From NCBI RefSeq assembly GCF_038024065.1, contig NZ_CP150667.1:3107501-3171500 (forward strand): a DNA stretch of 64,000 nt, given 5' to 3'. The notes beneath the pieces are model-generated. The model saw nothing but the letters and a program-made list of their open reading frames with translations. It was not told where the DNA came from and ran no database searches. This document shows, one piece after another, positions 1 to 64,000 of the stretch (the first letter of the stretch is position 1; every line of letters starts with the position of its first letter). Made by a program: the position numbers and the translations under genes. The DNA is from Polaribacter sejongensis. Lineage in GTDB: Bacteria; Bacteroidota; Bacteroidia; Flavobacteriales; Flavobacteriaceae.

Positions 1-1
1 A

Positions 2-1171
2 TTTAAATCGTTATGTGCTTCTTGTCACAAGTTAGATAAGAAATTAATTGGACCAGCTTTGGCTGGTGTCGAGGAAAGAAGAGAAAATGATTGGTTACAT
101 TCTTGGATTAAAAATAATGCAGAATTAAGAGCTACTGGAGATTCAGATGCTAATGCAATTTTTGACGAGTACAATGGAGCTGCAATGTCTGCTTTCCCTC
201 AGTTAACTGATCAGAATGTAGATGATATTTTATATTATACTACTGTAGGTGAGCTTAAAAAAGTAGGAGAAGTAGCGGCAGGTGATGCTTCTGCAAATGT
301 TTCTTCTGCAGGTGCTCCAGGTTGGTTAATATATGTACTGTCTGCTGCTATTATAGTTGCTTTTTTAATGATTGCTAGTTTGTTAAAACAAGTAAGTGAA
401 TTAAAAGGTGATACTGCTGCAGGAGAAGATTCAAATCTTAAAAGAGATTTACATGAGCTTTGGGCGGGTATAATGAAAAATACTTTCTTAAAGGTTTTAA
501 CTACTATATTTTTAGTGTTAATTGGTATTTATGTCTTATTCGGATTCTTATTTCAGGTAGGGGTGGATGAAGGGTATCAACCTATTCAGCCAATTGCATT
601 TTCACATAAAATACATGCAGGAGATAATAAGATAGATTGTCAATATTGTCACTCTTCGGCAAAACATAGTAAAACATCTGGTATACCATCAGTAAATGTT
701 TGTATGAATTGTCACTTAAATATTTCTGAAGTTGCAGATGATACTGTTGTAGAATTAGGAGATGGAGTTGTTCTTGGAAAAGAAGAATTAGATCTTGAAA
801 TTGCAAAGATTTATACAGCCGCTGGTTGGGATGCAGATAACTTAGAGTATACAGGTGAAACGGCTCCAATTAAATGGGTGAGAGTTCATAATTTACCAGA
901 TTTCGTTTATTACAATCACTCACAGCACGTAACAGTTGCAGGTATCGATTGTCAAAAATGTCATGGACCTGTAGAGGAAATGGATGAGTTGTATCAACAT
1001 GCTCCTTTAACAATGGGTTGGTGTATAGATTGTCATAAAGACACTAAAGTGGATTTAAAAGGTAATGATTATTACAAGAAAATTCATGAAGATTTGGCAA
1101 AGAAATACAATGTAGATCAAGTTACCATTTCACAGTTAGGTGGTAAGGAGTGTGGTAAATGTCACTACTAA
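2..1171 (+). CDS. actA: ActA, multihaem cytochrome c subunit of alternative complex III (5' partial)
   Basis: Membrane-anchored multihaem cytochrome c of alternative complex III, which passes electrons from the quinol-oxidising subunits to periplasmic carriers. The frame is open from base 2, so the gene starts before the window. Six CxxCH haem motifs are visible: CASCH at 14-28, CQYCH at 638-652, CMNCH at 701-715, CQKCH at 950-964, CIDCH at 1022-1036 and CGKCH at 1151-1165. The first belongs to an N-terminal single-haem domain, followed by two hydrophobic segments (near 325-390 and 480-560) and the C-terminal pentahaem cytochrome c3-like domain. A possible TTG start at 59 is not credible because it would lie after the first haem motif. 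It heads the visible part of the act-cox operon, 82 bases before actB. Confidence 0.9.
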   Translation, partial: FKSLCASCHKLDKKLIGPALAGVEERRENDWLHSWIKNNAELRATGDSDANAIFDEYNGAAMSAFPQLTDQNVDDILYYTTVGELKKVGEVAAGDASANVSSAGAPGWLIYVLSAAIIVAFLMIASLLKQVSELKGDTAAGEDSNLKRDLHELWAGIMKNTFLKVLTTIFLVLIGIYVLFGFLFQVGVDEGYQPIQPIAFSHKIHAGDNKIDCQYCHSSAKHSKTSGIPSVNVCMNCHLNISEVADDTVVELGDGVVLGKEELDLEIAKIYTAAGWDADNLEYTGETAPIKWVRVHNLPDFVYYNHSQHVTVAGIDCQKCHGPVEEMDELYQHAPLTMGWCIDCHKDTKVDLKGNDYYKKIHEDLAKKYNVDQVTISQLGGKECGKCHY

Positions 1172-1253
1172 TTAAAAAGAATTAAAAATTAAAAGGTTAC
1201 AAAACTGGGGGTTTTCTAGTTTGAATCTTTCAATCATTAAATAAAAAGTATAA

Positions 1254-4200
1254 ATGGCTTCAGACAAAAAATACTGGCAAAGTGTTGAGGAACTTAAAGG
1301 TAGTTCTATTGTTGAAACGTTAAGTAAAAACGAATTTGTGGAAGAACTTCCATCAGATGAGTTTTTAGGTGATAAAGAAACTTTAGAGAATTCTTCTACT
1401 TCACGTAGAGACTTTTTAAAATATGTTGGTTTTACTACAGCTGCAGCTTCATTAGCAGCTTGTCAGGGACCCGTTAGAAAGGCTATTCCTTATGTTGTAA
1501 AACCAGACGATATCATTGCTGGTATTGCAGATTGGTACGCAACTTCAATGGCAGATGGTTATGATTTTGCAAATGTGTTGGTAAAAACACGCGAAGGGCG
1601 CCCTATTCAAATTATGCCTAATAAAGAAGCGGACGGAACAACAAGTGCGAGAGTACAAGCTTCTGTTTTATCTTTATATGATGAACAATTACGTTTAAAA
1701 GAACCTCAAGATAAAGAAGCTTTTTTAACTTGGGCAGATGCTGATTCTAAAATTGGTGCAAAATTAAGCGAGTTAAAAGAGGCAAATAAACCTGTTGTAT
1801 TATTAACAGGTACAATGGCAAGTCCGTCTACGGATAAAGTTATTGAAGGCTTTATTGCTGCAAACCCAAATGTAAAACATGTTGTTTATGATGCAGTTTC
1901 AGAATCTGGAGCGGCAGATGCTTTTATGGCAATGTACGGTAAACGTGTGTTACCAAATTATCATTTAGAAAATGCAAAAACAATTGTTTCTTTTGGTGCT
2001 GATTTTCTTGGAGATTTCCACGGAGGTTTAGAGAAGAAATATATTGCTGGTAGAAAACCAGAAAAAGGATATATGTCTTACCATGTACAGGTAGAGAGTA
2101 ATATGTCTTTAACAGGTGCTAATTCTGATAAAAGAGTGGTTGTAAAACCATCTGACCAGGTATTTGCATTGTTAAATTTATACAACGCTATTACAGGAGC
2201 AAATGTTCCTTCTAAAGCAACTTCTGTAGATGCAACTATTAAAAAATTAGCTTCAGATTTAAAGAAAGCTGGTCCTAAAGGTGTTGTCTTAACAGGATTG
2301 AATGATAAAAATGCACAATTAATCTCATTAGCGATTAATAAGGCATTAAATAGTGAAATTATTGATACAAAAAATACGCTAAACATCCGTAAAGGAAATG
2401 ATGCTGAAGTTGCTCAATTAGTTTCAGATATGAAAGCTGGTAAAGTATCAGGATTAATTGCATACAATGTAGATCCTGTATATTCATTATCAAATGCATC
2501 AGATTTTTCTGAAGGATTAGGTAAACTAGAAATTTCAGTAGCATTGTCTACAGAACATAACAGCACTACTGCTTTAATGGATTATGCATTACCAACTCCA
2601 CACTTTTTAGAGTCTTGGGGAGATGCACAGTTCGATTCTGTAACGTATGGTTTAATGCAACCAACAATTCAACCATTATTTAATACACGTCAGGTTCAAG
2701 ATACGTTATTAAAATGGTCTGGAGATACTACAAAATATTACGATTATTTAAAAACATACGCAGCTACCAATGTTTTAGGTGGTGCTTCATGGAACAAAGC
2801 TTTACATAATGGTTTTTTCAAAAAAGACCTTTCTTTAGAAGAAGAGGGAGAAGTTTTTGAATCTACTGTTGTAATTTCTGATATTGCATCAAAATTAGCA
2901 AGTTCAGCGAAGAAAGCTTCTGGTTTTGAATTAAACTTATATACTAAAACAGGTTTAGGAGACGGTAAACAAGCAAACAATCCTTGGTTACAAGAATTTC
3001 CAGACCCTATTACAAGAGCTTCTTGGGATAATTACTTAATGATGTCTATGGCAGATGCCAGAGAATTAGGTTTTTCTAATCCTGTAAAAGATAACGGTGC
3101 TATTAATGGTGATTACGCCAAAGTATCTGTTAATGGTGTTGATGTTATTGTTCCAGTAATGGTACAACCAGGTCAGGCTATTGGTTCTGTAGGTTTAGCA
3201 TTAGGTTATGGTAAAACTTTTGGTTTAAAAGACGAAATGAAAGTTGGTGTTAATGGATATCCATTATACATTAACGGAAACAATATTCAGTACGGAGTTA
3301 CAATAGAAAAAGTATCTGGCACCCATAAATTTGCTTGTACACAAGTACAAAAAACAATTGCAGGTCGTCATGATATTTTAAAAGTAGCTTCTTTAAAAGA
3401 GGTAGTAAGTAGTGTAGATCCAAAACATTCTTGGAACAAGCCTGCTTTTGTATCTTATGATCATCAAGAAGTTGAAGCAAAATCTATAGATTTATGGGAA
3501 GAGCACAATAGAGAAGTTGGTCATCACTTTAACTTATCAATAGATTTATCATCTTGTACAGGTTGTGGTGCGTGTGTTATAGCATGTCATGCAGAAAACA
3601 ATGTGCCAGTTGTAGGTAAAAATGAGGTTAGAGTTGGTAGAGATATGCACTGGTTGCGTATCGATAGATATTACTCTTCTGAGGTTGCAACAAGAGAAGA
3701 AGCGAAAGCAATGGGCTTAAGCGGTGGAGACTTGTATAAAGCGATAGAAACTGAAGCAGAAAATCCAGAGGTTACTTTTCAACCAATGATGTGTCAGCAC
3801 TGTAATCATGCTCCTTGTGAGACTGTTTGTCCAGTTGCAGCAACATCTCATGGTCGTCAAGGTCAAAACCAAATGGCATATAATAGATGTGTTGGTACAA
3901 GATATTGTGCAAACAACTGTCCTTATAGAGTTCGTCGTTTTAACTGGTTCCAGTATTCTAATAACAAAGAGTTTGACTTCAATATGAATAATGACTACGG
4001 TAAAATGGTTTTAAACCCAGATGTTGTAGTTCGTTCTAGAGGGGTTATGGAAAAATGTTCTATGTGTATTCAAATGACACAAGCAACAATTCTAAAAGCT
4101 AAAAAAGAAGGAAGAGCTGTTAATACAGATGAGTTTGAAACAGCTTGTTCATCAGCTTGTACAACAGGTGCTATGGTTTTTGGAGACATAAATAACGAAA

Positions 4201-4316
4201 AAGACGAAGTAGCAGCATTAGCAGAAGACAAGAGAGCTTATCACGTATTAGATTACTTACAAACGAAACCGAATGTAGTATATCAAGTGAAAGTTAGAAA
4301 TACAAACGAAGCGTAA
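1254..4316 (+). CDS. actB: ActB, molybdopterin-oxidoreductase-like and iron-sulfur subunit of alternative complex III
   Basis: Large periplasm-facing subunit of alternative complex III (1020 aa), fusing a molybdopterin-oxidoreductase-like domain to a ferredoxin-type domain. A twin-arginine-like segment beginning RRDFLKYVGF (about residue 50) runs into a lipobox-like LAAC. In the C-terminal quarter, cysteine clusters CTGCGACVIAC (about residue 766), CQHCNHAPCETVCP (about 846), CVGTRYCANNCP (about 879), CSMC (about 934) and CSSAC (about 964) fit the three 4Fe-4S plus one 3Fe-4S clusters of the family. Known ActB proteins keep the Mo-domain fold but carry no molybdenum cofactor; I infer the same here. 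It lies between actA and actC and is clearly in the same transcript. Confidence 0.93.
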   Translation: MASDKKYWQSVEELKGSSIVETLSKNEFVEELPSDEFLGDKETLENSSTSRRDFLKYVGFTTAAASLAACQGPVRKAIPYVVKPDDIIAGIADWYATSMADGYDFANVLVKTREGRPIQIMPNKEADGTTSARVQASVLSLYDEQLRLKEPQDKEAFLTWADADSKIGAKLSELKEANKPVVLLTGTMASPSTDKVIEGFIAANPNVKHVVYDAVSESGAADAFMAMYGKRVLPNYHLENAKTIVSFGADFLGDFHGGLEKKYIAGRKPEKGYMSYHVQVESNMSLTGANSDKRVVVKPSDQVFALLNLYNAITGANVPSKATSVDATIKKLASDLKKAGPKGVVLTGLNDKNAQLISLAINKALNSEIIDTKNTLNIRKGNDAEVAQLVSDMKAGKVSGLIAYNVDPVYSLSNASDFSEGLGKLEISVALSTEHNSTTALMDYALPTPHFLESWGDAQFDSVTYGLMQPTIQPLFNTRQVQDTLLKWSGDTTKYYDYLKTYAATNVLGGASWNKALHNGFFKKDLSLEEEGEVFESTVVISDIASKLASSAKKASGFELNLYTKTGLGDGKQANNPWLQEFPDPITRASWDNYLMMSMADARELGFSNPVKDNGAINGDYAKVSVNGVDVIVPVMVQPGQAIGSVGLALGYGKTFGLKDEMKVGVNGYPLYINGNNIQYGVTIEKVSGTHKFACTQVQKTIAGRHDILKVASLKEVVSSVDPKHSWNKPAFVSYDHQEVEAKSIDLWEEHNREVGHHFNLSIDLSSCTGCGACVIACHAENNVPVVGKNEVRVGRDMHWLRIDRYYSSEVATREEAKAMGLSGGDLYKAIETEAENPEVTFQPMMCQHCNHAPCETVCPVAATSHGRQGQNQMAYNRCVGTRYCANNCPYRVRRFNWFQYSNNKEFDFNMNNDYGKMVLNPDVVVRSRGVMEKCSMCIQMTQATILKAKKEGRAVNTDEFETACSSACTTGAMVFGDINNEKDEVAALAEDKRAYHVLDYLQTKPNVVYQVKVRNTNEA

Positions 4317-4332
4317 GAAAATTTTAAATTGA

Positions 4333-4362
4333 AAACTCAAAGTTAAAGGACTTTGAAAGTTT
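4333..4362 (+). other. Intercistronic hairpin between actB and actC
   Basis: AAACT (4333-4337) and CAAAGT (4338-4343) pair with ACTTTG (4350-4355) and AGTTT (4358-4362), leaving a six-base loop and a two-base AA bulge. No T-run follows, so it is not a terminator. It could stabilise or process the operon mRNA at the actB/actC junction; this is inference. Confidence 0.4.
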
Positions 4363-4393
4363 AAAAACTATAATTAAACTAAGTAATAAAAAT

Positions 4394-5848
4394 ATGTCTC
4401 ATTACGAAGCACCCATAAGGGAACCTTTAGTACTAGGTGATAAAAGTTATCACGATATTACAGAAGACATTGCAAAACCTATTGAAGGAGTTGCAAATAA
4501 AAATTGGTACATAGCATTTTATATCTCTTTGGCTGCAACGCTTTGGGGATTTGGATGTATTTTTTACACCATAGGTACTGGTATTGGAGTTTGGGGATTG
4601 AACAAGAACATTGGTTGGGCTTGGGATATTACAAACTTTGTATGGTGGGTAGGTATTGGTCACGCAGGAACACTAATTTCTGCAGTACTATTATTATTCC
4701 GTCAAAAATGGAGAATGGCAATTAACCGTTCTGCAGAAGCAATGACAATTTTCGCCGTTTTTCAAGCAGGATTGTTTCCATTGATTCACATGGGTAGACC
4801 ATGGAATGGATACTGGGTACTGCCAATGCCAAATCAATTTGGTTCGTTATGGGTAAACTTTAACTCACCATTATTATGGGATGTTTTTGCAATATCAACG
4901 TATTTATCTGTATCATTAGTTTTCTGGTGGACAGGTTTATTACCAGATTTTGCAATGATTAGAGATAGAGCTGTGAAGCCTTTCCAAAAGAAAATATATG
5001 CTTTATTATCATTCGGTTGGTCTGGTAGAGCAAAAGACTGGCAACGTTTTGAAGAAGTATCTTTGGTACTTGCAGGTTTAGCAACACCATTAGTACTTTC
5101 TGTACATACAATTGTATCTATGGATTTTGCTACTTCTATTAACCCAGGTTGGCACTCAACTATTTTCCCTCCTTATTTCGTAGCAGGAGCAATCTTTTCT
5201 GGATTTGCAATGGTACAAACGTTATTAGGAATAATGAGAAAAGTTACTAACTTAGAAGATTACATTACACGTATGCACATTGAGTATATGAACATTGTAA
5301 TTATCTTAACAGGTGGTATTGTAGCTGTAGCGTATGCAACTGAGTTCTTTATTGCTTGGTATACAGGTTCACCTTATGAGAACTATACCTATTTATCTGT
5401 AGGTGCTGCAACGGGGCCTTATGCTTGGGCATTCTGGTCACTAATATTATTCAATATTATTACACCACAGTTATTATGGATTAAGAAATTTAGAAGAAGT
5501 TTTGTAATTACTTTTATTATTTCTATTGCAATTAACATTGGTATGTGGTTTGAGCGTTTCGATATTATAGCAATTGTATTAAGTAAAGGTCATTTACCAT
5601 CTACATGGTGGCGTTTTGAACCTACGTTTGTAGATGTTGGTATTTTTGTGGGAACTATAGGTTTCTTTGGTGTATTATTCTTATTATACGCAAGAACATT
5701 CCCAGTAATTGCACAAGCGGAAGTAAAAACAATTTTAAAATCTTCTGGAGAGTTTTACAAGAAGAGAAGAGAACAAGGTATACCAACTAAACCAGCTATT
5801 AATGTAGCAAACGTAGCAGGTACAACTGATAAATCTAATAAAGAATAA
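4394..5848 (+). CDS. actC: ActC, NrfD-like quinol-binding membrane subunit of alternative complex III
   Basis: Polytopic membrane protein of 484 aa of the NrfD/PsrC family, the main menaquinol-binding subunit of alternative complex III. The sequence has about ten hydrophobic helices, many Trp-rich loops and the family segment HTIVSMDFATS. N- and C-terminal tails are hydrophilic, as in other ActC proteins. It follows actB by 77 bases and precedes actD by two bases, so translation with actD is probably coupled. Length and position match the standard act operon order, which makes the assignment firm. Confidence 0.93.
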   Translation: MSHYEAPIREPLVLGDKSYHDITEDIAKPIEGVANKNWYIAFYISLAATLWGFGCIFYTIGTGIGVWGLNKNIGWAWDITNFVWWVGIGHAGTLISAVLLLFRQKWRMAINRSAEAMTIFAVFQAGLFPLIHMGRPWNGYWVLPMPNQFGSLWVNFNSPLLWDVFAISTYLSVSLVFWWTGLLPDFAMIRDRAVKPFQKKIYALLSFGWSGRAKDWQRFEEVSLVLAGLATPLVLSVHTIVSMDFATSINPGWHSTIFPPYFVAGAIFSGFAMVQTLLGIMRKVTNLEDYITRMHIEYMNIVIILTGGIVAVAYATEFFIAWYTGSPYENYTYLSVGAATGPYAWAFWSLILFNIITPQLLWIKKFRRSFVITFIISIAINIGMWFERFDIIAIVLSKGHLPSTWWRFEPTFVDVGIFVGTIGFFGVLFLLYARTFPVIAQAEVKTILKSSGEFYKKRREQGIPTKPAINVANVAGTTDKSNKE

Positions 5849-5850
5849 TT

Positions 5851-6378
5851 ATGGAATCATCAAAAGTTATTCACGCATTTTATAATGATGACGAAGTTCT
5901 AATGGACGCAGTGAAAGCTGTTAAAGCAGAACATCTTCATATAGAAGAAGTATTTTGTCCTTTTCCAGTTCACGGTTTAGACAAAGCAATGGGATTAGCA
6001 CCAACAAGATTAGCAATTACTGCGTTCTTATACGGAATTACAGGATTAGCATTTGCTATTTGGATGACTAATTACATGATGATTCAAGATTGGCCACAAG
6101 ATATTGGTGGTAAGCCAAACTTTTCTTGGTGGGCAAACATGCCTGCGTTTGTGCCAATTATGTTTGAATTAACAGTGTTTTTTGCAGCCCACTTAATGGT
6201 AATTACTTTTTATATGAGAAGTAGATTATGGCCATTTAAAGAAGCTGAGAACCCAGATCCAAGAACTACAGATGATCATTTTTTAATGGAAATCCCTGTA
6301 AACAACAACGAAGCTAAAATTATTGATTTATTAGCTAGTACAGGAGCTGTGGAAATTAATGTAGTAGACAAGCACTAA
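5851..6378 (+). CDS. actD: ActD, DUF3341 membrane subunit of alternative complex III
   Basis: Membrane subunit of 175 aa with a short N-terminal hydrophilic domain (residues 1-50, containing FCPFPVHGLDKAMG) and two transmembrane helices (about 55-75 and 100-120) on either side of a Trp-rich loop. The FPVHGLD signature is characteristic of DUF3341/ActD. Its role in the complex is structural as far as is known; no redox centre is visible. The start is two bases after the actC stop codon. Confidence 0.92.
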   Translation: MESSKVIHAFYNDDEVLMDAVKAVKAEHLHIEEVFCPFPVHGLDKAMGLAPTRLAITAFLYGITGLAFAIWMTNYMMIQDWPQDIGGKPNFSWWANMPAFVPIMFELTVFFAAHLMVITFYMRSRLWPFKEAENPDPRTTDDHFLMEIPVNNNEAKIIDLLASTGAVEINVVDKH

Positions 6379-6388
6379 TATATAGAAA

Positions 6389-6931
6389 ATGAAGAATTTT
6401 AAATTAATTATCGCTTTATTTACGCTTACAAGTATCATTTCTTGTAATGATAAAACTAAGCCGCAATTACAATTTATGCCAGATATGTACGTATCTGTGC
6501 CTTATGATGTAAATGGAGCCAATGGTCTTAACGGAGAACCTGTAAACATTAAACCTGTTGCAGGGACAATTGCAAGAGGCGGACATGCTACTTATGATAT
6601 CCCTAATACAAATGAAGGATATGAATTGTCTAAACTTACGGTTACTAATCCGTTAGAAACTACAGAAGAAAGTTTAGCAAATGGAAAAGCAATGTACGAG
6701 ATCTATTGTGCAACGTGTCATGGAAAAGCAGGAGATGGTAATGGAGTTTTATCTCAAAGAGATAAATTTTCTGGTATCCCTAATTATAAAGATAGAGATA
6801 TTAACACAGGGAGTATTTATCATGTAATTATGCACGGTAAAAACTTAATGGGTTCACATGCATCTCAAACAACGTATACAGAGCGTTGGCAAATAGTACA
6901 GTACGTAGAAAAATTACGTTCAGAATTATAA
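6389..6931 (+). CDS. actE: ActE, monohaem cytochrome c lipoprotein of alternative complex III
   Basis: Lipoprotein of 180 aa: signal peptide ending in the lipobox IISC (Cys about residue 19), a linker, then a class I cytochrome c domain with one haem motif CATCH at about residues 107-111. A methionine in the following HGKNLMGSH segment may be the distal haem ligand. In alternative complex III this subunit sits on the periplasmic side and hands electrons onward to a soluble carrier or directly to the oxidase. It begins ten bases after actD, within the operon. Confidence 0.92.
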   Translation: MKNFKLIIALFTLTSIISCNDKTKPQLQFMPDMYVSVPYDVNGANGLNGEPVNIKPVAGTIARGGHATYDIPNTNEGYELSKLTVTNPLETTEESLANGKAMYEIYCATCHGKAGDGNGVLSQRDKFSGIPNYKDRDINTGSIYHVIMHGKNLMGSHASQTTYTERWQIVQYVEKLRSEL

Positions 6932-6959
6932 TTTCAATTAGAAAGAATACGAAAAAGAT

Positions 6960-8366
6960 ATGTATCAATTCTCAGGTAAATTAAAAACATTCTCATTAGC
7001 ACTAATACTTATTGGTTTAGTGGGAATTGGTTATGGTTTTTATTCAGCTCCTAAAACAGTTGAAGAAGCTAAAGAAATTATTGCACAACAGGCTTCACAT
7101 GGTGATAGTCATGCTACTTCTCATGAAGAAGTTAGTGCTGATGGGCATAAAAGTGAAGCACATGGTGAAAGCCATGCTTCAGTAGATGGATCTCATGATG
7201 ACGCACATGCTGAACATGTTTTACATCAGTTAAAAAATAAACCATGGTCTGCAGTATATGTAGCATTGTTTTTCTTTTTAGGAATTACTTTATTGGTATT
7301 AGCTTTTTATGCAATTCAAAGAGTTGCGCAAGCGGGTTGGTCTATACTTTTGTTTAGGGTAATGGAAGCAATTACTGCTAACTTAGTACCAACTTCAATT
7401 GTAATGGTTCTTATAGTAATTTCGGCTGTAATGCATTGGAATCATATGTTTCCATGGATGGCAGAAGGAGTATTTGATCCTACAAGTCCTAATTATGATC
7501 CTATTGTAGATGGTAAATCTTGGTGGATAAACGTACCAGGTTGGGCTATTAGAAGTATTATATATTTAGCTTTATGGAATGCATACAGATGGTTTATCCG
7601 TAGAAATTCTATTAAAGAAGATACGGCAAATGATGGTGGAAAAACATATAAGTTGAGTTATAATGCGTCTGTTGCTTTTATCTTCGTATTTATGATAACT
7701 GAAACAATGATGTCTTGGGATTGGATTATGGGATTAGACCCTCACTGGTTCTCTACATTATTCGGTTGGTATGTTTTATCTAGTTTATTAGTAAGTGCAT
7801 TAACAGTAATTGCACTAGTAACAATATACTTACGTTCTAAAGGAGCTTTACCTGGTGTAAACGATAGTCATATTCATGATTTAGCAAAATATATGTTTGG
7901 TTTTTCTATATTCTGGACGTACTTATGGTTTTCTCAATTTATGTTAATCTGGTATGCAGATATTCCAGAGGAGACTACTTATTTTGCGATGAGATTTAAT
8001 GAATATAACTTTCCTTTCTTAGCAATGGTAGTAATGAACTTTGCTTTTCCAGTATTGTTATTATTAAACAGTGACTTTAAAAGTATTCCTTGGTTTATCG
8101 TTATTGGAGGTGTTGCAATTCTTTGCGGACATTATATAGATATTTTTGTAATGGTTATGCCTGGTACTGTTGGAGCTCAATGGTCTTTCGGTATCCCTGA
8201 AATTGGAGCAATATTGTTCTTCTTAGGAGTCTTTATATATGCTACTTTTAGTTCTTTTGCAAAAGCAAGTGCTATACCAACTGGTAATCCTTTCATAGAA
8301 GAAAGTAAACATTACCACTATTATAATATTGAACACAGAGGAGAAGGTTCAGGAGATCATCATTAA
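6960..8366 (+). CDS. actF: ActF, NrfD-like second quinol-type subunit of alternative complex III
   Basis: Integral membrane protein of 468 aa related to ActC. It opens with one transmembrane helix (residues 10-28), then a striking His/Asp/Glu-rich segment at about residues 45-88 containing ten histidines, many in GESH, GSHDDAH or similar blocks. About ten further helices follow. Charged and aromatic membrane motifs include MSWDWIMGLDPHWFS. Known complexes use ActF as a partner of ActC in the membrane; proton translocation is proposed for the pair. The His-rich insert is not needed for that role and may bind metal (inference). A 38-base gap separates it from coxB. Confidence 0.92.
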   Translation: MYQFSGKLKTFSLALILIGLVGIGYGFYSAPKTVEEAKEIIAQQASHGDSHATSHEEVSADGHKSEAHGESHASVDGSHDDAHAEHVLHQLKNKPWSAVYVALFFFLGITLLVLAFYAIQRVAQAGWSILLFRVMEAITANLVPTSIVMVLIVISAVMHWNHMFPWMAEGVFDPTSPNYDPIVDGKSWWINVPGWAIRSIIYLALWNAYRWFIRRNSIKEDTANDGGKTYKLSYNASVAFIFVFMITETMMSWDWIMGLDPHWFSTLFGWYVLSSLLVSALTVIALVTIYLRSKGALPGVNDSHIHDLAKYMFGFSIFWTYLWFSQFMLIWYADIPEETTYFAMRFNEYNFPFLAMVVMNFAFPVLLLLNSDFKSIPWFIVIGGVAILCGHYIDIFVMVMPGTVGAQWSFGIPEIGAILFFLGVFIYATFSSFAKASAIPTGNPFIEESKHYHYYNIEHRGEGSGDHH

Positions 8367-8404
8367 TAAATAATTTGAATTAAAATAATTAAGACGAGAT
8401 AAAT

Positions 8405-9421
8405 ATGCTAGCTCTATTTTATATTTTTATAGCTGTTGCAATCGGTGTAAGTTTTTGGCAAATAACCAGAATATTAAACTTAAGAAGCGTAATCGCTACT
8501 GATAAAGACAACGCAACCCAAGGTAGAAATGCCATTTACTTTATGGTTTTTTTATATGCAATGATGATTTATTGTTTAATCTTCATGAATGTTGTAATGT
8601 TACCAGAATCTGCTTCTTATGAAGGAGAACATGATGATAACCTTTTTGATATTACATTTTGGTTAATTGGTATTGTTCAATTTTTAATGCAATTCTTAAT
8701 CTTCTATTTTACCTTTAAGTATAAAGGAGAGAAAGGAAAGAAAGCAAAATTCTATTCAGATAGTCACAAATTAGAGGCTATTTGGACCATTACTCCAGCT
8801 GTTGTTTTAGTTGTTTTAATTGGTTATGGATTATGGCAATGGAATAACATTATGGATTTATCTGACTTAGAAGATCCTGTAGTGATAGAGGTTTATGCTC
8901 AGCAATTTAGATGGGATGCTCGTTATGCAGGTGAAGATAATACGTTAGGTTTAGGAAACGTAAACTATATTAAAGGTATGAACACTATTGGTGTTGATAT
9001 GGATGATAAAAATGCTTTAGATGATAAACAAGTAACTGAATTGTATTTACCTAAAGGTAGAAAAGTTCATTTCAAGTTTCGTTCTCAAGACGTTTTACAC
9101 TCCGCTTATATGCCTCACTTTAGAGCGCAAATGAATTGTGTACCAGGTATGGTTACTGAATTTGGTTTTACTCCAAAATATACTACTGCAGAGATGAGAC
9201 AACAATCTGAGGTAGTAGAGAAAACTGCAGGTATCAATAAAATAAGAAAAGCTAATGGAGAAGATCCTTATGAGTTTGATTATTTATTGCTATGTAATAA
9301 AATTTGTGGAGCTTCTCACTATAACATGCAAATGAAAATTACAGTTGTAGAGCAAGAAGAATATGACAAATGGATTGCAGAGCAACCAACATTAGCATCA
9401 GTTTTAAACAATAATAATTAA
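8405..9421 (+). CDS. coxB: Cytochrome c oxidase subunit II with CuA centre
   Basis: Subunit II of a haem-copper oxidase, 338 aa. An extra N-terminal hydrophobic helix is followed by two membrane helices (about residues 75-105 and 125-150) and a cupredoxin domain. The CuA ligands are complete: His in VLHSAYMPHF, and C-x3-C-x3-H-x3-M in CNKICGASHYNM near residue 298. There is no C-terminal cytochrome c domain, so this is an aa3-type rather than a fused caa3 subunit. The gene directly follows actF, which fits the known physical and functional association of alternative complex III with aa3 oxidases. Confidence 0.95.
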   Translation: MLALFYIFIAVAIGVSFWQITRILNLRSVIATDKDNATQGRNAIYFMVFLYAMMIYCLIFMNVVMLPESASYEGEHDDNLFDITFWLIGIVQFLMQFLIFYFTFKYKGEKGKKAKFYSDSHKLEAIWTITPAVVLVVLIGYGLWQWNNIMDLSDLEDPVVIEVYAQQFRWDARYAGEDNTLGLGNVNYIKGMNTIGVDMDDKNALDDKQVTELYLPKGRKVHFKFRSQDVLHSAYMPHFRAQMNCVPGMVTEFGFTPKYTTAEMRQQSEVVEKTAGINKIRKANGEDPYEFDYLLLCNKICGASHYNMQMKITVVEQEEYDKWIAEQPTLASVLNNNN

Positions 9422-9445
9422 AAGACACTACAAATAAATAAGATT

Positions 9446-11227
9446 ATGTCAGAACATCATCATAAAGAGACATTTGTAACAAAATATATTTTTAGCCAAG
9501 ATCATAAAATGATTTCTAAGCAGTTCTTAGTAACTGGTATGTTTATGGGAATTATTGGGGTATTTATGTCTATGTTATTTCGTATGCAAATTGCATGGCC
9601 AGAAAAATCATTTTCTATAATTGAAGCATTTTTAGGAGATCACCAAACAGACGGTGTAATGAATCCAGATATGTACTTAGCTTTGGTAACAATACATGGT
9701 ACTATAATGGTATTCTTTGTATTAACGGCAGGTTTAAGTGGTACATTTTCTAACTTATTAATACCATTGCAAATTGGAGCTAGAGATATGGCCTCTGGTT
9801 TTTTAAACATGGTTTCATACTGGATGTTCTTTGTTTCATGTATCATCATGGTGTGCTCTTTGTTTGTTGAAGCTGGTCCTGCAGCAGCAGGATGGACAAT
9901 CTATCCTCCATTAAGTGCCTTACCACAAGCAATTCCAGGTTCTGGAATGGGTATGACATTATGGTTAGTTTCTATGGCTATTTTTATTGCATCCTCTTTA
10001 ATAGGATCTTTAAACTATATAGCTACTGTTTTTAACTTAAGAACAAAAGGAATGAAAATGACAAGATTGCCTTTAACAATTTGGGCATTCTTTGTAACTG
10101 CCATTATTGGTGTAGTTTCTTTCCCTGTATTATTGTCTGCTTCTTTATTATTAATTTTTGATAGAAGTTTTGGTACTTCTTTCTATTTATCAGATATTTT
10201 TATTGCTGGTGAAGTTTTACATTATCAAGGTGGTTCTCCTGTATTATTCGAGCACTTATTTTGGTTCTTAGGTCACCCTGAGGTATATATTGTAATCTTA
10301 CCTGCCATGGGTATTGTATCAGAAATTTTAGCAATCAATTCACGTAAGCCTATTTTTGGTTACCGTGCAATGATTGGTTCTATTATAGCAATTGCATTTT
10401 TATCTACAATTGTTTGGGGACACCATATGTTTGTATCAGGTATGAATCCTTTCTTAGGGTCTGTATTTACATTTACAACGTTATTAATTGCAATTCCATC
10501 TGCAGTAAAATCATTTAACTGGTTAACTACATTGTGGAAAGGTAATCTTCAATTAAACCCCGCCATGTTATTCTCTATCGGATTGGTTTCTACATTCGTT
10601 ACAGGAGGTTTAACAGGTATTGTTTTAGGAGATTCAGCTTTAGATATTAATGTGCATGATACGTACTTTGTTGTAGCGCATTTCCACTTAGTAATGGGGG
10701 TTTCTGCTATTTTTGGAATGTTTGCTGGTGTGTATCACTGGTTTCCTAAAATGTATGGTAGAATGATGAATAAAACATTAGGATATTGGCATTTCTGGTT
10801 AAGCATCATTTGTGCTTACGGAGTTTTCTGGCCAATGCACTTTATAGGTTTAGCTGGTTTACCAAGAAGATATTATTCTAACACAGCATTTCCTATGTTC
10901 GATGATTTATCTGATATTAATATAGTAATTACATTGTTTGCCTTAGTTGGTGGTTTTGCTCAAATATTTTTTATTGCAAACTTCTTTATATCTATTTATA
11001 GAGGACAAAAAGCAACAATGAATCCTTGGAATGCAACTACTTTAGAATGGACAACTCCTGTAGATCATGTACACGGAAACTGGCCAGGGAAATTACCAGA
11101 AGTACATAGATGGGCATATGATTATAGTAAGCGTGTAGATCCAGAAGATGATGATAGTGCTTATTTACATGGTGAAGACTTTGTGTTACAAACTGTGCCA
11201 TTATTAGAGGGTGAAGAACCTTCTTAG
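9446..11227 (+). CDS. coxA: Cytochrome c oxidase subunit I
   Basis: Catalytic subunit I (593 aa) of the aa3-type oxidase, holding low-spin haem a and the haem a3-CuB site. Recognisable ligands are His in the TIHGTIM helix, GHPEVY (CuB His and its cross-linked Tyr), the HH pair in WGHHMFVSG, and HFH in VVAHFHLVMG. About twelve membrane helices are evident. It is the last gene of the operon; a strong hairpin follows 45 bases downstream. Subunit III and the haem A synthesis genes are not in this window. Confidence 0.96.
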   Translation: MSEHHHKETFVTKYIFSQDHKMISKQFLVTGMFMGIIGVFMSMLFRMQIAWPEKSFSIIEAFLGDHQTDGVMNPDMYLALVTIHGTIMVFFVLTAGLSGTFSNLLIPLQIGARDMASGFLNMVSYWMFFVSCIIMVCSLFVEAGPAAAGWTIYPPLSALPQAIPGSGMGMTLWLVSMAIFIASSLIGSLNYIATVFNLRTKGMKMTRLPLTIWAFFVTAIIGVVSFPVLLSASLLLIFDRSFGTSFYLSDIFIAGEVLHYQGGSPVLFEHLFWFLGHPEVYIVILPAMGIVSEILAINSRKPIFGYRAMIGSIIAIAFLSTIVWGHHMFVSGMNPFLGSVFTFTTLLIAIPSAVKSFNWLTTLWKGNLQLNPAMLFSIGLVSTFVTGGLTGIVLGDSALDINVHDTYFVVAHFHLVMGVSAIFGMFAGVYHWFPKMYGRMMNKTLGYWHFWLSIICAYGVFWPMHFIGLAGLPRRYYSNTAFPMFDDLSDINIVITLFALVGGFAQIFFIANFFISIYRGQKATMNPWNATTLEWTTPVDHVHGNWPGKLPEVHRWAYDYSKRVDPEDDDSAYLHGEDFVLQTVPLLEGEEPS

Positions 11228-11271
11228 AAAATAAAATACATCATTTAGTTTTAAATGATATTTAAGATATA

Positions 11272-11302
11272 AAACCAGTGAATTTATTCACTGGTTTTTT
11301 TG
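11272..11302 (+). terminator. Rho-independent terminator of the act-cox operon
   Basis: AACCAGTGAA (11273-11282) pairs perfectly with TTCACTGGTT (11287-11296) around a four-base loop and is followed by a T-run broken by a single G. It ends the respiratory operon. Confidence 0.9.
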
Positions 11303-11709
11303 TTTTTATAAGTGTTTATAGTATTCGTTAGAAAGTGTGGTTGTTGAGTGATTTTGTCTCTAATGAATTAATAAAGTATTTATATGTAGAAAAGCATAAC
11401 AACTGAAGTAGAACAAGTTATTGTTAGCTGTTTTAGAGTTTATGATAGCTTACTAATGCGGCGTTTTTACTTTATAATAAATTCCATTAGGGATCAGAAT
11501 AATAGGTCTTTAAAAGAGCTTTTTTAAAACTTTTCAAAACTTAAATAGTAGAATTTTTACACATGTAATTTAACATTAGTACTCAATTCAATGGCTGTTA
11601 TTGTACAGAAATAGTATTCGTTATCATTAGAAAACTAAAGAGATATCAATTGATATAAATGTAAAGTATGATGCTTTGATGTATCGTTTTAATTTAATAA
11701 ATGACGATT
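11303..11709. other. Gene-free stretch between coxA and the LysE-type gene
   Basis: No reading frame of interest. The only structure noticed is a perfect 14-base palindrome, ATATCAATTGATAT, at 11643-11656, and an 11-base direct repeat AGTATTCGTTA (near 11320 and 11613). Both neighbours end into this region (convergent), so promoter activity is not expected. Confidence 0.5.
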
Positions 11710-12375
11710 CTAACTGATAAAATTATCTATTTTATCATTAGGTATAAACCCTTTTAGAATTAAGAATACACCACAGATAATTAATATAATTCCCATAATT
11801 CTCTTTAGTCGATAGATTACTAAAGGAGTCATTTTGCTTTTTAGCTGTTTTGCCAAGAGTATTTTTCCAAGATCTGTAATTGCATAACCTAAAATTATGG
11901 TAGCAAAATACCAAAAGATACTGTTAGAATTCATGTTTAAAGTAGGTCCAATTACCAACACGGTACCTAACCAAAATGCTAACACCCCAATATTTATAAA
12001 GTTTAAAAAGTAACCTTTAAAAAACAGTTTTATATAATTGTTTTTAACAGGTACGACTATTGTTTCTGCAGATGCTAAAGCCTCTTTTTTGTTTTGTTTG
12101 TCAAAATAAGTTATTAGACCGTATACAATAAGAACAAGACCACCAATAAAGAATAGTCTAGGATCATCTTTAATTTTTTCTAAAAAAGATCTACTTCCAA
12201 AATATGCCATACATATAAAAGTAACATCACCCAAAAGTACACCAAGATCAAATGCAATTGCGGCTCTTGCTCCTTTTAATATACTAGTTTGAATAAGCAT
12301 AAAAAAAACAGGTCCTATCATAAAAGCCATGAAAAAACCTATTAGAAAAGCATTTTTAAAGTCGTAAATATCCAT
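11710..12375 (-). CDS. LysE/RhtB family amino-acid exporter
   Basis: Inner-membrane protein of 221 aa with six predicted helices and the LysE-family N-terminal pattern: an early helix ending in IGPVFFMLIQTSILKGARAA and then GVLLGDVTFICMAYFG. Family members export amino acids or other small metabolites by proton exchange; the substrate cannot be read from sequence. It stands alone on the minus strand, separated from its neighbours by about 460 bases on each side. A central loop (residues about 88-105) is Lys/Glu-rich and hydrophilic, as in the family. Confidence 0.85.
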   Translation of the reverse strand: MDIYDFKNAFLIGFFMAFMIGPVFFMLIQTSILKGARAAIAFDLGVLLGDVTFICMAYFGSRSFLEKIKDDPRLFFIGGLVLIVYGLITYFDKQNKKEALASAETIVVPVKNNYIKLFFKGYFLNFINIGVLAFWLGTVLVIGPTLNMNSNSIFWYFATIILGYAITDLGKILLAKQLKSKMTPLVIYRLKRIMGIILIICGVFLILKGFIPNDKIDNFIS

Positions 12376-12680
12376 TGGATAAAGGTAATTGTTTAATTAC
12401 GATTTACCAATTATCAGTTTTTTAAATTGTCTTAGTAATGTAGCAAGTTTAAGTAGAATAATGTTGTCAGTTTTATGAGACTTCTCTCTAGGTTCCAAGT
12501 TACACGATTGTGATTTTTGGGGCGTTTAAAACTTATTTTACCAGATGGTTTTTTCATTCCACAGTTTGTCTTTTCGATCCTTTTGGAAGAAATTACATAA
12601 AGTAGTTAAACTTTGTGTGCTTACTTTTAATAGATTTTTTAATACTTTGAAGTGATATTCTTGCGATATGTAATACACAT
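12376..12680. other. Gene-free region upstream of the LysE-type gene
   Basis: AT-rich, without a credible reading frame. It should hold the promoter of the leftward LysE-type gene; TACCTTTA on the minus strand just upstream of its start differs from the TAnnTTTG box at the last base only. I see no other clear element before the structured repeat that begins near 12685. Confidence 0.4.
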
Positions 12681-12684
12681 AACT

Positions 12685-12768
12685 GAATCCGCGTTAGGGA
12701 TAGTAGCGACATCCTTTTTGTTTTTTAGCAAAAAGATATAGCGGAAAGCCCGCTCGAACGCCCAAAAA
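12685..12768 (+). ncRNA. Structured intergenic RNA-like element, copy 1
   Basis: A folded element with nested pairing: GCGTT (12691-12695) with AACGC (12757-12761), GGG (12697-12699) with CCC (12749-12751), and an apical hairpin ATC-C-TTTTTG (12711-12720) with CAAAAAGAT (12729-12737). It shares the layout and the blocks ATAGTAGCG and TAGCGGAAAGC with a second, diverged copy on the minus strand at 15060-15143. From memory, similar sequences recur between genes across Flavobacteriaceae. Function unknown; the Rfam flavo-1 family should be tested, but I cannot confirm identity. Confidence 0.6.
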
Positions 12769-12786
12769 ATAGTGTTATGTATAAAA

Positions 12787-12825
12787 GTTGATACCTACAA
12801 GGCTTTTGAAACCTTGCAGGACAAC
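12787..12825 (-). terminator. Imperfect palindrome downstream of the PaaE-type gene, likely terminator
   Basis: GTTG (12787-12790) and CCTACAAGG (12794-12802) pair with CCTTGCAGG (12812-12820) and CAAC (12822-12825), with one A-C mismatch. Read on the minus strand the hairpin is followed by CTTTTAT, a weak T-run. It lies 10 bases after the stop of the leftward reductase gene. Its core resembles a dispersed palindrome seen again at 57367-57399. Confidence 0.5.
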
Positions 12826-12834
12826 TAAATAATT

Positions 12835-13881
12835 TTAAACATCATCAAAATCTATAGAGATTTTTGAAGTTGTAGGATACGCTTGACAAGCTAAAACCAA
12901 TCCTTCTTCAATTTCGCTATCTGTTAAAATGGAATTCTTAACCATAATAGCATTTCCTTCTGTAACTTTACACATACAAGTGCTGCAAACTCCGCCTTGG
13001 CAAGAATAAGGAGCATCTAAATTGTTACGTAAACTGGCCGATAAAAGATCGTCAGTTTGGTTCATAGTAAAAGTAGTTTCTTCATCATCTAGCATTACAA
13101 TAACTTCTGTAGTACCTTCTTTTATCTCCGCTACAGCTTCTTCGTCTATAGAGGTTGTAAATAATTCAAAATGAATATTTCCTTTAGCAAAACCACGTTC
13201 TGTAAGTGTTGCAGAAACTTCATCAATCATACTTTCTGGTCCACATAAAAAGGCAGCATCAAAAGAAGTAGATTTGTAACTATTGTTAATGTAGAAATTG
13301 GTGTGTGCTTTGTCTATTCTGCCAAATAAAGAACCTTCTATCTGTTCTCGACTACAAATGTAGTGTAGGTTAAAACGATCTGGGTTTGCTTCTTTTAAAG
13401 CATCTAATTCATCTTTAAAAATAGTATCTGCAACAGTTTTGTTACCATAAATTAATGTAAAAGTAGACGAAACTTCGTTTTCTAATACATCTTTAACCAT
13501 AGATAGAATTGGTGTAATACCAGATCCTGCAGCAAAAGCGATGTAGTTTTTATTAGGTTTTGTTTCTAATGTAAACAGACCTTCAGGTTCAGAAATTTCA
13601 ATAAAATTTCCTTCTTTTAATTCTGTAGTTGCATACGTAGAAAAAGTACCATTCTCTACTGCTTTAATTGCTACTTTTAAATAAGAATCGCTAGGAGATG
13701 AACAAATAGAATAAGCTCTTCTAACTTCTTTACCGTTAATTGTTTTTTTAAGTGTTAAGTATTGCCCTGGATGAAAAGCAAACTTAGACTTTAAATTTCC
13801 GGGTATTTTAAATACAAGAGAAACCGCAGATGCGGTTTCTCTTATCACTTCGTGTATATTTACTTTATGAAATGTTGCCAT
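12835..13881 (-). CDS. PaaE-type ferredoxin-NAD(P)H reductase with C-terminal [2Fe-2S] domain
   Basis: A 348-aa flavin reductase: FAD-binding barrel with RRAYSICSSP, NAD(P)-binding domain with AAGSGITPILSM, and a plant-type [2Fe-2S] ferredoxin domain at the C terminus with YSCQGGVCSTCMC and a fourth Cys in VLACQAYP (about residues 294-333). This order is that of PaaE, the reductase of phenylacetyl-CoA epoxidase. No other paa genes are here, so it may serve a different oxygenase or desaturase. It follows asd by 14 bases on the same strand and is presumably cotranscribed with it. Confidence 0.85.
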   Translation of the reverse strand: MATFHKVNIHEVIRETASAVSLVFKIPGNLKSKFAFHPGQYLTLKKTINGKEVRRAYSICSSPSDSYLKVAIKAVENGTFSTYATTELKEGNFIEISEPEGLFTLETKPNKNYIAFAAGSGITPILSMVKDVLENEVSSTFTLIYGNKTVADTIFKDELDALKEANPDRFNLHYICSREQIEGSLFGRIDKAHTNFYINNSYKSTSFDAAFLCGPESMIDEVSATLTERGFAKGNIHFELFTTSIDEEAVAEIKEGTTEVIVMLDDEETTFTMNQTDDLLSASLRNNLDAPYSCQGGVCSTCMCKVTEGNAIMVKNSILTDSEIEEGLVLACQAYPTTSKISIDFDDV

Positions 13882-13895
13882 TAAAAATGTTTATT

Positions 13896-14885
13896 TTATA
13901 CCAAATTATTTGCAATTAAATATTCGGCAATTTGTATTGTGTTTGTAGCTGCACCTTTACGTAAGTTGTCTGCAACGATCCACAAATTTAAGGTATTTTC
14001 TTGAGATTCATCCCTTCTAATTCTACCAACAAAAACTTCATCCTTATCATGTGCATTTATTGCCATCGGATACACGTTGTTAGCCAAATCATCCTCTACA
14101 ATTACACCAGGAGTTTCACTTAATATTTTACGAACTTCCGCTAAATCAAAGGCATTTTCAAACTGAACGTTTACAGCTTCAGAATGTCCACCCGCAGTAG
14201 GAATTCTAACCGCAGTTGCAGTAACAGAAAAAGAATCATCACGTAAAATTTTCTTAGGTTCCTTTACTAATTTCATTTCCTCTTTGGTGTATCCGTTTTC
14301 TAAGAAAACATCACAATGCGGAATTGCATTTCTACCAATTTTATGAGGATATGCCATTTCGCCATCTATACCAGCCTCTTCATTATCTAATTGTTGCACA
14401 GCTTTAACGCCAGAACCAGAAACAGATTGATATGTAGAAATAACTACACGTTTCATTTTATACTTTAAATGTAACGGAGATAAAACTGCTACTAACTGAA
14501 TTGTAGAACAGTTAGGGTTTGCAATTATTTTATCGTCTTTTGTTAAAACGTCTCCATTAATTTCTGGAACCACTAATTTTTTTGTTGGGTCCATTCTCCA
14601 AGCAGAAGAATTGTCGATAACTGTTGTACCAACTTCAGCAAATTTAGGTGCCCATTCTACAGAAGTGTCTCCACCGGCAGAAAACAAAGCAACATCTGGC
14701 TTCATTTTTACAGCATCCTCTAAAGTAACTATGGTATATTCTTTCCCTTTATATGATAATTTCTTTCCAGCAGATCTTGCAGAAGCTACAGGAATTAATT
14801 CCGTTATTGGTAAGTTACGCTCTTCTAAAACTTTTAACATTACTGTGCCCACCATTCCAGTTGCACCTACTACAGCTATTTTCAT
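13896..14885 (-). CDS. asd: Aspartate-semialdehyde dehydrogenase
   Basis: Reduces aspartyl-4-phosphate to aspartate semialdehyde, the branch-point to lysine, diaminopimelate, threonine and methionine. The 329-aa protein has the NADP-binding GATGMVG motif at residues 7-13, the catalytic Cys in NPNCSTIQ (about residue 126) and the HSEAVNVQ segment with the catalytic His. Length is normal for the family. It is the first gene of a leftward pair with the PaaE-type reductase. A near-consensus -7 box, GATATTTG, lies about 30 bases upstream. Confidence 0.96.
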   Translation of the reverse strand: MKIAVVGATGMVGTVMLKVLEERNLPITELIPVASARSAGKKLSYKGKEYTIVTLEDAVKMKPDVALFSAGGDTSVEWAPKFAEVGTTVIDNSSAWRMDPTKKLVVPEINGDVLTKDDKIIANPNCSTIQLVAVLSPLHLKYKMKRVVISTYQSVSGSGVKAVQQLDNEEAGIDGEMAYPHKIGRNAIPHCDVFLENGYTKEEMKLVKEPKKILRDDSFSVTATAVRIPTAGGHSEAVNVQFENAFDLAEVRKILSETPGVIVEDDLANNVYPMAINAHDKDEVFVGRIRRDESQENTLNLWIVADNLRKGAATNTIQIAEYLIANNLV

Positions 14886-15059
14886 CGCCTAAAAATTTAA
14901 TATTATATTGAGTTGCAAATATCCTAAAAATTATAATTATATAAATCACTTAATCCCTTATAAATCAACCAAAGTTTAAAATTGAATCACAAATTTTTCT
15001 AATGTTTAAATTTAAACAGTTTGTGGTAATTTTTAAATAATAGGTTCTTTATTCTTTTG
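14886..15059. other. Region upstream of asd with a near-consensus promoter box
   Basis: AT-rich leader of the leftward asd gene. GATATTTG on the minus strand (plus-strand 14916-14923) matches TAnnTTTG except at its first base and is the best promoter candidate. Nothing else is clear. Confidence 0.4.
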
Positions 15060-15143
15060 AAGCTATTTCCTGCTTTCACTACTCGCTTTTTTTGTAAAAA
15101 ACAAAAAAGAGCTCAAACAAACCGTTCAATCAGGGCTAAACTT
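15060..15143 (-). ncRNA. Structured intergenic RNA-like element, copy 2
   Basis: Read on the minus strand, this begins near AGCCCTGATTGAACGG and ends near GAAAGCAGGAAATAGCTT. CCTG pairs with CAGG, and CTC-TTTTTTGT pairs with ACAAAAAA followed by GAG after a short bulge. The pairings occupy the same positions as in copy 1 (12685-12768) but with different bases (CCTG/CAGG in place of GGG/CCC, and CTC/GAG in place of ATC/GAT), which is what a conserved RNA fold would give. It lies on the same strand as asd, upstream of the likely asd promoter. Confidence 0.6.
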
Positions 15144-15459
15144 GTTTGCAGATTATTTGTTATATCCAAACTATATTGCGCATATAATTGGCTATTTTTA
15201 TTACTGAGTAATTAATAATAAAAAAACACAAAAACCACAACAATTGTCACTTCGAACAGCGTGAGAAGTCACATAACAAGGATAACGTAACGTTGAACCC
15301 CGCTAACGCTAGTTTATAACGGGTGTTGTTAAAGATTGGTTCTGAAAGTAATTCGGGTACTCGTTACAAACGAGCACTATCAAAGCTAAACTTACCTGTT
15401 TACCAAGTAAAACCTATGAAATCCATGATATAAATCATAAAATCTCTTTCTAAAATCAG
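15144..15459. repeat. Gene-free region with fragments of dispersed flavobacterial repeats
   Basis: It contains TGTCACTTCGAACAGCGTGA (from 15245), related to a sequence at 22809-22836; an imperfect hairpin CCCGCTA...TAACGGG near 15299-15322; and a perfect hairpin CTCGTT-ACA-AACGAG at 15360-15374. These look like remnants of small palindromic repeats or of an old mobile element. No reading frame is present. Confidence 0.45.
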
Positions 15460-15500
15460 TAACTTTGCGGCTTATAAAAAAAACTGAAACGAGTTCAGTT
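15460..15500 (+). promoter_or_regulatory. trhO promoter and 5' leader hairpin
   Basis: TAACTTTG at 15460-15467 matches the flavobacterial -7 box TAnnTTTG. Transcription would begin near 15474, and a perfect hairpin follows at once: AACTGAA (15482-15488), loop ACGAG, TTCAGTT (15494-15500). The leader is about 53 bases. A hairpin at the very 5' end often protects mRNA; that role is inference. Confidence 0.6.
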
Positions 15501-15526
15501 TAAAACGTTAACCTAATTAGTATAGC

Positions 15527-16558
15527 ATGCAACTGTACAATAAGTTAAGCGCAATAGAGCGCGCTGCATTAATAGACGAAGCTGGCAAAGACCGCTTAAC
15601 AATTTCTTTTTATCAATATTTTAAGATAGAAAACCCACAATTATTTAGAGATAAGTTATTCTTAGAATGGAATGAACTCGATGTTTTAGGTCGAATTTAT
15701 GTTTCATATGAAGGGATCAATGCTCAATTATCTGTTCCATCAGAAAACTTTTACGCTTTAAAAGACCAGTTAGACAGTATTTCTTTCTTAAAAGACATTC
15801 GTTTAAATGTTGCTGTAGAGCAAGACAATAAGTCTTTTTTAAAGCTGAAAGTAAAAGTGAGAAACAAAATTGTTGCCGATGGTTTAAATGACGAAACTTT
15901 TGATGTTACTGCCAAAGGTGTGCATTTAAATGCTGCGGAATTCAATGCAATGTTAGCAAACCCAGATACGGTTTGTGTAGACATGCGTAACCACTACGAA
16001 AGTGAAATTGGTCATTTTGATGGTGCTGTTACTCCAGATGTAGATACGTTTAGAGATTCTTTAGATATTATAGAAGAGGATTTGAAAGATAACAAAGAAG
16101 ACAAAAATTTGTTGATGTATTGTACTGGCGGAATCCGTTGTGAAAAAGCATCAGCCTATTACAAACACAAAGGATTTAAAAACGTTTTTCAATTAGAAGG
16201 CGGAATTATAGAATACACACGTCAGGTAAAAGAAGAAGGCATCGAAAATAAATTTATTGGTAAAAACTTTGTGTTTGATCATAGAAGAGCAGAACGTATT
16301 ACAGACGATGTAGTTTCTAACTGTCACCAATGTGGTAAAGCGTGTGACGAGCATACAAATTGTGCAAACGAAGCATGTCATTTATTATTTATTCAATGTG
16401 ATGAATGTGCAGAAAGAACAGAAAACACTTGTTCTGCAGATTGCCAAGAAATAATTCAATTATCTTTTGAGGAGCAAAAGGAATTAAGAAAAGGAAAAGG
16501 AAACAGCAACAAAATCTTTAAGAAAGGTCGCTCTGAAGCTTTAAAATTTAAAAAATAA
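15527..16558 (+). CDS. trhO: TrhO, oxygen-dependent tRNA uridine-34 hydroxylase (rhodanese family)
   Basis: Forms 5-hydroxyuridine at wobble position 34 of certain tRNAs using O2. The 343-aa protein has an N-terminal acylphosphatase-like domain, a rhodanese domain with the active-site loop CTGGIRC (Cys about residue 199) and a C-terminal Cys-rich zinc-like segment with CHQCGKACDEHTNC and CDEC. This matches YceA/TrhO. It is the first gene of a three-gene unit with a U32 protein four bases downstream and a ferredoxin. Confidence 0.9.
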   Translation: MQLYNKLSAIERAALIDEAGKDRLTISFYQYFKIENPQLFRDKLFLEWNELDVLGRIYVSYEGINAQLSVPSENFYALKDQLDSISFLKDIRLNVAVEQDNKSFLKLKVKVRNKIVADGLNDETFDVTAKGVHLNAAEFNAMLANPDTVCVDMRNHYESEIGHFDGAVTPDVDTFRDSLDIIEEDLKDNKEDKNLLMYCTGGIRCEKASAYYKHKGFKNVFQLEGGIIEYTRQVKEEGIENKFIGKNFVFDHRRAERITDDVVSNCHQCGKACDEHTNCANEACHLLFIQCDECAERTENTCSADCQEIIQLSFEEQKELRKGKGNSNKIFKKGRSEALKFKK

Positions 16559-16562
16559 AGTC

Positions 16563-17810
16563 ATGCAAAAAATCGAATTAATGGCGCCAGCCGGTAATTT
16601 TGAATCTATGCAAGCTGCTTTAGATAATGGTTGCGATTCTATTTATTTTGGGGTAGAGCAACTAAATATGCGTGCAAGAGCTTCTGTTAATTTTACTTTA
16701 GATGATTTAGAAGAGATTTCTAAAAGATGTTCAGAAAAAAATGTGAGAACATATCTTACATTAAATACCATAGTTTATGATCATGATCTATCAATAGTAA
16801 AAACATTGATAAAACGCGCAAAAGAAGCAAATATTACGGCGGTAATTGCCATGGATCAAGCCGTAATTTCTATGGCGAGAGAACAACAAATGGAAGTGCA
16901 CATTTCTACGCAAATCAATATTACAAACATAGAAACTGTAAAGTTTTACGCTCTTTTTGCAGATACTATTGTTTTAAGTAGAGAGTTGAGTTTACGACAA
17001 GTAAAAAAGATTACAGAAGCAATTGAGAAAGATCAAATAAAAGGACCTTCAGGTAGGTTGGTTGAAATTGAAATTTTTGGTCATGGAGCTTTGTGTATGG
17101 CGGTTTCGGGTAAATGTTATATGAGTTTGCATTCTTCAAATTCATCAGCAAACAGAGGTGCTTGTAAACAAAATTGCAGAAAAAAATATACGGTTATCGA
17201 TCAGGAAACTGGTTTTGAAATGGAGTTGGATAATGAATACATAATGTCTCCAAAAGATTTGTGTACGATTGATTTTTTAGACCAAGTTGCAGATGCCGGA
17301 ATAAAAGTTTTAAAGATAGAAGGTAGAGGAAGAGCACCAGAATATGTTGCCAAAGTAATTAAATGTTACAGAGATGCTATTGATAGTTTGGCAAACGGAA
17401 CCTACGATAAAGCAAAAGTAATTTCTTGGATGCAAGAGCTAGAGAAAGTTTACAATCGTGGTTTTTGGAACGGATATTATTTAGGTCAGAAATTAGGAGA
17501 ATGGAGTAAAGAGTCTGGTTCTCATGCAACGCAAAAGAAAGTCTACTTAGGGAAAGGAGAACATTATTTTGACAAAGCAAAAATCGGTCAGTTTAAAATT
17601 GATGCGTATGATGTTGCTTTAGGCGATACAATTCTAATAACCGGGCCAACAACAGGAGCACAAGAAATGGAAGTTAAGCAAATGTTTGTGAATGATGTTG
17701 CGGCTGAAAAAGCAACCAAAGGAGACGAAGTTACCATGAAATTAGATTTCAAAATAAGAAGAAGCGACAAGTTATATAAGATTGTAAAAACAGAATTCGC
17801 ACAGAACTAA
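16563..17810 (+). CDS. Peptidase U32 family protein, probable TrhP-type tRNA hydroxylation enzyme
   Basis: A 415-aa U32 family protein beginning MQKIELMAPAGNFESM, a hallmark of the family. The conserved cysteines are visible: C-x6-C in CMAVSGKC (about residue 178) and CKQNC (about 200), likely ligands of an iron-sulfur cluster. In E. coli TrhP (YegQ), a U32 protein, catalyses prephenate-dependent formation of 5-hydroxyuridine in tRNA in parallel with TrhO, while RlhA acts on 23S rRNA. Adjacency to trhO supports the TrhP role, but U32 subfamilies are hard to separate by eye. The stop codon overlaps the start of the ferredoxin gene by one base (TAATG). Confidence 0.8.
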   Translation: MQKIELMAPAGNFESMQAALDNGCDSIYFGVEQLNMRARASVNFTLDDLEEISKRCSEKNVRTYLTLNTIVYDHDLSIVKTLIKRAKEANITAVIAMDQAVISMAREQQMEVHISTQINITNIETVKFYALFADTIVLSRELSLRQVKKITEAIEKDQIKGPSGRLVEIEIFGHGALCMAVSGKCYMSLHSSNSSANRGACKQNCRKKYTVIDQETGFEMELDNEYIMSPKDLCTIDFLDQVADAGIKVLKIEGRGRAPEYVAKVIKCYRDAIDSLANGTYDKAKVISWMQELEKVYNRGFWNGYYLGQKLGEWSKESGSHATQKKVYLGKGEHYFDKAKIGQFKIDAYDVALGDTILITGPTTGAQEMEVKQMFVNDVAAEKATKGDEVTMKLDFKIRRSDKLYKIVKTEFAQN

Positions 17811-18040
17811 TGGTAGTAATTACATTACAAAGAAACAAATGTATTGGTTGTAATTATTGTGTAGAAGTTGCTCCAAGTCAGTTTCAGATGTCAAAAAAAG
17901 ACGGAAAATCTGTGTTATTACATTCCATAGAGAAGAAAGGTTTTTTCACTATAAAATCTTTTGACGAATCTATTTTTTATCCTTCTTTAGAAGCTAAAAA
18001 AGCATGTCCTGTAAAAATTATTGAAGTAAAACAAGTTTAA
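17810..18040 (+). CDS. Small ferredoxin with one [4Fe-4S] cluster
   Basis: A 76-aa acidic/basic mixed protein with C11-x2-C14-x2-C17 and C66-Pro, the ligand pattern of a single-cluster [4Fe-4S] ferredoxin. Its ATG overlaps the stop of the U32 gene (TAATG), which indicates translational coupling. The likely job is to donate electrons to, or help the cluster of, the U32 enzyme; that is inference from context. A terminator follows 27 bases later. Confidence 0.85.
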   Translation: MVVITLQRNKCIGCNYCVEVAPSQFQMSKKDGKSVLLHSIEKKGFFTIKSFDESIFYPSLEAKKACPVKIIEVKQV

Positions 18041-18066
18041 GAATTACATAAGATAAGTTTTAAAAT

Positions 18067-18096
18067 AAAGTCCTCATCTATTGAGGGCTTTTTTTT
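18067..18096 (+). terminator. Terminator of the trhO-U32-ferredoxin unit
   Basis: AAAGTCCTCA (18067-18076) pairs with TGAGGGCTTT (18082-18091) with one G-T pair, around a five-base loop, and runs into eight Ts. Confidence 0.88.
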
Positions 18097-18417
18097 GTTA
18101 AAAAAAGAGGTTTTTACACGAATACTAATTAAACCCATGCAAATACTAAACGGATTAAGAAGTAAACAATTTTTCAGACTACATTTGAAGTATCAATAAA
18201 TTAAAAACTAGTTTTGTTAACTTTCATAAAGCTATTTTTTCATTCTTTGAGAATGCGTATATTTACGAATTAGTGAAGATGAGGCGGTGTGTTAGTATCT
18301 GCTTGATAATCAATTTATGAACCAAGAGGTTTTTAGGTTTTATAGCGATGTTTTTAGTGGATTTGCTGCTAATAATAAACTTTAAAGACTATCAACTATA
18401 AAAATATATATACTTAC
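18097..18417. other. Gene-free leader region upstream of the RicT-like gene
   Basis: About 320 bases with no credible reading frame. TATATTTA at 18258-18265 differs from the TAnnTTTG box only at the last base and could start a leader of about 145 bases. I see no convincing riboswitch or operator. Confidence 0.35.
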
Positions 18418-19971
18418 ATGGCATGTGGAAGTTGTGGTACAACAGAAAATGGAGTACCAAAAGGTTGCAAGAGTAATGGTAATTGTGGGTCAGGAACCTG
18501 CGGAAGTGGTAGTAATAAACTAGCCGTTTTTGATTGGTTGTCTAACATGACGTTACCAAGCGGACAAGAAAGATTTAATATTTTTGAAGTCCGTTTTAAA
18601 AACGGAAGGAAACATTTTTATACAAACCCAGATAATTTACCCATCACTATGGGAGATATTGTGGCGGTAGAAGGATCTCCAGGACATGATATTGGTACGG
18701 TTTCTCTGGCAGGAGAGTTGGTAAAAGTGCAAATGAAAAAACGCAAAATTACCGCAGATCATGAAGATGTAAAGAAAATTTACAGAAAAGCGAGTCAGAG
18801 AGATATCGATATTTGGCAAGAGGCAAGAGGGAAAGAAGAAGAAACGCAAAGAAAAGGTAGAGAAATTCTAGGTCGTTTAGGTTTACAAATGAAATTGTCT
18901 GATGTAGAATATCAAGGTGATGGAAACAAAGCTACATTTTATTATACAGCAGATACAAGAGTAGATTTTAGACAGTTAATTAGAGATTTAGCAAGTGCTT
19001 TTTCTATTCGTGTAGAAATGAAACAAGTAGGTGCAAGACAGGAAGCTGCGCGTTTAGGTGGTGTTGGTTCTTGTGGTAGAGAATTATGTTGTTCTACTTG
19101 GTTAACAGATTTTAGAAAAGTAACAACATCTGCGGCACGTTATCAGCAATTATCTTTAAATCCGCTAAAGTTAGCAGGACAATGTGGTAAACTAAAGTGT
19201 TGTTTAAATTTTGAATTAGACACGTATTTAGATGCTTTAAAATCATTTCCGAAACAAGATTTGGTATTAAAAACCGAAAAAGGAGATGCTGTTTTTGTAA
19301 AGATGGATATTTTTAAGAACCATCTTTGGTATACCTACAAAGAAGAACGTTTTAAATGGTTTAGACTTACGTTAGAACAAGTTTTAGAAATCATAGCGCT
19401 TAATAAAAATAATGAAAAATCTATTTCGTTAGAAGAATATGAAGCGGATGTAGAAATTCCTGTAAAAGTAGATTTCGAAGATGCTGTTGGGCAAGATAGT
19501 TTAACGCGTTTTGATGCTCCTAAAACAAGCAATCGTAAGAGAAGAAATAAGAAAAAACCGGCGGCAGTTGCTAATAATAATTCCAATAAGCCAAGGACAA
19601 GGTCTAACCCAAATCAAAAACCAAATCCTAACGAAAAGCCGAACAATAACCAAAAGCCGAACCCAAATCAGAAAAGAAAGCCACAGGCTAAGAAACAACC
19701 AAATACAAATCCAAATCAGAAGCCTAAAGCCAAACTGAATCCGAATGCAAATGCAAACCCAAATCAGAAGGCTAATGCAAACACTCAGCCTAAACCAAGG
19801 CCACAAAGAAAACCCAGACCGAAACCTCAAGGAGATGTAAAGAAACCTGAAGGAGAATCTAAGGATATAAAAAAGCCAGAAGGTGAAGTTAAAAAGGTAA
19901 ATAAGCCAAGAAGAAATAATAGAAACCGTAAAAATAATAACCCTAAAAATGACAACAATTCTGAAAAGTAA
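18418..19971 (+). CDS. RicT/PSP1 family protein with a Cys-rich N terminus and NPNQK-repeat tail
   Basis: A 517-aa PSP1-domain protein related to B. subtilis RicT (YaaT), part of a complex that binds iron-sulfur clusters and acts on RNA processing. The two conserved cysteine motifs are intact: CGRELCC (about residue 219) and CGKLKCC (about 255). Two additions stand out: a Cys/Gly/Ser-rich N terminus (residues 1-33, with five Cys), and a low-complexity Asn/Pro/Gln/Lys tail from about residue 385 onward built on NPNQK-like units. The last 23 bases overlap gldH, so the two genes are probably coupled. The function in Bacteroidota is not established. Confidence 0.85.
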   Translation: MACGSCGTTENGVPKGCKSNGNCGSGTCGSGSNKLAVFDWLSNMTLPSGQERFNIFEVRFKNGRKHFYTNPDNLPITMGDIVAVEGSPGHDIGTVSLAGELVKVQMKKRKITADHEDVKKIYRKASQRDIDIWQEARGKEEETQRKGREILGRLGLQMKLSDVEYQGDGNKATFYYTADTRVDFRQLIRDLASAFSIRVEMKQVGARQEAARLGGVGSCGRELCCSTWLTDFRKVTTSAARYQQLSLNPLKLAGQCGKLKCCLNFELDTYLDALKSFPKQDLVLKTEKGDAVFVKMDIFKNHLWYTYKEERFKWFRLTLEQVLEIIALNKNNEKSISLEEYEADVEIPVKVDFEDAVGQDSLTRFDAPKTSNRKRRNKKKPAAVANNNSNKPRTRSNPNQKPNPNEKPNNNQKPNPNQKRKPQAKKQPNTNPNQKPKAKLNPNANANPNQKANANTQPKPRPQRKPRPKPQGDVKKPEGESKDIKKPEGEVKKVNKPRRNNRNRKNNNPKNDNNSEK

Positions 19972-20443
19972 TCCTTTTTTAATTGTTTTAGGATCTCTTT
20001 TATTGCTGTTTTCTTGTGATGATAAATCAGATTTTAATCTATATAAATCAATAGATAATGATGGTTGGAAAGCGAATGAGAAAATATTTTTTGAGTTTGA
20101 TGTAAAAGACACTATTTCTCCAAAAAATCTATTTATCAATATTAGAAATAATAATGAGTATGCCTATAGTAATTTGTACCTTATTACAGAGCTTGTTTTT
20201 CCTAATGAAACAAAGGTTGTAGATACTTTACAATACGAAATGGCAGATAAAACAGGACGTTTTTTAGGTGTTGGTTTTACAGAGATTAAAGAAAATAAAT
20301 TATTTTATAAAGAAAAAAAGGCATTTCCAGTTTCTGGAAATTATACATTTAATGTGCGCCATGCAATGCGTAAAAATGGAGAAGTAAAACCAATTGAATT
20401 TTTAAAAGGAATTCAGGATGTTGGTTTTAGCATAGAAAATTAA
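19949..20443 (+). CDS. gldH: GldH, gliding motility lipoprotein
   Basis: A 164-aa lipoprotein with a hydrophobic signal and lipobox LFSC (Cys23), then a beta-rich domain typical of GldH. GldH is one of the Gld proteins needed for gliding in Flavobacterium, where it acts in the cell envelope alongside the type IX secretion machinery. The start lies inside the end of the RicT-like gene in another frame, and the penicillin-binding protein follows eight bases after the stop. This ricT-gldH-pbp order is, to my knowledge, frequent in flavobacteria. Confidence 0.85.
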   Translation: MTTILKSNPFLIVLGSLLLLFSCDDKSDFNLYKSIDNDGWKANEKIFFEFDVKDTISPKNLFINIRNNNEYAYSNLYLITELVFPNETKVVDTLQYEMADKTGRFLGVGFTEIKENKLFYKEKKAFPVSGNYTFNVRHAMRKNGEVKPIEFLKGIQDVGFSIEN

Positions 20444-20451
20444 ATTAGAAA

Positions 20452-22716
20452 ATGACACAGAAGAAAACGACAGATTTTAAAAAATATATTAAATGGTTTT
20501 GGTTGCTAGTCCTAGGTGGATTTGCATCAATATTATTATTGTTTTTAATTGCTTCTTGGGGTGGTTTAGGAAAATTACCAACGTTTGAAGAGTTAGAGAA
20601 TCCAGAAAATAACTTAGCTACAGAAATTATTTCTTCAGATGGTAAAACATTGGGTAAATATGCTACAGAAAATAGAACACCTATTAAATTTACTGATTTA
20701 CCAGATAATTTAATAAAAGCATTAGTAGCAACGGAAGATGAACGTTTTTTTGAGCATTCTGGTATCGATTTTAAAGGAACTGCAAGAGCTATCTTAAAAC
20801 CCGGAAGTGGAGGTGCTAGTACAATTACACAGCAATTAGCAAAAATGTTATTTACTGGTAGAGCTTCTAGAAATATCTTTCTAAGAGTTGGTCAAAAAGT
20901 AAAAGAATGGGTGGTTGCTACAAAATTAGAAAGACAGTATACTAAAAACGAAATTCTTACAATGTACTTAAATAAGTACGATTTTATAAACCAAGCAGTT
21001 GGTATTCGTTCTGCAGCTCGTATTTATTTTGGTAAAGAACCAAAAGAATTAGAGGTGCAAGAATCTGCAATGTTGGTAGGGATGTTAAAAAATGCATCAC
21101 TATTTAATCCTTTAAGAAGAGCTGAACGTGTAAAAAATCGTAGGGATGTTGTGTTAAAACAAATGAACCGTAGCGAATTTATTTCAGAACAAGAAAAAGA
21201 TTCTTTACAGGCATTAGATTTAGGTTTAGATATTCATAAAGAAGGACATAGTGATGGTTCTGCAACTTATTTTAGAACGTATTTACAAAAATATTTAAGA
21301 AAATGGGTAGAGGAAAATCCGAAACCAAATGGAGAAGAATACAATATTTTTAGAGACGGTTTAAAGATTTATGTAACTATAGATTCTAGAATGCAAAAAT
21401 ATGCGGAAGAAGCTATTGAAGAACATATGTCTAATTTACAGTCTTACTTTTTTACAGAACAAAAAAGAAACAAAACAGCACCTTTTTATGATATAAAAGA
21501 ATCTGAAATTAACAGAATTTTAGAAAGAGCTAAGAAAAACTCAGATAGATATAAGCGATTAAAAATTGCAGGAAAATCTAATAAGTATATTGATGAAGTT
21601 TTCAAAACAAAAACAGAAATGAGTGTTTTTTCTTGGAAAGGTGATATTGATACTATTATGTCTCCAATAGATTCTGTAAGATATTATAAATACTTTTTAC
21701 GTGCTGGATTGTTATCTATTGAGCCACAATCTGGTCATATTAAAGCTTGGGTAGGAGGTGTTAATAACAAACATTTTAAATATGATGCTGTTGCGCAACA
21801 GAAAAGGCAAGTAGGTTCTACCTTTAAGCCATTTGTATATGCTGCTGCAATTAATCAATTAAAACTATCTCCTTGCGATGAGTTTCCAAACATACCTTAT
21901 ACAATTCCAAAAGGAAAATATGGAATACCTAAAGCTTGGACTCCAGAAAATGCAAGTAGAAAGTATGGTGGAATGCTAAGTTTAAAAGATGGTTTAGCGG
22001 GTTCTGTAAATACAATGTCTGCAAGATTAATAGATATGGTTGGTCCAGAAAATGTAGTGCGTTTAGCAAAATCTGCTGGTATAGAAAGTGATATCCCTGC
22101 AAACCCTTCTATTGCATTAGGAGCCGTAGATTTATCATTATTAGAAATGGTAAGTGCCTATTCTACATTTGCAAATCAAGGTTTACGAGTTGCACCAATG
22201 ATTTTAACAAGAATCGAAGATAAAAATGGAACTGTTTTAGAAGAATTTACACCAGAAACGAAAGAAGTTTTAAGCGAAGAATCTGCTTACGTTGTGTTAG
22301 ATTTATTAAAGGGAGTTACCCAATCTGGTTCTGGTGTTCGTTTACGTTTGACTTGGAAAAGAGCAGATTATATTACAGGTAATCCTTATGGATTTAAAAA
22401 TCCAATTGCTGGTAAAACAGGGACTACTCAAAATCAATCAGATGGTTGGTTTATGGGGATTGTACCTAATTTAGCAACAGGTGTTTGGACTGGTGGAGAA
22501 GATAGAGCAACTCATTTTGCAGGTATTGCAAAAGGACAAGGGGCTACAATGGCTTTACCTTCTTGGGCATTATATATGCAAAAAGTATATGCAGATGAAA
22601 CGTTAAATGTGAGTAAGGAAGATTTTGAAAAACCAGCTAATTTATCAATCAATATCGACTGTAATGATACATCTGATGATGAGGATACTCCTATAGATGT
22701 AGATACCGATTTTTAG
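20452..22716 (+). CDS. mrcA: Class A penicillin-binding protein 1A
   Basis: Bifunctional peptidoglycan synthase of 754 aa. After one N-terminal membrane anchor (about residues 15-35) comes the glycosyltransferase domain with EDERFFEHSGID and GGASTITQQLAK, then the transpeptidase domain with the catalytic SxxK in GSTFKPF, SxN in SVN and KTG in AGKTGTT. It polymerises lipid II and cross-links stem peptides at the periplasmic face. The C-terminal tail is acidic (DDEDTPIDVDTD). It ends with a 14-bp hairpin just downstream and is probably cotranscribed with gldH. Confidence 0.93.
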   Translation: MTQKKTTDFKKYIKWFWLLVLGGFASILLLFLIASWGGLGKLPTFEELENPENNLATEIISSDGKTLGKYATENRTPIKFTDLPDNLIKALVATEDERFFEHSGIDFKGTARAILKPGSGGASTITQQLAKMLFTGRASRNIFLRVGQKVKEWVVATKLERQYTKNEILTMYLNKYDFINQAVGIRSAARIYFGKEPKELEVQESAMLVGMLKNASLFNPLRRAERVKNRRDVVLKQMNRSEFISEQEKDSLQALDLGLDIHKEGHSDGSATYFRTYLQKYLRKWVEENPKPNGEEYNIFRDGLKIYVTIDSRMQKYAEEAIEEHMSNLQSYFFTEQKRNKTAPFYDIKESEINRILERAKKNSDRYKRLKIAGKSNKYIDEVFKTKTEMSVFSWKGDIDTIMSPIDSVRYYKYFLRAGLLSIEPQSGHIKAWVGGVNNKHFKYDAVAQQKRQVGSTFKPFVYAAAINQLKLSPCDEFPNIPYTIPKGKYGIPKAWTPENASRKYGGMLSLKDGLAGSVNTMSARLIDMVGPENVVRLAKSAGIESDIPANPSIALGAVDLSLLEMVSAYSTFANQGLRVAPMILTRIEDKNGTVLEEFTPETKEVLSEESAYVVLDLLKGVTQSGSGVRLRLTWKRADYITGNPYGFKNPIAGKTGTTQNQSDGWFMGIVPNLATGVWTGGEDRATHFAGIAKGQGATMALPSWALYMQKVYADETLNVSKEDFEKPANLSINIDCNDTSDDEDTPIDVDTDF

Positions 22717-22721
22717 TATAG

Positions 22722-22758
22722 AAAGAGTTTCCTAAGTTTTTAGGAGATTCTTTATTTC
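22722..22758 (+). terminator. Hairpin terminator after the penicillin-binding protein gene
   Basis: Fourteen consecutive pairs between 22722-22735 and 22740-22753 (core CCTAA/TTAGG, two G-T pairs) with a GTTT loop. The 3' arm itself ends in TTT and is followed by ATTT, so the T-run is modest. Confidence 0.7.
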
Positions 22759-22808
22759 AATAAATTCTTTATTTTGTGCTAAATTTATTTTTTAGTAAAT
22801 TACAAGAA

Positions 22809-22836
22809 TGTCACTTCGCGCATAGTCGGGAAGCTC
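22809..22836 (+). repeat. Dispersed GTCACTTCG repeat upstream of scoA
   Basis: TGTCACTTCGCGCATAGTCG and following bases resemble the segment starting at 15245 (TGTCACTTCG...GAGAAG). This looks like a degenerate copy of a repeat common between flavobacterial genes. Confidence 0.4.
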
Positions 22837-22851
22837 TAAAACACGAACATT

Positions 22852-23553
22852 ATGATCAATAAAAAGGTAAAAAACGTAGAAGATGCTTTAAAAGGCGTTA
22901 AAAATGGAATGACTTTTATGTTGGGTGGTTTTGGTTTATGTGGAATCCCAGAAAATGCAATTTCAGAACTTGTAAAACTAGATATTAGAAATGTTACTTG
23001 TATTTCTAATAATGCAGGTGTAGATGATTTTGGTTTAGGCTTATTGCTTCAAAATAAACAAATCAAAAAAATGATTTCTTCTTATGTAGGAGAAAATGAT
23101 GAGTTTGAACGGCAAATGTTATCTGGAGAGTTAGAAGTAGAGTTAACTCCACAAGGAACGTTAGCAGAAAAATGTAGAGCTGCACAAGCTGGTTTTCCTG
23201 CATTTTATACACCTGCAGGTTACGGAACAGAAGTTGCAGAAGGAAAAGAAACCAGAGAGTTTGATGGCAAAATGTATGTTTTAGAGCCTGCTTTTAAAGC
23301 CGATTTTGCCTTTGTAAAAGCTTGGAAAGGTGATGCAGCAGGTAATTTAATCTTTAAAGGAACTTCTAGAAATTTTAATCCGAATATGTGTGGCGCCGCA
23401 ACAATTACAGTGGCTGAAGTAGAAGAGATGGTTGAGGTTGGAGAACTAGATCCAAACAATATTCATATTCCTGGAATATTTGTACAACGTATTTTTCAAG
23501 GTAAAGATTACGAGAAAAGGATTGAACAAAGAACGGTGCGTAATCGCGAATAA
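22852..23553 (+). CDS. scoA: 3-oxoacid (succinyl-/acetoacetyl-type) CoA-transferase subunit A
   Basis: Alpha subunit (233 aa) of a family I CoA-transferase, which moves CoA between succinyl-CoA and 3-oxoacids such as acetoacetate. The family glycine loop [12 protein letters not shown] is present near residue 25, and the length fits SCOT-A/AtoD-type subunits. The partner B subunit follows after an unusually long 146-base gap filled by a palindromic repeat. The sequence does not distinguish 3-oxoadipate from acetoacetate specificity, though the ScoA type is most usual in this group. Confidence 0.88.
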
Positions 23554-23563
23554 TTATTCGTTT

Positions 23564-23640
23564 GTTATTCCTGCGTAGACAGGAATCGATACTGTATTAA
23601 TTTTAAATTAATGATAAAGTTCTGTTTTTACAGGAATAAC
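23564..23640 (+). repeat. 77-base palindromic, MITE-like element between scoA and scoB
   Basis: The ends are perfect 10-base inverted repeats, GTTATTCCTG (23564-23573) and CAGGAATAAC (23631-23640). Inside are a second inverted copy CAGGAAT (23580-23586) making a local hairpin with loop CGTAGA, and a near-palindrome ATTAATTTTAAATTAAT. The layout is that of a small non-coding mobile or REP-like element inserted between two genes of one operon. Confidence 0.6.
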
Positions 23641-23699
23641 ATGAGATCGAATTAATACATTTTCTAATTATCAAATCTATTAATCATCAAATTAATAAT

Positions 23700-24353
23700 A
23701 TGTTAGACAAAATAGGAATCGCAAAGCGAATCGCACAAGAAGTTCAAAACGGATTTTATGTGAACTTAGGTATTGGTATTCCAACCTTGGTTGCAAATTA
23801 CGTCCGTGAAGGTATTGAGGTTGAGTTTCAAAGTGAAAATGGTGTTCTAGGAATGGGACCTTTTCCTTTTGATGGTGAAGAGGATGCAGATATTATAAAT
23901 GCAGGGAAACAAACGATTACAACGATGCCTGGAGCAAGTTTTTTCGATTCTTCTATGAGTTTTGCTATGATTCGTGGGAAACATGTAGATTTAACAATAT
24001 TAGGAGCAATGGAAGTTGCAGAAAATGGTGATATTGCCAACTGGAAAATTCCGGGTAAAATGGTAAAAGGAATGGGAGGCGCAATGGATTTAGTTGCATC
24101 TGCAGAAAATATTATTGTTGCCATGATGCACACCAATAAACGTGGTGAGTCTAAAATTTTAAAGAAATGTTCTTTGCCTTTAACGGGAGTTGGTTGTGTA
24201 ACAAAAATAGTAACAAACTTAGCATTTTTAGAAGTAAGAGATAATGTGTTTCACTTGTTAGAAAGAGCTCCTGGTGTTTCTGTAGAAGATATTAAGAATG
24301 CAACAGAAGGAACATTGGTAGTTAATGGAGAAATACCAGAAATGAAGTTTTAA
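23700..24353 (+). CDS. scoB: 3-oxoacid CoA-transferase subunit B
   Basis: Beta subunit (217 aa) of the same CoA-transferase, carrying the catalytic glutamate Glu46 in the family motif SENGVLGMG that forms the covalent CoA thioester. The fold-defining GIGIPTLVANY segment lies just before it. It shares the operon with scoA and is followed after one base by a small membrane protein gene. Confidence 0.9.
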   Translation: MLDKIGIAKRIAQEVQNGFYVNLGIGIPTLVANYVREGIEVEFQSENGVLGMGPFPFDGEEDADIINAGKQTITTMPGASFFDSSMSFAMIRGKHVDLTILGAMEVAENGDIANWKIPGKMVKGMGGAMDLVASAENIIVAMMHTNKRGESKILKKCSLPLTGVGCVTKIVTNLAFLEVRDNVFHLLERAPGVSVEDIKNATEGTLVVNGEIPEMKF

Positions 24354-24354
24354 A

Positions 24355-24585
24355 ATGAATTTATTTAAGAAAACATATTGGTTAATTTATCCAATTCTTA
24401 TTGTAGTATTTATGTTCATTTTTGATCAATTATATACAATGGATAACTTCCTTTTAAAAGGAGGTATTTGTGCCGTTTTAGCATTTATAATATCGCCAAG
24501 AAAAAAAATAATTCTAACTCAAACAGGAAAAAAAAAGCAGATTACTTGGATATTTTTAAAGGATCCAATAGTGCTAGAACAATAA
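24355..24585 (+). CDS. Small hypothetical membrane protein
   Basis: A 76-aa protein with two hydrophobic segments (about residues 9-25 and 31-47), and a basic C-terminal part (PRKKIILTQTGKKKQ). I do not recognise the family. The ATG lies one base after the scoB stop and it precedes exonuclease III, so it is read as part of the operon. Codon usage looks like its neighbours, which supports a real gene. Confidence 0.6.
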   Translation: MNLFKKTYWLIYPILIVVFMFIFDQLYTMDNFLLKGGICAVLAFIISPRKKIILTQTGKKKQITWIFLKDPIVLEQ

Positions 24586-24602
24586 ATTAAAAATAAGAGT
24601 GT

Positions 24603-24619
24603 TTTCCTTTATCAGGAAA
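24603..24619 (+). other. Short intercistronic hairpin before the exonuclease III gene
   Basis: TTTCCT (24603-24608) pairs with AGGAAA (24614-24619) with a five-base loop. Weak, AT-rich and without a long T-run; recorded only as a possible processing or attenuation site. Confidence 0.25.
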
Positions 24620-24632
24620 TTAAAAAGCATAC

Positions 24633-25394
24633 ATGAAGATAATATCATACAACGTAAACGGAATTAGAGCCGCATTAAAAAAAGGATTTTTAGATTGGTT
24701 AGAAGCCGCAAATCCAGATGTAATTTGCATACAAGAAACCAAAGCACATAAAGAACAATTAGATCTTACCGATTTTGAAAATGCAGGTTACCCATATCAT
24801 TATTGGTTTTCTGCACAGAAAAAAGGATACTCTTCTGTAGCTATTTTTTGTAAAGAAAAACCAAATCATATTGAGTATGGAACTGGAATTGAATCTATGG
24901 ATTTTGAAGGTAGAAATTTACGTGTAGACTTCGATGGTGTTTCTGTAATGAGCTTGTATTTACCTTCTGGTACTAATTCTGAAAGATTAGACTTTAAGTT
25001 TAAATACATGGATGAATTTCAAGAATACATCAATAATTTAAAACTCGAAATTCCGAATTTAGTAATCTGTGGAGATTATAATATTTGTCATGAAGAAATT
25101 GATATTCACAATCCAAAAATGAAAAATGTTTCTGGCTTTTTACCAGTAGAAAGAACATGGATTGGTGAATTTATTAAGAACGGATTTATAGATAGTTTTC
25201 GTTTTTTAAATCAAGAAAAACAAGAATATTCTTGGTGGAGTTACAGGGCAAATTCTAGAGCAAATAATAAAGGTTGGCGTTTAGATTATGCGATGGTTTC
25301 AGAACCTTTAAAAGAAAAAATTTCTAGAGCCTATATTTTACCAGAAGCAAAACATTCTGACCATTGCCCAATTGCAGTAGAACTCGACATTTAA
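24633..25394 (+). CDS. xth: Exodeoxyribonuclease III / AP endonuclease
   Basis: DNA repair nuclease of 253 aa that cuts abasic sites and removes 3' blocks. The exonuclease III/endonuclease-exonuclease-phosphatase motifs are all present: NVNGIRA at the N terminus, QETKA (metal-binding Glu), GDYNICH and the C-terminal catalytic SDHCPI. Length is normal. The lytic transglycosylase gene begins eight bases later. Confidence 0.94.
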   Translation: MKIISYNVNGIRAALKKGFLDWLEAANPDVICIQETKAHKEQLDLTDFENAGYPYHYWFSAQKKGYSSVAIFCKEKPNHIEYGTGIESMDFEGRNLRVDFDGVSVMSLYLPSGTNSERLDFKFKYMDEFQEYINNLKLEIPNLVICGDYNICHEEIDIHNPKMKNVSGFLPVERTWIGEFIKNGFIDSFRFLNQEKQEYSWWSYRANSRANNKGWRLDYAMVSEPLKEKISRAYILPEAKHSDHCPIAVELDI

Positions 25395-25402
25395 AACAAA
25401 AC

Positions 25403-26671
25403 ATGAATAAATTAATTATATTCCTCCTTTTTACTAGTACTATTTTTTCTCAAATAAAAAAAGACACCTTAAAAGAGCCTGTTAGAAAAAGTTTTTTTTC
25501 TGATGCTGATTTAGATGCAATTGATAGCTTATTAGTTGATGAAAAATTTAATTCGGCTTTAGTAGATTCGTTAAGTTATGTAATAAATGATATAGATATT
25601 ATAGGAAACACAAGCACTGTTTTAACAACAGATTTATTAAAATTACGTCTTACTGCTTTAAATAATAAAACGCCTTTTAATTTAGCGTTTAATCCTTCTT
25701 TAGAACAAGTAATTAATAGTTATTTATTGCATCGTAAAAGATACTATCCAGCTTTAATGGCAAAAGCAAAATACTATTTTCCAATGTTCGAGCAATATCT
25801 AGATCAATATGATATTCCTTTAGAAATGAAGTATTTGGCTATTGTAGAGTCTGCTTTAAGACCAAAAATTAAGTCTGGAGCTGGTGCAACAGGTTTGTGG
25901 CAATTTATGTATGGCACAGGAGTAGAGTTCGATTTAAAAGTGAGTTCTTATGTAGATGAGCGCCAAGACCCGGTAAAAGCAACCATTGCTGCTTGTAAAT
26001 ATTTAAGTCAGTTATTTACTGTTTTTGGAGATTGGGATTTAGCTTTAGCAGCTTACAATTCTGGACCTGGAAATGTAAGAAAAGCAATAAAGCGTTCTGG
26101 AGGATATACAAATTATTGGAATATAAGGCCTTATTTGCCGAGAGAAACTGCAAGTTATGTGCCTGCTTTTTATGCAACGATGTATATTTTTGAATATGCA
26201 AATGAACATAATATTTATTCTGAACTTCCACAGTTTTTTAATTTTCAGACAGATACAATTCATGTTAAAAGAACCATTAGTTTCGATCAAATTTCAGAGA
26301 AGATCGCTATTGATGAAGAGGTGTTGTCTGAGTTAAATCCGTCTTATAAATTGGATATTATTCCTTTTGTAGAAGATAAAAAATATGCTTTAATATTACC
26401 AAGTAACAAGATTATTGAGTTTTTAGATAAGGAAAAAGAAATTTATGCTTTGGCAGATACAGATGATGCGCAAAGAGAAAAACCTTTACCTAAGTATTTC
26501 GAAATGGATCAACGTATCCGTTACAGAGTAGTTAATGGAGATTTTTTAGGTAAAATAGCAAATAAATTTGGCGTTCGAGTAAGTGATCTAAAACGTTGGA
26601 ATAGTTTAAAAACAAGCCGATTAAAAATAGGGCAAAGATTGTCTGTTTATCCTAAAAAGTTAGGGAAATAG
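25403..26671 (+). CDS. LysM-containing lytic transglycosylase (MltD-like)
   Basis: Periplasmic or outer-membrane peptidoglycan-cleaving enzyme of 422 aa. The start at 25403 is chosen because it gives a clean signal peptide (MNKLIIFLLFTSTIFSQ); the frame is open back to 25364 but that would bury the signal inside the preceding gene. The SLT domain has the catalytic Glu in VESAL, then GATGLWQFM and AYNSGPGNV. A C-terminal LysM domain (about the last 45 residues, YRVVNGDFLGKIANKFG) binds glycan. The architecture is that of MltD but with one LysM only. Confidence 0.88.
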   Translation: MNKLIIFLLFTSTIFSQIKKDTLKEPVRKSFFSDADLDAIDSLLVDEKFNSALVDSLSYVINDIDIIGNTSTVLTTDLLKLRLTALNNKTPFNLAFNPSLEQVINSYLLHRKRYYPALMAKAKYYFPMFEQYLDQYDIPLEMKYLAIVESALRPKIKSGAGATGLWQFMYGTGVEFDLKVSSYVDERQDPVKATIAACKYLSQLFTVFGDWDLALAAYNSGPGNVRKAIKRSGGYTNYWNIRPYLPRETASYVPAFYATMYIFEYANEHNIYSELPQFFNFQTDTIHVKRTISFDQISEKIAIDEEVLSELNPSYKLDIIPFVEDKKYALILPSNKIIEFLDKEKEIYALADTDDAQREKPLPKYFEMDQRIRYRVVNGDFLGKIANKFGVRVSDLKRWNSLKTSRLKIGQRLSVYPKKLGK

Positions 26672-26856
26672 TCTCTGTATAAAGAGACAGTAAAGTATTA
26701 AAACAGAACAGAAAAAATACATTGTAAACCTGCTGTAAAGTATTTCTGATAAACATTTTTGTTTTTCTTAGAAATACTTTAAAAGTGGAACAGTATTTGG
26801 AGTGTTAAACTTTTAGAAGTTAGAACCAACTTTATAACATAAAAATAACTAAACTC

Positions 26857-27843
26857 ATGAAAAAAATATTTACGCTACTTGCATTTACAGTTTTATTTAC
26901 CTCATGTGGTGGAGGTAATGATAAAATTACTTTACGATCATCTGTTGGTAAAGTAAACAAAGTAATGGTAGTTACTAAAGCTAGTGATTGGGCTGGTGAT
27001 ATTGGTAAAGAAATAAGAAATTCTTTTGGAGAATTGATGGTCGGTTTGCCACAACCAGAGCCTCTTTTATCTGTTTCTCAAGTGGCTCCTAATGGTTTTG
27101 GAAAGATGATGCAAGCTGGTAGAAATATTATGGTTATTGGTGTTGCCGATGAAGAGAAATATTTTGTTAGAAACAATGTTTATGCACAACCACAGACTAT
27201 TGTTTATGTGTATGCTAAAGACAAAGAAGGCGTTGTAAACTTGTTTAAAAAACATCATGAAGAAATTATTAAAACCTTTATCGAGTCGGATGTTAAAATG
27301 CTTCAAAATTTGTTTCGCAAAAATAAATTAGATGATTCTCAATTTAAAACACTTCAAAATTTAGGAATTTCATTAACCATCAATAATAAATTTAACATCG
27401 TAGATGATACGGGAGATTTTTTATGGTTACGTCAGCATTTATCAAGCGGAATTGCAAAAACAGGAAGTAATAATATTTTAGTGTATTCTGTTCCTTTAGA
27501 TGATGAAACACAAGTTTCTGATAGTATTGTAGCTGTTAGAAATAGAATTGGAAAGAAATACATACCAGGTTCAGATCCAGAAACCATGCACATGATTACA
27601 GAAAAAGCATATACTCCTTTTACCTTTGATGCAACTATAGATGGTAAAAAAGCGTATGAAACTAGAGGGAAGTGGGAAGTTAAAAACGATTTTATGGCAG
27701 GACCATTTTTAAACTATACAGTGGTGGATAAAAAGAACAACCGATTAATTATTTTTGAAGGGTTCACTTACGCTCCTTCTGTTAATAAAAGAGCATTTTT
27801 GTTTGAGTTGGAAGCAACTGCAAAATCTATGAAGATTAAATAA
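26857..27843 (+). CDS. DUF4837 family lipoprotein
   Basis: A 328-aa protein with a lipoprotein signal (LFTSCGGG, Cys about residue 17). The beta/alpha body and length fit the DUF4837 family, which is widespread in Bacteroidota and has no known biochemical role. No catalytic motif is visible. It stands alone after a 185-base gap and ends at a strong terminator shared with trpS. Confidence 0.75.
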   Translation: MKKIFTLLAFTVLFTSCGGGNDKITLRSSVGKVNKVMVVTKASDWAGDIGKEIRNSFGELMVGLPQPEPLLSVSQVAPNGFGKMMQAGRNIMVIGVADEEKYFVRNNVYAQPQTIVYVYAKDKEGVVNLFKKHHEEIIKTFIESDVKMLQNLFRKNKLDDSQFKTLQNLGISLTINNKFNIVDDTGDFLWLRQHLSSGIAKTGSNNILVYSVPLDDETQVSDSIVAVRNRIGKKYIPGSDPETMHMITEKAYTPFTFDATIDGKKAYETRGKWEVKNDFMAGPFLNYTVVDKKNNRLIIFEGFTYAPSVNKRAFLFELEATAKSMKIK

Positions 27844-27868
27844 ATAAAAGTACTTTATAAATATAAAA

Positions 27869-27900
27869 AAATCCGAAAGCAACTGCTTTCGGATTTTTTT
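27869..27900. terminator. Bidirectional terminator between the DUF4837 gene and trpS
   Basis: AAATCCGAAAGC (27869-27880) pairs perfectly with GCTTTCGGATTT (27885-27896) around AACT. Ts follow on the plus strand and the preceding A-run gives Ts on the minus strand, so it can serve both convergent genes. Confidence 0.9.
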
Positions 27901-27964
27901 ATGTAATTCAACCCAAATTTAATTAAAAATGAATTCTCATATATTTTTTACGGATTTTATTCCG

Positions 27965-28933
27965 TTAGTAACCAATTTTTGCTCTCACTCTTTTTAGAAC
28001 ACCGTTAGCAACAACAGTTGCCTTTTCTGCTCCAATTTTTAAAGCCTCATCAAGTTCATGCTTATTTTCCATATAATGATTGTAGCGGTCTCTTATTGGA
28101 GAGAATTGCTCAAGAATCAATTCATATAAAGCTTGTTTTGCATGACCATAACCGTAATTACCACCTTCGTAATTAGCTCTCATGGTTGCTGTTTGTTCTT
28201 CGGTTGCAAGTAATTTATACAAAGCAAAAACATTATCGGTATCAGGGTTTTTAGGATCTTCTAAACCTAAACTATCTGTTTTAATAGACATTACTTGTTT
28301 TCTTAACTTTTTGTCTGGTAAGAAAATATTGATAAGATTATTTCTAGATTTACTCATTTTTTCACCATCAATTCCGGGAACTAATTTTGTGTTTTCTTGT
28401 ATTCCTGGTTGTGGCGGAACCAATGTTTCTCCCACGATATTGTTAAACCTATTAGCAACATCACGGGTCATTTCTAAATGCTGTAATTGATCTTTACCAA
28501 CTGGTACAATCTCTGCATCATATAATAAAATATCTGCAGCCATTAACATTGGGTAGGTAAATAAACCTGCATTAACATCTCCTAATCTATCAGCTTTATC
28601 TTTAAATCCGTGTGCTAAAGTTAGTCTTTGATACGGGAAAAAACAGCTTAAATACCACGTTAATTCTGTTGTTTGTGGTATATCACTTTGTCTGTAAAAT
28701 ATAGTTTTATTAATGTCTAATCCACAAGCAAGCCAAGTAGCAGCAACACTATACGTGTTTTCTCTTAATTCTTTTCCATCTTTAATCTGGGTTAAAGAAT
28801 GCATATCTGCAATAAATATAAAAGATTCATTTCCTGGACTATTTGCCATCTTTATTGCTGGTAAAATAGCTCCTAATAAATTTCCTAAATGTGGAGTTCC
28901 TGTACTTTGTACACCTGTTAAAATTCTAGACAT
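27965..28933 (-). CDS. trpS: Tryptophanyl-tRNA synthetase
   Basis: Charges tRNA-Trp. The 322-aa class I synthetase has the HIGH-type motif as TPHLGN near residue 14 and the KMSKS motif intact in GEKMSKSRNN. Length and the motif YPMLMAADILLY fit bacterial TrpS. It is monocistronic on the minus strand with its own promoter at 28989-28996 and a shared terminator downstream. Confidence 0.95.
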   Translation of the reverse strand: MSRILTGVQSTGTPHLGNLLGAILPAIKMANSPGNESFIFIADMHSLTQIKDGKELRENTYSVAATWLACGLDINKTIFYRQSDIPQTTELTWYLSCFFPYQRLTLAHGFKDKADRLGDVNAGLFTYPMLMAADILLYDAEIVPVGKDQLQHLEMTRDVANRFNNIVGETLVPPQPGIQENTKLVPGIDGEKMSKSRNNLINIFLPDKKLRKQVMSIKTDSLGLEDPKNPDTDNVFALYKLLATEEQTATMRANYEGGNYGYGHAKQALYELILEQFSPIRDRYNHYMENKHELDEALKIGAEKATVVANGVLKRVRAKIGY

Positions 28934-28988
28934 TATATTGTTTTTATCTTTTTTTTGATGGAGAGCTTCTCATTACTCTCTGCAATTA

Positions 28989-28996
28989 CAAAAATA
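28989..28996 (-). promoter_or_regulatory. trpS promoter -7 box
   Basis: TATTTTTG on the minus strand matches TAnnTTTG exactly, 56 bases upstream of the start codon. A TTG (plus-strand CAA at 29020-29022) lies 23 bases further upstream as a possible -33 element. Confidence 0.6.
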
Positions 28997-29127
28997 AGGT
29001 TTTGTTTAAGAAAACCTATCAAACAAAAGAATATTAGTATTTTTGTTTCTTAAGTAGCATTTAGGATAGTAACTTTATTCTCTTAAGTGATTACTATTTA
29101 AATAATCAAGCAACTTTTATTGATTCT

Positions 29128-29892
29128 ATGAAGTACCTTAAAATTCCTTTTCTTTTAATTTGGCGCTTGTGGTTTTACCTTTTAATGATTGTAACAATTT
29201 TAGTGATGTCACCACTTTTATTGTTATTTACTTTTAAAGAAGAGCATTACCATATTTTTTGGAGAATCGCTAGAGTTTTATCTAAAGTGCTAATTTACGG
29301 AATGGGGTTTCGTTTAGATGTGCAATTTGATGAAGAATTAGAACCTAATAAAAGTTATATGTTTTGCCCCAATCATACTTCTTTAATGGATCCTTTTGTT
29401 TTGATTGCCATCAGTAAAAACCCTATTGTATTTGTTGGTAAGCAAGAGTTGGTTAAAATTCCTGTTTTTGGTTTTTTTTATAAACGAGTGGTTATTATGG
29501 TAGATAGAAATAATCCGGAAAGTAGAAGAAGAGTTTTTAGCATGGCTAAAAAGAGATTGCAAAACGGCGTAAGTATGGCTATTTTTCCTGAAGGATTAGT
29601 GCCTGAGGAAGATGTAATTTTAGCACCATTTAAAAAAGGAGCTTTTAGTTTAGCTATAGAGTTTGAGATACCAATTGTACCACAAGTTTATTACGATTGT
29701 AAACGGTTGTTTTCTTGGAACGTTTTTAAAGGTGGTATGGGAGTTTTTAGAGTGCGCCAGCACAATTTTATTGCTACAAAAGGATTGTCTATAAAAGAAA
29801 GAGATCAGTTAAAAGACAAAACATTCAATATCATTTACAACGATTTGGCAAATGATAAAAAGTTTATGAAAGATACAAATAGCACAAAATGA
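29128..29892 (+). CDS. 1-acylglycerol-3-phosphate O-acyltransferase family protein (PlsC-like)
   Basis: Membrane-associated acyltransferase of 254 aa. After an N-terminal hydrophobic stretch (residues 5-35) comes the catalytic HX4D motif in NHTSLMD, then FPEG as motif III and IPIVPQVY as motif IV. It probably makes phosphatidic acid or remodels lipids at the inner membrane. It overlaps the next gene by four bases (ATGA), so they are translationally coupled. Confidence 0.88.
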   Translation: MKYLKIPFLLIWRLWFYLLMIVTILVMSPLLLLFTFKEEHYHIFWRIARVLSKVLIYGMGFRLDVQFDEELEPNKSYMFCPNHTSLMDPFVLIAISKNPIVFVGKQELVKIPVFGFFYKRVVIMVDRNNPESRRRVFSMAKKRLQNGVSMAIFPEGLVPEEDVILAPFKKGAFSLAIEFEIPIVPQVYYDCKRLFSWNVFKGGMGVFRVRQHNFIATKGLSIKERDQLKDKTFNIIYNDLANDKKFMKDTNSTK

Positions 29893-30527
29893 ATGTAAAA
29901 TTAAATCCCGGATATTCAGAAACAGAAGAACGCTTAAATGTTTGGTCTCATGGTTTAGGATTGCTTGCAAGTGTTATTGCTTTTCCTTTTTTAATTGTAA
30001 AAGCATCCAACTATACTAACTTTTGGGAGGTTACAAGTTTTGTGATTTATGGGTTGAGTTTAATTGTTTTATATGCAGCTTCTACATTTTATCATGCAGC
30101 AAAAAATCCGAAGAAAAGAAGACGGTTAAATATTTTTGACCATGCGGCTATTTATGCTTTAATTGCTGGGAGTTATACCCCTTTTTGCTTGGTCGCTTTA
30201 AATTCTGATTTAGGTTGGTATATGTTTATAGCTGTTTGGGTTTTTGCCTTAACAGGTATTATTTTAAAGCTATTTTTTACAGGAAGGTTCGATAAAATTT
30301 CTACAGCAATGTATCTTTTAATGGGGTGGCAAGTAGTGTTTTTCATAAAACCTTTAATGGTTGCTTTACCCACTTTTAATTTAAATTTATTAATTGGTGG
30401 AGGAGTTTTTTACACCATCGGAGCTATTTTATATTCCATTAAAAAGATACCATATAACCACGCCATTTTTCACGTATTTGTTTTATTGGGCAGTATCAGT
30501 CATTTTATAGCAATTTACTACTTGTAG
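29889..30527 (+). CDS. Hemolysin III / PAQR family membrane protein
   Basis: A 212-aa seven-helix protein of the TrhA/YqfA branch of the PAQR family. The family metal-site-like residues are visible: SxxYH in STFYHAAKNP, DHAAIYALIAGSYTPF, and HAIFHVFVLLGSISHF near the C terminus. In bacteria such proteins affect membrane lipid balance, which suits the overlapping acyltransferase gene upstream. True haemolytic activity is not implied. Confidence 0.85.
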   Translation: MNVKLNPGYSETEERLNVWSHGLGLLASVIAFPFLIVKASNYTNFWEVTSFVIYGLSLIVLYAASTFYHAAKNPKKRRRLNIFDHAAIYALIAGSYTPFCLVALNSDLGWYMFIAVWVFALTGIILKLFFTGRFDKISTAMYLLMGWQVVFFIKPLMVALPTFNLNLLIGGGVFYTIGAILYSIKKIPYNHAIFHVFVLLGSISHFIAIYYL

Positions 30528-30530
30528 TTT

Positions 30531-31004
30531 TTAAATCCAGTCTTTAAAAGGATGTTTACTAATGCTAGAATTATAGTATTTTACATCCCCAGTAACTTCT
30601 TGGTCTAACCAATTTGGTTTTATAAAAGTTTCAGTTTCTGAGTTTAATTCTACTTCTGCAACCGTTAAACCTTGGTTGTCGCCATAAAATTCATCCACCT
30701 CATAAGTGTGATCACCAACTTTAACCAAATATCTTGTTTTATCAATAATACTTGGTTCGCACAATAAAAGTAAACTTTCGGCTTCCGATTTTTCAATTTC
30801 CTTTTCCCACTCAAAACGGGTTGTTCCTGTAGCGTTAGATTTTCCTTTAATAGTCATAAAAGCTTTTTCATCGGATATTCTAACTCTTACAGTTCTGTTT
30901 TTATCAGAATTTAAATACCCTTGTTTAATACTTTTTTGAGCATAACTTTCACTTTTAAAATCGTCATTTTTCACTAAAAATTTTCTTTCTATTTCTAAAC
31001 TCAT
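30531..31004 (-). CDS. CYTH domain protein
   Basis: A 157-aa stand-alone CYTH domain, beginning with the diagnostic ExExK motif (EIERK at residues 4-8). The fold is a beta tunnel that binds triphosphates, with Arg/Lys/Glu strands such as TVRVRI and GTTRFEWEKEIE. Bacterial members act as inorganic triphosphatases or related phosphohydrolases; the substrate here is unknown. It converges on the PAQR gene with a three-base gap. Confidence 0.85.
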   Translation of the reverse strand: MSLEIERKFLVKNDDFKSESYAQKSIKQGYLNSDKNRTVRVRISDEKAFMTIKGKSNATGTTRFEWEKEIEKSEAESLLLLCEPSIIDKTRYLVKVGDHTYEVDEFYGDNQGLTVAEVELNSETETFIKPNWLDQEVTGDVKYYNSSISKHPFKDWI

Positions 31005-31050
31005 AAAATGGATGTTTTTTGCTGTAATTTAAGTATTGTAATAAATAGTG

Positions 31051-32028
31051 TTATTTTTTATTCTGATAAATGCCAAACACAAAATCAGATTGGTTTTCTT
31101 TTAGATACTTGTCTTCTAGGGCAAAAAGGTTGTTTAAAACTTGTTCTTTTTCGGTGTCTAATTCGTAAAAGTGATGAGAAATATCTCTAAGTGTGCTCAT
31201 CAATAAATTATTTCCATAAGGTCTTTCTATAAGGGTGTTATAATGTTTGTGAATTGCCGGAATAATACTCTCAGAATCTACGCATTCAGAAGGGTCTGCT
31301 ATAATCATTCGAAGTACACCAACGCCTCGGTATTTATTTTTATGTTGCTTACTTTTAAACCGTGTTCTAAATTTCTTAGGAATAGATTTTAACGCTTCAT
31401 TGATGGCTGTAATTTGTGTTTTAGAAAACTGATGCCTTGTTGCGCCTACAAATTCATTAATTATAAGCAATCCATCTGGCTTTAATACTTTTTGTATGCT
31501 ACCGGATAATAAAGAGTCTATTTTATCAAAATGATGTAAAGAAGCTTTAAAGAATATAACATCAAAATCATTTTCTTTAAACTCAAAATCATCAATGTTT
31601 TTAGCAATAAATTTAATGTTTGTTAGACCATTTTTTGCTGCTTTTTTCGCTGCTTTTTGTAGTAAGTTGTCAGCAATATCTAAACAAACAACTTCTTTAA
31701 AAATGGTATTGTTTTTAGCCAATTCAATTTCTGGATTGCAAATACCAGAACCTAAAGAAAGAAGCCTTAGGTTGGTTTTGTCTTTCAAAAAATCATCCGT
31801 AAGAAATTGAATATAACCTATATTTTTATCACCAGAAATTAAAAGATTCCATCGTTCTACAACCTTAGGAATAGACCAAAAGTTAGAAGAAATAGAGGCA
31901 GTATTGTTAAAAGCACTTTTTGTTCTACCTTCTTTGTTAAACGTAAACTTAGAAAAGAAAAACTTGCTACCTCGTTGTATTGCTTTAAAATACGTGTCTA
32001 TAAAGTCATCTAAAGTAATCAGTTTCAT
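31051..32028 (-). CDS. SAM-dependent methyltransferase
   Basis: A 325-aa class I methyltransferase-fold protein. The SAM-binding motif appears as LSLGSGICNPEIELAK (about residue 93), followed by VVCLDIADN and the motif FDVIFFKASLHHF. The substrate is not predictable; N- and C-terminal extensions of about 80-100 residues surround the core. It is in the same direction as the CYTH gene, 46 bases upstream of it, and has its own -7 box. Confidence 0.75.
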   Translation of the reverse strand: MKLITLDDFIDTYFKAIQRGSKFFFSKFTFNKEGRTKSAFNNTASISSNFWSIPKVVERWNLLISGDKNIGYIQFLTDDFLKDKTNLRLLSLGSGICNPEIELAKNNTIFKEVVCLDIADNLLQKAAKKAAKNGLTNIKFIAKNIDDFEFKENDFDVIFFKASLHHFDKIDSLLSGSIQKVLKPDGLLIINEFVGATRHQFSKTQITAINEALKSIPKKFRTRFKSKQHKNKYRGVGVLRMIIADPSECVDSESIIPAIHKHYNTLIERPYGNNLLMSTLRDISHHFYELDTEKEQVLNNLFALEDKYLKENQSDFVFGIYQNKK

Positions 32029-32048
32029 ATTCTATTTTACAATTGGTA

Positions 32049-32056
32049 CAAAAATA
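32049..32056 (-). promoter_or_regulatory. Promoter -7 box of the methyltransferase gene
   Basis: TATTTTTG on the minus strand is an exact TAnnTTTG match 21 bases upstream of the start codon. Confidence 0.55.
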
Positions 32057-32194
32057 CTTTTTTAAAATAAACTGTCATCCTCTATAAGTATTCTTTTTAG
32101 TTAGATTATTTATAACAAATTAGAATATATCTTAGAAATAGGGTTTAAAAGTGTACTAATACTAGCATGTTTACGTTTAATGATAAAAAAGAAA

Positions 32195-32202
32195 TATCTT
32201 TG
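32195..32202 (+). promoter_or_regulatory. Promoter -7 box of porZ
   Basis: TATCTTTG matches TAnnTTTG exactly and lies 18 bases before the start codon, giving a very short leader. Confidence 0.6.
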
Positions 32203-32220
32203 AGATATTAAACTTAATCG

Positions 32221-34551
32221 ATGAAAAAACTCTTTATACTTTCTATCTTATTTTTCTCAGTATCGTTTTCTGCTCAGACAGATTATAGTGCTTCTTGGGA
32301 AGACTTTTATTCTTACAACAATGTAAAAGATTTTGTGAAGGTAGATGATGTAATTTATGCCTTATCAGACAATGCTGTTTTTACGTATGATGTGGTTACA
32401 AAAGAGATTGAAAAACTGTCTTCCGTACAAGGTTTGTCTGGAGAAACTACAAGCTCTATTCATTATAATAGTGCTTTTAGAAGGCTTGTAATTGGTTATG
32501 AAAACGGATTGGTAGAGGTTGTAGATGAGGATGGTATCATAACTATTTCTTCGGATATTGTTAGTTTTAATCAATCTGGAGAGAAAAGTATCAACGATAT
32601 TACAGAGTATAATGGCAAACTGTATTTGTCTACGCCATTTGCTATTGTAGTATATGATATTGATAGATTAGAGTTTGGAGACACCTATTTTATTGGTTCG
32701 GGTTCTAGTGCTATAAGGATTAATGCAACGACTGTTTTAAATGATGTTATTTATGCAGCTACCGAAGACGGAATTTATACAGCCGATATAAACAATACAT
32801 CGTTGATAGATTTTAATAATTGGAATCAGCAATTTAACGGCAATTATTTTAAGGAATTAGTAACGTTTAATAATAAGGTATTTACAATTTCCGGATCGAA
32901 ATTATATGAAATAAATGGAAGTGTTTTAAATGAAAGAAGAGATTTTTCTCAACCCATTATTTCTATTAAAAGTTCAGCCTCTTTTTTAACGGTTACTTTA
33001 GGTCAAAATTCTGTAATTTTTGATACTGCTTTAAATACCGCTTTTCAATTTAACACCACACCAGATTTCAACTTTACGCTTAACAATTCTTTTTTTGAAG
33101 ATGATACCATTTTTTTAGCAACCACAGAATTTGGTGTTTTGCAAAGTAATAGTACTAGCGTCGATTATTTAGAAATTCACCCAGAAGGACCTTTAGAAAA
33201 TGATGTGTTTTCAATAGCAGCGAGCAATAATAATGTTTGGGTTGTTTATGGTGGTTATACAGATGTTTATGCGGTAATTCAGAATCGTAAGGGGTTTAGT
33301 CACTTTAATGGAGAAAATTGGTTAAACACTAAGTTTGATGTAAATTATCCTGTTATAGATTTAAACCATATTTCTATAGATCCAAATGCAGAAAATAGAG
33401 TATATATTAGTTCTTTTGGACAAACAGATGACATTAATAGCGTTTCTACAGGAGGTTTATTAGTGGTAGAAAATGATGAGATTAAAACATTTTATAATCA
33501 CAATAACAGTAATAGTGCTATAGAAAGGAACAACCCTGATAATGCATACATAAGAGTTAGTGGTACCGTTTTCGATTCTCAAGGAAATTTATGGATTACC
33601 AATATAGGTGTAGATAACGAGTTAGTCAAATTTTCTGCAAGTGGTAATTGGTCTAATTTTGATATGAGATCTGTAGAAACAGATGCTACTAAGGCTGGTT
33701 TAAGTGAAATTGATATAGATAGCAATAATAGTCTTTGGTATGGCTCAAGAGGAAACGGAGTCTATGTTTTTAATGAGAACGGAAATAGAAAAAAAGCATT
33801 AGTTGCTACACCAAATTTAGGAAACCTTCCGGATGCAAATGTGGAAGCAGTGGCTGTGGATGGTAGTAATAGAGTTTGGATTGGTACTAGGTCTGGTTTG
33901 GTAATGTATAGTAATGCATCAGGTGTTTTTGATGATGCTACACCAAATGCAAATGCAGTAGTTATTAACGGAAACGCGGAAGGTTTTGGAGAAAGACTTT
34001 TAGGAGATCAACGGGTTAATAGCATTGTGGTAGATGGTGCAGATAATAAATGGTTTGGTACAGATAATGGTGGTGTAATTTATACCAATCCAAACGGACA
34101 AACAACTCTTGCCAATTTTAGTATGGACAATTCGCCATTACCATCTAATAAAATTGTAAAAATAGCGGTTGATGAAAGTACCGGTAAAGTTTATTTTGCA
34201 ACCAACAAAGGTATTGTAGTTTATAATAGTAAGGTGGCGCCTTTTGGCGATGTTATTCCAGATATTTACGCCTACCCAAATCCTGCTTTAAAAAATCATG
34301 AAACGGTTACTATTGATGGTAGAAACGGTACACATTTACCAAAAGGAACCAACGTAAAAATAATTGATGTTGCCGGTAACTTAGTATATGAAACCAATGT
34401 GGTAGAAGGACAGGAGTTGCAAGGAGGAAAAGTAGTTTGGGATAAAAAAAACCTTGCAGGTACTAATGTCGCTTCCGGAATTTATATTGTGTTGTTATCT
34501 AATGAGGATGCAACGGAAACAGGGGTTACTAAAATTGCAATTGTAAATTAA
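32221..34551 (+). CDS. porZ: PorZ, type IX secretion system surface protein
   Basis: A 776-aa exported protein: signal peptide (residues 1-19, ending FSAQT), two beta-propeller regions with repeating blade motifs such as DNSLWYGSRGNGVYVF, RVWIGTRSGLVMY and NKWFGTDNGGVIY, and a C-terminal type A sorting-like domain (last 90 residues, from YPNPALKNHETV to GVTKIAIVN). PorZ belongs to the attachment complex that supplies A-LPS for anchoring T9SS cargo in Porphyromonas. The adjacency to recO, one base apart, is a known arrangement in the phylum as I recall. Confidence 0.85.
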   Translation: MKKLFILSILFFSVSFSAQTDYSASWEDFYSYNNVKDFVKVDDVIYALSDNAVFTYDVVTKEIEKLSSVQGLSGETTSSIHYNSAFRRLVIGYENGLVEVVDEDGIITISSDIVSFNQSGEKSINDITEYNGKLYLSTPFAIVVYDIDRLEFGDTYFIGSGSSAIRINATTVLNDVIYAATEDGIYTADINNTSLIDFNNWNQQFNGNYFKELVTFNNKVFTISGSKLYEINGSVLNERRDFSQPIISIKSSASFLTVTLGQNSVIFDTALNTAFQFNTTPDFNFTLNNSFFEDDTIFLATTEFGVLQSNSTSVDYLEIHPEGPLENDVFSIAASNNNVWVVYGGYTDVYAVIQNRKGFSHFNGENWLNTKFDVNYPVIDLNHISIDPNAENRVYISSFGQTDDINSVSTGGLLVVENDEIKTFYNHNNSNSAIERNNPDNAYIRVSGTVFDSQGNLWITNIGVDNELVKFSASGNWSNFDMRSVETDATKAGLSEIDIDSNNSLWYGSRGNGVYVFNENGNRKKALVATPNLGNLPDANVEAVAVDGSNRVWIGTRSGLVMYSNASGVFDDATPNANAVVINGNAEGFGERLLGDQRVNSIVVDGADNKWFGTDNGGVIYTNPNGQTTLANFSMDNSPLPSNKIVKIAVDESTGKVYFATNKGIVVYNSKVAPFGDVIPDIYAYPNPALKNHETVTIDGRNGTHLPKGTNVKIIDVAGNLVYETNVVEGQELQGGKVVWDKKNLAGTNVASGIYIVLLSNEDATETGVTKIAIVN

Positions 34552-34552
34552 A

Positions 34553-35275
34553 ATGGCTGTTGTAACTACAAAAGCGATTGTTTTAAGTGCTTTAAAATTT
34601 GGAGACTCAAGCTTAATTGTAAAATGTTTTACGGAAGAAGAAGGGGTAAAGTCTTATTTAATTAGAGGTATTTTAAAAGCTAAAAAAGGAGGGTTGAAAG
34701 CAGCTTATTTTCAGCCATTAACGCAGTTAACAATTGTTGCAAGCCACAATAATAAAGGGACTTTAAATTCTATTAAAGAGGTTCAGGTTTCATACCCTTA
34801 TCAAACTATCTATAGAGATATTGTGAAGCAATCTGTGGTGTTATTTTTATCTGAAGTATTGTCTTATGCAATAAAAGAAGAGGAAAAGAATGAAGGGCTT
34901 TATGAGTATTTAGAATCGGGACTTATTTGGTTGGATTTACATAATAAAATTGCAAATTTTCATTTGTTATTTTTACTGAATTTAACCCGTTTTCTTGGTT
35001 TTTATCCAGATTTGTCTGATGCTGATAAATTGGGATTTGATTTAAGCGAAGGGGTTTTCTCTGATTTAACCTCTCAAAAAAACCTCATTTCTGGTAATTA
35101 TTATTACCAATTCAAAAAACTGTTAGGAATTACTTTTGATGAAATAGAAAATGTATCTTTTGGTAAACAAGAAAGACAGATCGTTTTAAAAATTATAATT
35201 CAGTATTTCGAACTACACTTAGATGGATTTCGAAAGCCAAAATCACTTCAAATTTTAGAAACTGTTTTTAGTTGA
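34553..35275 (+). CDS. recO: RecO, DNA repair protein
   Basis: Recombination mediator of 240 aa that helps load RecA with RecR. The N-terminal OB fold (TTKAIVLSALKFGDSSLIVKC) and the helical C-terminal part are typical. The C-terminal zinc-finger cysteines of many RecO proteins are missing, which is usual in this phylum. The ATG is one base after the porZ stop, so the two genes are cotranscribed. Confidence 0.9.
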   Translation: MAVVTTKAIVLSALKFGDSSLIVKCFTEEEGVKSYLIRGILKAKKGGLKAAYFQPLTQLTIVASHNNKGTLNSIKEVQVSYPYQTIYRDIVKQSVVLFLSEVLSYAIKEEEKNEGLYEYLESGLIWLDLHNKIANFHLLFLLNLTRFLGFYPDLSDADKLGFDLSEGVFSDLTSQKNLISGNYYYQFKKLLGITFDEIENVSFGKQERQIVLKIIIQYFELHLDGFRKPKSLQILETVFS

Positions 35276-35338
35276 TACACCAAAGTGTTCAGCTAAAAAG
35301 ACTCAAGACCACTTCGCTAAAAGATACAAGAAATAAGA

Positions 35339-35372
35339 TTTTTTCAATCAACTATTTTTTAGTTTGAAAAAA
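35339..35372. terminator. Bidirectional terminator between recO and the SdpI-like gene
   Basis: TTTTTTCA (35339-35346) and AACTA (35350-35354) pair with TAGTT (35360-35364) and TGAAAAAA (35365-35372) with a three-base bulge. The ends of the stem are T- and A-runs, as expected for convergent genes. Confidence 0.55.
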
Positions 35373-35375
35373 CTT

Positions 35376-35729
35376 TTAATTTTTCTTCTTTTTACCTTCT
35401 TCAGTAAAATTATCGTTTATTGCTCTTTCTGTTTTTATAACACTAACTAAAATAGACAATAGCGCTAAAACCATTGGTTGCCAAGTTAATTCTATAGTAG
35501 CAAAGTTTACAAGAGCTAAAGCACCTAAAAACGAAATACCAGAGTAGATTAAAAAACTTTTATTGAAATTAGCATTTGCAAAATCCCATATTTCTTGGTT
35601 TAGCATTGCTTTTGGTGTTTTGTAACCATAAATTCCATTCACTTTTTTTGGAGGGAATTTCCAAAAAAGAATACTGATTAAAAATAATAAACCGTTTGTG
35701 GTAAGTATATATATTAAAGTTTCACTCAT
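35376..35729 (-). CDS. SdpI family membrane protein
   Basis: A 117-aa protein with three membrane helices and the SdpI-family segment GIYGYKTPKAMLNQEIWDFAN. In Bacillus SdpI gives immunity to a killing factor, but family members are widespread with unknown roles; immunity is not implied here. It ends a leftward group with the thioesterase, 28 bases downstream of that gene. Confidence 0.75.
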   Translation of the reverse strand: MSETLIYILTTNGLLFLISILFWKFPPKKVNGIYGYKTPKAMLNQEIWDFANANFNKSFLIYSGISFLGALALVNFATIELTWQPMVLALLSILVSVIKTERAINDNFTEEGKKKKN

Positions 35730-35757
35730 AATTCTAATTTTTTAATTTTGCTACTAC

Positions 35758-36624
35758 CTACTTTTTCAGAGGTCTTAACAATCCTTCTTGCGCTACAGAG
35801 GCAATTAATTTACCGTCTCTTGTAAAAATATTTCCTTTAGATAAACCTCTAGCTCCAAAAGCATTTGGAGATTCTACAGAATACAACATCCAATCATCAA
35901 AATCGAAATCTCTAAAAAACCACATAGAATGATCTAAACTTGCAGTTTGAGTATTTCCAAAATTGTAATTACTTGCATTCGGATTAAAAGCGGCGTTTAG
36001 TATGTTATAATCAGAAATATAGGCAAGAATTTCTTGTTTTGTTCTAAAATCCATTTCTTGCTTTTTACCTTTTAAGCGAAACCAAACTTGCTCATTGGGA
36101 GGTAAGTTTTCTGGTTGTAACGGGTTTGGTATTCTTACCGGTTTAAACTCTATAGGTCTTTCTATACTTAAAAAGTATTTCATAGATTTTGGTAAAAAAT
36201 CACCAAATTTTTCCAACATATCATCCCAACTCAATAATTTTTCTGGTTGTTTTATGCTAGCATCAAATGTAGCTTGATGTTCAAAACCATCTTCTTCTTT
36301 ATGAAATGAAGCCGCTAGAATAAAAATAGTTTTTTCATTTTGGCTTGCAGTAACTCTTCTTGTAGAAAAACTACCTCCATTTCTTACTTCTTGTACATGA
36401 TAATTAATAGGAATTGTTAAATCTCCAGCCTCTAAAAAATAAGAATGTAAAGAATGTAAAAAACGATTTTCTGGTATGGTTTTATAAGCGGCATTAACTG
36501 CTTGTGCTATAACTTGTCCGCCAAAAACATTTGGACTACCAATGGTTACGCTATTTCCGCTAAAATTATGATTGCCTAAATCTTCTAAATTTAAAAGTGA
36601 AATTAATTCTTTAGTGTTTTTCAT
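35758..36624 (-). CDS. tesB: Acyl-CoA thioesterase II (TesB family)
   Basis: Double-hotdog thioesterase of 288 aa that hydrolyses acyl-CoAs. Recognisable TesB blocks are VFGGQVIAQAVNAAY near residue 33, LHSYFLEAGD, RRVTASQNEKTIF and, in the C-terminal half, ASLDHSMWFFRDF with the catalytic Asp. The start overlaps the end of the N-acyltransferase gene by 14 bases, indicating coupling. Confidence 0.9.
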   Translation of the reverse strand: MKNTKELISLLNLEDLGNHNFSGNSVTIGSPNVFGGQVIAQAVNAAYKTIPENRFLHSLHSYFLEAGDLTIPINYHVQEVRNGGSFSTRRVTASQNEKTIFILAASFHKEEDGFEHQATFDASIKQPEKLLSWDDMLEKFGDFLPKSMKYFLSIERPIEFKPVRIPNPLQPENLPPNEQVWFRLKGKKQEMDFRTKQEILAYISDYNILNAAFNPNASNYNFGNTQTASLDHSMWFFRDFDFDDWMLYSVESPNAFGARGLSKGNIFTRDGKLIASVAQEGLLRPLKK

Positions 36625-37801
36625 ACTTAGTTTCTAAAGTTTTAAATGGAAATTTTTGTTGAAATGGAGTTGGTTGAACTCTTTGCAAAAATAACTTTAA
36701 AATTTTGTTTTTAATAGTTTTCTGATGACGAAGATACATGGTTAAATCTTGAGGAACTGCGCCAACAGAACTTTTTATTTCGCTGGCAGTTCTTCCAAAA
36801 TTAATGGTTTTTAAATTTTTATCGATGGCAATTTCTATATAATCGTACAACATTCTTTGGTAAATAGCATGCTCTCTATTTAATTGATAATCGATGCCTA
36901 CAAAATGTGCGTCTAAAGATTCTTGGTTGATAATTCCAGATACAAATCCTACAATTTTATCATCCAAACAATAAGATTTTAAAATATAATTTTCTCCGAA
37001 CAGTTTTTTAAAATCTCTGTAAGTTTCTAGATTAAAAACACCTAAATTAAAATCTGCATTAGAGGCTACTTTTTCATACAGTGTAGTCATTTCTGGCAAT
37101 ATCTTATCAATGTTTTCTAAAGTGACATCTTTTATTATAATTGCAGCGCTCTGTTTAAAAGCTTTTTTAGCTTTTACCCTAAATTTGGTTTTCATAGCAG
37201 CTAAATAATCATCAAAATTTTGCCAATTTTCATGTAATTGAAGCTTCATATTTGGCTCTACAGAAAACGGATGATAACTAAATTTTTTTAAGGTATCTGT
37301 TATGTCTAACGATTCCTTTGTAAAATCTTTTACAAGGAGTGCATCAATTTGTTTTTTTAGTTTTTTATCAGAATTTACAAAGTGATTAATGCTTTCTGCT
37401 AATTCTTTTAGAATGGCTTTTTTATCTTGATTTTCCGCTATAAAAATACCATGTTCTCCACTCACAAAAGGATTTCCGCAGATAAGCAGTTGTAACGGTT
37501 TTTTATCAGGAAATACATGCAGTTTCTTTCCAATATCTTTTAAAACTTCGAAGTCGTTTTTTATAGAATTTAGTTCAAAATTAATTATTGTTAAACAAGC
37601 AAAAGCTGTTGGCTTATTTTTTTGATCAACCAAAACAATATATGAAAACGTTATTTCTGGGTGATTTTGTTCTAAATACTTTAAGAAATCTGGATGAAAA
37701 TAACTGTTTTTTCTACAATTTAAAGCATCCCATATTTGGGAAGGAATTTCATCAATAGAAGAGAAAAATTTGGCAGTATTTGTATGGGTGCAACAAATCA
37801 A
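36611..37801 (-). CDS. GNAT/FemAB-like N-acyltransferase
   Basis: A 396-aa protein with two tandem GNAT-like halves, related to FemAB or DUF482-type acyltransferases. Landmarks are the conserved ...AMKTKFRVKAKKAFKQSA... region (about residue 200) and the later VGIDYQL and INFGRTASEIKSSVGA segments. The substrate is unknown; peptidoglycan, lipid or amino-acid acylation are possible. It is the first gene of a leftward three-gene unit. A box GAACTTTG (plus-strand 37847-37854), one base off TAnnTTTG, lies upstream. Confidence 0.65.
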   Translation of the reverse strand: MICCTHTNTAKFFSSIDEIPSQIWDALNCRKNSYFHPDFLKYLEQNHPEITFSYIVLVDQKNKPTAFACLTIINFELNSIKNDFEVLKDIGKKLHVFPDKKPLQLLICGNPFVSGEHGIFIAENQDKKAILKELAESINHFVNSDKKLKKQIDALLVKDFTKESLDITDTLKKFSYHPFSVEPNMKLQLHENWQNFDDYLAAMKTKFRVKAKKAFKQSAAIIIKDVTLENIDKILPEMTTLYEKVASNADFNLGVFNLETYRDFKKLFGENYILKSYCLDDKIVGFVSGIINQESLDAHFVGIDYQLNREHAIYQRMLYDYIEIAIDKNLKTINFGRTASEIKSSVGAVPQDLTMYLRHQKTIKNKILKLFLQRVQPTPFQQKFPFKTLETKYEKH

Positions 37802-38165
37802 ATTAATTATATAGTTTTAGTTTTCTAAAAGGACTTTCTTTAGGTGCAAAGTTCCGTTTTCTTTAGTAATAATATTACTTTTTCTAAGGTAAATTTAGGT
37901 ATTAACAATTTAAACAACTGTTATCTGATTGTTTTCAGCATTAAAAAACAGCCTATTTTAAGATTTTTAATTCCTAAAACGATGGTACCTAAAAATGACA
38001 TTCTAATTTATGTTTTTTTACTGGTAAGTAATAAGTCGTAATACAAGGGTAACTGCTTACTAATTGGTTTATAATCTTTAACTTTTAACTCAACAATTAA
38101 AAATTATAACGTTTCTTTAACATTCTTACTTGTAAACTATTTAACGTGCTGAACGTCTTAAAAGT
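37802..38165. other. Divergent intergenic region between the N-acyltransferase gene and the RND operon
   Basis: AT-rich and gene-free. It holds the likely leftward box GAACTTTG (37847-37854, minus strand) and, at its right end, the rightward promoter of the RND operon. A 65-codon open frame at 37844-38041 has no recognisable features and is not called. Confidence 0.45.
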
Positions 38166-38173
38166 ATATTTGC
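38166..38173 (+). promoter_or_regulatory. Promoter -7 box of the RND efflux operon
   Basis: TATATTTG matches TAnnTTTG exactly, 49 bases before the start codon of the adaptor gene. Confidence 0.6.
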
Positions 38174-38222
38174 AAAAATCCAATACTTTATAAGTATAAA
38201 TTAAAAGTACAACTAACCAATT

Positions 38223-39335
38223 ATGAGAAAGATTATTCTAGCGATCCTAGGTGTTTTAACAATTGTAGGTGCTATCTTATTAGGCAATTACCTTATTGAT
38301 AAAAACCAAAAACCAAAACCAACATTTGAAAGACAAATAAAAACTGTTTTTGTAGAAAATGTAATTAATAAAAATATTCCTATTATTTTAACTGCAAGCG
38401 GAAGCTTAATTGCAAAAAATAAAATAGAAATCTACTCTGAAGTTTCTGGAGTTTTAAAAGTTTCTAATAAATTATTTAAGGCAGGTACAAAATATAACCG
38501 TGGTGAAACTTTATTAGGTATAAATAGCGATGAATTTTACGCGAGCTTACAGTCTCAGAAAAGTAACTTGTATAATTTAATTACAGCTATTTTACCAGAT
38601 TTACGTTTAGATTATCCGGTTGAATTTAAGAATTGGGAAAATTATTTACAAGGTTTTGATATGAATAAATCAACACCAAAATTACCTAAATTCTCATCAG
38701 ATAAAGAAAAGTACTTTATTTCTGGACGAGGAATTTTAACAGCATATTATAATGTTAAAAACCTAGAAGTACGTTTGTCTAAACATCAAATTAGAGCTCC
38801 TTTTTCGGGTGTTTTAACTGAAGCTTTAGTTAGCCCTGGAACTTTGGTTAGAGTTGGTCAGAAATTAGGTGAATTTATAGATCCTAAAATATATGAAATG
38901 GAAGTTTCTGTAAATTCAGAATATGCAGACTTATTAAAAGTTGGTAATTCTGTTGACTTATCTAATTTAGAAAAAACAAAAAAATACACAGGAAAAGTGG
39001 TTCGTGTTAACGGAAAAGTTGACCAAGTAACACAAACTATAAAAGCATATGTAGATGTAATACATGCCGATTTAAAAGAAGGTATGTTTTTAGAAGCAGA
39101 CTTAGTTGCAAAATCGGAAACTGATGCTATCGAAATTTCTAGAAAATTATTAGTAGATAACCAATCTGTTTATACAATTAAAAACGACAGTATTTTAACG
39201 TTAACAAATATTCAACCAGTTTATTTTGGTAGCGAAAAAGTGGTGATTAAAGGTTTAGATAATAATCAAAAAATATTAACACAAGTATTGCCAGGTGCTT
39301 TTGACGGTATGATTGTAAAAATTAATAAACAGTAA
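38223..39335 (+). CDS. RND efflux periplasmic adaptor (membrane fusion protein)
   Basis: A 370-aa adaptor with an N-terminal membrane anchor (residues 5-25), barrel-sandwich hybrid domain (GSLIAKNKIEIYSEVSG at about residue 59 and IRAPFSGVLTEALVSPGT at about 192) and a beta-barrel with WALKER-free AcrA/HlyD features. It bridges the inner-membrane pump to TolC. The pump gene begins four bases after its stop. The drug or metabolite exported is unknown. Confidence 0.9.
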   Translation: MRKIILAILGVLTIVGAILLGNYLIDKNQKPKPTFERQIKTVFVENVINKNIPIILTASGSLIAKNKIEIYSEVSGVLKVSNKLFKAGTKYNRGETLLGINSDEFYASLQSQKSNLYNLITAILPDLRLDYPVEFKNWENYLQGFDMNKSTPKLPKFSSDKEKYFISGRGILTAYYNVKNLEVRLSKHQIRAPFSGVLTEALVSPGTLVRVGQKLGEFIDPKIYEMEVSVNSEYADLLKVGNSVDLSNLEKTKKYTGKVVRVNGKVDQVTQTIKAYVDVIHADLKEGMFLEADLVAKSETDAIEISRKLLVDNQSVYTIKNDSILTLTNIQPVYFGSEKVVIKGLDNNQKILTQVLPGAFDGMIVKINKQ

Positions 39336-39339
39336 TTAG

Positions 39340-42300
39340 ATGAAAAAAATAATTACATATTTTATTAAATATCCTGTTGCGGTAAATGTCTTTATTATTG
39401 CATTTGTAGCTTTTGGTTTAGTGGGCGCTCTTACAATGAAATCGTCTTTTTTTCCGTTGACAGACTCAGAATTGATAAACATATCTTTAGCATATCCAGG
39501 TGCTTCTCCTGCAGAAATGGAAGAAGGTGTTGTTCTTAAAATTGAAGATAATTTAAAAGGAATTGTTGGTGTAGACCGTGTAACCTCTGTTTCTAGTGAG
39601 AACTCTGCAACGGTAAATATAGAGGTAGAAAAAGGGAAAGATATAGATGTTGTTTTAACAGATGTTAAAAATGCGGTAGATAGAGTTCCGTCTTTTCCTT
39701 CTGGTATGGAGCCTGCTGTAATTGCAAAAGTAGAAAATATTAGACCAACCATTAGTTTTACGATTAGTGGAGACGATATTTCATTAGGTTCTTTAAAACA
39801 GTATGCTAGAAATATAGAAAATGATATTAGAGGGATTGAAGGAATTTCTCAAGTGTCTCTTTCTGGATTTCCAGACGAAGAAATAGAAATTGCTGTAAAA
39901 GAAAACGATTTACGTGCGTATAATTTGTCTTTTACAGATGTAGCAACGGCTATTCAAAACTCTAATCTTTTAATAACTGGAGGTAATATTAAAACTGCTC
40001 AAGAAGATTATTTAATTAGAGCAAGTAATCGTTCTTATTATGGTGTAGAATTACAAAACCTTATCGTTAGAACGGAAACAAACGGACATATAATTCGCCT
40101 AAAAGATATTGCAGAGGTTAAAGATACTTGGTCTGAAACTCCAGATAGATTATACTACAATGGTAATTTGGCCATTGATATTTCTATAAGTAATACAAAC
40201 AATGAAGATTTACTTTCTTCTGCGGATAAAATTAAAGAATACATCCACAAATTTAATCAGCAAAACCAAAATATTCATTTAGATATTACAGATGATAGAA
40301 GTGTTACTTTACAGGGTAGAACCAAACTTTTAATAGAAAATGGAGTTGTAGGTATTTTACTTGTACTTTTCTTTTTAGCATTGTTTTTAAATCTGCGTTT
40401 GGCAATTTGGGTGGCCTTTGGTTTGCCTATTTCATTTTTTGGAATGTTTATTTTAGCAGCACAATTTGATGTTACTATAAATATCTTATCGCTGTTTGGT
40501 ATGATTATCGTTATTGGTATTTTGGTGGATGATGGAATTGTAATTGGAGAAAACATTTATCATCATTATTATGATTTAGGTAAATCTAAAATTCAAGCAG
40601 CCATAGATGGTACAATGGAAGTAATTCCGCCAATTGTTTCGGCAATACTAACGACTATTATTGCTTTTTCGACCTTATTTTTTGTAGATGGTAGAATTGG
40701 TAATTTCTTTAGTGAAGTTTCTACAGTTGTACTTTTAACATTAACAGTTTCTTTAATTGAAGCCTTAATTATTTTACCAGCACATATTGCACACTCTAAA
40801 GCTTTAGATAGAAAAAGGAAAGAAAATGGTGAAGTGAAAAAGAAGAATGTAATTGATGCTTTTTTTAATAAAATAAACAGATTTGCAGACGGATGGTTAA
40901 CAAAAGTAAATGAAAAACTATACGTACCTTTTTTAAAGTTTTCTTTAAAAAATAAAATATTTGCTTTTTCAATGCCTATTGCGTTGTTAATCTTTAGTAT
41001 AACATCTATTGGTGGAGGAATTGTAAGAACATCGTTTTTTCCTTCTATTGCAAGTGATAAAATACAAGTAACCTTAAAAATGCCACAAGGTACAAACGAG
41101 CAAATTACGGATTCTATAATTTCTAAAATTGAAGAAAAAGTTTGGTTGATAAATAAAGAATACACAGCAAAACAATCCGGAAACGAGCAGGTTGTACAAA
41201 ATATCATAAAAAGAGTTGGTCCAGGAAGTGCGAATGCTACTTTAAATATCAATTTATTGGCAGGAGAAAGTAGAGAGTTTTCATCACCAGAAATAACAAA
41301 TTCTATTAGAGAAAAAGTAGGAAAAGTGTACGGTGTAGAAAGTTTAATTTTTGGTTCTGGAGGTAATTTTGGAGGAAGTCCAGTTGCAGTTTCTTTATTG
41401 GGAAATAATATTGAAGAGTTAAAAGCTGCAAAAGCAGAATTAAAGCTAGAGTTAGAAAATAATCCTTTATTAAAAGATATTTCTGATAATGATCCGGCAG
41501 GAATTAAAGAGGTAAGCATTACTTTAAAAGACAATGCCTATTTATTGGGCTTGAATTTACAATCTGTAATGGCGCAAATTCGTAATGGTTTCTTCGGATT
41601 TCAAGCACAACGTTTTCAAAGAGGACAAGACGAAATTAAAGTCTGGGTACGATATAATAGAGAAGATAGATCTTCTATTAAAAACTTAGATGATATGCAA
41701 ATTGTAGCTCCAAACGGATCAAGAATTTCGTTTTCAGAAATTGGAACGTATCAAATTAAAAGAGGAGATATTGCTATAAATCACTTAAACGGAAAAAGAG
41801 AAATTCAAGTTTCTGCAGATTTAAAAGATCCAAAAGAAAGTGCAACTGAAATTTTAGATGATATTAAAACACGAGTAATGCCGTTAATAATTTCTAAATA
41901 TCATTCTGTATCTCCACTTTACGAAGGTCAGAATAGAGAGGCCCAAAAAACCATAGATTCTTTAGAATGGTTAAAGTGGATTATTTTAGGCTTAATTTAT
42001 ATTGTAATAGCGTTTACATTTCGTTCTTATAGTCAGCCGTTGTTATTACTTATAATGATTCCTTTTAGTATGATTGGGGTCGTTTTAGGGCATTATATTC
42101 ACGATTTTCCAATCAACATTTTATCTTGGCTAGGTATTATTGCACTGGTAGGTATTATGGTAAATGATGGGTTGGTTTTAATAGGTAAATTTAACGCTTA
42201 TTTAAAAGAAGGAATGTTATTTGATGACGCTTTAGTCTTGGCTGGTCAATCTCGTTTTAGAGCAATTTTCTTAACTTCTTTAACTACAGTAGCTGGTTTA

Positions 42301-42540
42301 GCCCCTTTAATGTTAGAAAAAAGTAGACAAGCACAATTTTTAATTCCGATGGCAATTTCTATTTCTTACGGAATTGCAATTGCTACTATTTTAACCTTGG
42401 TAATGTTACCATTATTATTGTCTGTTTCTAATTCTATAAAAGTTGGACTTAAATGGTTGAAAACAGGAGATAAAGTAAATAAAGAGGAAGTAGAAAGAGC
42501 AATTATAGAATCTAAATTCGACGAACATGAAGATCATTAG
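39340..42540 (+). CDS. RND family efflux permease (AcrB/MexB superfamily)
   Basis: Inner-membrane proton-driven pump of 1066 aa with two repeats of one plus five helices and two large periplasmic loops. The proton-relay aspartates are seen in helix 4 as VDDGIVIGENI (about residue 396). The pump is of the AcrB/MdtBC-like hydrophobe-amphiphile type; the substrate cannot be stated. A long antisense frame (40593-41534, minus) is a codon-bias shadow of this gene. It overlaps the tolC-like gene by 14 bases. Confidence 0.93.
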   Translation: MKKIITYFIKYPVAVNVFIIAFVAFGLVGALTMKSSFFPLTDSELINISLAYPGASPAEMEEGVVLKIEDNLKGIVGVDRVTSVSSENSATVNIEVEKGKDIDVVLTDVKNAVDRVPSFPSGMEPAVIAKVENIRPTISFTISGDDISLGSLKQYARNIENDIRGIEGISQVSLSGFPDEEIEIAVKENDLRAYNLSFTDVATAIQNSNLLITGGNIKTAQEDYLIRASNRSYYGVELQNLIVRTETNGHIIRLKDIAEVKDTWSETPDRLYYNGNLAIDISISNTNNEDLLSSADKIKEYIHKFNQQNQNIHLDITDDRSVTLQGRTKLLIENGVVGILLVLFFLALFLNLRLAIWVAFGLPISFFGMFILAAQFDVTINILSLFGMIIVIGILVDDGIVIGENIYHHYYDLGKSKIQAAIDGTMEVIPPIVSAILTTIIAFSTLFFVDGRIGNFFSEVSTVVLLTLTVSLIEALIILPAHIAHSKALDRKRKENGEVKKKNVIDAFFNKINRFADGWLTKVNEKLYVPFLKFSLKNKIFAFSMPIALLIFSITSIGGGIVRTSFFPSIASDKIQVTLKMPQGTNEQITDSIISKIEEKVWLINKEYTAKQSGNEQVVQNIIKRVGPGSANATLNINLLAGESREFSSPEITNSIREKVGKVYGVESLIFGSGGNFGGSPVAVSLLGNNIEELKAAKAELKLELENNPLLKDISDNDPAGIKEVSITLKDNAYLLGLNLQSVMAQIRNGFFGFQAQRFQRGQDEIKVWVRYNREDRSSIKNLDDMQIVAPNGSRISFSEIGTYQIKRGDIAINHLNGKREIQVSADLKDPKESATEILDDIKTRVMPLIISKYHSVSPLYEGQNREAQKTIDSLEWLKWIILGLIYIVIAFTFRSYSQPLLLLIMIPFSMIGVVLGHYIHDFPINILSWLGIIALVGIMVNDGLVLIGKFNAYLKEGMLFDDALVLAGQSRFRAIFLTSLTTVAGLAPLMLEKSRQAQFLIPMAISISYGIAIATILTLVMLPLLLSVSNSIKVGLKWLKTGDKVNKEEVERAIIESKFDEHEDH

Positions 42541-43855
42541 AAAAACCATATTATTAGTAGGGTTTTTATCGACTTTACAAGGAATTTCACAAGAAATTTT
42601 AACGAAGAAAGAGGCACTAGAAATTACCTTAGAAAATAATTTCGGAATTAAAATAGCAAACAATAACTTAGAAGTTGCAAACAACAATAAAAGTATTTAC
42701 AATACTGGTTTTTTGCCAACCGCAACCGTTACTTCGGGTGCAAATTATAGTAATAATAATCAAACCAACACACCACAAACGGGAGCGGCAACATCTACTA
42801 CAGGTGCTGTAACTAAGTCTTATAACGCAAGTATTGGTTTAAATTATACTCTTTTTGATGGATTGGGAAGAAAATACAATTATCAGCAATTAAAAGAAAC
42901 CTATAATTTAACCGAATTACAAGCTAGAGAAACGATAGAAAATACGTATTTACAATTGTTTACGGCGTATTTTCAAATTGCAAGGTTATCAGAAAATAAA
43001 ACAAATTTAGACGAAGCATTGTCTATTTCTAAACAACGTTTACTGCGTGCAAAATATCAATACGAATACGGGCAATCTACCAAGTTAGAGTTGTTAAATG
43101 CAGAGGTAGATGTAAATAATGATAGCATAACATTAATAAGTGCTAAACAGCAGTTAAGCAATGCAAAACGTGGTTTAAACATTATTTTAGGAATTGAAAA
43201 AGTAGTAACTTATAATGTTGAAACGGAGGTTGTTTTTAATAAAATGATGAATTTAGAGGAACTTCAGCAAAAAACAATTGCTAATAATTCTACCCTTAAA
43301 CAAAATGAAAAAAACATTGCAATTAGTGAGTTTAATATTAAAGTAAATAAGGCTAATTATTTACCTTCTTTAGCTTTAAATACATCTTATGGTTGGAACC
43401 AGAATGATAATGAAAACCTTGCCAATGCCTTTCAGCCAAAATCTACATCATCTAACGGGTTAAATGCTGGTTTAAGTTTGTCTTGGAATTTGTTTGATGG
43501 TGGAAGCACAAAAACGAAGGTTGCCAATGCAAAAATTGATTTAGAAAATCAGCAAATACTATTAGAGCAACAAAAAGTGACCATCAATAATAATTTAAAA
43601 AATACTTGGGAGAATTATCAGAACCAATTATTTATTATAAAAGCACAAGAAAAAAATGTGTCAACAACACAGAATAATTTCGATAGAAGTACAGAGCGTT
43701 ATAAATTGGGACAAATAACATCTATAGAATTTAGGCAAGCACAAATTAATTTACTAAACTCTAAAACATCTTTTAACAATGCTAAATTTGATGCAAAACT
43801 GATAGAATTACAACTTTTACAATTAAGTGGAGATATTTTAAATGTCAATTTTTAA
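42527..43855 (+). CDS. TolC family outer-membrane efflux protein
   Basis: Outer-membrane channel of 442 aa: signal peptide (residues 1-21), then two OEP repeats of coiled-coil helices and beta strands, with long Asn/Gln-rich helical segments typical of TolC in Bacteroidota. It starts 14 bases before the permease stop codon, so translation is coupled and the three proteins form one tripartite pump. Confidence 0.9.
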   Translation: MKIIRKTILLVGFLSTLQGISQEILTKKEALEITLENNFGIKIANNNLEVANNNKSIYNTGFLPTATVTSGANYSNNNQTNTPQTGAATSTTGAVTKSYNASIGLNYTLFDGLGRKYNYQQLKETYNLTELQARETIENTYLQLFTAYFQIARLSENKTNLDEALSISKQRLLRAKYQYEYGQSTKLELLNAEVDVNNDSITLISAKQQLSNAKRGLNIILGIEKVVTYNVETEVVFNKMMNLEELQQKTIANNSTLKQNEKNIAISEFNIKVNKANYLPSLALNTSYGWNQNDNENLANAFQPKSTSSNGLNAGLSLSWNLFDGGSTKTKVANAKIDLENQQILLEQQKVTINNNLKNTWENYQNQLFIIKAQEKNVSTTQNNFDRSTERYKLGQITSIEFRQAQINLLNSKTSFNNAKFDAKLIELQLLQLSGDILNVNF

Positions 43856-43894
43856 AAACTGATTTTGGTCATATTTTAAAATAATCTTATGTTT

Positions 43895-43902
43895 TATTTT
43901 TG
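43895..43902 (+). promoter_or_regulatory. Promoter -7 box of the 45-residue membrane peptide gene
   Basis: TATTTTTG, an exact TAnnTTTG match, lies 13 bases before the first ATG at 43916 and 19 before a second at 43922. Its presence directly upstream argues that the small frame is expressed. Confidence 0.5.
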
Positions 43903-43915
43903 AATTCAAAATTAT

Positions 43916-44053
43916 ATGAATATGAGCTTTTTAAATATACCACAAGTCTCTTGGGTAAACGGTACCATTATGATAGGCATTTTTGCATTGGTTGTTGTTG
44001 GCCTAGTTGTAGCCGTTTACTTATTAATGAGCACAGATAAAAAAGCAAAATAA
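43916..44053 (+). CDS. 45-residue single-helix membrane peptide
   Basis: An open frame of 45 codons encoding MNMSFLNIPQVSWVNGTIMI..., one hydrophobic helix (about residues 18-38, rich in Val/Leu/Gly) and a basic end, STDKKAK. With a start at 43922 it would be 43 residues. It has its own -7 box and a terminator 24 bases after the stop, the pattern of an independently transcribed small gene. I do not recognise the family. It sits between the efflux operon and the Crp/Fnr regulator. Confidence 0.65.
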   Translation: MNMSFLNIPQVSWVNGTIMIGIFALVVVGLVVAVYLLMSTDKKAK

Positions 44054-44077
44054 TTTTATTTTCCCCCTAATATTAAT

Positions 44078-44108
44078 AAAAGCCTGAGTTTATCTTGGGC
44101 TTTTGTTA
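44078..44108 (+). terminator. Terminator after the 45-residue peptide gene
   Basis: AAAAGCCTGAG (44078-44088) pairs with CTTGGGCTTTT (44094-44104) with two G-T pairs and a five-base loop. The stem's own T-run is followed by GTTATT. Confidence 0.75.
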
Positions 44109-44124
44109 TTGCAATAAACTAGAA

Positions 44125-44180
44125 TATACTTTATTTTTACACTAGGTTTCACTATTTTTATAGGTAAAAAATAAAGTATA
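44125..44180 (+). promoter_or_regulatory. Long inverted repeat ending at the Crp/Fnr start codon
   Basis: TATACTTTATTTTTAC (44125-44140) is the reverse complement of GTAAAAAATAAAGTATA (44164-44180) but for one extra A, with 23 bases between. The right arm abuts the ATG at 44181. It could be an operator for autoregulation or a leader hairpin that hides the start codon. Confidence 0.5.
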
Positions 44181-44813
44181 ATGACAAGTAAGTTAGAAAT
44201 TAATTTTGGTTACCTTTTTGAGGAAGATTTAATTTTAGAAATAGAAAAATTGGGTGTTTCTAAAACTTTTAAAGAAGATACAACCATTATAGAAGTTGGA
44301 GATTATATTAAATCGATGCCTTTATTAATTTCTGGAGCTATTAAAATTCTTAGAGAAGATGAAAAAGGAGATGAAATTGTTTTATACTATTTAGAAAAAG
44401 GAGATACTTGTGCCATGACACTTTCTTGCTGTATGGGACAAACAAAAAGTAAGATTAGAGCGGTTGCAGAAACAAATGTTGAATTAATTATGTTGCCAAA
44501 AGAAAAAATGGCAGAGTGGTTAGGAAAATATAAATCTTGGCAATCTTATATTTTACAAACGTATCATAATAGAATGGATGAGCTTTTAGAAGCCTTAGAT
44601 ACCATCGCTTTTCTAAAAATGGACGAACGCCTTTTTAAATATCTTAAAGATAAGGCAATGGTTACCCACAATGATGTTTTAAATGTTACCCACAAACAAA
44701 TTTCTGAAGATTTACATACGTCTAGAGTTGTCATTTCTAGATTGCTTAAAAAGTTAGAAAACGAAAGTAAAATTCAATTATTTAGAAATAGTATTAAGGT
44801 TTTAGAACTGTAA
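44181..44813 (+). CDS. Crp/Fnr family transcriptional regulator
   Basis: A 210-aa regulator with an N-terminal cyclic-nucleotide-type beta barrel (residues 20-130), a long dimerisation helix and a C-terminal winged helix-turn-helix (about 168-197, KQISEDLHTSRVVISRLL). Three Cys cluster in DTCAMTLSCCMG near residue 75-85, but the four-Cys pattern of an Fnr iron-sulfur cluster is absent, so the signal is not obvious. Three candidate binding sites with the same geometry lie at 44810-44823, 50471-50484 and 50567-50580, in front of redox genes. The first overlaps this gene's stop codon. Confidence 0.9.
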   Translation: MTSKLEINFGYLFEEDLILEIEKLGVSKTFKEDTTIIEVGDYIKSMPLLISGAIKILREDEKGDEIVLYYLEKGDTCAMTLSCCMGQTKSKIRAVAETNVELIMLPKEKMAEWLGKYKSWQSYILQTYHNRMDELLEALDTIAFLKMDERLFKYLKDKAMVTHNDVLNVTHKQISEDLHTSRVVISRLLKKLENESKIQLFRNSIKVLEL

Positions 44814-44823
44814 CATTAGTTAC
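44810..44823 (+). promoter_or_regulatory. Candidate Crp/Fnr-type operator, site 1
   Basis: Perfect inverted repeat GTAAC-ATTA-GTTAC overlapping the regulator's stop codon. Its centre (44816.5) is 29.5 bases before the first base of the -7 box at 44846, which puts it near -42 from the expected transcription start, the class II activator position. Confidence 0.65.
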
Positions 44824-44845
44824 TGTGTAATTTAAAGTGGTGTCT

Positions 44846-44853
44846 TATTTTTG
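44846..44853 (+). promoter_or_regulatory. Promoter -7 box of the di-haem lipoprotein gene
   Basis: TATTTTTG matches TAnnTTTG exactly; the start codon follows 12 bases later, so the leader is almost absent. Confidence 0.65.
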
Positions 44854-44864
44854 TAATAAAAAAG

Positions 44865-45872
44865 ATGAAATCTCTTACATTAATCGTCGTAATTGTCTTA
44901 GTTTTTGGTTGCAAAGATTCTAAAAAACCCACATATTCTAAAGGAAACGATGTCTTAGAAACTCAAGAACATGCCGGTAAAAAGTTATTAGAAACAAACT
45001 GTTACGTTTGCCACAACCCAACAACGATAGAAGATAATAGAATTGCACCACCAATGATTGCTATAAAAAAGCGTTATTTAATGGGGAATAACTCTAAAGA
45101 AGCATTTATAAAGTCGATACAAGATTTTATTAAAAACCCAACAGCAGAAAATGCTAAAATGTATGGGGCTGTAAAACGTTTTGGAGTAATGCCAAAACAA
45201 GCTTTTCCTGAAGAAACTATCAAAGAAATTTCAGATTATATGTTTGAGTTTGAAATTGAAAAACCAGAATGGTTTGAGGAACATTATAATCAACAACATG
45301 GTAATGGAAACGGAGGCGGTAAAGGAATGGGAAATAGCACTGGAAACGGAAAACAAAGACAGCAGCAAGGAAATAATTTTAAAAACTTATCTTATAGCGA
45401 AAGAGGTTTAAAATATGCGCTATCCACCAAGGCTGTTTTAGGCAAAAACTTAATGAGTAAAATTCAAAAAGAAGGAACTCTAGCATCATTAAATTTTTGT
45501 AATGTGCAAGCTTTTCCTTTAACAGATAGTATGTCTGTTGTACATAAAGCAACCATAAAAAGAGTCTCTGATAAACCAAGAAATATTAAAAATGTTGCAA
45601 ACACTTTAGAAAAAGGTTATATTAATATTTTTAAAGAAGAGGCTAAAAAAAATAAAGAGTCAGAACCAATTGTAGTAGTATCTTCCGAGGAGGTAAAAGT
45701 ATATTATCCTATCAAAACAAATAGTATGTGTTTGCAATGCCATGGAAAACCAACCTCAGATATTAAAAGCACTACATTGGCACAAATAGACAAGTTATAT
45801 CCAAAGGATTTAGCATTTGGATATAGTGAAAATCAAGTAAGAGGAATTTGGAGTATTACCTTTAATAAATAA
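44865..45872 (+). CDS. Di-haem lipoprotein: cytochrome c plus Tll0287-like (DUF3365) haem domain
   Basis: A 335-aa lipoprotein (lipobox VFGC, Cys16). The N-terminal class I cytochrome c domain has CYVCH at residues 46-50. A Gly/Asn-rich linker (about 145-168) follows, then a DUF3365/Tll0287-like domain with a second haem motif, CLQCH, near residue 289. Tll0287-type domains are thought to sense redox state or carry haem in signalling proteins, but no kinase is attached here. It directly follows the Crp/Fnr gene and precedes thioredoxin by 19 bases, with a candidate Crp/Fnr site in front. Confidence 0.8.
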
Positions 45873-45891
45873 TCATATAAAGTTCTTAGGC

Positions 45892-46191
45892 ATGAGTAAT
45901 TTTTCAGAAATTATAAATCAAGATAAACCTGTTTTAGTAGATTTTTTCGCAGAATGGTGCGGACCATGTAAAACCATGAGTCCAATTTTAAAAGAAGTAA
46001 AAGATGCATTAGGTGATGCAGTTTCTATTGTTAAAATAGATGTTGATAAAAATCAATCGTTAGCTGCAAAATATGAAGTTAGAGGTGTACCAACCTTAAT
46101 TTTATACAAGTCTGGCAAACAAGTTTGGAGACAATCTGGTGCAGTACCTAAAAACCAGTTAATCACTATTATAAATAACAGTGGTAAGTAA
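45892..46191 (+). CDS. trxA: Thioredoxin
   Basis: Classic cytoplasmic thioredoxin of 99 aa with the WCGPCK active site (Cys23, Cys26) and the cis-Pro segment [10 protein letters not shown]. It reduces protein disulfides. It shares the transcript with the di-haem lipoprotein upstream and is probably under the same regulator. A typical genome carries several thioredoxins; this one appears devoted to the redox unit. Confidence 0.93.
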
Positions 46192-46339
46192 TTTAATACT
46201 AGGTTGATTAGAAATAGTTTTCTAAAAAGGACATTTTTGTCAATCTAAATTTATTTCAGATTCTTATGAAGGTAGAACTTGATTAAGTTGATGTTTTGAA
46301 AAAGTTAAGTCTTTTAAACCTTTTTTTAGACAGCCTCTT

Positions 46340-47929
46340 TTATTTAGAAATACAATCTAAACTATAAAAACCACCACAATTTTCGGTTCTCTTTTTAGAA
46401 AATTGAGTAATTAAATATGCCGTTGTAATTAAGTTTCTTAATTCGCATAAATCTATAGAAAGTTCAGAATGGTCATAAAGGCGTTTGTTGTCTTCATAAA
46501 GTACTTTTAAACGCTTTTCTGCTCGTAACAAACGCTCGTTAGAACGCACAATACCTACATAATTCGTCATAATAGTTTTTACTTCATTTCTATCATGCGT
46601 AAGCAATACTTTTTCCATGTTTTTAATAACACCACTATCATTCCAAACCGGAATATCTTTTGGTCTTTTGGCTTTATTGTATTTTTTAGAAATACTTAAA
46701 AAGGCGTTGTGAGCATAAACCAAACCTTCTAATAAAGAATTAGAAGCCAATCTATTTCCGCCATGTAAACCAGTTCTTGTAACTTCGCCACAAGCGTATA
46801 ATTTTTTGATAGATGTTTTTGCTTTTTTATTCACATTTACACCACCACAAATGTAATGAGATGCTGGTACTACAGGAATATAGTCTTTGTTTACATCAAT
46901 ATTTAAAGAAGCACATTTTTCTGTAATATTAGGAAAATGTTCTTTAAATTTTACCATGTCTAAATTGGTACAGTCTAAATATACATGCGGTTTTCCACTC
47001 TTTTTTAATTCATTATCAATGGCTCTTGCAACAATATCTCTAGAGGCTAATTCTTCTCTTTCATCATATTTATGCATAAAAAAATCACCATTGTAATTTC
47101 TTAGTTTTGCACCAAATCCTCGCACAGCTTCGGATATTAAAAAGGCAGGATATTCGCCTGGGTTGTACAACGCTGTTGGATGAAACTGTATAAATTCCAT
47201 GTCAGAAATTTCTGCCTTTGCACGGTATGCAATTCCTATTCCGTCTCCAGTTGCCACAGTTGGGTTTGTAGTAGTTTCGTAAACTTGCCCATTTCCTCCT
47301 GAAGCTAAAAGTGTAAACTTACTTACAAAGGTTTTTACTTTATCTTCATTAATATCTAAAACATAAGCACCATAACAAGAAATTTTGCCATTTCGCTTTG
47401 TTTTAGTCTTTTTAGTTTGATGTTCTGTAATTAAATCTATCGCGTAATGATAGGTAAGAAATTCTATATTTTGTTGTGCATTTACTTGCGCTAATAAAGC
47501 ACGTTCTATTTCTGCACCTGTAATATCTGTATGATGTAAAATTCTGTTTTGAGAGTGTCCGCCTTCTCTACCTAAATCATAATTTCCTTTTTCGTTTTTA
47601 TCAAACTTTGTTCCCCAATCTATTAATTCTTGTAATCTTTCTGGAGCATCTCTAACCACCATTTTAACAACCTCTTCGTCACATAAACCATCACCTGCAA
47701 TTAAAGTGTCTTCTATATGTTGTTTAAAAGTGTCAACTGTTTTATTATAAACGGTAGCAATACCACCTTGGGCATATTTTGTGTTAGATTCGCTTTGTTT
47801 GTCTTTAGTAACAATAACAACTTTAGCGTCTTTGTGTTCAAGAGCAACTTTTAAAGCAAAAGTTAATCCAGAAACTCCAGAACCGATTATTAAAAAATCG
47901 GTAGAGATTATGTTTTTATCAGGTAACAT
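46340..47929 (-). CDS. nadB: L-aspartate oxidase
   Basis: Flavoenzyme of 529 aa that oxidises L-aspartate to iminoaspartate, the first step in de novo NAD synthesis. The FAD motif GSGVSGLTFAL lies near residue 17, and SNTKYAQGGIA and HxTALYNPGEYPAFLISEA-type active-site segments are present (FHPTALYNPGE, RGFGAKLRN). It follows nadA by nine bases on the minus strand, and the two enzymes act in succession. nadC is not in this window. Confidence 0.94.
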   Translation of the reverse strand: MLPDKNIISTDFLIIGSGVSGLTFALKVALEHKDAKVVIVTKDKQSESNTKYAQGGIATVYNKTVDTFKQHIEDTLIAGDGLCDEEVVKMVVRDAPERLQELIDWGTKFDKNEKGNYDLGREGGHSQNRILHHTDITGAEIERALLAQVNAQQNIEFLTYHYAIDLITEHQTKKTKTKRNGKISCYGAYVLDINEDKVKTFVSKFTLLASGGNGQVYETTTNPTVATGDGIGIAYRAKAEISDMEFIQFHPTALYNPGEYPAFLISEAVRGFGAKLRNYNGDFFMHKYDEREELASRDIVARAIDNELKKSGKPHVYLDCTNLDMVKFKEHFPNITEKCASLNIDVNKDYIPVVPASHYICGGVNVNKKAKTSIKKLYACGEVTRTGLHGGNRLASNSLLEGLVYAHNAFLSISKKYNKAKRPKDIPVWNDSGVIKNMEKVLLTHDRNEVKTIMTNYVGIVRSNERLLRAEKRLKVLYEDNKRLYDHSELSIDLCELRNLITTAYLITQFSKKRTENCGGFYSLDCISK

Positions 47930-47938
47930 TTTAAGGCG

Positions 47939-48934
47939 TTATTTAGAAAGTTCTAGCATTCTGTTGATAGGAATTATTGCTTTTTCACATAATTCTGCTT
48001 CCACTTCTATATTTGGTAATTCGTGTTTTAAACATAAATACAATTTTTGCATTGTATTCATTTTCATATAAGCACATTCGCTACAAGCACAAGTATTATC
48101 TTCTTTTGCAGGAGCAGGAATTATTTCCTTATCAGGATTTTCTTGTAACATTTGAAACAATATACCAGCTTCTGTAGCAACAATAAATTTCTTTTTATCG
48201 CTGTTTTTTACATGGTTTAAAAGACCAGAAGTAGAGCCAATATATTTGGCTACTTTAAGCATATGCGCTTCAGATTCTGGATGCGCAATTAATTCTGCAT
48301 CTGGATGTTCTTGATATAAGTCAATTAACTTTTCCATAGAAAAAGCTTCATGAACCATACAAGCGCCATCCCAAAGTAACATATCTCTTCCTGTTTCTTT
48401 ATTTAAGTAAGCTCCTAAATTTCTATCTGGAGCAAAAATAATGGGTTGATCTTGTGGTATAGAATCAATAATTTTTCTAGCGTTAGAAGAGGTACAAACG
48501 TAATCGCTTAATGCTTTTATTTCTGCAGAGCAATTAATGTAAGTAACAACTAAATGATCTGGATGTTTCTTTTTAAATTCTGAGAATTGTTCTGGCGGAC
48601 AAGAATCTGCCAAAGAGCAACCTGCTAGTAAGTCTGGTAATAAAACTTTTTTAGTAGGGTTTAATATTTTTGCGGTTTCTGCCATAAAATGAACTCCTGC
48701 AAAAACAATAATGTCTGCATCTGTTTTTGCTGCTTGTTGTGCTAAGGCTAAACTATCACCTACAAAATCTGCAATTTCTTGAATCTCATCTATTTGATAA
48801 TAATGCGCTAAGATAACTGCATTCTTCTCTTTTTTTAGTTTCAAAATCTCCTCAACATAATCAATATTAGGAGTTTCAATATCTAAAAATCCTTTTTTGT
48901 TGAGGTTTTTTTTTGCACTAACTAAAGTTTTCAT
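47939..48934 (-). CDS. nadA: Quinolinate synthase
   Basis: Iron-sulfur enzyme of 331 aa that condenses iminoaspartate with dihydroxyacetone phosphate to quinolinate. The three cluster cysteines can be placed in [17 protein letters not shown] and [11 protein letters not shown]; substrate-binding blocks ILAHYYQ and APDRNLG are present. It is the promoter-proximal gene of the nadA-nadB pair, with a -7 box at 48962-48969. Confidence 0.95.
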
Positions 48935-48961
48935 AAAAAGTGTTTATTATTAACTACGTTG

Positions 48962-48969
48962 CAAATATA
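48962..48969 (-). promoter_or_regulatory. Promoter -7 box of nadAB
   Basis: TATATTTG on the minus strand matches TAnnTTTG exactly, 28 bases before the nadA start. Confidence 0.6.
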
Positions 48970-49038
48970 AACTCTATTTTGTTGGTAGGAAAATGATTGC
49001 CATCATTCTGTTAAATTATGATTATAATAAGCTAAAAA

Positions 49039-49620
49039 ATGAACTTATCTGAAAAATTTTGGGAAAACAAGTACCAAACAAACAAAGTTGGTTGGGATTT
49101 AGGAGCGGTTTCACCTCCATTAAAAACATATTTCGATCAATTAACAAACAAAGAATTAAAGATCTTAATACCTGGTGGAGGAAATTCTTACGAAGCAGAA
49201 TATCTTTTTAATAATGGATTTACCAATGTTTATGTGGTAGATTTAGCTAAAAGTGCCTTAGAAAATATTAAAAATAGAGTTTCAGGTTTTCCAGAATCAC
49301 AATTAATTTTAGGAGATTTTTTTGATGTAGATCAAACTTTTGATTTGATTATTGAACAAACTTTTTTCTGTGCAATTCATCCGGATTTAAGAGAAAAGTA
49401 TGCATTGAAAATGAATCGTCTGTTAGGCGAAAACGGGAAATTAGTAGGCTTGCTTTTTGATGCAAAACTAAATGATGATCATCCACCTTTTGGTGGAAGT
49501 AAAACAGAATACATCACTTATTTCGATTCTCATTTTACAATGGATGTTTTTACAGCATGTTATAATTCTTACCCAAACAGACAAGAAATGGAGTTGTTTG
49601 TGAAGTTTTTGAAGAAGTAA
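49039..49620 (+). CDS. Thiopurine S-methyltransferase (TPMT) family protein
   Basis: A 193-aa SAM-dependent methyltransferase with the TPMT-family opening FWENKYQTNKVGWD (residues 7-20), SAM motif LIPGGGNSYEAEYL (about 53-66) and IIEQTFFCAIHP. Bacterial relatives methylate thiols, tellurite, selenite or hydrogen sulfide-like species; the substrate is unknown. It stands alone between nadA (divergent) and the tlpA-like gene (convergent). Confidence 0.85.
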   Translation: MNLSEKFWENKYQTNKVGWDLGAVSPPLKTYFDQLTNKELKILIPGGGNSYEAEYLFNNGFTNVYVVDLAKSALENIKNRVSGFPESQLILGDFFDVDQTFDLIIEQTFFCAIHPDLREKYALKMNRLLGENGKLVGLLFDAKLNDDHPPFGGSKTEYITYFDSHFTMDVFTACYNSYPNRQEMELFVKFLKK

Positions 49621-49661
49621 TATACGAGAGTCTAAAAGGTGTGTTTTATGTGAGTCTTAAT

Positions 49662-50267
49662 CTATTTGATGTTTTCTAGAAATACTTTAAATTCATCCGT
49701 ATTATAATTAGCCATTCCCTCATGTGTTAATACAATATTTTTATCAGCATCAATGATGTAAGTTGTTGGTAATGCAGACGATTGTAACATTGCAGGCAAG
49801 TTACTGGCAAGTGTATATATTGGTAAATTATATCCTTTTTTCTTATTAAAAGCCTTTGCTGTTTCAAAATCTTTATCAAAAGACAGCAGTATAAAAGCGA
49901 CATCATTACCCATTTCTTTATGTAATTTACTAATACTTGGCATTTCTGCAATACAAGGAGGACACCACGTTGCCCAATAATTTAGAAATATTACTTTGTC
50001 TTTTAAATCTGCTAAAGATGTCATTTTACCATCGCCATCTATCAACTTTACATTTAAATCAGCTTTTGTGTATTCAGAAATGGTTTCAGAAGCATTTTTA
50101 TTTGTTATTTCCTTTACATTAGGGTTCATTAACCCAGTAGCCAATACGCCTCGTTGTACGAAACCAATAACTTCTGTATGCAAACCTGTAACATAAAGTG
50201 TAATTATTATGAAGACAAAAACTCCGTTCTGAATCCACGTTTTCTTGGTGTTTTTATCTTTCTTCAT
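49662..50267 (-). CDS. TlpA/ResA-like membrane-anchored thioredoxin
   Basis: A 201-aa protein with one N-terminal membrane helix (residues 13-30) and a periplasmic thioredoxin-like domain with active site WCPPC (Cys102, Cys105). WCPPC is typical of TlpA/ResA-type reductants involved in cytochrome c maturation or oxidase copper-site assembly. The last residues show cis-Pro ALPTTYI. It has an exact -7 box and a candidate Crp/Fnr site upstream, spaced exactly as for the di-haem lipoprotein gene. Confidence 0.88.
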   Translation of the reverse strand: MKKDKNTKKTWIQNGVFVFIIITLYVTGLHTEVIGFVQRGVLATGLMNPNVKEITNKNASETISEYTKADLNVKLIDGDGKMTSLADLKDKVIFLNYWATWCPPCIAEMPSISKLHKEMGNDVAFILLSFDKDFETAKAFNKKKGYNLPIYTLASNLPAMLQSSALPTTYIIDADKNIVLTHEGMANYNTDEFKVFLENIK

Positions 50268-50440
50268 TTTATTATTTTTTAAGAAATTATATCTTTTTTT
50301 AACTTTTCTATTTCTAATGTCAATTTATGTAGGATGTTTTATAATTGGTAATTATAAAGTTTGTCCCATCAATATCCTTAATTTTTAAGAAAATTAAAAA
50401 GCAACATAATTTCTAATTTATTTTACATTTTTATAAAGTA

Positions 50441-50448
50441 CAAACATA
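50441..50448 (-). promoter_or_regulatory. Promoter -7 box of the tlpA-like gene
   Basis: TATGTTTG on the minus strand matches TAnnTTTG exactly. The leader to the start codon at 50267 would be about 165 bases. Confidence 0.55.
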
Positions 50449-50470
50449 AATAAAATAAGACTTTACGTAG

Positions 50471-50484
50471 GTAACACTAGTTAC
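50471..50484 (-). promoter_or_regulatory. Candidate Crp/Fnr-type operator, site 2
   Basis: Perfect inverted repeat GTAAC-ACTA-GTTAC, extended by one pair to GGTAAC...GTTACC. The centre (50477.5) is 29.5 bases from the first base of the leftward -7 box (T at 50448), identical to site 1. Confidence 0.65.
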
Positions 50485-50566
50485 CAAACTTGTTAAAGTA
50501 ATATTAAATAATAGCACCTCTATGTGTTCTTGTTTTATTAAATTTACCAATGTAAAATATGGTTTA

Positions 50567-50580
50567 GCTACTTATGTTAC
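50567..50580 (+). promoter_or_regulatory. Candidate Crp/Fnr-type operator, site 3 (degenerate)
   Basis: GCTAC-TTAT-GTTAC: the right half is perfect and the left half has two mismatches to GTAAC. The centre (50573.5) is again exactly 29.5 bases before the -7 box of cydA at 50603. Confidence 0.5.
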
Positions 50581-50602
50581 ATAGGGAGTGTAAGACAATG
50601 TA

Positions 50603-50610
50603 TATTTTTG
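50603..50610 (+). promoter_or_regulatory. Promoter -7 box of cydAB
   Basis: TATTTTTG matches TAnnTTTG exactly. Because it covers the upstream in-frame ATG at 50608, the true cydA start must be the later ATG at 50644. Confidence 0.65.
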
Positions 50611-50643
50611 CAGATATTAATAAGTATAACAAGTATTTTTAAT

Positions 50644-51975
50644 ATGGAAGACATGATTTTTTATGATAGACTGCAGTTTGCATTTACTATCACCTTTCAC
50701 TACATATTTCCGCAATTGACAATGGGACTTTCTTTAATGATTGTTTATTTTAAATGGAAGTATTTAAGAAATAATGATGAAAAATATAATGATGCTGCAA
50801 AGTTTTTTATGAAAATTTTTGCCATTAATTTTACAATGGGAGTTATTACAGGAATTCCTATGGAATTTCAATTTGGTACCAATTGGGCAAAATTTTCTGA
50901 GTTAACGGGTAGTATTATTGGGCAAACCTTAGCAATGGAAGGTCTGTTTTCTTTCTTCTTAGAATCCTCTTTCTTAGCACTCTTTATTTTTGGTGAAAAA
51001 TTAATGGGGCAAAAACTCCATCTTTTAACAGGTTTTTTAGTCTTTTTAGGTTCTTGGGCAAGTGGTTGGTTTATTTTAGCGACCAATGCTTGGATGCAAC
51101 ATCCTGTAGGGTATGAAATTTTAGATAATGGAAAATTTGTATTAGAAAATTTCTCTTCATTGTTTTCAAACCCTTGGTTATTACCTGCTTTTTTACACAA
51201 TCAATTTGCATCTGTAGTAACGTCTTCTTTTGTGGTAGCCAGTATTGGTGCTTTTTATATTTTAAGAAAGAAACAAATAGAATACGGAAAACTATTTCTA
51301 AAAACAGGTGTAATATTTGGGTTGGTTTCGAGTGTTTTGGTGGCTTTTCCCACGGGAGATTGGAACGCTAAGAATGTTGCCAAATACCAACCAGCTGCTT
51401 TTGCAGCCATGGAAGGAATTTTTGAAACAGAAGAAGCTGGAGCAGAAATTGTTTTGATTGGTCAGCCAAATATGGTTGAAAAAAAGTTAGATAATAAAAT
51501 TGCAGTTCCTAATATTTTAAGTTTTTTAACGCATCAAGATTGGAATAAGCAAATTCCTGGAATGGATCAATTTAAAGAAGAAGAATTGCCAGATAATATT
51601 CCAGCACTTTATTATTCATATCATATAATGGTTGGTTTAGGTACTATTTTTATTGGTATTATGGCATTAGCACTTTTCTTTTTATGGCGAAAAAAATTGT
51701 ACACTTTTAAGCCATTGCTCTGGTTTATTCTGTTTTTGGTTCCGTTTCCATACATTGCTAACCTTACAGGTTGGTACACGGCAGAATTGGGGAGACAACC
51801 TTATTTAGTATACGGATTGCTAAAAACAAGCGATGGTGTTTCACCAACGGTGTCTTCGGGAAATACTTTATTTACCTTATTGGGTTTTGTTGCTTTATAC
51901 ATGCTATTAGGACTATTATTTTTAGTTTTAGTTGGCAAAACGATAAACGAAGGTCCTAAACTTCAAAAACATTAA
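50644..51975 (+). CDS. cydA: Cytochrome bd ubiquinol/menaquinol oxidase subunit I
   Basis: Haem-bearing subunit (443 aa) of the high-affinity bd oxidase. The start at 50644 is preferred over 50608, which overlaps the promoter; it places the family haem ligand His at residue 19 (FHYIFPQL), as in E. coli. The GRQP motif is present (GRQPYLVYG). The length is that of the short Q-loop type. cydB follows three bases later. A degenerate Crp/Fnr-type site upstream suggests induction when oxygen is scarce. Confidence 0.94.
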   Translation: MEDMIFYDRLQFAFTITFHYIFPQLTMGLSLMIVYFKWKYLRNNDEKYNDAAKFFMKIFAINFTMGVITGIPMEFQFGTNWAKFSELTGSIIGQTLAMEGLFSFFLESSFLALFIFGEKLMGQKLHLLTGFLVFLGSWASGWFILATNAWMQHPVGYEILDNGKFVLENFSSLFSNPWLLPAFLHNQFASVVTSSFVVASIGAFYILRKKQIEYGKLFLKTGVIFGLVSSVLVAFPTGDWNAKNVAKYQPAAFAAMEGIFETEEAGAEIVLIGQPNMVEKKLDNKIAVPNILSFLTHQDWNKQIPGMDQFKEEELPDNIPALYYSYHIMVGLGTIFIGIMALALFFLWRKKLYTFKPLLWFILFLVPFPYIANLTGWYTAELGRQPYLVYGLLKTSDGVSPTVSSGNTLFTLLGFVALYMLLGLLFLVLVGKTINEGPKLQKH

Positions 51976-51978
51976 ACG

Positions 51979-53052
51979 ATGGAAATATTTTGGTACATTA
52001 TAATAGCAACTGTTTTAGGGATCTTTTTTGTTTTAGACGGATATGATTTCGGAACAGGAATTATTCATTTATTTTTTGCGAAAAAAGAAAAAGATAAAGA
52101 AGTAATTACAAAATCTGCAGGTTTATTTTGGGACTCTAATGAGGTTTGGTTAGTGGCTGCAGGTGGAATGCTCTTTATGGCTTTCCCTACTTTTTATGCT
52201 TCTGTATTTAGCGGGTTCTACTTGCCCTTAATCATCGTTTTATGGTTGATTATTTTTAGAGCAATTGGACTTGAATTTAGAAGTCAATTTAAGTTTCAAA
52301 TGTGGAAAGATATTTGGGATGTTTCTTTTGGAGTTTCTAGTTTATTATTAGCCTTATTTTTTGGAATTGCGCTAGGGAATATTGTGAGAGGTGTAAATTT
52401 AGGTGGCGTAGAAAACGGAACCTCTGTTTACGAAGGACATTATTTTTTCTTACCACTTTGGGATAGTAGTTTTAGCCCTTTAACAGAACATCCAGGAGTT
52501 ATCGATTGGTTTACGATTATTATAGGTTTAATTTCTGTAGTAACTTTAGCAATACACGGTGCTAATTGGATAATTTTAAAAACTAATTCGTCTATCAATT
52601 TAAAATTAAAAGGTGTTATTTTTAAGTTGAATATTGTTTTAACAATTCTTACTATTTTTTCGGTAGCAGTTTGGCAAATTGTAAATCCAGACTCTTTAAA
52701 TAATTTTGTTGATAAACCTTATTTATTAGTATTCCCAATGCTGTATTTTACAGGATTAGTTGGTTTGTTTTTTATCAAAAAAATTAAAAAAGATGTGCAT
52801 GCTTTTTGGTTATCAACGTTATTAATATTAGGAGGAATTACTTCTTCTTTGGCTTCTTTATTTCCAGTTATTTTACCTTCTGTTAACGATGTTCACGAGC
52901 CACTTACTATATACAATACTGCGGCACCAGAATACGGTTTGTCTATTGCATTTATTTGGGGGATTATTGGTATTATCTTAGTTGTGATTTACGCAATTAT
53001 CCAAAAAATATTAAAGGGTGGTAAAGTTGATAAAATGGATTACGGTCATTAG
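51979..53052 (+). CDS. cydB: Cytochrome bd oxidase subunit II
   Basis: Membrane subunit II of 357 aa with about eight helices. The family opening is clear: an N-terminal helix, then LDGYDFGTGIIHLF and WDSNEVWLVAAGGMLF. It stabilises the haems of CydA. It is cotranscribed with cydA and followed 15 bases later by a small membrane protein gene. Confidence 0.94.
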   Translation: MEIFWYIIIATVLGIFFVLDGYDFGTGIIHLFFAKKEKDKEVITKSAGLFWDSNEVWLVAAGGMLFMAFPTFYASVFSGFYLPLIIVLWLIIFRAIGLEFRSQFKFQMWKDIWDVSFGVSSLLLALFFGIALGNIVRGVNLGGVENGTSVYEGHYFFLPLWDSSFSPLTEHPGVIDWFTIIIGLISVVTLAIHGANWIILKTNSSINLKLKGVIFKLNIVLTILTIFSVAVWQIVNPDSLNNFVDKPYLLVFPMLYFTGLVGLFFIKKIKKDVHAFWLSTLLILGGITSSLASLFPVILPSVNDVHEPLTIYNTAAPEYGLSIAFIWGIIGIILVVIYAIIQKILKGGKVDKMDYGH

Positions 53053-53067
53053 TCTAAATCTAATATT

Positions 53068-53364
53068 ATGACAGAAACATTAATTTCTTTACTGAGTATT
53101 TTGTTAGGAATAATTGGAGCGATTGGTTTTGGTATGCTGTTTAAAAAATATTCATTTGGTATTGTAGGCAATACAATAGCGGGTGTTTTTGGAAGTGTCT
53201 TTTTCATTAAATCATTTGGACGATTAGGCTTTAATCCGCAATCGATAATGCAACATGGTACATTTAATACTTCATTATTTATAATTAACTGCATCGTCTC
53301 CGTTTTAGGAGGTGTTTTAGGGTTGATTATCATTAAAAAAATCTATAATAAGCTTAATAAATAA
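53068..53364 (+). CDS. Small hypothetical membrane protein downstream of cydB
   Basis: A 98-aa protein with three hydrophobic helices (about residues 4-24, 32-50 and 68-92) and many glycines (GIIGAIGFGM, GNTIAGVFGS, GGVLGLIIIKK), broadly like the GlsB/YeaQ/YmgE group of small membrane proteins. It is 15 bases after cydB and probably in the same transcript. It is far longer than the CydX/CydS accessory subunits of bd oxidases, so a structural role in the oxidase is only a possibility. Confidence 0.65.
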   Translation: MTETLISLLSILLGIIGAIGFGMLFKKYSFGIVGNTIAGVFGSVFFIKSFGRLGFNPQSIMQHGTFNTSLFIINCIVSVLGGVLGLIIIKKIYNKLNK

Positions 53365-53417
53365 CTGTTTATATAGCTTACATGATATAAGTCATCTTAT
53401 CTAGTTTCAATTCATTA

Positions 53418-53425
53418 TACATTTG
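53418..53425 (+). promoter_or_regulatory. Promoter -7 box of the tetR-exporter operon
   Basis: TACATTTG matches TAnnTTTG exactly and is followed at once by a 16-base palindrome. Confidence 0.6.
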
Positions 53426-53441
53426 TTAACCAATTGGTTAA
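53426..53441 (+). promoter_or_regulatory. Candidate TetR operator
   Basis: TTAACCAATTGGTTAA is a perfect 16-base palindrome that would cover the transcription start of the regulator gene, ideal for autorepression of the whole exporter operon. Confidence 0.7.
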
Positions 53442-53453
53442 ACTAAATAGTTA

Positions 53454-54065
53454 ATGAGCGGGACTAAAAACGAAAATACAGAAGAACAAATTTTAAATGC
53501 AGCAAAAAATGTATTTCAATCTAAAGGAATGGATGGTGCTCGCATGCAAGAAATTGCCAATGAAGCTGGCATAAACAAAGCGATGCTTCACTATTATTAT
53601 AGAAGTAAACAATTACTTTTTGAAGCTGTATTTAAAAATGCATTTTCATTATTGGCGCCTCAATTAAATGCAGTTTTAAATGACGATTCATCCATAGAAG
53701 AAAAGGTACGAAATTTTTCATCAAACTATATTTCCTTTATTGAGAAGCATCCTTATTTACCTAATTTCATTATTCAAGAATTGAATAGAAATCCTGATTT
53801 TATGTTAAAAATGAAGGAAAATAATGGATTTCCAAATCTAGAAAAATTTAAAAAACAGGTAGCTCTTGAAGTTAAAAATGGTACTATCAAAAATGTTAAT
53901 GCAGCACAATTATTTATCAATATTCTAGCCTTAAATGTATTTCCTTTTATAGCCAAGCCTTTAATTCAAGGTTTAATTGCAGTTGAAGAAGACGGATTTC
54001 AGAAACTCATAGAAGATCGTAAAACTGAAGTTGCCGATTTTATCATTAATTCAATAAAAAAATAA
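53454..54065 (+). CDS. TetR/AcrR family transcriptional repressor
   Basis: A 203-aa regulator with an N-terminal helix-turn-helix (residues 10-56; MQEIANEAGINKAMLHYYYRSK) and a helical ligand-binding domain. It is the first gene of the exporter operon, one base before the tolC-like gene. The layout parallels E. coli CecR (YbiH) with ybhGFSR. The palindrome over its transcription start is the likely operator; the inducer is unknown. Confidence 0.9.
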   Translation: MSGTKNENTEEQILNAAKNVFQSKGMDGARMQEIANEAGINKAMLHYYYRSKQLLFEAVFKNAFSLLAPQLNAVLNDDSSIEEKVRNFSSNYISFIEKHPYLPNFIIQELNRNPDFMLKMKENNGFPNLEKFKKQVALEVKNGTIKNVNAAQLFINILALNVFPFIAKPLIQGLIAVEEDGFQKLIEDRKTEVADFIINSIKK

Positions 54066-54066
54066 G

Positions 54067-55317
54067 ATGAAAAAAGTAGTATTCATTTTAATAGCAATAC
54101 TAAGTATCTCGGCATTTGCGCAAGAGCGTTTAACGCTTAATGATTGTTATAATTTAGTAGAAACAAACTATCCTTTAATTAAGCAACATCAGTTGTTAAA
54201 GACGCAACATCAATTAGATACAGAAATTATTTCGAATTCGAAATTGCCACAAATTAACTTAGATGCACAAGCAACGTATCAATCTGATGTTATTGAAATT
54301 CCGATTCCGAATGCGAATATAAATCCCTTGAATAAGGATCAATACAAAGCAACTTTATCTGTAAATCAATTGATTTATAATGGTGGTTTAACAGCTGCTA
54401 ATTTAAAGGTTAAAAAAGCGCAATTTAAAACAAAACAAAAACAAGTGGATACGAATATCTATCAGTTGAAAGCACAAATTAATCAACTGTATTTTTCTGT
54501 TCTATTAACCCAAGAAACGTTCAACTTATTAGAAGCTAAAAAAAAGCAATTAGAAGCTAAACTAAAGGAAGTACAATCGGGTGTAAAACACGGCATTTTA
54601 TTGCCTTCTTCGGATAGTGTTTTAGAGGCAGAATTATTAAAAATTAAGCAACAATTTATAGCAATTGAAAGTCAGAAAACAACTTTAATTAATACTTTAT
54701 CGAGTTTAATTGGGCAATCTGTAAGTACCGCTACAAAGTTTGAAAAACCTTTAGTTAAAACGGAATTACAAACAGAAATATCAAGACCCGAACTAGATTT
54801 ATTTCAATTGAAAAAGGAAGAAATAAACAGTCAGGAAGCACTTATTTCTAAACAAAATTCGGTAAAATTAAATGGCTTTGCAACTGGCGGTTATGGAAAT
54901 CCTGGGTTGAATATGCTTGATAATTCTTTTCAATCCTATTATATAGTGGGGGTTAAATTACATTGGAATGTGTTTGATTGGAATACCAATAAAAAACAAC
55001 AAGAAACAGTGGCAATTAGCAAAGATATCATAGAAAATGAAACTGAAATATTTAAACTAAACACCAATATAGAACTTAACAAACAACAACAAGAAATTGA
55101 AAAGATTTCAGCTTTTATAAATTCGGATGAAGAAATCATCAATCTTCGTAAGAAAGTATTGAAAACATTAGATTCTCAACTTAAAAATGGGGTGATAACA
55201 TCATCAGTTTATGTAACAGAATTCACCAATCTATTTGAAGCAGAAAACACTTTATTAAGACACAAAATACAAGTACAATTAGCAAAAGCGAATTATAATA
55301 CGATAAAAGGAAAGTAA
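54067..55317 (+). CDS. TolC family outer-membrane protein of the ABC exporter
   Basis: A 416-aa outer-membrane factor: signal peptide (residues 1-18, ending SAFAQ) and two OEP helical repeats. It starts one base after the tetR stop. It is a different gene from the TolC of the RND operon at 42.5 kb and provides the exit duct for the HlyD-type adaptor and ABC transporter encoded next. Confidence 0.88.
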   Translation: MKKVVFILIAILSISAFAQERLTLNDCYNLVETNYPLIKQHQLLKTQHQLDTEIISNSKLPQINLDAQATYQSDVIEIPIPNANINPLNKDQYKATLSVNQLIYNGGLTAANLKVKKAQFKTKQKQVDTNIYQLKAQINQLYFSVLLTQETFNLLEAKKKQLEAKLKEVQSGVKHGILLPSSDSVLEAELLKIKQQFIAIESQKTTLINTLSSLIGQSVSTATKFEKPLVKTELQTEISRPELDLFQLKKEEINSQEALISKQNSVKLNGFATGGYGNPGLNMLDNSFQSYYIVGVKLHWNVFDWNTNKKQQETVAISKDIIENETEIFKLNTNIELNKQQQEIEKISAFINSDEEIINLRKKVLKTLDSQLKNGVITSSVYVTEFTNLFEAENTLLRHKIQVQLAKANYNTIKGK

Positions 55318-55413
55318 ATATTTTCTGCAGATAACGCAGATATGCGCAGAGAAAAGTGATAATATAAAAATCTGCGAAAATCCTTGTAATCTGCGGGAGA
55401 AAAAACATACAAA
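55318..55413. repeat. Intercistronic ATCTGCG-type repeat
   Basis: The gap contains TCTGCAGATAACGCAGATAT and, further on, ATCTGCG twice with a related spacing, resembling a dispersed repeat common between flavobacterial genes. No reading frame. Confidence 0.4.
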
Positions 55414-56319
55414 ATGAAAAACTATAATTACATATTAACATTAAGCATAATTGCTACAACTCTATTTTCCTGTGGAAACAACAACGATAAAGCTGATGGT
55501 TATGGGAATTTTGAAGCTACAGAAATAACTATTTCAGCAGAAAATAACGGGAAATTAATTCAGTTTTCTATAGAAGAAGGCGATCAATTAGAAAAAGACC
55601 AATTTGTAGGTTTTATAGATACGGTACAACTCGCTTTAAAACGAGAACAATTAATCGTTTCAAAGTCTGTAATTAACTCCAAGTCTAAAGGAGTTTTATC
55701 ACAGATTTCTGTGTTAAATTCAAAATTAAAAACTGCCAGAATTAATAAAACTAGAGTAGAAAATTTAATTAAAGACAATGCCGGTACGCAAAAACAATTA
55801 GATGATGTTTCTGGTGAAATAGATGTTATTAAAAGTCAGATTAGAAGTGTAGAAATTCAGAATGCACCTGTTGTAAACGAACTAAAAAGTATAGATGTTC
55901 AATTAAAACAAATTGACGATCAAATTAAAAAAAGTAAAATAATAAACCCTGTAAACGGAACCGTTTTAACCAAGTTTGCAGAACCAAATGAAATTACTGC
56001 TTTTGGAAAGCCTTTGTATAAAATTGCAGATTTAAGTACTATGGAACTACGTGTTTATATTAGTGAAACACAATTGGCAAACATTAAAATCGGACAAAAA
56101 GTTACGGTTAAAATTGATGCTACTGAAGATATGAAATCTTTTGAAGGTACTATTAGTTGGATTGCTTCTGAAGCAGAATTTACGCCTAAAATTATTCAAA
56201 CTAAAGAAGAACGCGTTGCTTTGGTATATGCTGCAAAGGTGAATGTGGCTAATGACGGAAGCTTAAAAATTGGAATGCCTGCAGAAATGTGGATTAATTC
56301 AGTTAGCAGTTCTCAGTAG
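55414..56319 (+). CDS. HlyD/YbhG-like periplasmic adaptor lipoprotein
   Basis: A 301-aa membrane fusion protein anchored as a lipoprotein (LFSC, Cys20). The barrel-sandwich half-motifs are around residues 30-60 (EITISAENNGKLIQFSIEEG) and 175-195 (INPVNGTVLTKFAEPNE), with a long coiled coil between (about 80-165). It would join the ABC transporter to TolC. The last codons (VSSSQ) are encoded by a CAGT-rich repeat that runs past the stop, so the C-terminal end may have been replaced by repeat insertion. Confidence 0.88.
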   Translation: MKNYNYILTLSIIATTLFSCGNNNDKADGYGNFEATEITISAENNGKLIQFSIEEGDQLEKDQFVGFIDTVQLALKREQLIVSKSVINSKSKGVLSQISVLNSKLKTARINKTRVENLIKDNAGTQKQLDDVSGEIDVIKSQIRSVEIQNAPVVNELKSIDVQLKQIDDQIKKSKIINPVNGTVLTKFAEPNEITAFGKPLYKIADLSTMELRVYISETQLANIKIGQKVTVKIDATEDMKSFEGTISWIASEAEFTPKIIQTKEERVALVYAAKVNVANDGSLKIGMPAEMWINSVSSSQ

Positions 56320-56330
56320 CAGTTGGCAGT
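56299..56330. repeat. CAGT-rich repeat, copy 1
   Basis: Five CAGT units at 6- to 7-base spacing span the stop codon of the adaptor gene. Related blocks occur at 58153-58175 and 59354-59383. Confidence 0.55.
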
Positions 56331-56374
56331 TAAAAAATTAGGAATTTGATATAATAGTTTAGTTGTTACCAAAA

Positions 56375-56442
56375 CACCTCTGTGAAACTCATTTTACTCT
56401 GTGTAATAACTCATAAAGCGATATCACGGAGTAACACATAGA
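56375..56442. repeat. CTCTGTG-type repeat, copy 1
   Basis: Contains CTCTGTGAAACTC and CTCTGTGTAATAACTC followed by CACGGAGTAACAC, which partly reverses it. A related block is at 58185-58228. Confidence 0.45.
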
Positions 56443-56453
56443 AAAAAAAGAAA

Positions 56454-57356
56454 ATGTCTATAATTATAAAAAATATTAGCAAATCTTATAAAAAGGTAAA
56501 AGCTTTAGAAGACATTTCTTTGGAAGTAAAGCCTGGAGAACTTTTTGGCTTGATTGGTCCGGATGGAGCAGGTAAAACCACTTTGTTTAGAGTGTTAACC
56601 ACGCTTTTAATTGCTAATGAAGGTGTTGCCACCGTTGCTGGTTTTGATGTAATTACAGACTATAAAAGTATTCGGAAAAATGTTGGCTATATGCCTGGGA
56701 AATTTTCATTGTATCAAGATTTAACAGTGGAAGAAAATTTAGATTTTTTTGCTACTATTTTCGGGACAACCATTGAAGAAAATTACGATTTAATAAAAGA
56801 TATTTATGTGCAGATAGCACCCTTTAAAGATAGAAGAGCAGGAAAATTATCTGGAGGAATGAAGCAAAAATTAGCTTTGTGTTGTGCGTTAATCCACAAA
56901 CCGAAAGTGTTGTTTTTAGATGAACCAACTACAGGAGTTGACCCCGTTTCTAGAAAAGAATTCTGGGAAATGTTAAAACGTTTGCAGCAAAAAGATATCA
57001 CCATTTTGGTTTCTACACCGTATATGGATGAAGCTGCTTTGTGTGATAGAATAGCCTTAATTCAGGATGGAAAAATTTTAGAAATTGATACGCCAGAAGC
57101 CATTGTAAAACATTATCCGTATCAAATTTATAATGTAGGCGCAAACAACATGTATCAGCTTATTAATAATTTAAAAGAGTATGAATTTAACCATAGTGTA
57201 TATCCTTTTGGAGAGTTTGTGCATTATACAGATACAAGAGAAAATTTTAATCCGAATGATTTAAAAACATACTTGGAATCGAAAAATTTATCTAATGTTT
57301 TAATAGAAAGAACATCAGCAACTATAGAGGATACTTTTATGGAATTAGCAAAATAA
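56454..57356 (+). CDS. ABC transporter ATP-binding protein, YbhF N-half type
   Basis: A 300-aa ATPase with Walker A GPDGAGKT at residues 35-42, signature LSGGMKQ near 132 and Walker B VLFLDEP near 152. The Asp in GPDGAGKT is unusual for ABC ATPases in general but, to my knowledge, typical of the first half of YbhF. A C-terminal extension of about 80 residues follows the ATPase core. It probably pairs with the second ATPase encoded next, as the two halves of YbhF do. Confidence 0.9.
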   Translation: MSIIIKNISKSYKKVKALEDISLEVKPGELFGLIGPDGAGKTTLFRVLTTLLIANEGVATVAGFDVITDYKSIRKNVGYMPGKFSLYQDLTVEENLDFFATIFGTTIEENYDLIKDIYVQIAPFKDRRAGKLSGGMKQKLALCCALIHKPKVLFLDEPTTGVDPVSRKEFWEMLKRLQQKDITILVSTPYMDEAALCDRIALIQDGKILEIDTPEAIVKHYPYQIYNVGANNMYQLINNLKEYEFNHSVYPFGEFVHYTDTRENFNPNDLKTYLESKNLSNVLIERTSATIEDTFMELAK

Positions 57357-57366
57357 ACAACGTATT

Positions 57367-57399
57367 AGACTTCATAAGTTTTTAAAACCTGTGAGGTCT
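57367..57399. repeat. Short palindrome between the two ATPase genes
   Basis: AGACTTCATAAGTTTT pairs with AAAACCTGTGAGGTCT with a few G-T and mismatched positions. It belongs to the AACCTGT/ACAGGTT-like family of dispersed palindromes, like that at 12787-12825. No T-run, so not an obvious terminator. Confidence 0.45.
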
Positions 57400-57412
57400 C
57401 TAATAAAACAAA

Positions 57413-58141
57413 ATGAACAATAACAAAGTTATACAAGTAGAAGAATTAACCAAAATGTTTGGAGATTTTTCAGCCGTCAACAAAATTACTTTTGAGGTTG
57501 AAAAAGGCGAAATATTTGGTTTTTTAGGCGCAAATGGTGCTGGAAAAACAACGGCCATGAAAATGCTGATTGGTATTTCTACTCCCACTTCTGGTAAAGC
57601 AAAAGTTGCAGGTTTTGATGTGTTTACACATGCAGAAGATATCAAAAAAAACATTGGTTATATGAGTCAGAAATTTGCTTTGTATGACGATTTAACAGTG
57701 AAAGAAAATATTATATTTTTTGGCGGAATTTATGGTTTATCAAGAAAACGAATCAAAGAAAAATCAGAAATTTTAATAGCAGAATTAGGCTTAGAAAGTG
57801 TTGCAAAGAAGTTGGTTGGGTCATTACCATTGGGGTGGAAACAAAAGTTATCCTTTTCGGTGTCTTTGCTTCACGATCCAAAAATTGTTTTTTTAGATGA
57901 ACCCACAGGAGGCGTAGATCCAATTACCAGGCGTCAGTTTTGGGAATTGATTTACAAAGCTGCGCACCAAGGAACTACGGTTTTTGTAACCACACACTAT
58001 ATGGATGAAGCAGAATATTGCGATAGAGTTTCAATTATGGTAAATGGAAAAATTGAAGCTTTAGACACGCCAAAAAAATTAAAAGAACAGTTTAAAGTAG
58101 ATAATATGAATGATGTGTTTTTAAAACTTGCAAGGGGTTGA
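57413..58141 (+). CDS. ABC transporter ATP-binding protein, YbhF C-half type with degenerate signature
   Basis: A 242-aa ATPase with Walker A GANGAGKTT (about residues 39-47) and Walker B IVFLDEP (about 157). The ABC signature is altered to LPLGWKQK (about 137) in place of LSGGQ; the same LPLGW form is, as I recall, found in the second half of YbhF. In a pair with the first ATPase this predicts one degenerate nucleotide site. The H-loop (VTTHYMDEA) is intact. Confidence 0.9.
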   Translation: MNNNKVIQVEELTKMFGDFSAVNKITFEVEKGEIFGFLGANGAGKTTAMKMLIGISTPTSGKAKVAGFDVFTHAEDIKKNIGYMSQKFALYDDLTVKENIIFFGGIYGLSRKRIKEKSEILIAELGLESVAKKLVGSLPLGWKQKLSFSVSLLHDPKIVFLDEPTGGVDPITRRQFWELIYKAAHQGTTVFVTTHYMDEAEYCDRVSIMVNGKIEALDTPKKLKEQFKVDNMNDVFLKLARG

Positions 58142-58152
58142 AAAATAGTTTT

Positions 58153-58175
58153 CAGTCACAGTCACAGTATTCAGT
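58153..58175. repeat. CAGT-rich repeat, copy 2
   Basis: Four CAGT units, CAGTCACAGTCACAGT and then ATTCAGT, just after the ATPase gene. Confidence 0.5.
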
Positions 58176-58184
58176 AGAAAAAAC

Positions 58185-58228
58185 TCAGCGAATCTCTGTG
58201 AGTTCTCTGTGAATCTCAGTGTAATAAT
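58185..58228. repeat. CTCTGTG-type repeat, copy 2
   Basis: GAATCTCTGTGAGTTCTCTG and a third related unit, immediately upstream of the first permease gene. The same family as 56375-56442. Confidence 0.45.
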
Positions 58229-58237
58229 TTAAAGGAA

Positions 58238-59344
58238 ATGAAAAGATTTATAGGCTTTATAAAGAAAGAATTCTACCATATATTTAGAGATAGACGCTCG
58301 TTGTTTATCCTCTTTGGAATGCCGATTGCTCAAATTATGCTATTTGGTTTTGCTATTACCAACGAAATCAACAATGTAGATATTGCTATTTTAGATCATT
58401 CTAAAGATGCCACTACAGAAGAAATTATTAATAAAATAGCGGCCTCAAAATATTTCAGTATCAAGCAAATTATTGAAAAAGAAGCTGATATTGAAACTAT
58501 TTTTAAAAAAGGACATGTAAAAGCTGTTTTAAATTTTGAAAAAGATTTTAGTAAAAACTTGATTAAAGAAAACAAAGCAACGGTTCAGATTATTACGGAC
58601 GCTACAGACCCAAATACGGCGAATACCATTAGTAATTTTGTAAATGCGATTCTTCAAAAATATCAACAAGAATTAAATAAAGAAATTACAATTGCATATC
58701 AAATTATTCCGGAAACACGCATGGTGTATAACCCAGAACTAAAAAGTGTGTACATGTTTGTACCTGGAGTTATGACTATTATTTTAATGTTGGTTTCTGC
58801 AATGATGACCTCTATTTCTATTACCAAAGAAAAAGAATTAGGTACTATGGAAATACTTTTAGTATCGCCATTAAAACCATTTCAGGTAATTATTGGTAAG
58901 GTGTTTCCTTATATTTTTCTATCCATAATTAACGCTGTCGTTATTGTTTTGCTGAGTATTTTTATCTTTAAAATGCCAGTTCAAGGAAGCTTATTATTGT
59001 TAGGTTTAGAAAGTGTTTTATTTATTATTTCTGCATTGGCTTTGGGTATTTTAATATCCACTATTTCTGCAACGCAACAAACTGCCATGATGATTTCTTT
59101 AATGGGGTTAATGCTGCCTGTAATTTTATTATCTGGTTTTATATTCCCTATAACAAGTATGCCATTTCCATTGCAAGTGATCAGTAATATTATTCCTGCT
59201 AAATGGTTTATCATCATTATAAAGGGCATTATGTTAAAAGGAGTTGGATTACAATATGTATGGAAAGAAACCTTAATTTTATTAGGAATGACCGTGTTTT
59301 TTATAGCCTTAAGTATTAAAAAATATAAAATTAGATTAGAGTGA
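58238..59344 (+). CDS. ABC-2 type permease (YbhS/YbhR-like), first
   Basis: A 368-aa membrane subunit: N-terminal helix (about residues 20-42), a large periplasmic domain (about 45-170), then five helices. The ABC-2 motif KEKELGTMEILLVSPL (about 200) is diagnostic. It forms the transmembrane pore with the second permease. The last helix ends in SIKKYKIRLE. Confidence 0.9.
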   Translation: MKRFIGFIKKEFYHIFRDRRSLFILFGMPIAQIMLFGFAITNEINNVDIAILDHSKDATTEEIINKIAASKYFSIKQIIEKEADIETIFKKGHVKAVLNFEKDFSKNLIKENKATVQIITDATDPNTANTISNFVNAILQKYQQELNKEITIAYQIIPETRMVYNPELKSVYMFVPGVMTIILMLVSAMMTSISITKEKELGTMEILLVSPLKPFQVIIGKVFPYIFLSIINAVVIVLLSIFIFKMPVQGSLLLLGLESVLFIISALALGILISTISATQQTAMMISLMGLMLPVILLSGFIFPITSMPFPLQVISNIIPAKWFIIIIKGIMLKGVGLQYVWKETLILLGMTVFFIALSIKKYKIRLE

Positions 59345-59353
59345 AATAGTTTG

Positions 59354-59383
59354 CAGTCACAGTAAAGAGTAGCAGTATTCAGT
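59354..59383. repeat. CAGT-rich repeat, copy 3
   Basis: Three CAGT units spread over 30 bases (TGCAGTCACAGT... and GCAGTATTCAGT) between the two permease genes. The rest of the gap to 59491 is AT-rich with no frame. Confidence 0.45.
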
Positions 59384-59491
59384 TAAACAAAAAAGTGAAA
59401 TTTAGATAAGAGTAAATAAAGTTAAGAGAAAATATAGGCTAAACTAAAATGTCTTTTTTCTTTATTCTATTCTCTTTATTCTTTTATAAAT

Positions 59492-60613
59492 ATGAAAACA
59501 ATATTATACATCATACAGAAAGAATTTAAGCAAATCTTTAGAAATAAAGGAATGCTTCCAATCATTTTTGTTTTACCGTTATTACAACTCGTTATTTTAT
59601 CTAATGCGGCTACTTTTGAAGTGAAAAACATCAAATTTGGCTATATAGATCATGATCATACATCAACCTCTAGAGCGTTAATAGAAAAATTTAATGCTTC
59701 TACCTATTTTGATGTATTAACCGATTTTCCTTCAGAAAAATTAGCAAGTTCAGAAATGCTAAAAGGTAAGGTAGATGTAGTTATAGAAATTCCCCACTAC
59801 TTTGAACGTGATTTACAAAAAGAAAAATACAATAAATTAGGAGTAACTATTAACGCCATTGATGGAGCAGCAGCAGGTGTAGAAAACGTATATGTAACAC
59901 AGATTTTACAGAGTTTTAATCAACAGATAAAAACAGATTTATTACAAATTTCAGACAAAGGCGTACAGCCAATTAGTATTGCAACCATTCCTTTATTCTG
60001 GTATAATAAAACATTGAATTACAAAACGTTTATGGTTCCTGGAATTCTTGTTTTGCTGGTTACCATGATTACTTTATTCCTTTCGGGGATGAATATTGTT
60101 CGAGAAAAAGAAATAGGAACTTTAGAGCAAATAAACGTGACACCTATTAAAAAGAGTCAGTTTATAATTGGTAAACTTTTTCCGTTTTGGGTGATAGGAA
60201 TGGGGCTATTAACAGTAGGATTAACTTTAGCAAAACTGATATTTAACGTTCCTATGATTGGTAGTTTGGCACTTCTATATTTATACACATCTATTTATAT
60301 TTTGGTGATTTTAGGCATCGGGTTATTCATTTCTAACTTTACAGATACACAGCAGCAAGCCATGTTTATTGCTTGGTTTTTTACCGTTATTTTTATTTTA
60401 ATGAGCGGCTTGTTTACACCTATCGAAAGTATGCCAGAGTGGGCACAAATAGTTACAGAATTCAATCCAATAAAATATTTTGTTGAGGTTATGCGTATGG
60501 TAATGCTTAAAGGTTCTGGTTTTACAGATATTCTTCCGCAATTAATAAAAACATTACTTTTTGCCATTGTTATGAATGGTTTGGCAGTTTGGAGTTATAA
60601 GAAAACATCATAA
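59492..60613 (+). CDS. ABC-2 type permease (YbhS/YbhR-like), second
   Basis: A 373-aa paralogue of the preceding permease with the same layout: one N-terminal helix, a periplasmic domain (about residues 45-165), and five C-terminal helices. The motif VREKEIGTLEQINVTPIKK (about 210) is the ABC-2 signature. It is the last gene of the exporter operon, 147 bases after its partner. Confidence 0.9.
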   Translation: MKTILYIIQKEFKQIFRNKGMLPIIFVLPLLQLVILSNAATFEVKNIKFGYIDHDHTSTSRALIEKFNASTYFDVLTDFPSEKLASSEMLKGKVDVVIEIPHYFERDLQKEKYNKLGVTINAIDGAAAGVENVYVTQILQSFNQQIKTDLLQISDKGVQPISIATIPLFWYNKTLNYKTFMVPGILVLLVTMITLFLSGMNIVREKEIGTLEQINVTPIKKSQFIIGKLFPFWVIGMGLLTVGLTLAKLIFNVPMIGSLALLYLYTSIYILVILGIGLFISNFTDTQQQAMFIAWFFTVIFILMSGLFTPIESMPEWAQIVTEFNPIKYFVEVMRMVMLKGSGFTDILPQLIKTLLFAIVMNGLAVWSYKKTS

Positions 60614-60755
60614 TTACTATCGTATATTATTAGAAAATGCAACATTAACTTAGTTTTTAGGTTGAGTAATTATTAATATCTTGCAGTAAGAGAAAATTGA
60701 TGAATTTAAAAATTCATATTCAGATTACTTTATTTTAATAAACAGGGTTTAAGGA

Positions 60756-62939
60756 ATGTCAAAAACTGAAAAATTCGGCACATTTGCAGGTGTTTTTACA
60801 CCATCAATACTTACCATTTTAGGTGTAATTATGTATATGCGTCTTGGTTGGGTAGTTGGAAACGCAGGCTTATTAGGTGCTATTCTAATTATTATAATTG
60901 CACATGTTATTTCTATCTCAACAGGTCTTAGTGTGTCTTCTGTTGCCACCGATAAAAAAATTGGTGCTGGCGGAATTTATTATGTCCTTTCTAGAAGTAT
61001 GGGTGTTCCAATTGGTGGTTCTATTGGTATTGCTTTGTATGTAGGTACTGCTTTTTCTATTGCATTATATTTAATAGGTTTTGCAGAAAGTTTTAATAGT
61101 TATTTGGGCTTCGGAATGGAAATAAATGACTTTAGAATTACGGGAACTATTGCCTTAGTTTTACTTACTGCTTTGGCTTTAATAAGCACATCCGTTGCCT
61201 TAAAATCTCAATATTTTATTTTAGGAGCCATTGTTTTATCAATAGTTTCTATCTTCTTTGGGTCGCATGATTTTACACCACAAACGGTATCTATGTTTTC
61301 TACGGAAGGATCGGTTCCTTTAGAGGTTGTTTTTGCCATATTTTTCCCCGCAGTTACTGGTTTTACTGCTGGAATAGCAATGAGCGGAGATTTAAAAGAC
61401 CCTAAAAACTCTATTCCTAAAGGTACTTTACTTGCCATTGGGGTTGGTTTAATTGTGTATTTAGTTTTGGCTGTTTTTATAGCCTACACCATAGATTCTG
61501 AAGTTTTAAAATCGGATTATAATATTCTAATGAAAATAGCCTTTTTTGCTCCTGCCGTAATTGCTGGAGTTTGGGGAGCAACATTATCATCCGCTTTAGG
61601 CGGAATTTTAGGTGGCCCAAGAATTTTACAGGCCATGTCTGTAGATAAAGTTACACCTCGTTTTTTTGCAAAAGGAAGTGGAGAAAATAATGAGCCAGTA
61701 AATGCATTATTATTGGTGTTTTTAATTGCAGAAGCCGGAATTTTAATAGGTGAATTAGATGTTATTGCGCGTGTGGTTTCTATGTTTTATTTAACCGCTT
61801 ACGGCTTTATCAATCTGTCTTATTTTTTAGAAAGTTGGGCAAACCCAGATTTTCAACCCACTTTTAAAATTAAAAGATGGATTGGTTTGGTGGGTTTTGT
61901 AGCTTGTTTTGGAGTGATGTTTAAATTAGACATGATTGCAATGATTGGGGCTTTGGCTGTAATTGGAGGATTGTATTTTATGTTGCAACGAAAGGAAGTG
62001 AAAATAAATTCTACAGATATCTGGAAAAGCGTTTGGGAAAATGTGGTGAATAAAGGCTTGATGAAGATTGATACAAAACATGATATTGACACTAATTGGA
62101 ACCCAAATATTATTCTTTTTAGCGGAAGTAGTGAGCATCAGGGGTATTTATTAGAATTAAGTAAAGCCGTTTCTGGTAAAACGGGTGTGGTTACTAACTT
62201 TAAGTTGATTATTGATAAAGAGAATAAAATTCCTTTAAAGAAGAGAGATCAGGTTGTTAGAGAAGACATCTATAATGAATTAGGTATTTTTGCTAGACAA
62301 GTTAAGGTTGATAATTTATATAAAGGAATTACCAATATTGCTACTACTTTTGGTTTTTCCGGAGTGGAACCGAATACGATTATGATGGGTTGGCCAAAAG
62401 GGTTAGAAGGTTCTTCGGAATATGCAGAAATGACGGAAACCTTGCTTTATTTGGATTATAACTTATTGTATTTAGATTTTGATAGAAAGTCGAAATTTGG
62501 TAGGTATAAAACAATCGATTTATGGTGGCGAGAAACCGATAGTAAGAATGCTGAAATGATGCTAAATATTGCCCGTTTTATCATTGCTGCCCCAAAATGG
62601 AATCAAACTTCTATTCGTGTTTTATTTGTTGATAATAATAATGTGAATCCGGATGTTATTCATGCAAAAATATCTGAATTAGTAGAAGATCTTAGAGTGC
62701 TAGTAGAAATTGTAATTGTAGAAAACGTTGTTGATCAAATTCCTTTTTACAGTTTGATAAAAAAATATTCTAAATCTACAGATTTAACAATTGTTGGAAT
62801 TCCTAATTATAAAATTGAAAAACAAGCTCAATTTATTCTTAAAACAAACGACTTGTTCGAGACGATTGGCTCTACTTTATTAGTTAAAGCAGCCAATAAT
62901 TTTAATGTGCTAGATTTAGATTTTGTAAAGGGTGAATAG
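60756..62939 (+). CDS. SLC12-type cation-chloride cotransporter / amino-acid permease superfamily protein
   Basis: A 727-aa transporter with about twelve membrane helices in residues 15-430 and a soluble C-terminal domain of about 300 residues. The N-terminal FAGVFTPSILTILGVIMYMR and the intracellular SGDLKDPKNSIPKGT motif are those of SLC12 Na-K-Cl type cotransporters. The C-terminal part (NIILFSGSSEHQGYLLELSK onward) also resembles the SLC12 tail. The transported ions are not fixed by the sequence. Expression appears independent of the exporter operon, 142 bases upstream. Confidence 0.88.
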   Translation: MSKTEKFGTFAGVFTPSILTILGVIMYMRLGWVVGNAGLLGAILIIIIAHVISISTGLSVSSVATDKKIGAGGIYYVLSRSMGVPIGGSIGIALYVGTAFSIALYLIGFAESFNSYLGFGMEINDFRITGTIALVLLTALALISTSVALKSQYFILGAIVLSIVSIFFGSHDFTPQTVSMFSTEGSVPLEVVFAIFFPAVTGFTAGIAMSGDLKDPKNSIPKGTLLAIGVGLIVYLVLAVFIAYTIDSEVLKSDYNILMKIAFFAPAVIAGVWGATLSSALGGILGGPRILQAMSVDKVTPRFFAKGSGENNEPVNALLLVFLIAEAGILIGELDVIARVVSMFYLTAYGFINLSYFLESWANPDFQPTFKIKRWIGLVGFVACFGVMFKLDMIAMIGALAVIGGLYFMLQRKEVKINSTDIWKSVWENVVNKGLMKIDTKHDIDTNWNPNIILFSGSSEHQGYLLELSKAVSGKTGVVTNFKLIIDKENKIPLKKRDQVVREDIYNELGIFARQVKVDNLYKGITNIATTFGFSGVEPNTIMMGWPKGLEGSSEYAEMTETLLYLDYNLLYLDFDRKSKFGRYKTIDLWWRETDSKNAEMMLNIARFIIAAPKWNQTSIRVLFVDNNNVNPDVIHAKISELVEDLRVLVEIVIVENVVDQIPFYSLIKKYSKSTDLTIVGIPNYKIEKQAQFILKTNDLFETIGSTLLVKAANNFNVLDLDFVKGE

Positions 62940-62996
62940 TTGGTTTAGGTGTATGTTTTACTTGTTTTTTTAGTAATTTAAGTTTAGATATTTACC

Positions 62997-63995
62997 TTAT
63001 TTAAAAGTATTAAAATCTGTTAGTTTGCTAGGCAAGTAACCATAAATCTTTTTAAATGCAACCGTAAAATGTTGTGAATGTTTGTAGCCTACTTTATATG
63101 CTGCTTCTGTTACATTGTAATTTTTTTCTAATATTAATTCTTTTGCCTTTTCCATTCTAATTTTAGTTATATACTTAAAAATTGTGGTAGCATATATTAC
63201 TTTAAAATCATGTTTAAGTTTAGATGTATTTACTCCTATTGTTGCAGCTAATTCAGTAATTGTTAAAGATTTTTCTAGATTTATATGTATGTATTCACTT
63301 ATTTTTAGAATATTCTTATAATCTTCTATAGGCAAAAGACTATTTTCTTTTTCATAATTATCTTCATTAGTTTTAGCTAATAACTGTATCAGCAATTCGT
63401 TGATTTTTGCTTCTAGATATGCTTTTTTTAAATCATCAGGATACTTGCAGTTAATAATTTGATTAATGTGGTTTTTTAATTCTATGGATATTGGCTTACT
63501 TTTTTTCCACATTAAAAAAGGAGTTTTATTAGAGATGGCTGTACCTAATTTATGTAGTATTTGTTTAAAATTTGTGCCAATAATATCCTTCAGATATTGT
63601 TCTGTAAAAAGTATTTCTAACGTCTTTCTACTTTTTGTTTTATAATTTAGATTTCCATTAACCTCTGGTAAGTAAAATAAGTTATAATGCGCATTTGGAA
63701 TAAAAATTTCTGTTTGTGATGCATCTGAAGGTACATAGTGGCTATAACCTTCTATTTCAAATTGTAATTTATATAACGGAAAATCATGCTGTACGTCTAT
63801 ATTATAATCTTTTGTTTTAAGATCTCTTATTATAATTCTTAAACCATTAATACAGATTTCTGTTTGTGTTCCTTTTATACTATTGTTATTTATTTCAGTT
63901 GTTTCCTCTGTGTAATTAGACGTTTTAAAATTTTTTTGAAATGATTTTACTAATATGTTTTTATCAAAAATAGCACTTTTTAGTGTTGTTTTCAT
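62997..63995 (-). CDS. AraC family transcriptional regulator
   Basis: A 332-aa regulator with a C-terminal double helix-turn-helix (about residues 230-330; ITELAATIGVNTSKLKHDFK and AYKVGYKHSQHFTVAFKK). The N-terminal half has no sequence I can name but is like those of PchR-type regulators of iron uptake. It ends the window; its promoter would be outside. It is convergent with the SLC12 gene and shares no operon seen here. Confidence 0.85.
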   Translation of the reverse strand: MKTTLKSAIFDKNILVKSFQKNFKTSNYTEETTEINNNSIKGTQTEICINGLRIIIRDLKTKDYNIDVQHDFPLYKLQFEIEGYSHYVPSDASQTEIFIPNAHYNLFYLPEVNGNLNYKTKSRKTLEILFTEQYLKDIIGTNFKQILHKLGTAISNKTPFLMWKKSKPISIELKNHINQIINCKYPDDLKKAYLEAKINELLIQLLAKTNEDNYEKENSLLPIEDYKNILKISEYIHINLEKSLTITELAATIGVNTSKLKHDFKVIYATTIFKYITKIRMEKAKELILEKNYNVTEAAYKVGYKHSQHFTVAFKKIYGYLPSKLTDFNTFK

Positions 63996-64000
63996 TTCTT

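Follow-up and report, generated by a model that had tools for sequence, protein, structure and literature searches.

E. coli CRP recognizes the operator GTGA-N6-TCAC, as opposed to GTAA-N6-TTAC in the system described here, and Glu72 is a residue of its cAMP cassette. FNR is characterized by an N-terminal cysteine cluster and by the operator TTGAT-N4-ATCAA. The base contacts of CRP are made by Arg180, Glu181 and Arg185, according to Table 1 of PMC12531629. For NtcA, the cyanobacterial nitrogen control protein, sections of PMC3898017 give the operator GTA-N8-TAC and an activator position at about -41.5. In Acinetobacter baumannii, the targets of the FisR and BigR sulfide regulons include PDO, SQR and TauE as well as yeeE-yedE-pdo2, and Crp is reported to be among the members of the proteome that become persulfidated in cells (sections of PMC7315123). 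Cytochrome bd is raised by sulfide and is H2S-resistant, according to sections of PMC8148161.

The window that we analysed is a stretch of 64,000 nt from Polaribacter sejongensis (GCF_038024065.1, contig NZ_CP150667.1, positions 3,107,501-3,171,500, forward strand). An open reading frame on its plus strand (44181..44813) encodes a Crp/Fnr-family regulator of 210 aa. Pfam domains detected at E up to 0.001 are of Crp/Fnr types only, PF00027 (cNMP_binding, 45.4 bits) and PF13545 (HTH_Crp_2, 29.9 bits) both exceed the gathering score, and the PDB fold matches, which are CRP-type, span both domains. The stop codon TAA (44811-44813) lies inside a perfect GTAAC-N4-GTTAC palindrome, GTAACATTAGTTAC (44810..44823), the first candidate operator. 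The -7 box TATTTTTG (44846..44853, plus strand) follows after 22 nt, in front of the di-haem/trxA unit, which by open reading frames and Pfam comprises a lipoprotein with a cytochrome c and a Tll0287-like domain (44865..45872) and a trxA-like thioredoxin (45892..46191), both on the plus strand. A second perfect copy, GTAACACTAGTTAC (50471..50484), is separated by exactly the same 22 nt from the -7 box TATGTTTG (50441..50448, minus strand) of a gene for a TlpA-like thiol-disulfide protein (Redoxin/AhpC-TSA; 49662..50267, minus strand). A degenerate operator with 2 mismatches, GCTACTTATGTTAC (50567..50580), which varies within the genus, stands at this distance from another box TATTTTTG (50603..50610, plus strand) before the plus-strand genes cydA (50644..51975) and cydB (51979..53052), assigned by Pfam as cytochrome bd subunits I and II. 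Both perfect inverted repeats, their distance of 29.5 nt (from the centre) to exact TAnnTTTG boxes and the degenerate copy at cydAB had been proposed in a sequence-only reading of this DNA, and all are borne out. Shuffled windows contain the palindrome 0.07 times on average, and 0/100 reach the two copies found.

The palindrome alone is not specific, because 6 of its 11 perfect copies in the whole window genome (4.50 Mb; 6 copies for the reversed pattern) sit inside open frames of at least 186 codons, three of them in one repetitive coding region. As evidence on its own it was dropped. The other five copies are in no open frame longer than 46 codons and have a box at the same spacing, exact in four cases and with one mismatch in the fifth. 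Palindrome, spacing and box combined give 4 exact matches in this genome, compared with 0 for the reversed control. The palindrome is specific only in combination with the spacing. Sites with 3 mismatches are uninformative in the window genome (91 real vs 113 reversed-control matches at up to 3 mismatches).

A scan of relatives had been suggested in that reading. We searched for exact matches to a 44-base unit consisting of site, N22 and box, and found 209 in 101 of 149 genomes of the same family (reversed control 2), and 67 vs 4 control matches in a class-level sample of 247 genomes, which shares at least four genomes with the family sample (G000, G115, G111, G147). The unit is present in 100 of the 128 family genomes with a strong match to the regulator (E <1e-50) and absent from 28, present in 1/9 genomes with a weak match, and in 0/12 without a match at 1e-12 (Fisher, strong match vs none, 7.7e-8). 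Loci chosen by protein alone, not by motif, behave similarly: the 80 named loci contain 127 perfect palindromes vs 1 for the reversed control, and the box follows at 22 nt in 70 cases and at 21 nt in 4, with 0-1 cases at each other spacing from 5 to 44. In 57 of these 80 loci a site lies at -30..+150 of the regulator stop codon, which, together with the 0/12 genomes without regulator, supports the link to the adjoining Crp/Fnr gene. No perfect site was present in 8 of the 80, three of them Polaribacter records. Since in the related F. psychrophilum a TAnnTTTG box extends from -12 to -5 (sections of PMC9723704) and the gap is fixed, the operator centre would fall at -41.5, in agreement with the class II position predicted earlier.

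The regulator resembles E. coli CRP in its fold, its two-domain layout and the 14-bp half-site geometry, but it scores only 55.5 bits in the CRP family model (cut-off 266), and instead of Arg180-Glu181-Arg185 it has Arg182-Val183-Arg187, so that Val183 stands where CRP has Glu181, with GTAA in the operator. With FNR it shares the fold and respiratory genes among possible targets, whereas its only cysteines are Cys77, Cys83 and Cys84, without the N-terminal cluster that contributes to the four cysteine ligands of FNR, and the GTAAC-N4-GTTAC operator is different. The operator thus differs from the types known for E. coli CRP and FNR, as had been claimed, yet it is not without precedent, as it contains GTA-N8-TAC, the core described for NtcA in sections of PMC3898017, where the activator position, about -41.5, is also alike. 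The recognition helix TSRVVISR of the regulator aligns with STRVTVTR of NtcA, which likewise has Val at the position of CRP Glu181. However, the regulator is far below the cut-off of the NtcA family model (55.6 vs 244.95 bits), the genes behind the sites are sulfur and not nitrogen genes, and the cysteine cluster, as seen from the side of the regulator, is a further difference. FisR and BigR have the same kind of targets, but the former belongs to the sigma54 activators and the latter is a repressor of the ArsR type, while the protein described here, with Crp/Fnr domains only and neither these folds nor the CsoR fold of CstR, appears to be a Crp/Fnr activator. A. baumannii Crp is a parallel as a Crp protein that is persulfidated, and unlike in that the relevant sections of PMC7315123 describe no sulfur regulon or dedicated operator for it. 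RedB was ruled out as a relative because its motif, according to sections of PMC9603854, is non-palindromic.

The cysteines are strongly conserved. C77, C83, C84 and SRVVxSR are invariant in 20 relatives of one comparison, and in a second one C77 is found in 40/40 and C83 and C84 in 39/40; the sequence that departs is a paralogue whose helix reads SREGISR. At the place of the cAMP cassette the protein reads GDTCAMTLSCC, and Met79 would take the position of CRP Glu72 in an alignment made by hand.

Operator, spacing, co-occurrence and residue conservation can be read directly from the genomes, and so can the content of the genes behind the sites. We assigned the first gene mechanically (same strand, near the box) at 154 sites, 150 of them matches listed from other genomes (of 209 in total) and 4 from the window genome, leaving 12 loci unassigned. 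Sulfur genes form the largest group. Across the relatives, the genes encode TauE, MBL-rhodanese (persulfide-dioxygenase-like), rhodanese, SulP, YeeE/YedE, DsrE, SoxB-like, SQR-like and thioredoxin proteins, several of these enzyme names resting on NCBIfam matches below the curated cut-off, and the MBL-rhodanese label on a script that combined length with motifs at the N-terminus inside a single BLAST cluster. Of 150 family sites, 68 have no listed regulator within 20 kb (judged by the regulator places among the matches listed, minus two partial ones), and genes for sulfur, thioredoxins and efflux are frequent behind these as well. In the window genome, TauE has no match, and the persulfide-dioxygenase-like gene has a site with 2 mismatches only, upstream of ruvB-sulP. 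In view of this gene content, the regulon is probably concerned with sulfide and persulfide. Compared with the earlier idea of a small thiol-redox and high-affinity oxidase regulon, the set is wider, and its theme in the relatives is reactive sulfur, not thiol redox in general or oxygen.

The cydAB and tlpA genes, which had been counted as members, are not firm ones, as their sites are patchy in the genus. A related and rightly placed site is present in 8 of 15 close cydA orthologues (window genome included), in two of them in the form GTGAC-N4-GTCAC, which another Crp/Fnr protein may read. The perfect palindrome with a good box facing away from cydA, as for the tlpA-like gene, was seen in the window genome only, whichever gene is the neighbour in each relative. 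A search of 40 genus genomes gave 19 cydA matches, of which these are 15; the other four are distant (33-42% identity), and in one case a site with 2 mismatches and a good box is present.

The gene at 44181-44813 probably encodes a class II activator whose regulon deals with sulfide and persulfide and is not chiefly an oxygen or thiol regulon. We infer binding, activation, signal and cysteine chemistry from sequence. As a dimer, the protein would bind (T)GTAAC-N4-GTTAC centred at -41.5 and recruit the Bacteroidota primary-sigma RNA polymerase in class II manner. Not only in Flavobacteriaceae but also in several further families of the class, it would switch on genes that oxidize sulfide, carry out the persulfide dioxygenase and rhodanese reactions, transport sulfite, sulfate and thiosulfate and repair protein thiols, perhaps also the bd oxidase, which tolerates sulfide. 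As signal, a persulfide, a polysulfide or some related form of sulfur would probably modify Cys77/Cys83/Cys84, which are predicted to sit at the place of the cAMP phosphate-binding cassette of CRP. The replacement of CRP Glu181 by Val183 would account for A and not G as the third half-site base (GTAA, not GTGA). We have good, if not full, confidence in this explanation as a whole, from dimeric activator and operator position to sulfur regulon and persulfide-type signal at the cysteines.

The same cysteines might instead sense oxidants or metals in a general response to thiol stress (disulfide, electrophile, metal). Efflux units of the OEP-HlyD type, with no obvious sulfur role, are the first genes at 25 of the 154 sites and could export metals or thiol adducts, and thioredoxin-like and peroxiredoxin genes also occur; the persulfide-dioxygenase-like, TauE, YeeE/YedE, DsrE, SoxB-like and SQR-like genes, in contrast, point to sulfur chemistry, and we regard this alternative as unlikely. 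Slightly less likely still is an oxygen or redox regulon of the kind suggested in the sequence-only reading, in which an FNR-like activator would act under low oxygen on respiratory and thiol-redox genes, with the sulfur genes as a side branch. The window, with its genes for cytochrome bd, a cytochrome c protein and thioredoxin, would fit, as would cydA as first gene at 2 of 154 sites. On the other side, the cydA sites vary within the genus, sulfur genes are the largest group, and the three cysteines include no N-terminal cluster of FNR type.

It is also conceivable that another Crp/Fnr paralogue reads the sites and that the adjoining regulator is a bystander. GTGA-N6-TCAC is enriched at the same spacing (36 vs 1 control in 44 genomes), and therefore several Crp/Fnr proteins probably use such an architecture; the GTGA form at cydA in two genus genomes fits as well. 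However, the GTAAC unit tracks the regulator and lies directly behind its gene, and the window genome contains no other match to it at 1e-12, which makes a bystander role improbable. Chance palindromes next to common -7 boxes could account for the copies in open reading frames, but hardly for the excess over the controls in the family and class samples, which already refutes this explanation.

To our knowledge, CstR, SqrR/BigR, PigS, FisR, CsoR, OxyR, SoxRS, PerR, MarR, AdpA and HlyU are not Crp/Fnr proteins. The first seven are the sulfide or persulfide regulators named in sections of two reviews (PMC9774590, PMC8148161), and the last four, with others, appear in excerpts of further literature among the matches listed. 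Among the matches listed from open-access literature on Crp/Fnr or Bacteroidetes with persulfide or sulfide (one query lacking the slash spelling of Crp/Fnr), no Crp/Fnr sulfur regulator is described, and those for the operator motif and Polaribacter sulfur genes contain nothing on such a system. If our reading is true, a switch dedicated to sulfur exists in a large group of marine bacteria, and the fixed-spacing operator provides a ready genome-wide test for it.

A more far-reaching version, for which we see a little less than an even chance, is that a Crp/Fnr reactive-sulfur sensor is widespread in Bacteroidota, that C-x5-CC replaces the cyclic-nucleotide cassette and makes it a persulfide-switched master activator of sulfide and persulfide handling, and that the operator co-evolved with one helix residue, GTAAC being paired with Val and GTGAC with Glu. 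If so, the natural Val and Glu variants would be a simple model for joint change of a regulator and its sites. We compared 133 regulators, kept from 169 loci (30 family, 80 named and 59 class-level, 29 of the latter chosen by motif) after dropping duplicates and signature gaps. Of the 154 class genomes with a match, 90 were typed by their best regulator, and the 44-mer is present in 26/47 V-type vs 6/43 E-type genomes. This difference does not reach significance in a comparison restricted to pairs that are independent in the phylogeny (4 pairs). In the 44 genomes scanned for GTGA (all 22 CCC-E and 22 of 38 CCC-V), such sites at the same spacing occur in 9/22 V-type vs 16/22 E-type genomes (Fisher 0.07). 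Neither site type is near the gene for 16 of 47 V-type regulators. Beside the first 8 E-type regulators (7 CCC, 1 CCT) there was no GTGA site and no other half-site with a box; with 60 more loci, a GTGA site was found beside 4 of 22 CCC E-type regulators, perfect in 3 and with one mismatch in 1, and 3 of the 4 have an imperfect box. Perfect GTAAC sites also adjoin two paralogues of E type that lack the CC pair (G256, G313). In one clade of 12 V members with 3 nested E members, the 5 V members with a nearby site have GTAAC, and all 3 E members have GTGAC-N4-GTCAC directly behind the gene.

The two perfect GTAAC-N4-GTTAC palindromes and their TAnnTTTG boxes lie in the window exactly where the sequence-only reading had placed them, in front of the di-haem/trxA unit (44810-44823) and of tlpA (50471-50484). 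The first contains the stop codon of the gene for the Crp/Fnr-family regulator (44181-44813, + strand). The site at cydA (50567-50580) is indeed a degenerate version, with two mismatches and a spacing identical to that of the two perfect sites. Between an upstream OEP-like gene and the regulator lies an open reading frame of 45 codons (43916-44053, + strand), with one membrane helix by eye.

Throughout the genome, a single contig of 4.50 Mb, 11 perfect palindromes are found, versus 6 for the reversed pattern. Such counts alone are misleading, because three copies (loci L007-L009, near 3.55 Mb) sit in similar repeats, spaced by about 1.05 kb, of one long coding region. Six of the 11 are inside open frames (186-1004 codons) and five outside, and four of these five have an exact box at 22 nt. 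Behind these exact 44-mers stand tlpA and the di-haem/trxA unit, along with one gene for outer-membrane efflux and one of Thioredoxin_9 type, the latter two named by Pfam from locus L014 and the homologue in L071. The fifth palindrome has a one-mismatch box, TAATATTG, upstream of a protein that is 481 aa or longer and has no Pfam match (locus L006, 3-1445, - strand, near 3.39 Mb); it starts 25 nt past this near-perfect box. A rhodanese gene is preceded by a one-mismatch site with exact box.

That the palindrome recurs at a fixed distance from the box was borne out in 149 Flavobacteriaceae genomes, about one per genus, with the regulator searched for in an equal number under the same handles. 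The exact 44-mer has 209 matches in 101 of the 149, versus 2 for the reversed pattern, and tracks the regulator: it is present in 100 of 128 genomes with a strong regulator match (E < 1e-50), in 1 of 9 with a weak match and in none of the 12 without a match at 1e-12 (strong versus none, Fisher 7.7e-8). Genome size is a possible confounder, several of the 12 being small, yet the control background amounts to 2 matches overall. At the class level, the 44-mer is found in 47 of 247 genomes (67 matches versus 4 for the control).

In view of the risk of circularity, 80 named loci (the best 80 of 592) were picked by the regulator alone. They contain 127 perfect palindromes versus 1 reversed control, with at least one in 72 of the 80. 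The distance to the box is 22 nt in 70 cases and 21 nt in 4; no other distance between 5 and 44 nt occurs more than once. In 57 of the 80 loci a site lies at -30 to +150 relative to the stop codon of the regulator, and 31 of these loci have it at most 10 nt away. The 70 sites extend the consensus to T(83%)GTAAC-N4-GTTAC. In F. psychrophilum, published work places the TAnnTTTG box at -12 to -5 (PMC9723704), so that the 22-nt spacing would centre the operator at -41.5, in agreement with the class II position proposed earlier. Taken together, the operator, its spacing and its link to the regulator are close to certain.

The oxygen and thiol-redox interpretation of these sites fared less well than the observation itself, since the genes behind them shift it to reactive sulfur. 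First genes were counted for 154 exact sites (150 family sites among the matches listed, and 4 from the window genome). TauE leads with 31, ahead of MBL-rhodanese with 26 and outer-membrane efflux with 25; the remainder are a small protein at the head of DoxX-DsrE-SoxB-like operons 8, TlpA/Trx-like, Thioredoxin_9 and SulP 6 each, rhodanese 5, di-haem 4, YgaP-like and YeeE/YedE 3 each, peroxiredoxin, CydA, SQR-like, fatty-acid-hydroxylase-like and the regulator itself 2 each, others 9 (one DsrE among them) and not assigned 12. The 70 named-locus sites gave TauE 31, MBL-rhodanese 14, di-haem 7, efflux 6, rhodanese 4, SulP 3 and others 5. Of the 150 listed family sites, 68 have no listed regulator within 20 kb on their contig, some contigs being short; the first genes here are efflux (16), thioredoxins (9), DoxX-DsrE-SoxB-like (6), rhodanese/PDO (6), SulP (4) and TauE (3), with nine genes spread over smaller classes, 6 other and 9 not assigned. 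In representatives, Pfam backs TauE, SulP, YeeE/YedE (Sulf_transp), DsrE, DoxX, rhodanese, Thioredoxin_9 and a SoxA/TsdA-type cytochrome. SoxB, CoA-disulfide reductase, TsuA, SQR and the bifunctional sulfur transferase/dioxygenase score below the curated NCBIfam cut-offs and are thus similarity labels. A matching gene set is found in the FisR and BigR operons of Acinetobacter, which are induced by sulfide (PMC7315123), and cytochrome bd is described as H2S-resistant and raised by sulfide in another report (PMC8148161). A sulfur regulon is therefore very likely.

Some genes in these units deserve separate mention. OEP efflux genes, behind which HlyD-type genes often follow, rank among the largest post-operator groups (loci L005 and L014, family clusters C2-C3), and the L005 site (window genome, near 3.179 Mb) has a second, near-perfect box in opposite orientation, TATAATTG. 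Downstream of the operator in loci L250 and L256 (about 5717, + strand) lies a ferredoxin-like protein of 538 aa that has several cysteine motifs and resembles by eye the iron-sulfur subunit of sulfur-oxyanion oxidoreductases. Fatty-acid-hydroxylase-family genes (cluster C15) occur within some TauE/PDO-like operons, e.g. in locus L110 (838-1734, - strand); a tie to sulfonolipids is speculation.

The expected conservation in relatives was observed in part for the cyd site and hardly at all for the tlpA site. In the genus, 15 close orthologues of cydA (the window's own among them) were compared, and a correctly placed related site is present in 8: the window's form in 3 (window included), one mismatch in 1, one mismatch with an imperfect box in 2 and the GTGAC type in 2. 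In one more, a perfect palindrome lies 270 nt upstream and lacks a box, and 6 have no site by the criteria used. In the tlpA direction, away from cydA, a perfect site with box occurs in the window genome only, and two relatives have a three-mismatch form with perfect box. No TauE match was found in the window genome, and its persulfide-dioxygenase-like gene lies downstream of ruvB-sulP, with a two-mismatch site. The regulon may have been trimmed here to thioredoxin, TlpA, rhodanese, efflux and perhaps the bd oxidase, which could account for the thiol-redox theme of the sequence-only reading.

The regulator is a Crp/Fnr protein by Pfam and by fold. Its nearest named relatives (among the best 80 of 592) are seven proteins, all from Polaribacter, with 75-86% identity. 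The best PDB matches to the AlphaFold model (pLDDT 84.6, pTM 0.62) are CRP-type chains; the rmsd is large at full length, probably due to a differing orientation of the two domains, and the sensor domain alone fits to about 2 A. Cys77, Cys83 and Cys84 are the sole cysteines and are invariant in 20 relatives. By hand alignment they fall in the stretch that contains the phosphate-binding cassette in CRP; here (residues 71-90) the confidence of the model is lowest. It is an even call whether they form the sensor. Of the 133 regulators obtained from 169 loci, 121 combine the three cysteines (CCC) with a Val-type helix (residue 183, aligned with Glu181 of E. coli CRP), and for 101 of the 121 the fetched locus contains a perfect site.

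Residue 183 and the operator type may covary in part. Among 90 class-level regulators, the 44-mer is in the genome for 26 of 47 with Val and 6 of 43 with Glu; within the CCC type, the figures are 22 of 38 versus 1 of 22 (p 2.5e-5). When the helix columns are left out of the tree, residue 183 requires five changes, four of them forced by starred branches, and with just 4 independent pairs, correction leaves this genome-level association without significance. The clearest example is local and comes from a starred clade with 15 members. Its three nested Glu members have GTGAC-N4-GTCAC directly behind the gene (exact box in one, one-mismatch box in two), and at the same place the 12 Val members have GTAAC-N4-GTTAC in 5, GTGAC in none and neither in 7. 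Exceptions are two Glu-type paralogues without the CC pair (genomes G256 and G313) that adjoin perfect GTAAC sites. GTGA-type units with 22-nt spacing are present in 16 of 22 CCC-Glu versus 9 of 22 CCC-Val genomes (Fisher 0.07), and are thus not peculiar to the Glu type. In these 44 class genomes, GTGA-N6-TCAC at 22 nt from TAnnTTTG is enriched (36 matches versus 1 reversed control), an enrichment that probably points to at least one more Crp/Fnr regulon sharing this class II geometry.
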